A stretch of 35,559 nucleotides of DNA, from the NCBI GenBank assembly GCA_002698745.1, contig PAAD01000050.1:1-35559 (forward strand). The letters run 5' to 3'. Below are positions 1-35,559 of the stretch, piece by piece; position 1 is the first letter of the stretch, and the number at the start of each line of letters is the position of its first letter. The notes below the pieces were generated by a model. That model did no database searches and was not told where the DNA came from. It was given only the letters and a program-made list of their open reading frames with translations. Origin of the DNA: Flavobacteriaceae bacterium (GTDB lineage: Bacteria; Bacteroidota; Bacteroidia; Flavobacteriales; Flavobacteriaceae). The position numbers were made by a program, and so were the translations under genes.

Positions 1-634
1 ACTCGAAGTAGCCAAGGCTTTTGCGGGTGCTGGATTGACGCACCTGCACGTAGTTGATTTGGACGGCGCACGAGCAAAACATATCGTCAACACCAAAGTA
101 CTGGAAGCCATTGCAACCAAAACAGCACTGACGGTAGATTTTGGGGGTGGTATTAAGTCGGCTGTTGATTTGCAAACCGCCTTTGATTGTGGTGCTGCAC
201 AGGTTACTTTGGGTAGTATTGCCGTAGATGCACCAGAATTGGTCTTGGAGTGGCTACAACAATTTGGGGCAGACAAACTCATATTGGGCGCAGATGCCAA
301 AGTCAGACGTATTGCCACGCACGGATGGGAAAAAGACTCTGGGATAGACGTGTTGGATTTTGTCAAAGACTACACCGCAAAAGGTTTTAGGCATGTACTC
401 TGTACTGATGTTGCCAAAGACGGCATGCTGGCAGGTCCATCGTTGGAGCTTTACTATGAGCTGCTCGAGAAAGTAAAAAAGATTTCGCTGATTGCTTCGG
501 GTGGGGTAAGCAGTATGGACGATTTGTATCAACTGGAAGAATTGGGTTGTACGGCAGCCATCATTGGAAAGGCGATATACGAAGGGAAAATATCCTTAAA
601 AGAATTGGAAAACTATCAATTAGAACAATCATAA
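1..634 (+). CDS. hisA: HisA, phosphoribosylformimino-AICAR isomerase (5' partial)
   Basis: This enzyme isomerises ProFAR to PRFAR, the fourth step of histidine synthesis, in the cytoplasm. The frame is open to the window edge (first whole codon at base 2), so the N-terminus with the first catalytic Asp lies outside. What remains is a typical (beta/alpha)8 half-repeat protein: the HVVDLDGA strand, VDFGGGI phosphate loop, [15 protein letters not shown] carrying the second catalytic Asp, and the C-terminal IASGGVSS phosphate-binding loop. A TTG at 35 could be taken for a start but cuts into the fold. It ends one base before hisF, so the genes form one operon in the usual hisA-hisF-hisIE order. 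Identification is secure. Confidence 0.96.
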
Positions 635-635
635 G

Positions 636-1388
636 ATGCTGACCAAAAGAATTATTCCTTGTTTGGATGTCAAAGACGGACGTACTGTAAAGGGTGTCAA
701 CTTTGTTTCATTACGTGATGCGGGCGATCCCGTAGAGCTGGCGCAACGTTATGCAAACGAAGGCGCAGACGAATTGGTCTTTTTGGATATATCCGCATCG
801 GAAGAAAAACGCAAGACCTTAGCACAACTTGTGCGTGATGTAGCACAGGCCATAGATATTCCATTTACGGTGGGAGGTGGTATTAGCTCTGTGGAAGATG
901 TAGGCATTTTGTTAGAAAACGGTGCAGATAAAGTATCCATTAACTCTGCAGCGGTACGCCGACCAAAACTCATAAGCGAATTGGCAAAGCGTTTTGGCAC
1001 CCAATGTATCGTTGTCGCTATCGATGCCAAACAAATTGAAGACGAATGGGTGGTTCATTTGGTAGGGGGTAAAGTAACTACGGATAGACAGCTGTTTGAT
1101 TGGGCTACTGAGGCCGTGGAACGAGGTTCAGGCGAACTGCTCTTTACTTCTATGGACCACGATGGCACCAAGCAAGGATTTGCCAATGCAGCATTAAAAA
1201 AATTAAGTGAAATGGTAAGTGTTCCAGTAATTGCATCGGGTGGTGCTGGGAACGTACAGCATTTTATAGATACCTTTACGTATGGAAACGCAGATGCTGC
1301 CTTGGCCGCCAGCGTATTTCACTTTAATGAAATAAGTATAACTGAACTAAAATCCGTTTTACGAAATAATAAAATTCACGTACGATGA
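636..1388 (+). CDS. hisF: HisF, imidazole glycerol phosphate synthase cyclase subunit
   Basis: HisF receives ammonia from HisH and converts PRFAR to imidazole glycerol phosphate and AICAR, the branch point to purine synthesis. The 250-residue length is standard. Both catalytic aspartates sit at the canonical positions: Asp11 in CLDVKDGR and Asp130 in VVAIDAK. The phosphate loops FTVGGGISS (about 77-85) and IASGGAGN are intact. The ATG follows the hisA stop after one base, and the end overlaps the hisIE start in an ATGA arrangement, which suggests translational coupling. The partner HisH is expected upstream, outside the window. Confidence 0.98.
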
Positions 1389-1996
1389 CTATAGATTACA
1401 GCAAACACACTGACGGACTGATTCCTGCGATTGTACAAGACGCACAGACAAAGAATGTCCTTATGCTAGGCTACATGAATGCAGATGCCGTTGCCAAAAC
1501 GCAAGAAAGCAAACAGGTGACGTTTTTTAGCCGCAGCAAAAACCGTTTATGGACAAAAGGGGAGAAAAGCGGTCATTTTTTAGTTTTGGTTGATATGGCG
1601 GTAGATTGCGACAAAGATACCCTGCTGATTCAAGCTACGCCAAATGGCCCAACATGCCATACGGGAAGTGATTCATGTTGGAATGAAAAAAACACGCCTA
1701 ATTACGGTTTTCTATCTGCTTTAGAAAGGATTATTACTGACCGTAAAAACAACCCTACGGAGAAAAGTTATGTGGCAAGTTTATTTGCCAGCGGCATCAA
1801 TAAAATTGCGCAAAAAGTAGGCGAGGAAGCGATAGAAACTGTGATTGAAGCAACAGACAATGACGAAGACTTATTCCTCAACGAAAGTGCCGATTTGCTC
1901 TTTCACCTGCTGATTTTACTACAAGCTAAAGGATATGCACTACAAAATGTGGTGGATGTGTTGGAGAACAGGCAACAGTTATTTAATAGAAAATAG
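1385..1996 (+). CDS. hisIE: HisIE, bifunctional phosphoribosyl-AMP cyclohydrolase / phosphoribosyl-ATP pyrophosphatase
   Basis: This protein carries out steps two and three of histidine synthesis. The N-terminal cyclohydrolase half (about 1-110) has the metal-binding DCDKD at 74-78, PTCHTG at 89-94 and SCW at 97-99. The C-terminal pyrophosphohydrolase half (about 113-203) is a helical MazG-like domain with EEAIE at 147-151 and ESAD at 167-170. The 203-residue fusion is normal for Bacteroidota and enterobacteria. It starts inside the hisF stop (4-base overlap). It is the last his gene seen here; the next gene has its own possible promoter. Confidence 0.97.
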
Positions 1997-2022
1997 TATA
2001 TACAGATTTGTATCTTTAAGTC

Positions 2023-2691
2023 ATGCAATTAAATCCAGCGATATTTCGGTTTTTTAAGCAGCTCGCCAAGAACAACAACCGAAAGTGGTTTGAGCAAAAT
2101 AAATCAGAGTTTAAAGCCTTGGAAACAGAAGTAAAGCAGTTTGGCGAAGCCCTGAAAGACCAACTCAACCAAAACGATAGCATAGACCGTTTTAAGGTAT
2201 TTCGCATTTATCGTGATGTGCGCTTTTCCAAAGACAAGACGCCGTACAAAACCCATTTTGGACTGACTTGGCACCGCACCAAACCTGAATTTAGAGGCGG
2301 CTATTATTTACACCTAAAGCCTGACGATATCTTTTTGGCTTGTGGTTTTTGGGATCCTGCGCCGGCAGACCTTAAACGTATACGTCAAGAAATTGATCTA
2401 GACGGAGACGAATACCGAAACCTTATAAATGCACCAGCCTTAAAAAACATGTGGGGTGAACTACAAGGCAATAAAGTTAGAACGTCACCCAAGGGCTACG
2501 CCAAAGACCATCCAGACATCGATTTATTACGTTTAAAGCAGCATATTTTTATGATTCGATACACAGAGGAAGAAGTTACCGCAAGAGATTTTATGAACCG
2601 CTTAGACGCTGCCATACAAGCCGTGCGTCCCTTTGTGGATTATATGAGTGCTGTACTCACCACCAATGCAAATGGGGAAAGCTTGGTTTAA
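2023..2691 (+). CDS. DUF2461 family protein
   Basis: This 222-residue conserved protein belongs to the DUF2461 (TIGR02453-like) family, recognised from the start IFRFFKQLAKNNNRKWFEQNK, the central FRIYRDVRFSKDKTPYKTHFG and the GGYYLHLKPDD segment. These are family signatures; the biochemical role is not established and I do not assign one. No signal peptide or membrane segment is visible, so it is probably cytoplasmic. It begins 26 bases after hisIE. A TATCTTTA sequence at 2011-2018, one mismatch from the Bacteroidota -7 box, lies four bases before the ATG, so it may be transcribed independently or read through from the his operon. Confidence 0.85.
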   Translation: MQLNPAIFRFFKQLAKNNNRKWFEQNKSEFKALETEVKQFGEALKDQLNQNDSIDRFKVFRIYRDVRFSKDKTPYKTHFGLTWHRTKPEFRGGYYLHLKPDDIFLACGFWDPAPADLKRIRQEIDLDGDEYRNLINAPALKNMWGELQGNKVRTSPKGYAKDHPDIDLLRLKQHIFMIRYTEEEVTARDFMNRLDAAIQAVRPFVDYMSAVLTTNANGESLV

Positions 2692-2968
2692 GATAATGTG
2701 ATCAATCAAAAAAAGCTTCGTACATCACTTAGCCAATAACAAAGAATCAATAAATAATTTATATTATAAATACCATGGTTAGGTGGTTTTATGCCTTGCT
2801 AGTATATCAAACGTGGTTAACTATTAGTCAAAACTGTAGTTTAGTACTTATGCTTTGAATGTTTGTTTTTTGACTTATCTAATACAGTGCAATAATCGAA
2901 AGGCGTTATGTCGTTTAAGAAAATAGGCTTTTGGAACAAGAAGCAGCTTCAAAAGTTAAAAAGAAAAC

Positions 2969-3385
2969 TTAAACGGCTTTAGACAGGTGGTCTGCTAACA
3001 ATATCTGTACTTGTTCTTGCAGGCGTACAATGACCAAATTCATCATGCGCTTGTTTAGCTTAGAAGAGTTTTGAATGTAGAAACCATATTCGGGTACGGT
3101 AAATTGGCCAATCAACATCCCCTTAACAGAGTTTCGAAACTTTTGATCCCTGCAAATGGCTGTTTCAATATATTGCATGCGTTTATCTGTGGAAAGTTCG
3201 TAAAACACTCCCTTGTGCTTGTTGGTATAATTCACAAACGCAGCAATGAGTAGGAGGTTTTGTAATTTTAAAACAGGGCGTAGGGTATCGTTTTGAAAAC
3301 GTTCCTCATCAGACATATTTTCAAAAGTTTGATGTTTTTTAATTTTTGGACGTATTCGCAGCAAATTGTTTTGTCTGTCGTTCAT
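2969..3385 (-). CDS. conserved hypothetical protein, 138 aa
   Basis: The protein is small, basic and mostly helical, without a signal peptide or membrane segment. The motif-like stretches FQNDTLRPVLKLQN, KFRNSVKGMLIGQFTVPEY and SKLNKRMMNLV resemble a family I recall from flavobacteria. Members are sometimes labelled glyoxalase in databases, but I see no glyoxalase metal ligands or fold signature, so I would not carry that label over. An upstream ATG at 3415 would give 148 residues. I prefer the ATG at 3385 because an exact TAGATTTG (-7 box) at 3413-3420 on the same strand overlaps the longer start. The gene stands alone in AT-rich DNA and converges with the DUF2461 gene. Confidence 0.7.
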   Translation of the reverse strand: MNDRQNNLLRIRPKIKKHQTFENMSDEERFQNDTLRPVLKLQNLLLIAAFVNYTNKHKGVFYELSTDKRMQYIETAICRDQKFRNSVKGMLIGQFTVPEYGFYIQNSSKLNKRMMNLVIVRLQEQVQILLADHLSKAV

Positions 3386-3412
3386 GTAAATTTTTTTTAT
3401 AGAGTTTAGTAT

Positions 3413-3420
3413 CAAATCTA
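3413..3420 (-). promoter_or_regulatory. -7 box for the 138-aa conserved gene
   Basis: The minus strand reads TAGATTTG, an exact match to the Bacteroidota -7 consensus TAnnTTTG, about 27 bases before the ATG at 3385. No TTTG or TTG -33 element lies at 17-23 bases upstream, so the call rests on one box. Confidence 0.4.
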
Positions 3421-3702
3421 ATTAGTCCATACAAGATAGCATCTATTTAATAATATTTCAACATTAATTAAACTTATGAATTGTTAATAATTTTCGATTA
3501 TAGTTAACACACCATAATCAATTGTATAATCTTAGTGTGACATGCATTAAAAAATATTAAAAACCTTATTTTTAAATTACCTTTATGAATGATAATTTAT
3601 ATTATGTTAAATTATAATTATTTTATAAATCACTCTTTTGATTAAAAAAATAATTTAATAATTTCCTTTGTCCCCTTTTAATGACATATTAACATAAATG
3701 CT

Positions 3703-3710
3703 TAATTTTG
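3703..3710 (+). promoter_or_regulatory. -7 box upstream of the oxygenase operon
   Basis: TAATTTTG matches TAnnTTTG exactly and sits eight bases before the ATG at 3719. Transcription would then begin almost at the start codon, giving a very short leader. There is no clear -33 TTTG at the usual spacing. The match is in AT-rich DNA, so chance is a real alternative. Confidence 0.4.
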
Positions 3711-3718
3711 TGTATAGC

Positions 3719-4666
3719 ATGGTTACTAATCAAATCCCATCAGTTGACCTAAGAGATTTTTTAGGAAAAGACAATGATAAACGTTTGTCTTTTATAAAAA
3801 ACTTGGGCAGAGCTTACGAGGAAATTGGCTTTGTGGCTTTAAAGGGACATTTTCTGGACAATGATTTGGTTGATGAACTTTACACTCAAGTTCGTTTGTT
3901 TTTTAGTCTTCCTGATGAAATAAAAGCCAAATATGAAATTCCAGGACTTGCTGGTCAACGTGGCTACACCTCCTTTGGAAAAGAACATGCTAAAGGAAGA
4001 ACAGCTGGTGATTTGAAAGAGTTCTTTCATTTTGGACAAAACAATCCACCTACAAATCGAGAAGATTATCCAGAAAACGTACTTGTTTCTGAAAACCCTG
4101 CTTTTAATTCTATTGGTCAAAAAACATTTTCAAAACTTGAAAAAACAGGTCTTTTTGTCTTACGAGCTTTGGCACTCTATCTTGGTTTAGAAGAGTTTTA
4201 TTTTGATAATTATGTCAGAGGTGGTAACAGCATTTTACGAGCCATTCACTATCCACCAATTAAAGAGGAGCCTAAAAAAGCCGAACGCGCAGCAGCTCAC
4301 GGCGATATCAATCTAATTACATTGCTCATGGGTGCACAAGGGCGTGGCTTACAAGTTCAAAATCATCAAGGAGATTGGATTGATGCCATTGCAGAAGAAG
4401 ACGAACTTGTCATCAACGTTGGTGATATGCTATCTAGACATACCAATAATAAATTAAAATCAACTATTCACAGAGTTGTCAATCCACATCGATCTTCCTG
4501 GGGAAGCTCACGCTTTTCTATCCCCTTCTTCATGCATCCAATTTCTGAAATGAAACTTGATGTACTCCCCCATTGTATTAATGAAGAAAATCCTAAAAAA
4601 TTTCAAAATATCACTGCTGGTGAATTTTTAGAAGAACGACTTCGCGATCTGGGTTTACGAAAATAA
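3719..4666 (+). CDS. 2-oxoglutarate/Fe(II)-dependent oxygenase, isopenicillin N synthase-like
   Basis: This is a 315-residue non-haem iron oxygenase. It has the DIOX_N-like N-terminal region (about 6-115) and a 2OG-FeII_Oxy jelly roll (about 165-275). The iron ligands are visible as His194 and Asp196 in AHGDIN and His251 in TIHRVV; Arg265 and Ser267 in SSRFSIPFF form the 2-oxoglutarate-binding RxS. All catalytic positions are therefore intact. The substrate cannot be told from sequence. An upstream ATG at 3698 adds seven residues but overlaps the putative -7 box, so the ATG at 3719, just before the first family-like residues, is chosen. It is first in a tight operon with a SUI1-like protein and a nucleoside phosphorylase (gap 2 bases, then 4-base overlap). 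Confidence 0.92.
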   Translation: MVTNQIPSVDLRDFLGKDNDKRLSFIKNLGRAYEEIGFVALKGHFLDNDLVDELYTQVRLFFSLPDEIKAKYEIPGLAGQRGYTSFGKEHAKGRTAGDLKEFFHFGQNNPPTNREDYPENVLVSENPAFNSIGQKTFSKLEKTGLFVLRALALYLGLEEFYFDNYVRGGNSILRAIHYPPIKEEPKKAERAAAHGDINLITLLMGAQGRGLQVQNHQGDWIDAIAEEDELVINVGDMLSRHTNNKLKSTIHRVVNPHRSSWGSSRFSIPFFMHPISEMKLDVLPHCINEENPKKFQNITAGEFLEERLRDLGLRK

Positions 4667-4668
4667 TC

Positions 4669-4992
4669 ATGGCAAAGCTCAATAGTCTTTCTGATCTAAA
4701 GTTTCTCTTTCCTGAAGCTGAAGGGGCTTACAATCCTGAAACAGAAACCAGAAAACAAAATTTAGAAGCGCACTTTAGCAACAAGGGTCGGGGCGGGAAA
4801 ACCGTAACTGTCATTAAAGGTTTTGTAGGCAGTTCTAAAGAACTCAAAGCCTTTGAGAAAGAGTTAAAATTATTATGCGCAGTTGGAGGAAGTGTAAAAA
4901 GCAATGAAATTATCATTCAAGGAAATTTTAGAGATAAAATCATGGCACACTTACAAAAACAAGGTCACAATGTCAAACGCGTGGGTGGATGA
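4669..4992 (+). CDS. SUI1/eIF1-like translation factor, YciH family
   Basis: This 107-residue protein carries the SUI1 fold: a conserved basic segment GRGGKTVTVIKGF (about 41-53), then KELKAFEKELKLLCAVGGSVK and a C-terminal IIIQGNFRDKIMAHLQKQGH. These match bacterial YciH and archaeal/eukaryotic eIF1. YciH homologues have been linked to discrimination at translation initiation and to stress-related inhibition of translation in E. coli. Whether this copy does the same is inference. It begins two bases after the oxygenase stop and its stop overlaps the phosphorylase start by four bases, so the three proteins are probably made together. Confidence 0.92.
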   Translation: MAKLNSLSDLKFLFPEAEGAYNPETETRKQNLEAHFSNKGRGGKTVTVIKGFVGSSKELKAFEKELKLLCAVGGSVKSNEIIIQGNFRDKIMAHLQKQGHNVKRVGG

Positions 4993-5858
4993 ATGCATCA
5001 GAGCTCATATTAAATGATGATGGCTCAATTTACCATTTGGGAATTAGGACGGAACATTGTGCACCTTTCATTCTTACTGTTGGCGACCCCGAACGAGTAC
5101 CAACAGTATCTCAATTTTTTGATTACATTGAGTTTCGCCATCAAAAAAGAGAAATTTGTATTCACACTGGCAAGTTGGGAAATCAATCGGTAAGCGTTAT
5201 TTCAACTGGCATGGGGACAGACAACATCGATATTATTCTCAATGAAATAGATGCTTTGTTTTCTTTTGACATCAACACAGGAAAACCACTACACACCCAT
5301 AATCCTCTGACTTTTATTCGCTTGGGTACTTCTGGAGCCATTCAAGCTGATATTGGATTGGATAGTTTAGTTGTTGCAGAAGGGGCTATCGGTTTTGACA
5401 ACTTGATGCATTATTATGATCCTAAAATGAGTGACCACCCACTTGCTGAAGCACTTCACTTACATATGGGAAACCCTAAAAAAATCAACCATCCCTACTA
5501 TGCCTTGGGCGATGAAGGATTATTTGCGACTTGTATTGATCTCGGTATGCAACCAGGAGTAACTGCTACGAATGCTGGTTTTTATGCACCGCAAGGACGT
5601 CATTTACGGACTCAAAAAGTTGTCGATTATGACAATCATCATTTATCTCAGTTTGAGTATAACAACAGTGTGATCACCAATTTAGATATGGAAACTGCAG
5701 GTATTTATGGCTTAAGTCGTGTTTTGGGGCACAAAGCTATTTCAATTTCTGCAATTCTCGCAAATCGTATTAATGGCACATTTTCTGAAAATCCAGATAA
5801 GGCTGTTCATGATATGATTGCTGTTGTCACATCTTCAATCAAAGAAGGCAAATTATAG
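4989..5858 (+). CDS. nucleoside phosphorylase, uridine/purine phosphorylase family
   Basis: This 289-residue enzyme belongs to the NP-I family, which cleaves nucleosides with phosphate to a base and (deoxy)ribose 1-phosphate. Phosphate-site motifs are present: GDPERV at 32-37, STGMG at 72-76 and RLGTSG at 111-116. NLDMETAG (231-238) carries the Met-Glu pair that binds ribose. Between them, ATNAGFYAPQGR is the base-binding region, but purine versus pyrimidine preference cannot be read safely. It closes the oxygenase/SUI1 operon. Its TAG stop directly abuts the opposing ung stop. Confidence 0.9.
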   Translation: MNASELILNDDGSIYHLGIRTEHCAPFILTVGDPERVPTVSQFFDYIEFRHQKREICIHTGKLGNQSVSVISTGMGTDNIDIILNEIDALFSFDINTGKPLHTHNPLTFIRLGTSGAIQADIGLDSLVVAEGAIGFDNLMHYYDPKMSDHPLAEALHLHMGNPKKINHPYYALGDEGLFATCIDLGMQPGVTATNAGFYAPQGRHLRTQKVVDYDNHHLSQFEYNNSVITNLDMETAGIYGLSRVLGHKAISISAILANRINGTFSENPDKAVHDMIAVVTSSIKEGKL

Positions 5859-6524
5859 CTACCAATCAATTATTGGCTTTCCATTGGTTGTCAAAAATGC
5901 ATTGGCCTTACTGAAGTGCTTATTGCCAAACCAAAATCCTCTATTGGCACTCAGTGGAGACGGATGTCCAGAAACAAGGACTAAATGCTTATCTCTATTA
6001 ATGTGCTTTCCTTTTTGCTTGGCATAGTTCCCCCATAGCATAAAAACCAAACCTGTTTTTTTTGTAGATAGTTTTTCAATTACAGCATCTGTAAAGCTTT
6101 CCCATCCTTTATTTTGATGACTACCAGCCTGTCCTTTCCTAACGGTTAGGGTTGCATTGAGCAACAAAACTCCCTGGGATGCCCATCGTAATAAATTCCC
6201 ACTTTGAGGATATGGTTTTCCAATATCTTGTTGGACTTCTTTAAAGATATTTACAAGCGAAGGTGGGTGTGAAACACCCTCAGGTACAGAAAAACAAAGA
6301 CCGTTTGCCTGTCCTTCGCCATGGTATGGATCTTGGCCGAGAATAACTACCCTAACATCATCAAACTGACATGAATCAAAGGCATTGAAAATTACTCTTC
6401 CTTCAGGAAAACATTTAAATTTATGATATTCTTGACGTACAAATTGGGCAAGTATATTAAAATATGGCTTATCAAATGTATCAGCCAACTGTTCTTGCCA
6501 TGATTTTATCAGTCTCACCTTCAT
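5859..6524 (-). CDS. ung: Uracil-DNA glycosylase, family 1
   Basis: Ung removes uracil from DNA to start base excision repair. The 221-residue protein has all family-1 motifs: the water-activating loop GQDPYHG at 63-69 (catalytic Asp65), LLNATLT at 121-127 with the uracil-binding Asn, and GHPSPLSA at 186-193 with the catalytic His187 and the DNA-intercalation loop. The frame stays open upstream to about 6770, but that part reads into mutS2 on the other strand and has no Ung features. The ATG at 6524 gives the usual N-terminus. It is divergent from mutS2 across 43 bases and converges with the phosphorylase with no gap. Confidence 0.97.
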   Translation of the reverse strand: MKVRLIKSWQEQLADTFDKPYFNILAQFVRQEYHKFKCFPEGRVIFNAFDSCQFDDVRVVILGQDPYHGEGQANGLCFSVPEGVSHPPSLVNIFKEVQQDIGKPYPQSGNLLRWASQGVLLLNATLTVRKGQAGSHQNKGWESFTDAVIEKLSTKKTGLVFMLWGNYAKQKGKHINRDKHLVLVSGHPSPLSANRGFWFGNKHFSKANAFLTTNGKPIIDW

Positions 6525-6533
6525 GAAAAAAAC

Positions 6534-6541
6534 TATTTTTG
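6534..6541 (+). promoter_or_regulatory. -7 box for mutS2
   Basis: TATTTTTG matches TAnnTTTG and lies 26 bases before the preferred mutS2 start at 6568. This supports that start over the in-frame ATG at 6523, which would lie upstream of the box. No clear -33 partner is seen within 17-23 bases. Confidence 0.4.
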
Positions 6542-6567
6542 TCTTAACCAAGATAACAAAAATTGAA

Positions 6568-8739
6568 ATGAAAAAGATTGCACAAAAAACACTCGATGAT
6601 TTAGAGTTTGGTGTTGTCCTAGAGCAAGCTGCTTTACGTTGTGTTACAGAACAAGGAAAAGAACGGATGATGACAACAACGCCTTTCGTTGATATTGTTG
6701 GTGTTAAAAAGGCCTTATTGCGTACAAAAGAATATGCTATTTCATTTTTGGAAGAAAAACCCATTCCCAACCACGGCTTTGAAAACGTGATTGAAGAATT
6801 ATCACTCCTAGACGTCGAAAACAGTAAAATTGAGTTGGTAGGTTTTCAAAAGTTACTGTTACTTGTCGAAACTGCAAATACTATTATTAAATTTTTAAAA
6901 AAGAATAAAGACCTTTATCCTAATTTGTTTGATTCTACTTATGGGCAAGTCCCGATTAAAGAAATTCCAACTGAAATAAACCGTGTCATCGATAAGTTTG
7001 GAGAAGTCAAAGACCGGGCTTCAAATAATCTTCACATCATTCGCACACAAATGAATAGGGTTCGTTCCAAAATAAGCCAAAGCTTTGGAGCAGCACTAAG
7101 CAACTATCAAGGATCTGGATTCCTAGATGATATTAGAGAAACGGTCATGGGTAGCAAACGTGTGTTAGCTGTTAAAGCCATGTATAGACGTAAAGTAAAA
7201 GGCGTGATACACGGCAGCAGCAAAACGGGCAGCATTGTATATATAGAACCCCAAACCACTCTAGCCTATACCCAAGAGCTTCAAAATCTAATTTATGACG
7301 AAAAAGAAGAAATCGATTTAATTCTGCGTGCACTTACAAATTATATGCGTCCTTTTGTAAATGATTTTAACGAATTCGCCAGTCTGTTAATTTTAATAGA
7401 TATGCACGCTGCTAAGGCCTATTATGCTAAAGAAATGGACGGAGTAATGCCGATTTTGAGTGATGTACAAGAAATCGATATTAAAAAGGCTTATCACCCC
7501 CTACTCTATTTGAGTAACAAGATAAAAATGAATACTACTTTTCCACAAGACATACATCTTCATACTGAAAATCGTATTGTGGTGATTTCGGGTCCAAACG
7601 CAGGTGGAAAGAGTATTACACTCAAGACTGTTGGACTGCTACAATTGATGATGCAAAGTGGGTTTTTACTACCTGTTAACGAAAGCAGCCATATGAGCGT
7701 ATTTGAACATATACTGACGGATATTGGAGATAATCAGTCTATTGAGAATGAATTGAGTACCTACAGCTACCGACTAAAGAACATGCAACGCTTCTTGAAA
7801 AAATGTAATGAAAAAACACTTTTCCTTATAGATGAATTTGGGACAGGTTCTGATCCCGAACTGGGTGGTGCGCTTGCCGAAATATTCCTTGAAGTATTTT
7901 ATGATCGTAATGCCTTTGGGGTTATCACCACCCACTATTCAAATCTTAAAATACTCGCAAATGAACTTCCGCATATGACAAATGCTAATATGGAATTTGA
8001 CGGAAGTAACTTACAACCAACCTTTAACTTAGTGACAGGAGAAGCAGGTAGTTCTTTTACATTTGAGGTGGCAGAGAAAAATGGTATCCCATACAGCCTT
8101 ATCAATAAAGCAAAAAAGAAAATTGAACGGGGTAAAATTCGCTTTGATGCAAGTATCGCCAAGCTTCAAAAGGAGCGTGCCAGCATGAGTAAAACTTCTA
8201 AAGTATTGAAAGAAGCTTCAATCAAAAACAAAAAAGAAAACGATAAGCTAGAATTACTTAATGCCAAAGTGAAACACAAACTCGAACGTTATCAAGAGCT
8301 TTTTGACCAAGAAAAACGTATGATTGTTCTTGGCAACAAAGTTAACGATGCAGCAGATCAATTTTTTATGACAAACAAGAAGCGTCCACTTATTTCAGAG
8401 TTACTGCGAATTGTGGAGACTGAAAATGCAAAACGAAAACGAAAAACAAAAGCAATACACAAAAAAGAACAACAAGAAAAGCGTACAATTAAAAAGGAAG
8501 TAGCCGATAAGGTAGTAGTAGTGCGTGAAGAAAAAAAGAAGAAAAAAGCAATCAAACCAAAAGAAAGTTATCGCCCAAAAATTACTTTCCAAATTGGGGA
8601 TAAGGTACGCATGTTTGATGGAAAGGCCGTTGGAACCATAGACACGCTTGAAAAGAAAAAAGCCATTGTAAATTATGGCATTTTCACCACACAAGTAAAC
8701 GTAGAAGCGCTTGAATTATTAGAAAGAAAAAGGAAGTGA
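6568..8739 (+). CDS. mutS2: MutS2-family ATPase without a visible Smr domain
   Basis: The protein has about 723 residues and the MutS2 layout: N-terminal KTLDDLEFGVVLEQ segment, core and lever helices, then a MutS-type ATPase with Walker A GPNAGGKS at 342-349, Walker B LFLIDE at 418-423 followed by FGTGSDPELGGA, and the TTHYSNLK signature. A helical clamp and a strongly Lys/Glu/Arg-rich stretch (about 620-668) follow, ending in a KOW-like beta segment FQIGDKVRMFDGKAVG. Canonical MutS2 (about 780 residues) ends in a Smr endonuclease domain; none is seen here. MutS2 proteins act on recombination intermediates or collided ribosomes rather than mismatch repair. An ATG at 6523 adds 15 residues that overlap the ung start. 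Confidence 0.9.
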   Translation: MKKIAQKTLDDLEFGVVLEQAALRCVTEQGKERMMTTTPFVDIVGVKKALLRTKEYAISFLEEKPIPNHGFENVIEELSLLDVENSKIELVGFQKLLLLVETANTIIKFLKKNKDLYPNLFDSTYGQVPIKEIPTEINRVIDKFGEVKDRASNNLHIIRTQMNRVRSKISQSFGAALSNYQGSGFLDDIRETVMGSKRVLAVKAMYRRKVKGVIHGSSKTGSIVYIEPQTTLAYTQELQNLIYDEKEEIDLILRALTNYMRPFVNDFNEFASLLILIDMHAAKAYYAKEMDGVMPILSDVQEIDIKKAYHPLLYLSNKIKMNTTFPQDIHLHTENRIVVISGPNAGGKSITLKTVGLLQLMMQSGFLLPVNESSHMSVFEHILTDIGDNQSIENELSTYSYRLKNMQRFLKKCNEKTLFLIDEFGTGSDPELGGALAEIFLEVFYDRNAFGVITTHYSNLKILANELPHMTNANMEFDGSNLQPTFNLVTGEAGSSFTFEVAEKNGIPYSLINKAKKKIERGKIRFDASIAKLQKERASMSKTSKVLKEASIKNKKENDKLELLNAKVKHKLERYQELFDQEKRMIVLGNKVNDAADQFFMTNKKRPLISELLRIVETENAKRKRKTKAIHKKEQQEKRTIKKEVADKVVVVREEKKKKKAIKPKESYRPKITFQIGDKVRMFDGKAVGTIDTLEKKKAIVNYGIFTTQVNVEALELLERKRK

Positions 8740-8794
8740 ATAATGATTGTCATTGTGTTATATCAAAACTCTTGATTACCTTAAATTAACATAA

Positions 8795-8824
8795 GTTCAA
8801 ATATTTTTATTTAGAGATTTGAAC
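8795..8824. terminator. possible bidirectional hairpin terminator
   Basis: Arms GTTCAAAT (8795-8802) and ATTTGAAC (8817-8824) are perfect inverted repeats around a 14-base AT-rich loop. They lie between the converging mutS2 and symporter genes. The stem is AT-rich and there is no strong U tract, so it is a modest candidate. Confidence 0.35.
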
Positions 8825-8844
8825 GTCTGTTTTAATAACTAATT

Positions 8845-10140
8845 CTAGTAATGATCATTCCGGTTTTTGACTTTTGGCTTACCAAGTTTACCAAGCCATT
8901 TGGCAACCATCAAAGATACTGAGGCGTCTCCTGTGACATTAACTGCAGTACGACACATATCAAGTGGTCTATCGACAGCAAAAATCAATGCCAAACCTGC
9001 CTCTGGTATACCTGCTTGAGCCAAAACAATTACCAGCATAACCATGCCAGCACCCGGAACCGCTGCTGAGCCAATAGAAGCTAATGTTGCAGTGGCAATA
9101 ATACCCAACTGCGCACCAAGGGTTAAATCCATTCCAAAAGTTTGTGCAATAAAAACAGCAGCAACAGCTTGGTATAAGCTCGTACCATCCATATTGATGG
9201 TTGCGCCTATGGGCAGTACAAAACTACTTACATCTTCATCAACACCCAAGTGTTCTTGCACACGTTCCATGGTGACAGGAAGTGTAGCAGCTGATGAACT
9301 TGTTGAAAACGCTAACAGTTGTGCAGGTGAGATCCCTTTTAGGAAAAAACCAATTTTCTTCCCTGTGATAAGTTGTACTAAAATCAAATAAAATATAGTC
9401 ATGCAAAGCAAGCCCAACAGTACTGTGATGGTGTATAAACCAAGTGCTTTAAACAAGTCGGCTGATGGCGCTTCGGCAACCAATGCTGCAAGAAGGGCAA
9501 ATACACCATAGGGTGCAGCAATCATAATCAAATCAATGAGCTTAAGTATGATTTCATTTAGTGCATCAAAAAAATCTTTAACATAATGAGATTTTTTCGG
9601 TGGAATAAGCACAATGCCTATTCCAAAAAATATTGCGAAGAAAATTACCTGTAACATATTGCCATTGTCTTGCATTGCAGCAAAAATGTTAGACGGAACC
9701 AAATCCACAAGTGCTTGCAAGGGGCCTGCTTCTTTTTGAGCTGCAGCAACAGATTGTTTGGCCGCTGCATCAGAAGCATAAACCGAAAGCAGTTCAGTTC
9801 TAGTTTCATCAGATATGGTATTGCCAGGTTTAATTACATTAACAATGCTTAAACCAATAGTAACAGCAGTAATAGTTGTGAGTAAATACAACCCGATGGT
9901 ACGCCCTCCCATACTGGAAAGCTTTGTAATGTCTTTTAAGTCTGATACTCCTTTAATTAATGAAGCCAATATCAAGGGTACTGCGATAAGTTTAAGTACA
10001 TTAATAAAAATAGTGCCAAATGGTTTTATCCAATGCATTACCAAACCCTTACCCCACTCAAATTGACTAATTAGCAAACCAAAGGTAACACCAAGAAGCA
10101 TTCCTAGTAAAATTTTCAAGTGCAGGGGCAGTTTTTTCAT
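8845..10140 (-). CDS. Dicarboxylate/amino acid:cation symporter (DAACS/SDF family)
   Basis: This 431-residue inner-membrane carrier takes up dicarboxylates or acidic amino acids with Na+ or H+. It has about eight hydrophobic helices and two hairpins. Family markers are the serine-rich re-entrant loop STSSSAATLP at 279-288, GATINMDGTS around 312-321 (the NMDGT motif of TM7) and the C-terminal RTAVNVTGDA that contacts substrate. A hydrophilic insert at about 108-140, rich in Ala, Gln and Lys, follows the third helix. Substrate choice (glutamate, aspartate or C4-dicarboxylate) is not resolved. The gene starts three bases after aroC, so the two are probably co-transcribed despite unrelated roles. 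Confidence 0.93.
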   Translation of the reverse strand: MKKLPLHLKILLGMLLGVTFGLLISQFEWGKGLVMHWIKPFGTIFINVLKLIAVPLILASLIKGVSDLKDITKLSSMGGRTIGLYLLTTITAVTIGLSIVNVIKPGNTISDETRTELLSVYASDAAAKQSVAAAQKEAGPLQALVDLVPSNIFAAMQDNGNMLQVIFFAIFFGIGIVLIPPKKSHYVKDFFDALNEIILKLIDLIMIAAPYGVFALLAALVAEAPSADLFKALGLYTITVLLGLLCMTIFYLILVQLITGKKIGFFLKGISPAQLLAFSTSSSAATLPVTMERVQEHLGVDEDVSSFVLPIGATINMDGTSLYQAVAAVFIAQTFGMDLTLGAQLGIIATATLASIGSAAVPGAGMVMLVIVLAQAGIPEAGLALIFAVDRPLDMCRTAVNVTGDASVSLMVAKWLGKLGKPKVKNRNDHY

Positions 10141-10143
10141 GTT

Positions 10144-11208
10144 TTATATTTTGGCGTTTTTATTGCGAAGACTAAAATCAGCCAATACCAAAGCAGCCAT
10201 GGCCTCAACTATAGGAACGGCACGAGGTACTACACAAGGATCGTGTCTGCCCTTACCATCAATAAAAACCTTATCTCCTTTTTTGTCAATGGTTTCTTGA
10301 GTCTGCATAATGGTTGCAACAGGCTTAAAAGCTACATTAAAATAAATGTCCATACCATTGCTTATACCCCCTTGTACACCACCTGAATAGTTGGTTTTGG
10401 TTGTACCATCTTCGTTGTATAAATCGTTATGTACACTTCCTTTTTTTGTAGCACCGAAAAAGCCACTACCATATTCAAATCCCTTAACGGCATTAATCGA
10501 AAGCATGGCTTGTCCAAGGGATGCATGAAGCTTATCAAAAACAGGTTCGCCCAAACCGATGGGAACATTTTTGATGATACAAGTAACCACACCCCCAACA
10601 GTATCTCCATCTTTACGAACTTGCTTTATATAGGCTTCCATTTTAGCTGCAACTAATTGATCTGGACAACGTACGGGATTAGTTTCAATATTAGAAAAAT
10701 TATGTGTGTTTTGTGGGTTTTCAATCGACAACTCCCCTACCGCAGAAACAAAAGCATGAATACTTATCGGAGCAATAAATTGTTTGGCAATACTACCTGC
10801 CACCACGCGGGCGGCGGTTTCACGTGCCGAACTTCTTCCGCCACCACGATAATCCCTTACGCCATATTTTTTATCATAAACATAATCGGCATGTGAAGGT
10901 CGGTAACTGTCTTTAATATGGCTGTAATCTTTTGATTTTTGATTGGTATTCACAATGGTAAATCCGATCGGCGTACCAGTAGTCAAACCCTCAAATACAC
11001 CTGAGTGAATAGCAACTGTATCGGGCTCTTTTCGCTGAGTTACAATAGTAGATTGTCCGGGTCTACGCCTATCTAAGTCTTCTTGAATTGCCGCAACATC
11101 AATTGCGACACCTGCTGGACAGCCTTCAATAACACCACCCAAGGCTGCTCCATGCGACTCACCATAGGTTGTTAAGCTAAATATTTTCCCAAAAGTATTT
11201 CCTGCCAT
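10144..11208 (-). CDS. aroC: Chorismate synthase
   Basis: AroC converts EPSP to chorismate, the last step of the shikimate pathway, using reduced FMN. The 354-residue protein contains the family signatures GESHG at 16-20, RRRPGQS at 47-53, RPSHAD at 103-108 and [10 protein letters not shown] at 122-131, and ends with the conserved [15 protein letters not shown] helix. The frame extends 13 codons upstream to an ATG at 11247, but homologues begin at [10 protein letters not shown]. An exact -7 box at 11223-11230 would lie inside the longer version, which favours the 11208 start. It leads a probable two-gene operon with the symporter. Confidence 0.97.
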
Positions 11209-11222
11209 TAAAAAAATTTTTT

Positions 11223-11230
11223 CAAAAGTA
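11223..11230 (-). promoter_or_regulatory. -7 box for aroC
   Basis: The minus strand reads TACTTTTG, an exact TAnnTTTG, 14 bases before the ATG at 11208. The nearest upstream TTG elements are at gaps of 14 and 24 bases, outside the usual spacing. Confidence 0.45.
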
Positions 11231-11324
11231 CGAATATATACAGTCAACGTAAAACAACTCTACAGAATTGTATTACAATATATTGGACGGTTAAAGTAAA
11301 TCAGTAATTCAAATTCCTTTTTCT

Positions 11325-11332
11325 TAAATTTG
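11325..11332 (+). promoter_or_regulatory. -7 box for the thioredoxin lipoprotein
   Basis: TAAATTTG matches TAnnTTTG exactly, 16 bases before the ATG at 11349, in the divergent spacer with aroC. No convincing -33 element is present. Confidence 0.45.
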
Positions 11333-11348
11333 CGAAAATATTATTTCC

Positions 11349-12482
11349 ATGCGAAATCATTTCTTATTAATACTACTCATACTTTTTGTTTCATGTCAAT
11401 CGTCCTCAGGTGATTATACTATAAATATTTCTGCTGATGTAGAAGATAATCACCAAATATTTCTTGTCAACTTTGATGAAAGCAATAAACCCAACGTTAT
11501 TGATACTCTCTTCGTAAAAGATGGTTTAACTTCTTATAACGGTATTTCGAAATTACCAGATTACCAATCTTTATGGGTAAACGGAGTAAGAGGATCTGTA
11601 CCAATCTTTGTAGAGCCAGGAGAAATTACAGTTGAACTTTATAAAGACAGTATTCAAGCTTCAAAAGTGAGCGGAACTAAAACAAACCTAGCCTTTAAAC
11701 GTTACATTGACGATATCAATCCATTATTTAAATCATTTTATGAAATTCAAAATGAAATGCGTAACGCGATGATTTCTCGTGACAGCTTAGCATACAAAGA
11801 TTTAGAAGACCAATTAAAAGAAATGCAAGCCAAGTTTAACTACTTCCAAATTGAGTATACGAAATCAAATCCAGACTCATATGTTTCAGCAATGGTATTG
11901 ATACAATTGGTCATGAACAAAGTAATTGATAATGAAGCAGCATATAAAATTTATAATGGCTTCAGTAAAAACATCAAAAAAACAAAATCGGCTGTAAAGA
12001 TTTATGAGCTGGTAGCTCCAAAAAAAGCTAAAGAAACAAAAGAGAACTCCAAAGATGGCGAAGTCAATGTTGGGGATAAAGCACCTGACTTTTCTGCACC
12101 TAACAACAATAATATTGCAGTTTCATTAAACAAATCACTTGGCAAATTGACTCTTTTAGATTTTTGGGCATCTTGGTGTGGCCCTTGTCGAATTGATAGT
12201 CCAAATCTTGTCAACGTACATAATAAATATAAAGATAAAGGCCTGGCTATAGTAGGTATATCACTTGACATACAAGAGAAGTCATGGAAAAAAGCCATTA
12301 TTAACGATCGTCTCGATTGGACACAGGTATCGCATTTGAAGCGTTGGGATGATCCTATTGCCTCTATGTATGGAGTTAATTCTATTCCTCAACTTTTTTT
12401 ATTGGACGAAAATGGAGTAGTAATAGCCAAGGAACGACATGCAGTAGATTTCATTCCCTTTATCGAAAAAATATTGCTTTAA
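11349..12482 (+). CDS. TlpA-like thioredoxin lipoprotein with DUF4369 domain
   Basis: The protein has 377 residues and begins with a lipoprotein signal peptide ending LFVSC, so Cys16 would be lipidated and the protein anchored in the periplasm or outer membrane. An N-terminal DUF4369 beta domain (about 20-120) and a helical linker precede a thioredoxin-fold domain (about 240-375) with FWASWCGPC; the redox Cys pair is 277 and 280. A cis-Pro follows in SIPQLFLLD. This architecture is common in Bacteroidota and is usually a periplasmic thiol-disulfide reductase, perhaps serving cytochrome or secreted-protein maturation. The specific partner is unknown. An acyltransferase gene follows after 25 bases. 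Confidence 0.93.
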   Translation: MRNHFLLILLILFVSCQSSSGDYTINISADVEDNHQIFLVNFDESNKPNVIDTLFVKDGLTSYNGISKLPDYQSLWVNGVRGSVPIFVEPGEITVELYKDSIQASKVSGTKTNLAFKRYIDDINPLFKSFYEIQNEMRNAMISRDSLAYKDLEDQLKEMQAKFNYFQIEYTKSNPDSYVSAMVLIQLVMNKVIDNEAAYKIYNGFSKNIKKTKSAVKIYELVAPKKAKETKENSKDGEVNVGDKAPDFSAPNNNNIAVSLNKSLGKLTLLDFWASWCGPCRIDSPNLVNVHNKYKDKGLAIVGISLDIQEKSWKKAIINDRLDWTQVSHLKRWDDPIASMYGVNSIPQLFLLDENGVVIAKERHAVDFIPFIEKILL

Positions 12483-12507
12483 AGCATATTCACCTATTTT
12501 AGGCTTA

Positions 12508-13389
12508 ATGGAGCGACTCACTTTTATTATCACATTTCCTTTTTTGTTGCTTATTTCATGGATGCCATTTGGAATATTATATTTATTCTCTGACATACTT
12601 TACTATTTACTTTATCATGTGGCTGGCTATCGTAAAAATGTAGTCCGTGAAAACATCAAGCTTTCTGGACTAGTTAAAACAAAAAAAGAAGCACTAGCTA
12701 TTGAAAGAAAGTTTTATCGCTATTTATGTGATTTGTTTTTGGAAATTATCAAAGTAAAGGGAATGTCAAAAAATGCCATGATGCGTCGCTTTAAATTAAC
12801 AAATCCCTCTATGTTAAAAGATTTCGCAAGAATGAATAAGTCTGTTTTTGTAATGGCAGGGCATTACGGAAATTTTGAATGGCTGTTGTCATTAGGACAT
12901 CACACCCCACACACCGCACACGGAATTTATGCACCATTGCAAAACCCCTATTTTGACAAATATTTAAAAAAGGTACGATCCTTACACGGATCTTTTCTTA
13001 TATCAAGGAAAAAGTTTCGTGAGCAATTTACTAATATGCAACATAGAAAAGAATTAACAGTTATTGGTTTTGCAGCAGATCAATCACCACAAGACAAAAA
13101 AAAGAATTACTTCCGCGACTTTTTTGGTCACGAAGTCCCTGTATTTACTGGTGCCGAACGACTAGGTAAAACGTTCGATGTACCTATTTTAATGGCAAAA
13201 GTTAGACGTATTAAAAGAGGTTATTACGAAACAACATTAAACATATTAGCCGAAAATCCTAGGACTCTCCCCGACTATGCAATTACAGACTTTTTTTACG
13301 AACAATTGGAAGCTTTAATAAAAGAAGATCCATCTTTGTACTTTTGGTCACACAATCGTTTTAAACTGATGCGACAAACTCAGCAATAA
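12508..13389 (+). CDS. Lysophospholipid / lipid A-type acyltransferase (LpxL/HtrB family)
   Basis: This 293-residue membrane-bound acyltransferase has an N-terminal hydrophobic anchor (about 5-40) followed by RKNVVRENIKLSG, the usual entry into the LpxL family. The catalytic HX4E is visible as His119 to Glu124 in GHYGNFEW. FAADQSPQ and the PVFTGAERLGK segment are further family signs. It probably transfers a secondary acyl chain to lipid A or a related lipid at the inner membrane. Exact substrate is inference. Its 3' end overlaps the opposing glmM gene by 29 bases. Confidence 0.92.
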   Translation: MERLTFIITFPFLLLISWMPFGILYLFSDILYYLLYHVAGYRKNVVRENIKLSGLVKTKKEALAIERKFYRYLCDLFLEIIKVKGMSKNAMMRRFKLTNPSMLKDFARMNKSVFVMAGHYGNFEWLLSLGHHTPHTAHGIYAPLQNPYFDKYLKKVRSLHGSFLISRKKFREQFTNMQHRKELTVIGFAADQSPQDKKKNYFRDFFGHEVPVFTGAERLGKTFDVPILMAKVRRIKRGYYETTLNILAENPRTLPDYAITDFFYEQLEALIKEDPSLYFWSHNRFKLMRQTQQ

Positions 13390-14746
13390 TCGCTTCTATT
13401 TTTTCGATTTTTGCTTTTATTTTATCTTGCGATTTTGCTTCAGCATACAATCTTATGATTGGTTCCGTATTAGATTTTCGTAAGTGAATCCAGGAATCAT
13501 CAAAATCAATTTTAACTCCGTCAATTGTAGTTACACGTGCATCTTCAAAACTAGTTGCAATAGTATCAAGCAATGCATCTGCGTTCCAAGAAGATGAGAG
13601 ATCAATTTTCTTTTTATACATTACATAAGAAGTATAGCGCTCTTTGAGTTTAGATACTCTAATATTTTCATTTGCTATATGAGACAAAAAAAGAGCAATA
13701 CCGACTAGAGCATCTCGACCGTAGTGTAGTGCAGGAAGAATTACTCCACCATTACCTTCACCGCCGATAAGTGCTTTGACCTCTTTCATTTTGCTAACAA
13801 CGTGTAACTCACCTATTGCACTTGCGTGATAATTAACATTATAATCGTTTGCTAAATCAGCAAGTGCCCTTGAAGATGATAAATTAGATACAATAGGACC
13901 CTTTTCTGCTTTAAGAATATAATCAGCACAGGCAACAAGAGTGTATTCTTCACCAAAAAAGAGGCCATTTTCATCAATAAAAACAAGACGATCTACATCA
14001 GGATCAACAGCTATTCCCAAATCTGCACGTTGAGCAGTTACCTCATTTGATAAATCGGAGAGGTGTTCTTCAAGTGGTTCTGGATTGTGTGGAAATTCAC
14101 CGTTTGGTGTACAATAAATTTTATGCACTTTTACCCCTAGCTGCTCCAGCAACAAAGGCACAGCGATACCCCCAGATGAATTAACACCATCGACAACTAC
14201 ACTAAATCCTGCTGATTTAATAGCTGAAACATTTACCTGTGGAAGGCTAATAATCGAATCAATGTGTGCTGAGATTGCATCACTAACTATACTAATTTTT
14301 CCTAGTCCATCTACTCCAACAAAATCAAACGATTGTTCTTTTACATATTGCATAAGTTGAACTCCTTCATCAACATTGATAAATTCGCCTTTGTTATTTA
14401 ATAATTTTAACGCATTCCAATGCTTGGGATTGTGACTGGCTGTAATGACTATACCACCCTGTGCTTGTTTACGAACCACTTCCATTTCAACAGTAGGAGT
14501 GGTAGAAAGGCCAATATCAATCACATCTATTCCAAGACCAACAAGAGTCATTTGTACCAGTGACTGAACCATTGGACCGGAAATTCGTGCATCACGGCCT
14601 ACAACTACTGTTACTGACCTATGTTTAATTTTTAACCAGCTTCCGTAAGCTGCAGCAAAAGCAACTACATTAATTGGTGTAAGATTGTTATTAATTTCTC
14701 CACCGATAGTGCCACGAATACCCGAAACGGATGCAATTAAAGTCAT
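13361..14746 (-). CDS. glmM: Phosphoglucosamine mutase (alpha-D-phosphohexomutase family)
   Basis: GlmM interconverts glucosamine 6-phosphate and 1-phosphate on the way to UDP-GlcNAc, for peptidoglycan and LPS. The 461-residue protein has the four phosphohexomutase motifs: phosphoserine loop TASHNPKHWNALK with Ser104, metal loop DPDVDR at 248-253, sugar loop GGEGNGG at 328-334 and phosphate loop RKSNTEPIIRLY near 424. Bacteroidota enzymes of this type are often annotated GlmM, though phosphomannomutase activity cannot be excluded from sequence. It is a single gene preceded by an exact -7 box and ends inside the tail of the acyltransferase gene. Confidence 0.88.
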   Translation of the reverse strand: MTLIASVSGIRGTIGGEINNNLTPINVVAFAAAYGSWLKIKHRSVTVVVGRDARISGPMVQSLVQMTLVGLGIDVIDIGLSTTPTVEMEVVRKQAQGGIVITASHNPKHWNALKLLNNKGEFINVDEGVQLMQYVKEQSFDFVGVDGLGKISIVSDAISAHIDSIISLPQVNVSAIKSAGFSVVVDGVNSSGGIAVPLLLEQLGVKVHKIYCTPNGEFPHNPEPLEEHLSDLSNEVTAQRADLGIAVDPDVDRLVFIDENGLFFGEEYTLVACADYILKAEKGPIVSNLSSSRALADLANDYNVNYHASAIGELHVVSKMKEVKALIGGEGNGGVILPALHYGRDALVGIALFLSHIANENIRVSKLKERYTSYVMYKKKIDLSSSWNADALLDTIATSFEDARVTTIDGVKIDFDDSWIHLRKSNTEPIIRLYAEAKSQDKIKAKIEKIEAIIAEFVASV

Positions 14747-15096
14747 TCTTTTATTTTGTCAAATATAAGCATACATGCGCACATGAATTATTTAGCTCTC
14801 TTAGTCTTACCATAAATAGTAATTGGCTTACTTTTAGGTAATTTTATATATGATCATGAAATTATAAAGACTTGTATTTATTTACAGTTTTTTACATTGT
14901 TTTAAATAAATAGCTAATCGCTTAGGCATGTATGACCTGCAAATCAGTGCAAAACCACTTAAATATAATTTCACTTTTTCAAGCAAAATTCTTAAAATTT
15001 TAAACTGAATTCTTTGTCTATTGTGAATTAATTAAAAAAGACACACTTCAGTAAAAACTTAACAAAAATAAATTATATTAGAAGCTTGACTTTGCT
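14747..15096. other. AT-rich intergenic region between glmM and uvrA
   Basis: This 350-base spacer between divergent genes holds no reading frame of note, no tRNA and no clear repeat. On the glmM side there is a -7 box. On the uvrA side a weaker TGACTTTG (one mismatch from TAnnTTTG) ends a few bases before the uvrA ATG. I see no LexA-type operator that I could support. Confidence 0.5.
14760..14767 (-). promoter_or_regulatory. -7 box for glmM
   Basis: The minus strand reads TATATTTG, an exact TAnnTTTG, 13 bases before the glmM ATG at 14746. No TTTG is found at the -33 position. Confidence 0.45.
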
Positions 15097-17922
15097 ATGA
15101 AAGATACGATTATTGTTAAGGGAACCCGAGTACACAACTTGCGAGACATCGACGTGGAGATTCCTCGAAACCAGCTTGTTGTGATTACTGGCCTTTCCGG
15201 TAGCGGAAAATCCTCTCTTGCATTTGATACTCTTTATGCCGAAGGTCAACGTCGCTACATTGAAACTTTTTCTGCTTATGCACGTCAATTTTTGGGAGCA
15301 TTAGAACGCCCTGATGTAGATAAAATTGATGGGCTATCCCCTGTCATTGCAATTGAACAGAAAACTTCAGGCAAAAGTCCACGGTCTACTGTTGGCACCA
15401 TCACTGAAATATATGACTTCTTAAGACTACTGTATGCCCGTACTGCTGACGCATACAGCTATCAAAGTCATGAAAAAATGGTGCAGTATACAGACACCGA
15501 AATTCAAGTCGCTATCGAATCGCTTTACAAAAACAAAAAAATTGCCATACTTGCCCCTATTGTACAATCACGAAAGGGTCATTACCGTGAACTATTTGCA
15601 TCTATTTTTAAGCAAGGATTTACAAGGGTGAGGACAGATGGAAAATTTGTAGAACTGGTACCTAACTTTAAACTTGATCGGTACAAAAATCACGATATTG
15701 AAATTGTTATTGATAGGGTACTTGTCAAAACGTCAAAAACTGATAGTAAGCGCTTAGCAGACAGTATAGAAACCGCCATGTATCACGGCAAAGATATGCT
15801 CATGATTTACGACTATGAAACTGAAGAGACACGCTTCTACAGTCGTAAATTAATGTGTCCAACCAGTGGAATTTCATATGCAGCTCCAGAACCCAACACT
15901 TTTTCGTTTAACTCCCCTAAGGGAATGTGTACTTCTTGTAATGGCTTGGGGGTTGTACACAAGGTAAATCATAAAAAAATCATCCCCGATACATCTATAT
16001 CTATCAAGGCTGGTGGTATTTGCCCTCTAGGAGAAGAAAAAAGTAATTGGACATTTAAGCAAATAAATAGCATCGCTCAACGCTATAACTTTTCACTTAC
16101 AGATCCTATAAAAGATATCCCAAAAGATGGTATGGAGGTTATATTAAATGGTGGTAAAGAACGCTTTTCTGTAGCGTCCAAGTCTTTAGGGATCACTAGA
16201 GATTATAGTATTGATTATGATGGCGTCATTCCATTTTTGGAACATCAATTCAATGAAGCACATTCATCTGCGCTTAAACGGTGGGCAAAAGATTTTATGG
16301 ATGAAGTCAAATGCCCTAACTGTGCTGGTGCAAGGCTCAGAAAAGAAGCTCTTTTCTTTAAAATTGGCGATAAAGGGATTGCTGATTTGACAAATATGGA
16401 TATTTTACAATTACATATTTGGATACAAGGTATTCGTTGTTCTTTAACTAAAAAACAGCTTATCATTGCAAATGAAGTTCTGATTGAAATAGAAAAACGT
16501 TTGCAGTTTCTATTAGACGTAGGGTTAGAATATCTCACTTTGAACCGCAGTGCCAAAACACTGTCTGGAGGCGAATCACAACGCATCCGTTTGGCAACAC
16601 AAATTGGAGCTCAATTGGTAGGAGTACTTTATATCTTAGATGAACCCAGTATTGGTTTACACCAACGCGACAACCAAAAACTAATTGAATCACTTATAAA
16701 ATTACGTGATATCGGCAATTCAGTAATTGTAGTAGAGCATGACAAAGATATTATGCTAAAGGCTGATTATTTAATAGATATGGGCCCTGGTGCTGGACGT
16801 CACGGCGGAAAGGTTGTGGCAGCAGATAATCCGAAACGGATTAAACAGATGGATACTGAAACAGCATCTTATTTGATGGGTAAAAAGCAAATTGAAGTTC
16901 CAAAAAAAAGACGTTTAGGAAACGGAAAAAAACTAGAATTAAAAGGCTGTAGAGGCAACAACCTCAAGCATGTAGACCTCACCATCCCACTGGGCACCAT
17001 GATTGGAGTTACTGGGGTGTCAGGTAGTGGAAAATCTACTCTGATAAACGAAACCCTCTACCCAATTCTAAACCAACATTTCTTTAGAGCCGTAAAGAAA
17101 CCCTTACCTTTCAATTCAATTAAAGGTTTGATTTACATTGATAAAGTAATTGATATCAACCAATCCCCTATTGGCCGTACTCCTCGAAGTAATCCTGTGA
17201 CTTATACAGGAATCTTTGGGGAAATTCGCCAATTGTTTACTAAAACACCAGAAGCCATGATACGTGGCTATAAGCCAGGCAGGTTTAGTTTTAATGTGAA
17301 AGGTGGCCGTTGTGAAGCTTGTCAAGGTGCAGGTGTAAAAACCATTGAAATGAATTTTTTACCTGATGTATATGTTCATTGTGATTCGTGTTATGGAAAA
17401 AGATTCAATAGAGAAACTCTTGAAATCAAGTATCGAAATAAAAATATTAGCGATATTTTGGAGATGACAATCAACGATTCATGCCGCTTTTTTGAGCCAT
17501 ATCCCAAAATTTATCGTAAATTAAAAACCATTCAAGATGTTGGATTGGGGTACATAACGCTTGGACAACAATCTACAACGCTTTCAGGTGGTGAAGCTCA
17601 ACGTATTAAGTTGGCGACCGAATTATCTAAAAAAGATACAGGACAGACGTTGTATATTTTAGATGAGCCTACAACAGGTTTACACTTCGAAGACATTCGG
17701 GTATTGATGAATGTACTAAACCGATTAGTCGATAAAGGAAATACCATGATTATCATCGAACATAATATGGATGTAATCAAGCAGATGGATCATATTATTG
17801 ATATAGGTCCTGAAGGGGGAGGAAAAGGGGGAACCATATGTTGCACTGGAACACCTGAAGAAATCATTAAAAACAAGTCTAACCATACTGCCCGTTTTTT
17901 ACGGCAGGAATTAATAAAATAA
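15097..17922 (+). CDS. uvrA: UvrA, excinuclease ABC subunit A
   Basis: UvrA scans DNA for bulky damage and loads UvrB in nucleotide excision repair. The 941-residue protein has both ABC modules: Walker A GLSGSGKS at 32-39 and GVSGSGKS at 640-647, LSGGESQRIRLA and LSGGEAQRIKLA signatures, and ILDEPSIGLH and ILDEPTTGLH Walker B motifs. The C-terminal zinc module is complete (Cys739/742 and Cys762/765). The N-terminal zinc site is not: Cys254, Ser257, Cys278, Cys281, with Ser in place of the second Cys. That may be normal in Bacteroidota. It is followed after three bases by a LOG-family gene. Confidence 0.97.
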   Translation: MKDTIIVKGTRVHNLRDIDVEIPRNQLVVITGLSGSGKSSLAFDTLYAEGQRRYIETFSAYARQFLGALERPDVDKIDGLSPVIAIEQKTSGKSPRSTVGTITEIYDFLRLLYARTADAYSYQSHEKMVQYTDTEIQVAIESLYKNKKIAILAPIVQSRKGHYRELFASIFKQGFTRVRTDGKFVELVPNFKLDRYKNHDIEIVIDRVLVKTSKTDSKRLADSIETAMYHGKDMLMIYDYETEETRFYSRKLMCPTSGISYAAPEPNTFSFNSPKGMCTSCNGLGVVHKVNHKKIIPDTSISIKAGGICPLGEEKSNWTFKQINSIAQRYNFSLTDPIKDIPKDGMEVILNGGKERFSVASKSLGITRDYSIDYDGVIPFLEHQFNEAHSSALKRWAKDFMDEVKCPNCAGARLRKEALFFKIGDKGIADLTNMDILQLHIWIQGIRCSLTKKQLIIANEVLIEIEKRLQFLLDVGLEYLTLNRSAKTLSGGESQRIRLATQIGAQLVGVLYILDEPSIGLHQRDNQKLIESLIKLRDIGNSVIVVEHDKDIMLKADYLIDMGPGAGRHGGKVVAADNPKRIKQMDTETASYLMGKKQIEVPKKRRLGNGKKLELKGCRGNNLKHVDLTIPLGTMIGVTGVSGSGKSTLINETLYPILNQHFFRAVKKPLPFNSIKGLIYIDKVIDINQSPIGRTPRSNPVTYTGIFGEIRQLFTKTPEAMIRGYKPGRFSFNVKGGRCEACQGAGVKTIEMNFLPDVYVHCDSCYGKRFNRETLEIKYRNKNISDILEMTINDSCRFFEPYPKIYRKLKTIQDVGLGYITLGQQSTTLSGGEAQRIKLATELSKKDTGQTLYILDEPTTGLHFEDIRVLMNVLNRLVDKGNTMIIIEHNMDVIKQMDHIIDIGPEGGGKGGTICCTGTPEEIIKNKSNHTARFLRQELIK

Positions 17923-17925
17923 GTC

Positions 17926-18600
17926 ATGGGAAATACATGGACAGATATGAAATCGAGTAACTCATGGTTAACCTTTAAAATTATGGGAGAATTTGTCTCG
18001 GGTTTTGAACAAATGGGGATGATAAAGCCCTGCGTATCAATATTTGGTTCAGCACGTACAAAACCCACTGAAAGTTATTATAAAGAAACTGTTGAAATTG
18101 CAGAGAAAATTGTCAAGCAAGGTTTTGGTGTTATCACGGGTGGTGGCCCTGGTCTTATGGAAGCCGCAAACAAAGGAGCGCAACAAGGAAATGGAACTTC
18201 TGTTGGACTTGTTATTGAGTTACCATTTGAACAAGACAAAAATCGTTATATTGATAATGACAAAAGGATAAATTTTGATTACTTTTTTGTGCGTAAGGTT
18301 ATGTTTATTAAATATGCACAAGCATTTGTGGTCATGCCTGGAGGTTTTGGCACACTAGACGAACTCTTTGAATCACTAACACTTATTCAAACTGAAAAAA
18401 TTAAAAAATTTCCAATCGTTTTATTTGGCTCAAAATTCTGGTCTGGTTTAATTGATTGGATTAAAAATACACTCTTATTAGAATATCAGCACATAAGTCC
18501 TGAAGACTTAGAATTAATCAAAATAGTTGATGATGTTGATGAAGCAGTAAAACACGTTTCTCAATTCCACACCAAACGAAAATTCACTACTAATTTTTAA
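17926..18600 (+). CDS. LOG family protein (TIGR00730-type nucleotide phosphoribohydrolase)
   Basis: This 224-residue Rossmann-fold protein has the lysine-decarboxylase-like LOG motifs: GGGPGLMEA at 72-80, Arg123-Lys124 in RKVMF, and PGGFGTLDE at 138-146. The family in bacteria and plants hydrolyses nucleoside 5'-monophosphates to the base and ribose 5-phosphate, producing free cytokinin-type bases in plants; old annotations as lysine decarboxylase are wrong. The natural substrate here is unknown. It lies three bases after uvrA and three bases before the next gene, so all three are likely co-transcribed. Confidence 0.92.
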   Translation: MGNTWTDMKSSNSWLTFKIMGEFVSGFEQMGMIKPCVSIFGSARTKPTESYYKETVEIAEKIVKQGFGVITGGGPGLMEAANKGAQQGNGTSVGLVIELPFEQDKNRYIDNDKRINFDYFFVRKVMFIKYAQAFVVMPGGFGTLDELFESLTLIQTEKIKKFPIVLFGSKFWSGLIDWIKNTLLLEYQHISPEDLELIKIVDDVDEAVKHVSQFHTKRKFTTNF

Positions 18601-18603
18601 ATA

Positions 18604-21336
18604 TTGCGTCAAATATTCGGTTTTTTATTATTGTTACACACTTTAGGTTATACCCAAAATAAATACGATATAAAGGTTAAATGGCATGATGTGATAGAGC
18701 CACTGGCTGTTACACAAAATATACATTGGATTAACAATAGCGATGTACCGGTAAAAACTGTTTATCTTTTGGATTGGAACCACGCCTATTCCTCTGCACG
18801 TAGTCAGCTTGGCTATTTTTTGGCGAATGAATTTGATTATAAATTGATTCGTGCCAGCAAGAAAAATCAAGGATTCACAAATATTATAGAAATTCAAAGT
18901 AACGGTCAAATGCTCAGATGGGAAAGACAACCAGAAAAACGCGAGGCCATCAAAATACATTTTGATAGTGCCATTGCACCAGACAGCTCTATTGATTTTA
19001 AAGTAAAGTACACTGTTAAACTACCAGATGCAGCTAAGTTTAAATATGGTATATCCAAAGATCAGTTATTTACCTACCATTGGCATTTGGTTTTGGGTAC
19101 TCTAAATAGGGATGGCAGTTGGCTGGCTAACACTAATTTTGGCTTTGGTAAACCCATAAGTCCACATGTAGAAGTGCGTTATCATTTTAATACAAATCAA
19201 GATTTTGAGTTACTATTACCAGCACAAAATACCACTGCAATCTCACCCTTGCTTTTAACACAGCGTAAGGATTTTCAAACAATATCTTTTGGGGACGCAA
19301 CCCTAATAACAGATATGCTTCCTGTTGATGAAACAATTGGTTTGGCGTCTCATTTAGAAAATATCGAGGCATTTATAATGCACAATTTTGAAGGCGTAAA
19401 TGCGCAAACCGTCTGGGCTTTTCAAGAGGACTACAAGTCTTATCCCTTGTTAGCACTTGAGTCAATTCCATCATTTTTAAAGGCTTTTGACAAAGCGCAA
19501 GTAGTAGAATTAAAATTGCTTAAAACTTTATTGCATTGGCATGTAGCCCATAAATATGGACAGACGGAGAAAAAATCGGACTGGATTTTAGACGGGTTAC
19601 CCAATTTTCTCTGGAACCAATATGTACAAGAGCACTACCCTAACCTACCCATGACAGGGACGTTACGCGATTTGCCATTTGTAAAAAATTATCACTTTTC
19701 TCAAGCACCTTATCATCGTAGTTGGGAGTTGTCCACCAACGTATCCACCAACAAAAATAGGGGGCAGGCGCTAACTACTCCTAAAAGAAGCCTTACTCGT
19801 TATAACCGAAGGGTAGCAAACCCTAGTCGTGCCGCTTTGGCTTTGATGTATTTAGATCATTATGTTGGTGATGGTGTTCTCAAAAATATACTAAAAGATA
19901 TTCCTAAAAATTCGATGTCAAATGCCTTTTTACAAAAGCAATTGGAGTTAATAACCGACAAACCGCTAGACTGGTTTTTTGAATATTACGTCTATTTGGA
20001 TAATAATGTGGACTTAAAACTTCAAGGAAAAAAATTGAATGCTGAAATATCGCGAATTCGAATCAGCAGTACTCACCCCGAAATAGCAATTCCAGTCAAA
20101 AAGATTTTGACCAGTGGCGCTAAGCAAACCGATTGGCTTATGAGCCAAGACCTACCCTTTGAACAAAACTATAAAAACGCTAAAGTGAAAACGTTTACTG
20201 TCAACGAAAACCACTACATCCCAGAGCAACAATTAAACAACAACACCTACCAGCTTGGTAATGGACTGTTTCGAAATAATCTGAAATTTAGGTTTCTACA
20301 AGACATATCAAAAAGCGGCACGGCATTACTGCTTTATAAACCTGAGTTTGCCTACAATTATTATGATGGACTGCTTGGCGGTATTTCAATAGCTAACAGC
20401 AGTATTCTAGCCAATAAATATCGCTTTAAATTAAGTCCTCAATATGGTGTTAAACGACAACAAATAAGTGGTATGGGCTATATGATAGCGGATTTTTACA
20501 ACGAAAATAGCAGTCATCATTTAACCCGAATTAACCTGTTTGGCTCTTCGTATCATTATGCGCCCCAATTGCGTTATACTGTTTTTACTCCTTCATTGAT
20601 ATTTTATTTCCGTCCAAAGGGGATTCAAAACAAACAACGCGCATCATTGCAAATACGTCACGTATCAGTACGATTAGATGATTTGCCATTAGAAGACGAA
20701 CGAAGGGGATATGGCGTAAGCTTGGCTAGTTTTGAATCTCGAAAAGGTACCGCATTGGATAATTTCTCATACAAGATTGAAGCACAAATGTCACGTAATT
20801 TTAAAAAACTAAGCTTTGATAGTGAATACATTACTTATTACGGCCCCAACAGAAGGTGGACAATGCGGATATTTGCAGGAACATTCTTATCCAATAATGC
20901 AAACGACAGCTATTATGATTTTAACGTATCTCGTGTTAATGATTATTTATTTCAATACGACCTCTATGGGCGTTCAGAAGCAGATGGCTTTTTCAGTCAA
21001 CAATACATTAAAGCCGAGGGAGCACTACGCACTACAGGCAACCTAACAAGCGCTAACCAATGGCTAATGACCGCCCAATCGGCTATAACCATCTGGAGAT
21101 GGATTGAGGGATACGCCGAAATTGGCTGGGTCAAAAGCAATTTTAAAACACCCGAAACCCATTGGGGTACTGGTATAACCCTTAATCTAGTTCCGGACTT
21201 TTTTGAAGTACATTTCCCCATTTACAATTCGAATGGCGCTATTTACACAAACAACGCCTATCCCAAACACATACGTTTTCAATTATCCCTACGCCCAGCC
21301 TCTCTGGCTAAGCTATTTTCACGAAGTTGGTTCTAA
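18604..21336 (+). CDS. M1-like peptidase fold fused to a C-terminal outer-membrane beta-barrel, probably inactive zinc site
   Basis: This 910-residue exported protein has a Sec signal peptide (about 1-17, IFGFLLLLHTLGYTQ). The region to about 480 resembles gluzincin/M1 aminopeptidases: an N-terminal beta domain with KVKYTVKLPD, then a helical core. Where HExxH is expected the sequence is WHVAH at 312-316, followed by WILDGLPNFLW with Asp330 where the third ligand would be, so zinc binding is likely lost. From about 560 to the end, alternating beta strands and a terminal Phe (RSWF) suggest an outer-membrane barrel. The start is TTG, because no ATG lies before the signal peptide. It is third in the uvrA operon. 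The family assignment is from recall and fold-like cues, so moderate. Confidence 0.65.
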   Translation: MRQIFGFLLLLHTLGYTQNKYDIKVKWHDVIEPLAVTQNIHWINNSDVPVKTVYLLDWNHAYSSARSQLGYFLANEFDYKLIRASKKNQGFTNIIEIQSNGQMLRWERQPEKREAIKIHFDSAIAPDSSIDFKVKYTVKLPDAAKFKYGISKDQLFTYHWHLVLGTLNRDGSWLANTNFGFGKPISPHVEVRYHFNTNQDFELLLPAQNTTAISPLLLTQRKDFQTISFGDATLITDMLPVDETIGLASHLENIEAFIMHNFEGVNAQTVWAFQEDYKSYPLLALESIPSFLKAFDKAQVVELKLLKTLLHWHVAHKYGQTEKKSDWILDGLPNFLWNQYVQEHYPNLPMTGTLRDLPFVKNYHFSQAPYHRSWELSTNVSTNKNRGQALTTPKRSLTRYNRRVANPSRAALALMYLDHYVGDGVLKNILKDIPKNSMSNAFLQKQLELITDKPLDWFFEYYVYLDNNVDLKLQGKKLNAEISRIRISSTHPEIAIPVKKILTSGAKQTDWLMSQDLPFEQNYKNAKVKTFTVNENHYIPEQQLNNNTYQLGNGLFRNNLKFRFLQDISKSGTALLLYKPEFAYNYYDGLLGGISIANSSILANKYRFKLSPQYGVKRQQISGMGYMIADFYNENSSHHLTRINLFGSSYHYAPQLRYTVFTPSLIFYFRPKGIQNKQRASLQIRHVSVRLDDLPLEDERRGYGVSLASFESRKGTALDNFSYKIEAQMSRNFKKLSFDSEYITYYGPNRRWTMRIFAGTFLSNNANDSYYDFNVSRVNDYLFQYDLYGRSEADGFFSQQYIKAEGALRTTGNLTSANQWLMTAQSAITIWRWIEGYAEIGWVKSNFKTPETHWGTGITLNLVPDFFEVHFPIYNSNGAIYTNNAYPKHIRFQLSLRPASLAKLFSRSWF

Positions 21337-21362
21337 TAGATTAAGGCTAGTCCTATTTTTCG

Positions 21363-21370
21363 TAAATTTG
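21363..21370 (+). promoter_or_regulatory. -7 box for the E1 gene
   Basis: TAAATTTG matches TAnnTTTG exactly and lies nine bases before the ATG at 21380. TTAAGG at 21341-21346 is a poor candidate for a -33 element. Confidence 0.45.
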
Positions 21371-21379
21371 CAAAACTTT

Positions 21380-23788
21380 ATGAAATCAGTCAACCTAGCT
21401 TCATCTAAAGGCACCTTAAAAGATTTTAAGTCGGATGTACTTAACGATTACTACATTGCGGCACTCAGCCGTCAGATAAGTATTTTAGGTAGAAAAGAAG
21501 TGCTTTCTGGCAAAGGGAAGTTTGGAATTTTTGGCGACGGTAAAGAGCTCGCACAAATTGCCATGGCGAAAGTTTTTAAAAACGGCGATTACAGATCGGG
21601 ATATTATCGTGATCAGACCTTTATGATGTCTATTGGTGGATTAAAGCCTGAACATATATTTGCTAGCGTCTACGGCCATGCCGATCATATTGCAGAACCC
21701 ATGTCTTCTGGTAGACAAATGGTGGGACATTTTAATACCGACACGCTGGATAGTGAGGGTAATCTACTGCCATTGGTCGAATCAAAAAATTCCTTTTCTG
21801 ACGTTTCTTGTACCGCTGCACAAATGCCAAGGCTTCTGGGCTTGGCACACGCCTCCAAGTTGTTTCGAAAGGTAGCCTCCATGAGAGATGAAAACCTCTC
21901 TCACCAAGGAAACGAAGTTGCTTGGGGCACAATTGGAAATGCCAGCACAAGCGAAGGGTTGTTTTTTGAAACGCTTAATGCCGCAGGTGTATTGCAAGTG
22001 CCCATGATCATCAGTGTATGGGACGATGGATACGGTATATCGGTAGACAACGCATTTCAAACCGTTAAAGAAAGTATTTCAGAGGCGATGCGCGGCATGC
22101 AACGCAATGATGATAAGAGGGGTATTGAAATTATTGAAGTAGCCGGTTGGAACTACCCTGCCCTAGTTGAAGCCTATACACGCGCCAGTGAGATGGCACG
22201 AATCGCTCACGTTCCTGTGTTGATTCATGTCCAAGAACTTACTCAACCCCTAGGGCATTCAACTTCTGGGTCACACGAGCGTTACAAATCCGAAACGCGC
22301 TTGCAATGGGAAAAAGAATTTGACTGTAACCTAACCTTTAGGAACTGGATAATAGAAAAGAAAGTAGCAACTCAAGATGAACTTAGTGCCCTTGAAGAAA
22401 AGGCAACAACAGCTGCTAAAGTAGCTAAAACTACTTCCTGGAATGCCTATTTAGCTCATATTGAAGAAGAACGACAAGAAGCACAACAATTAGCGCAAGC
22501 AATTATTGTAAACGCACAAGATTCGGATGCACTTGTGCACATTACTAAGGTGTTATCCAAGAAAAATTTACCTTTCCGTAAAACGATCTATGCGGCTGTC
22601 CGTGAACTCCTATGGCTCACACGCAGCACCCCAACAGCTAATAGAAAGGTATTGCAGGATTGGTGGCATAGAAAACAAAAAAACACGCAGACGATTTACA
22701 GCGATAAACTTTACAACGAATACAATAACTCCTCCTTAAATGTTGCGTGCATTCCTGCCATGTACAACGAAGATTCGATTCTTGTTGACGGACGGGTGGT
22801 ATTGCGAGACAATTTTAATGCTTTATTGGAACAATATCCCAAGCTTTTGATATTTGGTGAAGACAGTGGCAAGATAGGCGATGTGAATCAAGGTTTAGAA
22901 GGGCTTCAAGCACGCTATGGCGAAGAACGTGTGGCTGACCGTGGCATTCGTGAAGCTACCATTATTGGCGAAGGTATTGGTATGGCTTTTCGTGGTCTAA
23001 GGCCTATTGCTGAAATACAATATTTAGATTATGTCCTTTATGCACTGCAGATAATGAGTGATGATTTGGCCACACTCCACTACCGCACACGTGGCAAGCA
23101 ACGTGCACCCCTTATTATTCGTACTCGTGGCCACCGCTTAGAAGGTATCTGGCATTCGGGCTCTCCCATGGGTGGTTTGGTAAGTTTGCTTCGTGGTATA
23201 TTTATAATGGTTCCTCGTAACCTTACTCAGGCTAGTGGGATCTACAATACCCTCCTTCAAGGTCAAGATCCTGCTTTGGTCATTGAACCACTCAATGGCT
23301 ACCGTTTAAAAGAAAAAAAACCTGAAAATCTTGGTGAATTTACAGTTCCTCTTGGTATTGCTGAACAACTACGTACTGGAAATGATATTACTATGGTCTC
23401 CTATGGATCTACGCTCCGACTGGTTGAGGAAGCTGCTGAAACCTTGGCACAAATGCACATTACATCAGACGTAATAGATGTACAATCGCTAATTCCTTTT
23501 GATTCCACCAATATTATTGGCGCAAGTGTAGAAAAAACAAACCGACTGTTGATTGTTGATGAAGATGTTCCTGGTGGTGGTACGGCTTATATCCTAAGTC
23601 AGTTGTTGGAAAACCAAGACATTTATCCTCATTTGGATAGCCAACCCAGCTTACTAACAGCTAAAGACCATCGACCTGCCTATGGCACAGATGGAGATTA
23701 TTTTTCTAAACCATCTAAAGAAGATATTGTGGAAGCTGCCTATAACATTATTCACGAGGCGAACCCGAATCAATACCCTGCACTCTAA
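21380..23788 (+). CDS. 2-oxoacid dehydrogenase E1, fused alpha and beta subunits
   Basis: This 802-residue thiamine diphosphate enzyme joins E1 alpha (about 20-430) and E1 beta (about 455-802) of a branched-chain or pyruvate-type 2-oxoacid dehydrogenase. The alpha part shows RDQTFMMSIG, the GHFNT region and GNASTSEG at 186-193 followed by WDDGYGIS at 214-221. The beta part shows GEDSGKIGDVNQG, ADRGIREATIIGEGIGMA, HSGSPMG and a transketolase-C-like domain with IVDEDVPGGG. Normal enzymes have GDG or GEG and NNGYAIS at the TPP/Mg site; here these read GNA and DDGYGIS. The open frame extends upstream to 21203, but that is inside the preceding gene. Some database relatives are misnamed tungsten formylmethanofuran dehydrogenase. 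Confidence 0.9.
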   Translation: MKSVNLASSKGTLKDFKSDVLNDYYIAALSRQISILGRKEVLSGKGKFGIFGDGKELAQIAMAKVFKNGDYRSGYYRDQTFMMSIGGLKPEHIFASVYGHADHIAEPMSSGRQMVGHFNTDTLDSEGNLLPLVESKNSFSDVSCTAAQMPRLLGLAHASKLFRKVASMRDENLSHQGNEVAWGTIGNASTSEGLFFETLNAAGVLQVPMIISVWDDGYGISVDNAFQTVKESISEAMRGMQRNDDKRGIEIIEVAGWNYPALVEAYTRASEMARIAHVPVLIHVQELTQPLGHSTSGSHERYKSETRLQWEKEFDCNLTFRNWIIEKKVATQDELSALEEKATTAAKVAKTTSWNAYLAHIEEERQEAQQLAQAIIVNAQDSDALVHITKVLSKKNLPFRKTIYAAVRELLWLTRSTPTANRKVLQDWWHRKQKNTQTIYSDKLYNEYNNSSLNVACIPAMYNEDSILVDGRVVLRDNFNALLEQYPKLLIFGEDSGKIGDVNQGLEGLQARYGEERVADRGIREATIIGEGIGMAFRGLRPIAEIQYLDYVLYALQIMSDDLATLHYRTRGKQRAPLIIRTRGHRLEGIWHSGSPMGGLVSLLRGIFIMVPRNLTQASGIYNTLLQGQDPALVIEPLNGYRLKEKKPENLGEFTVPLGIAEQLRTGNDITMVSYGSTLRLVEEAAETLAQMHITSDVIDVQSLIPFDSTNIIGASVEKTNRLLIVDEDVPGGGTAYILSQLLENQDIYPHLDSQPSLLTAKDHRPAYGTDGDYFSKPSKEDIVEAAYNIIHEANPNQYPAL

Positions 23789-24786
23789 ACAATATGGCTT
23801 ATCAGCTCTTGCAACACTTCTCTCTCGGGTCTAGGAACGGCATCAACACCTTTGACGGCCAAATCTGCTTTTTTGATAATTCCCAAAATGGGCACTATGG
23901 ATTTTAGAGGATACCGCCTTGCCGCTTGTTCAATTTCAATCACAAAAAACGGATGAATACCCAAGGCTTTGGCTACGGTATTGGGATTTTTAGATCGTAA
24001 ACCGTGGTAGGTAAGTAATTGCATAAAGTAGTTGTGTAGACTCCTTATGGTACCCAGTAGTGGGTGTTGTCGTGGATGACTACCAAAGAAATCTGCGATT
24101 GTATAGGCTTTGGCCGTATGACCGTTGCCCAGAGCTTTGCGTAACTCAAAGTTGTTGTATTCTTTACTGATGCCCACATGCTGCTCAACGTGGTTTGCAG
24201 TAATGGACTCCCCTGAAGCAACCACTAAACAGAGTTTGTTGATTTGATTGTAGAGGATACCTAAATCGCCACCCACGCTCTCAGCCAAAACGGCAGCAGC
24301 TTTAAAATCAATCTTTCGTTTTTGTTCGCGTACACACTGCTCAATCCAAACAGGTAGCTTGTCGTCATAAATATTTTTAGTTTCCACAATGGTTCCGTTC
24401 TTGGCAATTGCCTTGTACAGCTTTTTGCGCTTATCTAATTCTTTGTTTTTGTAACAAATTACCAAAACTGTAGTAGTTTGGGGTTGTGCTGCATAGGCCA
24501 CCAGTTTCTCAATACTTCGGCTGAGTGCATGGGCTTCACGTACAACCACCAATTGATGGTCTGCCATCATTGGAAAACGCTTACAAACTGTTACAATTTC
24601 TTCAATAGTGGTGTCTTTACCGTACAATATGGTCTGGTTAAAATCACGCTGATCTTCGTAGAGTACAGTATCGATAAGCAATTGACTTAATTGGTCAACA
24701 AAAAAGGGTTCATTTCCCATCAAAAAGTAGATAGGTGTAAAATTTCGATCTAAAATAGCACGCTTAATGCTTGTGTATGCATCCAA
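23785..24786 (-). CDS. holA: DNA polymerase III delta subunit
   Basis: HolA is the clamp-loader subunit that opens the sliding clamp. The 333-residue protein starts with PIYFLMGNEPFFVDQL, the normal N-terminus, and contains the degenerate AAA+ core with RFPMMADHQLVVVREAH, KKLYKAIAKNG, then the helical collar with GGDLGILYNQINKL and LLGTIRSLHNYFMQLL. No Walker A is expected in delta. It converges with the E1 gene with a 4-base overlap, and its start is only 29 bases from the next divergent gene. Confidence 0.92.
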   Translation of the reverse strand: MDAYTSIKRAILDRNFTPIYFLMGNEPFFVDQLSQLLIDTVLYEDQRDFNQTILYGKDTTIEEIVTVCKRFPMMADHQLVVVREAHALSRSIEKLVAYAAQPQTTTVLVICYKNKELDKRKKLYKAIAKNGTIVETKNIYDDKLPVWIEQCVREQKRKIDFKAAAVLAESVGGDLGILYNQINKLCLVVASGESITANHVEQHVGISKEYNNFELRKALGNGHTAKAYTIADFFGSHPRQHPLLGTIRSLHNYFMQLLTYHGLRSKNPNTVAKALGIHPFFVIEIEQAARRYPLKSIVPILGIIKKADLAVKGVDAVPRPEREVLQELISHIV

Positions 24787-24815
24787 TTGAAAAATAATTT
24801 AGCACTTTTGTGGTT

Positions 24816-25265
24816 ATGCAAGTCTTGGCATTCCCGACTTTTAGCTTTACTACCAAAAGTAGCGAAAAGAAACGCTTTATATTGGATCCGATCCGAAAAA
24901 AGTTTGTGTTGCTTACGCCAGAAGAATGGGTGCGTCAACACGTCATTCAGGATTTGATGGACAAGGGCATAAGCAAGACACGCTTGAGCATTGAAAAAAA
25001 ATTTGAGGTCATGGGGAAACAAAAACGTTTTGATGTGGTCGTGGCTGGCGCCAATGCGTCTATTGCACTATTGGTAGAGTGTAAAGCGCCAGAAGTGCCT
25101 ATAACGCAGTTAACCTTTGACCAAATTGCCCGTTATCAGCTAGTACTAAAAGCCGACTACCTGATGTTGACCAACGGATTACAGCATATTTATTGCCAGA
25201 TAGACTATGAGCGACAGGCCTATCACTTTGTGCCAAACTTTCCCTCAAAAGTACTTGCCTTATGA
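24816..25265 (+). CDS. Type I restriction HsdR_N-like nuclease-domain protein, stand-alone
   Basis: This 149-residue protein corresponds to the N-terminal domain of type I restriction enzyme R subunits (HSDR_N family) with no helicase attached. A PD-(D/E)XK-type core is visible: Glu60/Glu64 region, Asp73 in RFDVVV, and Glu88-x-Lys90 in LLVECKAP, followed by FDQIARYQLVLKADYLMLTNG. Such single-domain proteins are common in Bacteroidota beside housekeeping genes, and no hsdM or hsdS is nearby, so restriction is unlikely. The ATG at 24816 is preferred to a GTG two codons upstream. Its stop overlaps the glycosyltransferase start (ATGA). Confidence 0.85.
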   Translation: MQVLAFPTFSFTTKSSEKKRFILDPIRKKFVLLTPEEWVRQHVIQDLMDKGISKTRLSIEKKFEVMGKQKRFDVVVAGANASIALLVECKAPEVPITQLTFDQIARYQLVLKADYLMLTNGLQHIYCQIDYERQAYHFVPNFPSKVLAL

Positions 25266-26230
25266 CAATAGCCATTGCCATATTGAATTACAATGGTGCG
25301 GAATTTTTACAAGAGTTTTTGCCCTCCATATTGGCGCACAGTACAAATGCCAAGGTATATGTTATTGACAACAAATCAACAGACAATTCATTGGCAGTAG
25401 TTGGGGAAACATTTCCGATGGTTACAACTATTGCCTTAGATGATAACGCTGGCTATGCAGGTGGCTACAACAAAGGATTACAACAAATTGACGCTGAAGT
25501 GGTTTGTTTATTGAATTCAGATATCGAGGTAACACCTAATTGGCTGCTACCGATAAACGATTTTTTAAAAGCTCATCCTGAGGTGGCTGTGGTTCAACCC
25601 AAAATCAAGGATTTGGCTAGGCCAGACCATTTTGAGTATGCGGGTGCTGCAGGGGGATATTTGGACATCATGGGACTCCCCTATTGTCGTGGTCGCGTAG
25701 GAAACAAATGCGAAAAAGACAACGGACAATACGACAACAATATGCAGGTCACATGGGCTAGTGGAGCTTGTTTGGTGATACGAAAATCGGTCTTTGACGC
25801 CTTGAATGGTTTTGACGCTTCTTTTTTTATGCATTTTGAAGAAATTGATTTATGCCTACGTGCACAGGCCAAGGGTCATCAGGTTTGGGCAGTGGGTAAG
25901 AGTGAAGTATTTCATAAGGGTGCTGCCAGTCTTTCTAAAGAAAACCCAAGAAAATTATACTATAACATACGCAATTCTCTGCTCACATATACCAAAACAC
26001 TACCACTCATGCCATTGTTATGGGTTTATTTGGCACGTGGGGTTTTTGACACCACTCTCGTATTGTTTTTTATGATAAAACTTAAGTTTGAACATGTATA
26101 TGCCATCATACGTGCCTACGATGCTTTTTTTAATCGTTTAAGCACGTCCTTTAGCCAACGTAAACACAAGCTTAATCCAATCAAGCTGTTTTCAGTATTA
26201 TTAAGTTTTAAAAAAATAAAGTTTAAGTAG
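25262..26230 (+). CDS. Glycosyltransferase family 2
   Basis: This 322-residue GT-A enzyme transfers a sugar from a nucleotide donor, probably in surface polysaccharide or glycoprotein synthesis. Signatures in order: NYNGAEFL near the start, VIDNKSTDNS at 34-43, NAGYAGGYNKG at 62-72, LLNSDIEV with the donor/metal Asp87, the acceptor region ASGACLVIRK, and FFMHFEEIDLCLR with the catalytic-base Glu-Glu-x-Asp. A hydrophobic stretch near 235-270 suggests membrane association. The acceptor is unknown. Coupling to the HsdR_N gene by a 4-base overlap looks like transcriptional convenience rather than shared function. Confidence 0.92.
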   Translation: MTIAIAILNYNGAEFLQEFLPSILAHSTNAKVYVIDNKSTDNSLAVVGETFPMVTTIALDDNAGYAGGYNKGLQQIDAEVVCLLNSDIEVTPNWLLPINDFLKAHPEVAVVQPKIKDLARPDHFEYAGAAGGYLDIMGLPYCRGRVGNKCEKDNGQYDNNMQVTWASGACLVIRKSVFDALNGFDASFFMHFEEIDLCLRAQAKGHQVWAVGKSEVFHKGAASLSKENPRKLYYNIRNSLLTYTKTLPLMPLLWVYLARGVFDTTLVLFFMIKLKFEHVYAIIRAYDAFFNRLSTSFSQRKHKLNPIKLFSVLLSFKKIKFK

Positions 26231-26322
26231 CTAAAAACTCAATTATGACAAACAACACAATAACTTCATTTATTACGAGTTACTGCAAGGATTGATCACG
26301 ACTTACATATATGCTGCTGTAA

Positions 26323-26356
26323 CGGGCGTAATAAATAAAACAAAAAGTTACGCCCG
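26323..26356. terminator. hairpin terminator overlapping a stop codon
   Basis: CGGGCGTAA (26323-26331) and TTACGCCCG (26348-26356) are perfect 9-base inverted repeats around a 16-base A-rich loop. The right arm contains the TAA stop of the minus-strand small gene. On the plus strand the stem is soon followed by a run of six T. It could end transcription from both the glycosyltransferase and the small-gene pair. Confidence 0.45.
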
Positions 26357-26539
26357 GTTCTTGGCTTTTTTGGTGGGTACCCTACCCTGATTGCCCATGC
26401 CGTCCATATCTAAGACATCAAATGATGCAGCTTGTTCCTTTTTGGCTGCCTTGTGCTGTTTCGAAATGATAGCTATTAAAAAAAAAGTATAGACCAGCAC
26501 AATACCCAATCCGATAAAAAACATAATGCTATTAGTCAT
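26348..26539 (-). CDS. small single-pass membrane protein, 63 aa
   Basis: The protein has one hydrophobic helix (about 5-25, MFFIGLGIVLVYTFFLIAII) followed by a charged, probably cytoplasmic tail containing KQHKAAKKEQ and ending in KKAKNRA. I do not recognise the family. An upstream ATG at 26563 would add eight residues; the ATG at 26539 is preferred because it overlaps the stop of the upstream small gene by eight bases, an arrangement typical of coupled translation. The stop lies inside a hairpin. The pair resembles small accessory subunits of membrane complexes, but no partner complex is present. Confidence 0.65.
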   Translation of the reverse strand: MTNSIMFFIGLGIVLVYTFFLIAIISKQHKAAKKEQAASFDVLDMDGMGNQGRVPTKKAKNRA

Positions 26540-26702
26540 CTTTACGTCTTTGTCTAATGGCAATGGAAAATCCCAAAATGGTAATGGGCCAAAGTCCTAC
26601 GTAGATACCTTCTAGCTCATTCCCCGTAAACCATAGGTATACAGAGTAAACAAAGCTGATAAAAGCCAAAATAATAGGATAATAAGTGTTTAAAAATTTC
26701 AT
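26532..26702 (-). CDS. small two-helix membrane protein, 56 aa
   Basis: Read directly from the sequence: ATG at 26702, TAA at 26532-26534. The 56 residues form two hydrophobic segments (about 7-26, containing PIILAFISFVYSVYLWF, and about 33-49, containing YVGLWPITILGFSIAI) joined by a short acidic loop TGNELEG, with a basic tail RQRRKDD. Under the positive-inside rule the C-terminus faces the cytoplasm. Family unknown. Its last codons contain the start of the next small gene in another frame. Protein-like composition and the coupled start make it likely to be real. Confidence 0.6.
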   Translation of the reverse strand: MKFLNTYYPIILAFISFVYSVYLWFTGNELEGIYVGLWPITILGFSIAIRQRRKDD

Positions 26703-26838
26703 AGACGTTAAAATTTTTTTAACAATTTAGTTATTTTAAAATAAGTAATGCCCCCAACAGCGTATGAGCGTAAAAAAACACCTCTAGTCCAAGCTTATTT
26801 AGAAACCAAAGGTGCTTTAAAAGTGTAAGGAGTGTTAT

Positions 26839-27330
26839 TTATTCTGCGTCAGGTGCAACGGCCATCATAACGCCCATAGCATCGCCATAATCACCACCGT
26901 TGATGATAAGCCCGTTATCATTAAAAGTCATATAGTGATAGAACTTAGCTTCAAAGCTTTTGCCTGAAGCCACACTTGTTCCACGCCAAGTACCATAAGT
27001 ACGAACACTTCCGTTGGGAAGGTTAGTTTCTGGGTCTACACCCGGTAAAAAGTTTTCTGGTGTATATGTAATACTATCCATGGCAGCGTGCCATCCGCCC
27101 ATATAGCCAAGTACTTGTTCTTTAGTAGTCATAAGCTCCGTTCCGTAAAAAGCCCCTTGGTATTCCACTTCTTCGGCAAACATACTAGATATGGTTTCTA
27201 GGTCCTCTGATTCAAAAGTAGAAAACCACGTTTTGGCAAGTTCAACGTTCTTTTCAAATGATGGATTTGTATTTTGCGTACAAGATGTAAGCAAAAGTAA
27301 TGCTGTAAAAATTAAAATTATGTGTTTCAT
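26839..27330 (-). CDS. NTF2/SnoaL-like lipoprotein
   Basis: The 163-residue protein has a lipoprotein signal peptide with TSC at 15-17 (Cys17 lipidated) and an NTF2-like cone fold: VELAKTWFSTFESEDLETISSMFAEEVEYQG at the start, then GWHAAMDSI and FYHYMTFNDNGLIINGGDYGDAMG near the end. NTF2-like proteins of this kind include ketosteroid-isomerase-type enzymes and ligand binders; no specific catalytic pair can be assigned. It is probably periplasmic or surface-exposed. It follows the Kazal gene on the same strand after about 110 bases. Confidence 0.82.
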   Translation of the reverse strand: MKHIILIFTALLLLTSCTQNTNPSFEKNVELAKTWFSTFESEDLETISSMFAEEVEYQGAFYGTELMTTKEQVLGYMGGWHAAMDSITYTPENFLPGVDPETNLPNGSVRTYGTWRGTSVASGKSFEAKFYHYMTFNDNGLIINGGDYGDAMGVMMAVAPDAE

Positions 27331-27441
27331 TGTGCTTTGTTTAATTGAGCTTCAATTTACAAAAAAATGAAAGCCAAATAATCTATATTTTAAATAATAT
27401 AAATACTTAATAACAGTTAACATCAACTGCTTATCTAGGGT

Positions 27442-27663
27442 TTACTCACAAGCCCCTTCTGTCCATGTCAGCACACCCGCAACAGTAGCAAAACAGTCAT
27501 TGCCATAGGTCTTGTCATCACAGCCACAAACAGGCACATATTCCTCAGTACAAACAATGTCGGGCGTTGGTTTAGTAAGACAGCCTGCATTAATATCATC
27601 ACCTGTACATTTAAACGACAACATCAAAAATGCAAAACAAAGAAAATAACCTGCTTTTTTCAT
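27442..27663 (-). CDS. Kazal-type protease-inhibitor domain protein, exported
   Basis: This 73-residue protein is one Kazal domain behind a signal peptide. The Kazal pattern is clear: Cys, seven residues (TEEYVPV), Cys, then CGCDDKTYGNDC and a last Cys in EGAC. The extra Cys in CGCD is frequent in bacterial Kazal domains. Kazal proteins bind serine proteases through the loop around the second Cys. The signal peptide ends SFKC; Lys before the Cys is poor for a lipobox, so lipidation is uncertain. The start MKKAGYF is preferred to an ATG three codons upstream. It lies 32 bases after the sterol desaturase gene. Confidence 0.85.
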   Translation of the reverse strand: MKKAGYFLCFAFLMLSFKCTGDDINAGCLTKPTPDIVCTEEYVPVCGCDDKTYGNDCFATVAGVLTWTEGACE

Positions 27664-27695
27664 AAAATTCAAGTTTTAAACAATGTAGCAAAGTA

Positions 27696-28526
27696 TTAGT
27701 GAACTTGTGTGGTTGGTTTTTGATAAGGTTGAAAAGGTTGCTCAAGCAAGCTCCCAACCCTACTGTTTTTGTCATCGTTTGGAAAAACATCAACACCATA
27801 AACGATACGTTCTGCATCCAAGTTTTTATACGTGCCCAATAAGCGATCCCAAATTGAAAATATATTGCCATAGTTACTATCCGTATACGGGAGCACATGG
27901 TGGTGATGCACCTTGTGCATATGCGGCGTTACCAACACATAACTGAGCCATTGGTCAAGCTTTGTGGGTAGATTTATGTTGGCGTGGTTAAACTGGCTTA
28001 AAACCACCGACAGCGATTGATAAAGCATCACCACACCAATGGGTGCACCCAAAATAAAAACAGCCAATAACGTGAAAAAAAAACGAACCAAGCTCTCTAG
28101 CGGATGATGGCGATTAGCGGTTGTGGTATCAACGTGATGATCAGAATGATGTACCAAATGCACCATCCAAAGTGGCTTTACCTTGTGTTCGACCAAGTGC
28201 GCTAAATAAGCACCGATAAAATCTAAAAGCAATACACACAAAACCACAGAGACCCAAAAAGGCAATGCAACAATCTGTAGTAGTCCAAATGAGTTCGCCT
28301 GTGTCCAATCAGCCGTTTGCAACAGCAAAAAAGCTAAAAAGAAGTTCACCAAAACAGAAGTTGCCGTAAAAAAGAAGTTAGGCCAAGCATGACGCCATTT
28401 TTTGTAGCGTAAACTACGCATAGGCATTAGTCCTTCCAACAACCAAAAGAAAGTAATGCCACCTACCAATATAATACTACGGTGAAGTGAGGGAATGGTT
28501 TCAAAATATTGGACTAGGCTTTCCAT
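27696..28526 (-). CDS. Sterol desaturase / fatty acid hydroxylase superfamily membrane protein
   Basis: This 276-residue di-iron membrane oxygenase has about four to five hydrophobic helices and the eight-histidine set: HLVEH at 110-114, HLVHHSDHH at 123-131, NRHH at 139-141 and HMHKVHHHH at 202-210, followed by SNYGNIFSIWDRLLGTY, a typical C-terminal motif. Members hydroxylate or desaturate sterols, fatty acids, carotenoids or ether lipids; the substrate is unknown. The histidine ligands look complete. A -7 box ends four bases before the ATG. The gene may be the first of a small cluster with the Kazal and NTF2-like genes. Confidence 0.92.
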   Translation of the reverse strand: MESLVQYFETIPSLHRSIILVGGITFFWLLEGLMPMRSLRYKKWRHAWPNFFFTATSVLVNFFLAFLLLQTADWTQANSFGLLQIVALPFWVSVVLCVLLLDFIGAYLAHLVEHKVKPLWMVHLVHHSDHHVDTTTANRHHPLESLVRFFFTLLAVFILGAPIGVVMLYQSLSVVLSQFNHANINLPTKLDQWLSYVLVTPHMHKVHHHHVLPYTDSNYGNIFSIWDRLLGTYKNLDAERIVYGVDVFPNDDKNSRVGSLLEQPFQPYQKPTTQVH

Positions 28527-28530
28527 CTTT

Positions 28531-28538
28531 CAAATATA
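28531..28538 (-). promoter_or_regulatory. -7 box for the sterol desaturase gene
   Basis: The minus strand reads TATATTTG, an exact TAnnTTTG, only four bases before the ATG at 28526. A TTG lies 23 bases upstream of it. If used, the transcript would be essentially leaderless. Confidence 0.4.
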
Positions 28539-28549
28539 TTGATTTTAAG

Positions 28550-28690
28550 CTACTTACCTTTCAACATACGTCGCAAATTTTCTAGCACGGTATCAATTTT
28601 ATCTTACGCACTTACCCTTAAACTGCTTTTTTCAATGCGTGTTTGAAGTACAACTATAAGTTCAGCTATATTCTGTTTTGGATGAATCAT
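28550..28690 (-). pseudogene. small reading frame interrupted by one in-frame TAA
   Basis: From the ATG at 28690 the frame gives 28 residues beginning MIHPKQNIAELIVVL, stops at a TAA (28604-28606), and continues in the same frame for 17 protein-like residues (DKIDTVLENLRRMLKGK) to a TAG at 28550-28552. Both parts look like amphipathic helices with regular charge spacing. This would fit a 46-residue gene broken by a single nonsense change. I do not recognise the family, and chance is possible. Confidence 0.3.
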
Positions 28691-28729
28691 TGCAAAATAA
28701 TTAATAACAAAAACAATTAAGCATATAAG

Positions 28730-28757
28730 TTGATATTAAAGCAAGTTTGTACTTTTA
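28730..28757 (+). promoter_or_regulatory. promoter of the acyl-CoA carboxylase gene
   Basis: TTG at 28730-28732, a 17-base gap, then TACTTTTA at 28750-28757 (one mismatch to TAnnTTTG), 16 bases before the ATG at 28774. Spacing fits the Bacteroidota housekeeping sigma factor. Confidence 0.45.
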
Positions 28758-28773
28758 CAGTGATTTATAATTT

Positions 28774-30375
28774 ATGAGACCATTTAAATCTAACATAAAA
28801 ACAAATAAAGCGAGTTATAAGGAAAACTACGCTGAAATGGAAAAACTGGTGTTGGAATTGCAACAACAGCTCAAAAACAGCCAAATACAAGGCACAGAAG
28901 CTTCAATTGGGCGTGCGCGTAAGCGTGGTAAATTTTTAGCACGTGAACGAATTGCATTATTGTTGGATAAAGACAGTCCATTCTTAGAGTTGATGCCATT
29001 GGCAGGACTCATGCACGAAGGAGGCTTTGGTCCAGGTGGTACTACAGTGGCTGGAATTGGCTATGTAAACACTCGACTTTGTTTGATTAATGCAAACCTA
29101 GGCACACGTAAAGGCGGTGCAGTGGACTATGCGACAAGTTTAAAGGTATTACGCTTGGGTGATATCGCATTAGAAAACAAACTACCTACCATCAATTTGG
29201 TTGAAAGTGGTGGTGCAAATCTACCCGACCAAGACCGTATTTTTAACAATTACGGTGCTTCTTTTAGAGAAATGTCAAGACGTTCCAAGCTTGGAATTCC
29301 AACAATTTCTGTTGTATTTGGAAATGCCACAGCTGGGGGAGCCTATGTTCCTGGTATGTCGGACTACACCATTATGCAAAGAGATGCTGCAAAAGTATTT
29401 TTAGCAGGGCCTCCACTAGTGAAAATGGCAACTAAAGAAATTGCAAACGACGAAGAACTTGGCGGAGCTAATATGCACAGCCGTATCTCTGGTGTAGCAG
29501 ATTTTTTGGCTGAGGATGAGCAAGATGCCATTAGCATTGCTAGGGACGTGGTAAAAACCTTGAAACCCGCAAAACCATACGCAGTACCACATGCACCAGT
29601 TGTACCACCAAGATACAACGCTGAAGAACTTTTGGGTATCATACCAGCCAACCTCAAGAGAGCAATAGATATCAGAGAGGTATTAGTTCGTATTGTCGAT
29701 AACTCTGAATTTACTGAATTTAAAACCAACTACGGAATTACAATGGTATGTTGCTGGGCTAATATCAATGGATATCCCGTTGGTATCATTGCCAACAACG
29801 GAGTTATCTTTGCCGAGTCGGCTCAGAAAGCCACACAGTTTATTCAACTAGCAAACAAATCGAATACACCGCTATTGTTCATCCACAATACCACTGGTTT
29901 TATGGTAGGTAAGCAATACGAACAAAAAGGAATGATAAATAGTGGTGCGCAATTGATACACGCCGTTTCAGGTAGCACAGTACCACACATAAGCTTGTTG
30001 ATTGGCAACTCGTATGGTGCTGGAAATTATGCAATGTGTGGGCGTTCTTTTCAACCTCGCTTTTTGTTCTCTTACCCAAATGTTCAATCCGGTGTAATGG
30101 GCGCTGAACAATTGTCGGGTGTCATGGAAATTGTCAAACGTCAATCTGCAGCATCGCTCAACAAAAAAGTAGATGAAAAAATGCTTAAAAAAGCCAAAGA
30201 TGCTATGTATCAAGAAGCCAAGCAAAAGGCGAGTGTCTGGCATGCTACTTCAGAGCTTTGGGATGATGGGGTGATAAATCCTCGAGATACACGCAAATAC
30301 CTGAGCCTGTGTTTAGCTACTGTCTATAACGATAACATTGAAGGTAGTGATGCTTTTGGCGTATTTCGAATTTAG
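28774..30375 (+). CDS. Acyl-CoA carboxylase beta (carboxyltransferase) subunit, methylcrotonyl-CoA-like
   Basis: This 533-residue carboxyltransferase moves CO2 from carboxybiotin to an acyl-CoA. It contains two crotonase-fold halves: the N-terminal half with RARKRGKFLARERI, ESGGANLPDQDRIF and GNATAGGAYVPGMSD, and the C-terminal half with FIHNTTGFMVGKQYE, NSYGAGNYAMCGR and SGVMGAEQLSGVM. The SGGANLP and GGANMHSRISG motifs resemble methylcrotonyl-CoA carboxylase more than propionyl-CoA carboxylase, so leucine or isoprenoid breakdown is the best guess. No biotin-carboxylase subunit gene is adjacent, so the partner is encoded elsewhere. It converges with bshA with one base between the stops. Confidence 0.9.
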   Translation: MRPFKSNIKTNKASYKENYAEMEKLVLELQQQLKNSQIQGTEASIGRARKRGKFLARERIALLLDKDSPFLELMPLAGLMHEGGFGPGGTTVAGIGYVNTRLCLINANLGTRKGGAVDYATSLKVLRLGDIALENKLPTINLVESGGANLPDQDRIFNNYGASFREMSRRSKLGIPTISVVFGNATAGGAYVPGMSDYTIMQRDAAKVFLAGPPLVKMATKEIANDEELGGANMHSRISGVADFLAEDEQDAISIARDVVKTLKPAKPYAVPHAPVVPPRYNAEELLGIIPANLKRAIDIREVLVRIVDNSEFTEFKTNYGITMVCCWANINGYPVGIIANNGVIFAESAQKATQFIQLANKSNTPLLFIHNTTGFMVGKQYEQKGMINSGAQLIHAVSGSTVPHISLLIGNSYGAGNYAMCGRSFQPRFLFSYPNVQSGVMGAEQLSGVMEIVKRQSAASLNKKVDEKMLKKAKDAMYQEAKQKASVWHATSELWDDGVINPRDTRKYLSLCLATVYNDNIEGSDAFGVFRI

Positions 30376-30376
30376 T

Positions 30377-31498
30377 TTAAGCTAAAGCTTTTTGATACAT
30401 TTTCTCGTATGCGGGTACAATTTGAAGCACATCAAAACGACATGCAGACTCGTATGCTTGATGCTTAAACAAAGTGAGCTTTTCTTTATCAGACAATAAT
30501 GCGATAGCATGTTTGGCCATAGTATCAACATCACCAACAGAAGTGAGATAACCTGTTTTCCCATGCATGTTTAGCTCTGGTAATCCGCCCGTATTGGTTG
30601 AAATTACTGGAGTGGCTGCAGCCATTGCTTCCAAGGCAGCAAGTCCAAAGCTTTCGGTTTGTGAGGGCAACAACAACAAGTCAGAATAGCATAAAATTTT
30701 ACTAACTTCATCTGTTTTACCATAAAAGACAACATCATCCCAAATGTTTAATTCTCGACAGCGGTTTTCAGCAGTTAAGCGGTCTGGCCCATCACCTACC
30801 ATCATAAGTTTTGCAGACATTTTCTGTCGAACTTTCGCAAAGGTTTCAATGACGTCCAGCACACGTTTTACAGGTCTAAAGTTGCTTACATGTGTAAGTA
30901 TTACCTCATTTGCAGCAGCAACTGTTGAACGCTCACAATTTACCCTAATGTTGTCATAACGCGATATGTTGATAAAGTTAGGCACCACATAAATTTCTTT
31001 ATGTACTTCAAACAAGCTAAAAGTGTCGCCGCGCAAATCTTTTGAAACAGCAGTTACAACGTCTGAATTATTAATACTAAAAGTAACGGCAGGTTTATAG
31101 AAGGGATGGCTTCCAACTAAGGTAATATCCGACCCGTGAAGTGTGGTTACCAATGGAATGTCTATGCCGTTTTCTTTGAGCATTTGTTTGGCCATATAGG
31201 CCGCATAGGCATGTGGAATTGCATAATGCACGTGTAGCAATTCTATTTGATGCAGCTTTACCATCTCTACCAACATACTAGAAAGTGCCAGCTCATATGG
31301 CTGGAAATGAAAAAGAGGGTAGCGTGGCACATGTACCTCGTGAAAGTGGATGTTACCCACCAAAGACTGCAAGCGCACCGGCTGTTTATAACTTACAAAA
31401 TGTACCTCATGACCCCGTTCTGCTAAGGAAATTCCTAGTTCGGTAGCCACTACTCCGCTCCCGCCATAGGTCGGGTAACAAACGATTGCAATTTTCAT
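30377..31498 (-). CDS. bshA: BshA, N-acetyl-alpha-D-glucosaminyl L-malate synthase
   Basis: BshA makes GlcNAc-malate from UDP-GlcNAc and L-malate, the first step of bacillithiol synthesis. The 373-residue GT4 enzyme begins KIAIVCYPTYGGSGVVATELG, a BshA hallmark, followed by HVHYAIPHAYAAY, TTLHGSDITLVGSHP, VPNFI and the UDP-binding SQTESFGLAALEAMA loop with the conserved Glu pair. Bacillithiol is the low-molecular-weight thiol of many Firmicutes and Bacteroidota. bshB and bshC are not in the window. The gene has the best promoter seen here. It is separated from the GH3 gene upstream by 80 bases. Confidence 0.95.
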   Translation of the reverse strand: MKIAIVCYPTYGGSGVVATELGISLAERGHEVHFVSYKQPVRLQSLVGNIHFHEVHVPRYPLFHFQPYELALSSMLVEMVKLHQIELLHVHYAIPHAYAAYMAKQMLKENGIDIPLVTTLHGSDITLVGSHPFYKPAVTFSINNSDVVTAVSKDLRGDTFSLFEVHKEIYVVPNFINISRYDNIRVNCERSTVAAANEVILTHVSNFRPVKRVLDVIETFAKVRQKMSAKLMMVGDGPDRLTAENRCRELNIWDDVVFYGKTDEVSKILCYSDLLLLPSQTESFGLAALEAMAAATPVISTNTGGLPELNMHGKTGYLTSVGDVDTMAKHAIALLSDKEKLTLFKHQAYESACRFDVLQIVPAYEKMYQKALA

Positions 31499-31543
31499 AT
31501 TGAAAATATTTTACAGAATATATTTTTTTTAATTCGCATCAAA

Positions 31544-31574
31544 CAAAAGTATTAGTAATACCTATAAGCACAAA
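31544..31574 (-). promoter_or_regulatory. bshA promoter, full Bacteroidota consensus
   Basis: On the minus strand TTTG (31574-31571), a 19-base gap, then TACTTTTG (31551-31544): an exact match to TTTG-N19-TAnnTTTG. The bshA ATG is 45 bases downstream. Both boxes and the spacing agree, so this is the strongest promoter call in the window and indicates that bshA is transcribed separately from the GH3 operon. Confidence 0.7.
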
Positions 31575-31578
31575 ACAA

Positions 31579-33180
31579 TCAATCAAAACCAACCGTAGTA
31601 ACGGGTAATTTACCCAACGCCTTTATTTTTCCAAATAACATTTGTGCCGCAGCATTGATAAAAGCCGGTTCTTGTTGGTGTGCCAGCAACAGGCTTGAAC
31701 ATTCACCTAAATTTGAAATCTGATGCAAAACATAGGGTTTTGCAAAAACAACAACGTGTACATTTTTATATTTTAATAATTTTTTCAATTGTTGAAGTGA
31801 TGTTGTTGATAGATACTGTTTTTTCCAAGGAGTTGTGGTATCTGCATAGATACCTACAACCAAAGTTTCATTTGGACTGATGTGAGTTGTTGCTTCAAAA
31901 GCAGAAAGCTCGCGGACTCTGGTGAATTTTCCAAGAGCTTTTAAAAAAGTGTTGTCGTTTTGTATTCCCAGAGCAACAAAATACAAATTAGATTTTGCTT
32001 TTATGGGGAAATTCTCGTTGTGGTTTACCAATACAAGACTTTGCTCAGCTATTTCCTGAAGTAAGTAGCGATCAACAGAATTAAAAGGTAAAACTTGATA
32101 AAAATCTCTTTTGGATTGGTCCAAGGTAAGTTGGTATTTAGCTGATAGTATTTTTTTTACCGATAGTGCCAATCGTGCTGGCGTAATCTTACCGGAAATG
32201 TAATGGGATTTTATATTGGAAATGGATTTTGTTAAGTCTTCTGGTATTAACAATACATCTGCACCTGCCATAAACGCCTTAAGTGCCGGGTTATTAGTAC
32301 TACCGGTAATCCCATTCATATTGAGTGCATCAGTAAAAATAAGTCCGTTGAAACCCATTTTCTTCTGTAATAAATCATTTAACACAGTTGATGAGGTTGA
32401 AACGGGAATAGTGTAATTCCCTGTTAGTGAGGGCACAGCTAAATGACCCACCATAATCCCCTTGAGCTTGTTATCAATCAAATAACGAAATGGTAATAGA
32501 TCTATGCTGTCAAGTACCTCTTTGCTACTACTGATGATAGGAAGAGCTAGGTGCGAGTCTTGTTTTGCTGCACCGTGACCGGGAAAATGTTTAGCCACCG
32601 CCCAAAGGCCTGCTGCTTGTAAGCCTTCCATAAAGGCTATGCCTTGTTTAGCGACATTTCTTGGGTCATCTCCAAAAGAACGAACGCCAATTATGGGATT
32701 ATTTGATTGGCTATTAACATCCAAAACCGGTGCAAAAGTGACATGTACACCAATACTGCGTTTTCGCAACCCTATTCTTTTACCTAAGGCATAAACCAAT
32801 TGACCGTCTGATAATGCGCCTAGGGTCATGGCGTATGGATAAGCGGATATATCTGTCAAGCGCATGGCCATACCCCACTCTGCATCTGCAGCAATAAGCA
32901 AAGGAACTGAGGATTGATTTTGATAGTCACGGGTATCAATGAGCTGTTGTTTAATCGTTCCTTTTGAAAATAAACCCCCGCCAATATGCTGTTTTTGTAT
33001 TTGATGGCTTGTTGCTATCTTTTTGGAGTTGTTCCCATCTGGATAAGCCATGACCATAAAAAGTTGTCCAATTTTTTGATCTAGGGTCATTTGAGTATAA
33101 AGGCTATCTACCCATGATTGTTGAGATTGAGAGTGAACTAGTGATACCGCAAATAAAATCGTAAACAAAAAACGAAACAT
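31579..33180 (-). CDS. Glycoside hydrolase family 3, NagZ-like beta-N-acetylhexosaminidase, exported
   Basis: The 533-residue protein has a signal peptide (about 1-17, ending LVHSQ) and a GH3 TIM barrel. KHFPGHG at 197-203 and DSH at 208-210 provide the Asp-His acid/base dyad of NagZ enzymes, and TDALNM has the nucleophile Asp284. A second alpha/beta domain follows (about 370-533). It probably removes terminal GlcNAc from muropeptides or related glycans, in the periplasm. Many Bacteroidota NagZ-like proteins carry an added C-terminal beta-lactamase-type domain (about 1000 residues); it is absent here. It starts 14 bases after the upstream gene and ends the five-gene operon. Confidence 0.88.
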   Translation of the reverse strand: MFRFLFTILFAVSLVHSQSQQSWVDSLYTQMTLDQKIGQLFMVMAYPDGNNSKKIATSHQIQKQHIGGGLFSKGTIKQQLIDTRDYQNQSSVPLLIAADAEWGMAMRLTDISAYPYAMTLGALSDGQLVYALGKRIGLRKRSIGVHVTFAPVLDVNSQSNNPIIGVRSFGDDPRNVAKQGIAFMEGLQAAGLWAVAKHFPGHGAAKQDSHLALPIISSSKEVLDSIDLLPFRYLIDNKLKGIMVGHLAVPSLTGNYTIPVSTSSTVLNDLLQKKMGFNGLIFTDALNMNGITGSTNNPALKAFMAGADVLLIPEDLTKSISNIKSHYISGKITPARLALSVKKILSAKYQLTLDQSKRDFYQVLPFNSVDRYLLQEIAEQSLVLVNHNENFPIKAKSNLYFVALGIQNDNTFLKALGKFTRVRELSAFEATTHISPNETLVVGIYADTTTPWKKQYLSTTSLQQLKKLLKYKNVHVVVFAKPYVLHQISNLGECSSLLLAHQQEPAFINAAAQMLFGKIKALGKLPVTTVGFD

Positions 33181-33194
33181 ACCTTAAATGTAGG

Positions 33195-33677
33195 TCAAAA
33201 ATAACGTGAATGCCAACTTTGGTGGGCAGGGACTTCCCATTGTGTCAAAAACTCTTCCTTATTTACTACCAAATTATTGAATACTATGGTGTTTTTTGTT
33301 ACTGATTTACTTTTGATCATTTGCTTAAAATCCACCAATGGCTTGTAAGTAATGTACCCCCCTTGCTTAAAGCTAACATTCATTTTGTCTAAAAGGGTAA
33401 CCGAATAGATTGCCTCAATTTCTTGAATGATTTTTACAGAAGCATCTATAGAACATCCCGTAGCTCCTTGTTGGCTTTCATCTAAAGCTATAACAATAAA
33501 ACGTTTGTAAGGTATACTAACCCCAGCGTTAAGTGATGCGCCATGTGCCGTCCATTCGGTTAGAAAGGTATTTAATTTTGCAGTAATTTTTTCACATTCT
33601 TTAAGAGTAAAAGCGCGACTTGATGGATAAATCCATACACGTGCTTCATCAGATAATGTATCAAATGGTACTTGCAT
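33195..33677 (-). CDS. conserved 160-aa protein of Bacteroidota, function unknown
   Basis: This 160-residue protein starts VPFDTLSDEARVWIYPSSRAFT and contains LTEWTAHG, ATGCSIDASVK, LLDKMNVSFKQGGYI and a C-terminal WEVPAHQSWHSRYF. I recall close flavobacterial relatives that are often labelled ABC transporter ATPase, but there is no Walker A, signature or Walker B motif, and the protein is too short for an ABC module, so that name should not be used. The Cys and Ser in ATGCSID are candidates for a functional site. It sits one base after the CCG-domain gene, suggesting a link to that Fe-S protein or simple co-transcription. Confidence 0.75.
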   Translation of the reverse strand: MQVPFDTLSDEARVWIYPSSRAFTLKECEKITAKLNTFLTEWTAHGASLNAGVSIPYKRFIVIALDESQQGATGCSIDASVKIIQEIEAIYSVTLLDKMNVSFKQGGYITYKPLVDFKQMIKSKSVTKNTIVFNNLVVNKEEFLTQWEVPAHQSWHSRYF

Positions 33678-33678
33678 A

Positions 33679-34470
33679 TTATAAGTCCTCTGCTTGTTGG
33701 ATAAGTTCAGCGATATCCATTACTGCAATGGATCTTTCTTTTTCTTTGTTCTTAACTCCGTCGGTCATCATTGTATTACAAAAAGGGCAACCTGCAGCAA
33801 TAATATCGGGTTTAGTTTCCAAGGCCTGTTCTGTACGTTCAATATTAATCTCTTTTTTACCAGTTTCTGCGTCTTTAAACATCTGCGCGCCACCAGCACC
33901 ACAGCAAAGCCCTTTGGCTTTACAACTTTTCATTTCAATCAACTCGCCCTCCAACTTGGTCAAAACTTCTCTGGGCGCTTCATATTCATTATTTGCACGT
34001 CCCAAATAACAGGGATCGTGAAATGTAATCCGCTTACCTTTGAATTGCCCACCCTTAACCTTAAGTTTTCCGTCATCAAGTAATTTTTTTAGGAATTGAG
34101 TGTGGTGCATCACTTTATAGTGCCCACCCAATCCCGGATACTCGTTCTTCAATGTGTTAAAGCAGTGCGGACAGGCCGTAACTATTTTTTTTACTTCATA
34201 ACCATTGAGGACCTCAATATTAGTCATGGCTTGCATTTGAAACAAAAACTCATTGCCAGCACGCTTAGCAGGATCTCCCGTACAGCTTTCTTCTGGTCCA
34301 AGTACGGCAAAAGAAATTTCGGCTTTTATTAATAATTTTACTAAAGCCTTGGTTATTTTCTTTGCACGGTCATCGAAACTTCCGGCACAACCCACCCAAA
34401 AAAGCACCTCAGGCTGTTTGCCTAGTGCTACTAATTCGGCCATTGTTGGTATGTTAGTCGTGTTGTCCAT
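33679..34470 (-). CDS. (Fe-S)-binding CCG-domain protein, HdrB/GlcF-like
   Basis: This 263-residue protein has two cysteine-rich CCG modules, as in heterodisulfide reductase HdrB and glycolate oxidase GlcF. Cysteines are at 28 (VGCAG), 63, 100 and 103 (CPHC) in the first module, and at 154, 183, 189-190 (CCGAGG), 228 and 231 (CPFC) in the second. These probably hold a non-cubane or [4Fe-4S] cluster for electron transfer. The preferred ATG at 34470 lies inside the end of the HAD gene (17-base overlap); another ATG at 34485 is possible. It most likely works with the ferredoxin-like protein encoded two genes upstream. Confidence 0.9.
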   Translation of the reverse strand: MDNTTNIPTMAELVALGKQPEVLFWVGCAGSFDDRAKKITKALVKLLIKAEISFAVLGPEESCTGDPAKRAGNEFLFQMQAMTNIEVLNGYEVKKIVTACPHCFNTLKNEYPGLGGHYKVMHHTQFLKKLLDDGKLKVKGGQFKGKRITFHDPCYLGRANNEYEAPREVLTKLEGELIEMKSCKAKGLCCGAGGAQMFKDAETGKKEINIERTEQALETKPDIIAAGCPFCNTMMTDGVKNKEKERSIAVMDIAELIQQAEDL

Positions 34471-34900
34471 CGTCAAAGACCTCAATAGTCACTTCTTTTT
34501 CAACTAGATCGGTGAATTTACCGTTATAACGTGTTGCCTTAACCAGGTGGTTGTCTACCCAGTGATAGTTTCCGCCACGTGGTTTGCCCATAAGCAGGGA
34601 ATGATATTTAAATCCGTATTTGTTTAACCAGTCTTCGGTTACTTTGCGGTGGTCTTCGGTTCTTGAAGTGAAAAAACAAATCATATGACCTTCGTTATAC
34701 CACTTATTCAAGGTTTCCAATGCATCAGTATACAATTTAGCTGTAGCCATACGCTCTGGCTCCTCATTGGGAATATCATCACAAATGGTACCATCAATAT
34801 CGATTAGATAGTTTTTTACCCCTTCTGGAAGAACCGGGCTAATATGTTCACCGTCTTCCAGTTTTTCTTGTAATAATTTATCTACTTTTTCTTGGTTCAT
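34454..34900 (-). CDS. HAD-superfamily hydrolase-like protein
   Basis: The 148-residue protein has the HAD catalytic loop LIDIDGTIC with Asp34 and Asp36, and motif II FFTSRTEDHR with Thr78/Ser79, followed by KYGFKYHSLLMGKPRGG, where Lys of GKP is motif III. Relatives have been annotated phosphoheptose isomerase, but the motifs point to a phosphatase-type HAD. Substrate is unknown. It is placed between the two Fe-S oxidoreductase genes (two-base gap upstream, 17-base overlap downstream), an unusual insertion that suggests linked expression. Confidence 0.85.
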   Translation of the reverse strand: MNQEKVDKLLQEKLEDGEHISPVLPEGVKNYLIDIDGTICDDIPNEEPERMATAKLYTDALETLNKWYNEGHMICFFTSRTEDHRKVTEDWLNKYGFKYHSLLMGKPRGGNYHWVDNHLVKATRYNGKFTDLVEKEVTIEVFDDGQHD

Positions 34901-34902
34901 GT

Positions 34903-35559
34903 CTATATATTTATTTCTTCACGCCATATGATACGGTCTTGTTGATTGAATGGCCAAGGAGCACCGTTGTTTTCTACGTTGGACATCATGTTATTTAGTT
35001 CTTTTGGTGCTGCTGATTGTTCCATAACAATATAGCGACGCATTTCTGTAATAATTGAAAGTGGATCAATTGCTATTGGACAAGCTTCAACACAAGCGTT
35101 GCAAGACGTACAGGCCCACAATTCTTCTCTTGATATATAATTATCCAAGAGGGTATTTGCATTGGGTTCATTGCCCTTGTTCAAAGCGTCGCCTACTTCT
35201 GTTAGACGGTCTCGCGTATCCATCATTATTTTTCTAGGCGAAAGCTTTTTTCCTGTTTGGCTAGCAGGACATTCAGCCGTACACCTTCCACATTCAGTAC
35301 ACGAATAGGCATTCATCAATTGCACCCAATTTAAATCGCCTACATCAGCAGCGCCAAATGTACTAGAAGCAGAATCAGAAGCAGGAGCAGCATACGGATC
35401 AGCATTAGGATCTAACATTAACTTAACTTCATCAGTAACCGCTTGCATATTCGTAAACTGACCCTGTGGCGTCAGTTTGGCAAACCAAGTATTGGGAAAC
35501 GCTAAGATGATATGCAGATGTTTTGAGTAATATAAATAGTTTAAGAAAAGTAAAATACC
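34903..35559 (-). CDS. membrane-linked ferredoxin-type Fe-S oxidoreductase (5' partial)
   Basis: The frame is open to the window edge, so the N-terminus is missing. An ATG at 35448 is internal: in-frame codons upstream encode FLNYLYYSKHLHIILAFPN, the end of a membrane domain with histidines that could bind haem, as in NarI-like subunits. The visible C-terminal part has two [4Fe-4S] motifs, CTECGRCTAECP and CTSCNACVEACP, like HdrC or GlpC. Together with the CCG-domain protein it forms an HdrC/HdrB-like electron-transfer pair that probably exchanges electrons between quinone and an unknown cytoplasmic partner. Confidence 0.88.
   Translation of the reverse strand, partial: GILLFLNYLYYSKHLHIILAFPNTWFAKLTPQGQFTNMQAVTDEVKLMLDPNADPYAAPASDSASSTFGAADVGDLNWVQLMNAYSCTECGRCTAECPASQTGKKLSPRKIMMDTRDRLTEVGDALNKGNEPNANTLLDNYISREELWACTSCNACVEACPIAIDPLSIITEMRRYIVMEQSAAPKELNNMMSNVENNGAPWPFNQQDRIIWREEINI

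Follow-up and report, generated by a model that had tools for sequence, protein, structure and literature searches.

The third gene of the uvrA operon in this Flavobacteriaceae contig (PAAD01000050.1) raises the question of what an envelope protein does when it resembles a zinc peptidase with a destroyed zinc motif. The window, that is, the whole stretch of 35,559 nucleotides analysed here, places the gene in the following setting.

15097..17922, + strand: uvrA, the upstream neighbour, given as context (Pfam match and conserved gene order)
17926..18600, + strand: LOG-family gene (Lysine_decarbox / TIGR00730; Pfam and NCBIfam-type profile matches)
18604..21336, + strand: putative pseudo-M1 peptidase / C-terminal beta-barrel protein (open reading frame of 910 aa with a TTG start and full-length homologues)
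21380..23788, + strand: E1 dehydrogenase/transketolase-like gene, downstream (Pfam match and conserved order)

The TTG start is also kept in the related loci L003, L004 and L009, and the 910-residue protein begins with a segment that, judged by eye, resembles a signal peptide. The coordinates agree with the original prediction that uvrA precedes the LOG gene and that only three bases separate the LOG stop (ending at 18600) from the reading frame under study. The same prediction regarded this proximity as unusual for an envelope protein, a view that did not survive comparison. A LOG gene lies upstream on the same strand in all 13 Flavobacteriaceae loci fetched with their context and the E1 gene lies downstream in 11 of these, so that the uvrA-LOG-gene-E1 order is common in the family and no local oddity.

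Analysis of the window protein alone returned no match in Pfam, NCBIfam or the PDB, and its link to the M1 family therefore runs through its relatives. Homologues with an intact motif (hereafter active-type) match PF01433 (Peptidase_M1) at E values of 2.6e-14 to 1.5e-21, and their profile matched 91 PDB sequences at E<=0.01; the 60 of these that were listed all bear the name of an aminopeptidase, of tricorn interacting factor F3 or of a leukotriene A4 hydrolase. Within A1, the set of inactive Flavobacteriaceae proteins, 17 of 34 members match PF01433 at E<=1 (best 4.7e-07), and the other 17 show no match to it even at that threshold. When Viral_contigs was scanned with A1, none of the 59 pattern matches was a relative. 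Profile-profile alignment (hhalign) of 34 Flavobacteriaceae proteins with four full-length homologues that bear HExxH extended over 927 columns with an E value of 9e-111. Judged by these profiles, the protein is related along its full length to M1 (gluzincin) peptidases, with a beta domain fused at the C-terminus; this bears out the proposed M1-type ancestry and suggests the following layout.

18661..19353, + strand: N-terminal beta domain, residues 20-250, equivalent to the N-terminal part of active homologues (hhalign; limits approximate)
19354..19998, + strand: M1-like (gluzincin-like) domain with a broken zinc site, residues 251-465 (hhalign)
20209..21333, + strand: C-terminal beta domain, a putative outer-membrane beta-barrel, residues 536-910, ending in Trp-Phe and forming the most constrained part

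The order of an N-terminal beta domain followed by a catalytic-like domain is that of known M1 peptidases (aminopeptidase N, leukotriene A4 hydrolase and the cold-active aminopeptidase 3cia), to which the window protein adds a beta domain of about 375 residues. A structural model of residues 19-540, built from only three near-identical sequences, reached a mean pLDDT of 37.3 and a pTM of 0.29.

The original prediction had located the destroyed motif at the string WHVAH, with Asp330 in DGLPNF at the position of the third ligand. Both strings are present in the reading frame. The zinc site is indeed broken and the assignment of D330 was confirmed by the alignment, but the register was not, since HExxH falls five residues ahead of WHVAH.

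19522..19536, + strand: K307-T308-L309-L310-H311, the true HExxH position by profile-profile alignment, with Lys replacing the first zinc His
19537..19551, + strand: W312-H-V-A-H316, the string named originally, which aligns with N-W-F-Y-G just past HExxH
19591..19593, + strand: D330, the third zinc ligand position (Glu in 43/43 active rows)
19822..19824, + strand: P407, the catalytic Tyr position (Tyr in 50/50 active rows)

With HExxH placed on K307-H311, residues 302 to 331 are free of gaps in all 88 Flavobacteriaceae rows, and the distance of 19 residues from H311 to D330 matches HExxH-x18-E; this gapless alignment rules out WHVAH as the HExxH position. The register continues through the W327 anchor, likewise as in M1 peptidases. 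WHVAH itself reads as a chance local string, because WHxxH occurs at 312-316 in only two of the 88 rows (the window gene and L003). In contrast to M1 peptidases, the window protein carries other residues in place of the first His, both Glu residues (catalytic and third-ligand) and the catalytic Tyr, and it retains H311 in the column of the second His. A further landmark of M1 peptidases is the GxMEN-type exopeptidase motif, which takes the form xGMEYP in the relatives. This motif is also absent: the window has LALESIP, G.MEYP occurs in none of the 88 Flavobacteriaceae rows, and the Met of the motif, present in 43/43 active-type rows, is not among the common residues of its column in 46 rows of the inactive clade.

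Decay of the site confined to the window's genome was rejected, as the loss is family-wide: none of the 88 distinct Flavobacteriaceae genes contains any HExxH. By comparison, HExxH-x18-E is kept in 39 of 40 class-level homologues. For these counts, L006 and L007 (the same genes as L003 and L004) and loci that duplicate a protein already in the set (L059, L100-L112) were dropped, and the trimmed repeats L114, L115 and L122 (of L023, L033 and L021) stand outside the counts of 88 and 161; rows L113-L142 are cut on the N-terminal side by the ends of their loci. The column of the first His holds Lys in 86/88 Flavobacteriaceae rows and that of the second His still holds His in 30/88. Glu persists in 7/88 rows at the third ligand and in a single row at the catalytic Glu, and the catalytic Tyr is found in 0/88. 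Asp or Glu occupies position 330 in 75/88 rows. The near-invariant Lys and the acidic residue at 330 could be reactive residues, and the peptidase half is under purifying selection (see below), as might be expected of a protein that is still catalytic with a non-canonical site, either binding its metal elsewhere or using the old cleft for a different hydrolase or transferase chemistry. We consider this quite unlikely, given that columns 308 and 311 vary freely among the 88 rows and that a replacement metal site, sought in the same rows, is rejected by the lack of any invariant His or Cys column (the best His column, near residue 364, reaches 67/88 and no Cys column reaches 40%). The survey of homologues thus extends the predicted loss of HExxH to the whole family.

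Of 199 Flavobacteriaceae genomes, 196 carry the gene, and in 194 of them the barrel profile matches only once (at most nine candidates were scored per genome). This barrel profile, A5, matches 202 of 296 genomes of the class. The window's own match to A5 (E 1.2e-152) is circular, the window being a row of A5; the C-terminal homology also appears in full-length phmmer and hhalign comparisons that are independent of it. Such counts bear on whether the window gene might be a side copy whose true Flavobacteriaceae orthologue keeps HExxH. Other M1 genes do occur in the same genomes, three f7 genomes hold both an inactive and an active-type copy of the M1-barrel protein, and in two of the 196 genomes (G377 and G523) the barrel profile matches twice. 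Against this, the other M1 proteins, among the matches listed, align only with the N-terminal part of A2. The downstream E1 gene, moreover, is found beside L109 (active-type, order-level) as well as L108 (inactive, f12), and this common neighbour supports orthology of the inactive genes with the active member. The single barrel match in 194 genomes, the tree and the E1 neighbour, the last two placing active-type order-level genes as orthologues, make such a paralogue confusion very improbable.

In the tree, the window gene lies inside one supported inactive clade (SH-aLRT 99). Parsimony required four changes of the site overall, and the starred branches force at least two. The AU test did not reject a tree that unites the order's 49 inactive rows in a single clade (p 0.363), and the loss in L090 (f42) falls outside the order. 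A second tree was built from 81 of the 164 rows. An intact M1-barrel protein, widespread in the class, is likely the ancestor, because nearly all class-level members keep HExxH-x18-E.

Comparison with active-type M1-barrel proteins of Bacteroidia (such as L063, L064 and L060) illustrates the extent of the change. These have the same architecture at about 1000 aa. Unlike the window protein, they retain an intact site, mostly as HEVGH (34/40), with GGMEYP in 30/40, and their genes often follow a TlpA-like gene and precede an LpxH-like one. The C-terminal beta domain of the window protein is homologous to theirs and was retained, as originally proposed; the window's clade has preserved all 13 barrel columns that are fixed in active members. 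Beta-type alternation in this domain gave z values of 3.3 in the clade, 4.1 in active rows and 1.8 in the window alone. It is evidence of beta structure and not of a barrel as such, since the N-terminal beta domain shows alternation too. The window protein ends in F, and a terminal F or Y is present in 43/46 clade rows versus 10/43 active-type rows. The barrel profile had no PDB match at E<=10, and a barrel model, again from only three near-identical sequences, reached a pLDDT of 27.9. From its sequence we infer an outer-membrane barrel for the C-terminal domain.

The two halves of the protein differ in constraint, and the original statement that the rest of the core seems intact is not supported. 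Among columns at least 95% fixed in active members, 26/35 in the peptidase domain and 32/49 in the N-terminal domain are no longer kept by the majority of the inactive clade (in this conserved-column comparison L114, L115 and L122 were counted among the 100 clade rows). At a barrel identity of 0.30-0.35, mean peptidase-domain identity is 0.515 for active-type pairs versus 0.265 for inactive pairs (L020, a partial row, was omitted here and from the terminal-residue comparison). The order of constraint is thus reversed: in the active type the peptidase half is the better conserved of the two, in the inactive lineage the barrel. Such a pattern could suggest that the N-terminal half is a decaying relic, with the barrel alone functional and the former peptidase tolerated as a periplasmic appendage. 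One gene of the family, L181, has in fact a broken frame near residue 190-200, through mutation or sequencing error. We nevertheless regard decay as unlikely. In each of the 111 distinct inactive rows, at least 80% of the columns of the peptidase half are occupied, across a deep group to which genomes of 1.1-1.7 Mb belong, and several residues of that half (W327, Y340, P346, N401 and W457) remain at least 95% fixed across the inactive clade. Ratios of dN/dS for 15 pairs of six genes, which share branches and have high or saturated dS in several cases, were 0.044-0.201 in the peptidase half and 0.034-0.068 in the barrel; residues 466-535 were saturated in dS and yielded no ratio. These values indicate that purifying selection acts on both halves.

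Taken as a pseudopeptidase, the protein would descend from an active M1 peptidase with a barrel that lost its zinc site and catalytic Tyr, its dead domain now binding or scaffolding beside a constrained barrel. We favour this reading with a probability of about 0.62. The ancestor would have been a Bacteroidia envelope protein in which an active M1 zinc peptidase preceded a C-terminal outer-membrane barrel, and members with an intact site would still be enzymes. The lineage that comprises Flavobacteriaceae and allied families would have lost the site and the Tyr while its barrel stayed strongly constrained. The M1-like domain would face the periplasm, because both ends of the barrel that follows it would lie on that side. 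A salt bridge between K307 and D330 may replace the zinc and link the two helices, and the dead domain may bind protein, peptide or glycan, or act as a plug or scaffold beside the barrel, with no cutting. The dead peptidase-barrel protein probably has a different job in the cell envelope, because the parts needed for cutting are lost yet the gene is kept in nearly every species sampled. A more specific version, which we offer tentatively, sees a near-universal factor in which the Lys307-Asp/Glu330 bridge takes the place of zinc and the dead cleft recognises a substrate, be it peptide, glycan or lipoprotein, and either feeds the barrel or gates it; the active relatives would be the same machine with a cutter.

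An envelope location, as predicted here, and near-universal presence would also suit an accessory subunit in BAM/TAM-like machinery for assembling outer-membrane proteins, as would the position of class-level relatives, which immediately precede an LpxH-like (lipid A) gene in 22/40 loci. The F. johnsoniae complex, however, is described as BamA, D, G, H, M and P, with BamG of the FadL family as the transmembrane accessory (PMC12611786), and the word 'peptidase' is absent from the main text of both PMC12611786 and PMC12578637. BamG resembles the window protein, as described there, in being an integral outer-membrane barrel conserved in Bacteroidota (the barrel here being putative), but has a long N-terminal tail and no M1-like domain. 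The published subunit descriptions, the basis of this comparison, lend no support to a BAM subunit, which we consider very unlikely.

Loss of metal or catalytic residues with retention of the fold, and binding or scaffold roles, are described for known metallopeptidase pseudopeptidases (PMC11266112), which the proposed history resembles; the main text of that source contains no occurrence of 'M1 family', 'family M1', 'TAF2' or 'outer membrane'. No name for the active-type M1-barrel proteins was found in the open-access literature searched. That literature appears to contain no description of this widespread Bacteroidia family, in which an M1 peptidase is joined to a probable outer-membrane barrel, or of its conversion to a pseudopeptidase that nearly all Flavobacteriaceae retain. 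If the more specific version is true, the active-type relatives elsewhere in Bacteroidia would be an undescribed class of outer-membrane-anchored M1 peptidase. If the pseudopeptidase reading is right, active-type and inactive orthologues within one order would offer a natural before-and-after series for the passage from an envelope enzyme to a non-catalytic part, and the analysis would point to a conserved envelope gene open to study by depletion in a laboratory Flavobacterium.

The protein analyzed here is encoded downstream of uvrA in the following order.

15097-17922, uvrA, upstream of the LOG-family gene
17926-18600, LOG-family gene, 3 bases upstream of the M1-like/barrel frame
18604-21336, + strand, M1-like/barrel open reading frame, 910 aa with a TTG start
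21380 onwards, E1 dehydrogenase/transketolase-like gene (E1), downstream of the M1-like/barrel frame

The TTG start is also kept in three close relatives. Searched alone, the protein had no match in Pfam or NCBIfam (E<=1) or in the PDB (E<=10). Of 60 genomes, that of the window among them, 48 hold a match to the gene, and a 49-locus alignment included four order-level relatives that carry GMEYP and HExxH...E and are colinear over the full length, C-terminal domain included. Profile-profile comparison of 34 Flavobacteriaceae proteins with these four relatives gave an E value of 9e-111 over 927 columns. The four relatives matched Peptidase_M1 at 2.6e-14 to 1.5e-21 and, at E<=0.01, their profile reached 91 sequences of the PDB, the best 60 of which are aminopeptidases, tricorn interacting factor F3 or leukotriene A4 hydrolases by name. 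The sole PDB match of the Flavobacteriaceae profile was 3q7j (E 0.86). When its members were searched singly, PF01433 was reached by 17 of the 34 at E<=1, the strongest match being 4.7e-07; chance-like families drew 1 to 4 members apiece. M1 ancestry is therefore secure, though it is invisible in the window protein alone. The genome from which the window comes holds a separate M1 gene (L001, G000:C65) with HEIGH and GMEYP, whose match to the M1+barrel profile is confined to the N-terminal part.

The original prediction recognized a peptidase-like protein with a broken zinc site, reading WHVAH as the HExxH position. In the profile alignment the HExxH columns correspond to K307-T-L-L-H311 (19522-19536), and the five residues of WHVAH follow directly, in the columns that read N-W-F-Y-G in active-type proteins (a label that denotes HExxH-x18-E in the sequence, not measured activity). 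WHxxH occurs there in only 2 of 88 Flavobacteriaceae rows, and residues 302 to 331 are gap-free in all 88. D330 (19591-19593) does occupy the place of the third zinc ligand, as proposed. P407 falls in the catalytic Tyr column, and H311, in the second-ligand column, is unconserved (His in 30/88). The protein is a real pseudopeptidase, but the motif had been placed five residues off and the loss, which is family-wide, had been viewed too locally. No replacement metal site was found in the 88 rows, the best His column reaching 67/88 and all Cys columns staying below 40%. Lysine fills the first-His column in 86/88 rows and Asp or Glu fills column 330 in 75/88; the two occur jointly in 74 rows, and 12 rows have the lysine without the acid. 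Since the first-His and third-ligand positions of zincins coordinate one zinc, a Lys307-Asp/Glu330 salt bridge in place of the metal is a fair guess.

To describe the spread of the family, a C-terminal domain profile was searched against class, order and family genome samples (each containing genomes of the window's family), giving matches in 202/296, 85/146 and 196/199 genomes, respectively, with at most nine candidates scored per genome in the family scan. A single match was present in 194 of the 196 Flavobacteriaceae genomes; G377 and G523 have two apiece, either second copies or fragments. The three genomes lacking a match (G354, G488 and G530, two of which share genus g206) are candidate natural losses. 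Among 161 distinct genes in all, HExxH-x18-E was kept in 39 of the 40 class-level loci, which represent 40 families, in 11/33 genes from other families of the order and in 0/88 genes of the window's family. Within the order, the motif was present in families f4 (1/1), f6 (1/1), f11 (4/4), f14 (2/2) and f7 (3/15), and in 0/10 genes of f2, f3, f5, f12 and f13 together. The class-level exception, L090 (G186, family f42), has RMVAN at the HExxH site and still adjoins a TlpA-like gene. Each of the three active-type f7 genes (L156, L158 and L160, from G573, G637 and G630) is a second copy, found alongside an inactive one.

Only the C-terminal domain was used for the tree, which keeps the lost site from shaping its topology; the method was a quick one and some branches are long. 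A set of 47 inactive rows, window included, formed one branch (SH-aLRT 99), as did 36 inactive rows in a second-sample tree (SH-aLRT 99). The active/inactive label required 4 changes in either tree versus about 31 and 25 in shuffles, and an AU test did not reject a single loss for all order-level inactive rows (p 0.363). L090 is a further, separate loss. The active-type f7 genes fell with those of class level and not within the group formed by the order itself, on long branches with support of 80 for the exact place; these copies may derive from a different lineage within the class.

The uvrA-LOG neighbourhood, initially regarded as unusual, proved to be a common Flavobacteriaceae arrangement. 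A same-strand LOG gene lies upstream in all 13 Flavobacteriaceae loci retrieved with their context, 11 of which have E1 as the next gene downstream; the gene order is therefore no sign of a connection to DNA repair. E1 is also the immediate downstream neighbour of an active-type f4 gene (L109) and an inactive f12 gene (L108), while an f5 locus (L059) has neither neighbour. The shared E1 unites active-type and inactive genes as orthologues and suggests that the move of the gene to the E1 site preceded loss of the zinc site. Class-level loci (L060-L099) often have the order gatB, TlpA-like, M1+barrel, LpxH-like, with the TlpA-like gene directly upstream in 18/40 and the LpxH-like gene directly downstream in 22/40, some loci ending at contig edges. 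These two names derive from L063 and from clustering by BLAST; for the LpxH-like gene the score lies under NCBI's cut-off. In G049 (f14, L151) gatB, TlpA-like and LpxH-like genes are adjacent and the M1+barrel gene sits elsewhere in the genome, as expected if it moved away within the order. At 11349-13389 of the window, a DUF4369/TlpA-like gene immediately precedes one for a lipid A acyltransferase; in phmmer searches the former shows similarity to the TlpA-like gene that adjoins many class-level M1+barrel genes.

Hydrophobicity of the C-terminal domain alternates with period 2 (z 3.3 in the inactive clade, 4.1 in active-type rows and 1.8 in the window protein alone); the peptidase half gave -0.3 in both groups, but the N-terminal domain alternates as well (2.8 in the clade, 1.7 in active-type rows). 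The last residue is F or Y in 43/46 clade rows versus only 10/43 active-type rows. The domain profile had no match in the PDB, and predicted structures of the two halves, from only three near-identical usable sequences, were poor, with mean pLDDT of 37.3 and 27.9. The C-terminal domain is best read as a probable outer-membrane barrel.

At barrel identity of 0.30-0.35, mean peptidase-half identity was 0.515 for active-type pairs (n 208) versus 0.265 for inactive pairs (n 408); these pairs are non-independent. At equal barrel identity, the N-terminal domain gave 0.546 versus 0.230. The 100 clade rows (3 of them trimmed repeats) were checked at the columns that are fixed to 95% or more among 50 active-type rows; 26/35 were lost in the peptidase half, 32/49 in the N-terminal domain and 0/13 in the barrel. 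Among six close relatives (15 pairs, several with high dS), dN/dS ranged from 0.044 to 0.201 in the peptidase half and from 0.034 to 0.068 in the barrel, and at least 80% of peptidase-half columns were filled in 111/111 distinct inactive rows. Together these results indicate that catalytic constraint is gone, that the fold is still under selection and that the function centres on the barrel. One Flavobacteriaceae gene (L181, G492) has its frame interrupted near residue 190-200, by mutation or sequencing error.

Our best guess is that the M1-like half serves in binding or as a scaffold without catalysis, probably at the outer membrane's inner face, and that the conserved work would be done by the barrel that carries this dead domain. 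The gene's near-universal presence (196/199 family genomes), small genomes included, points to an important role in the envelope. A place in the BAM complex was also considered; its barrel subunit in F. johnsoniae is the FadL-like BamG, and the protein does not match that subunit as described in excerpts of two reports (PMC12611786, PMC12578637). Pseudopeptidases have been reviewed (PMC11266112). Among the open-access papers listed in literature searches, no title or abstract opening described the M1+barrel family, weak evidence that it is novel. Of more interest is that active-type M1+barrel proteins form a widespread family and that this family has been disarmed wholesale in Flavobacteriaceae.
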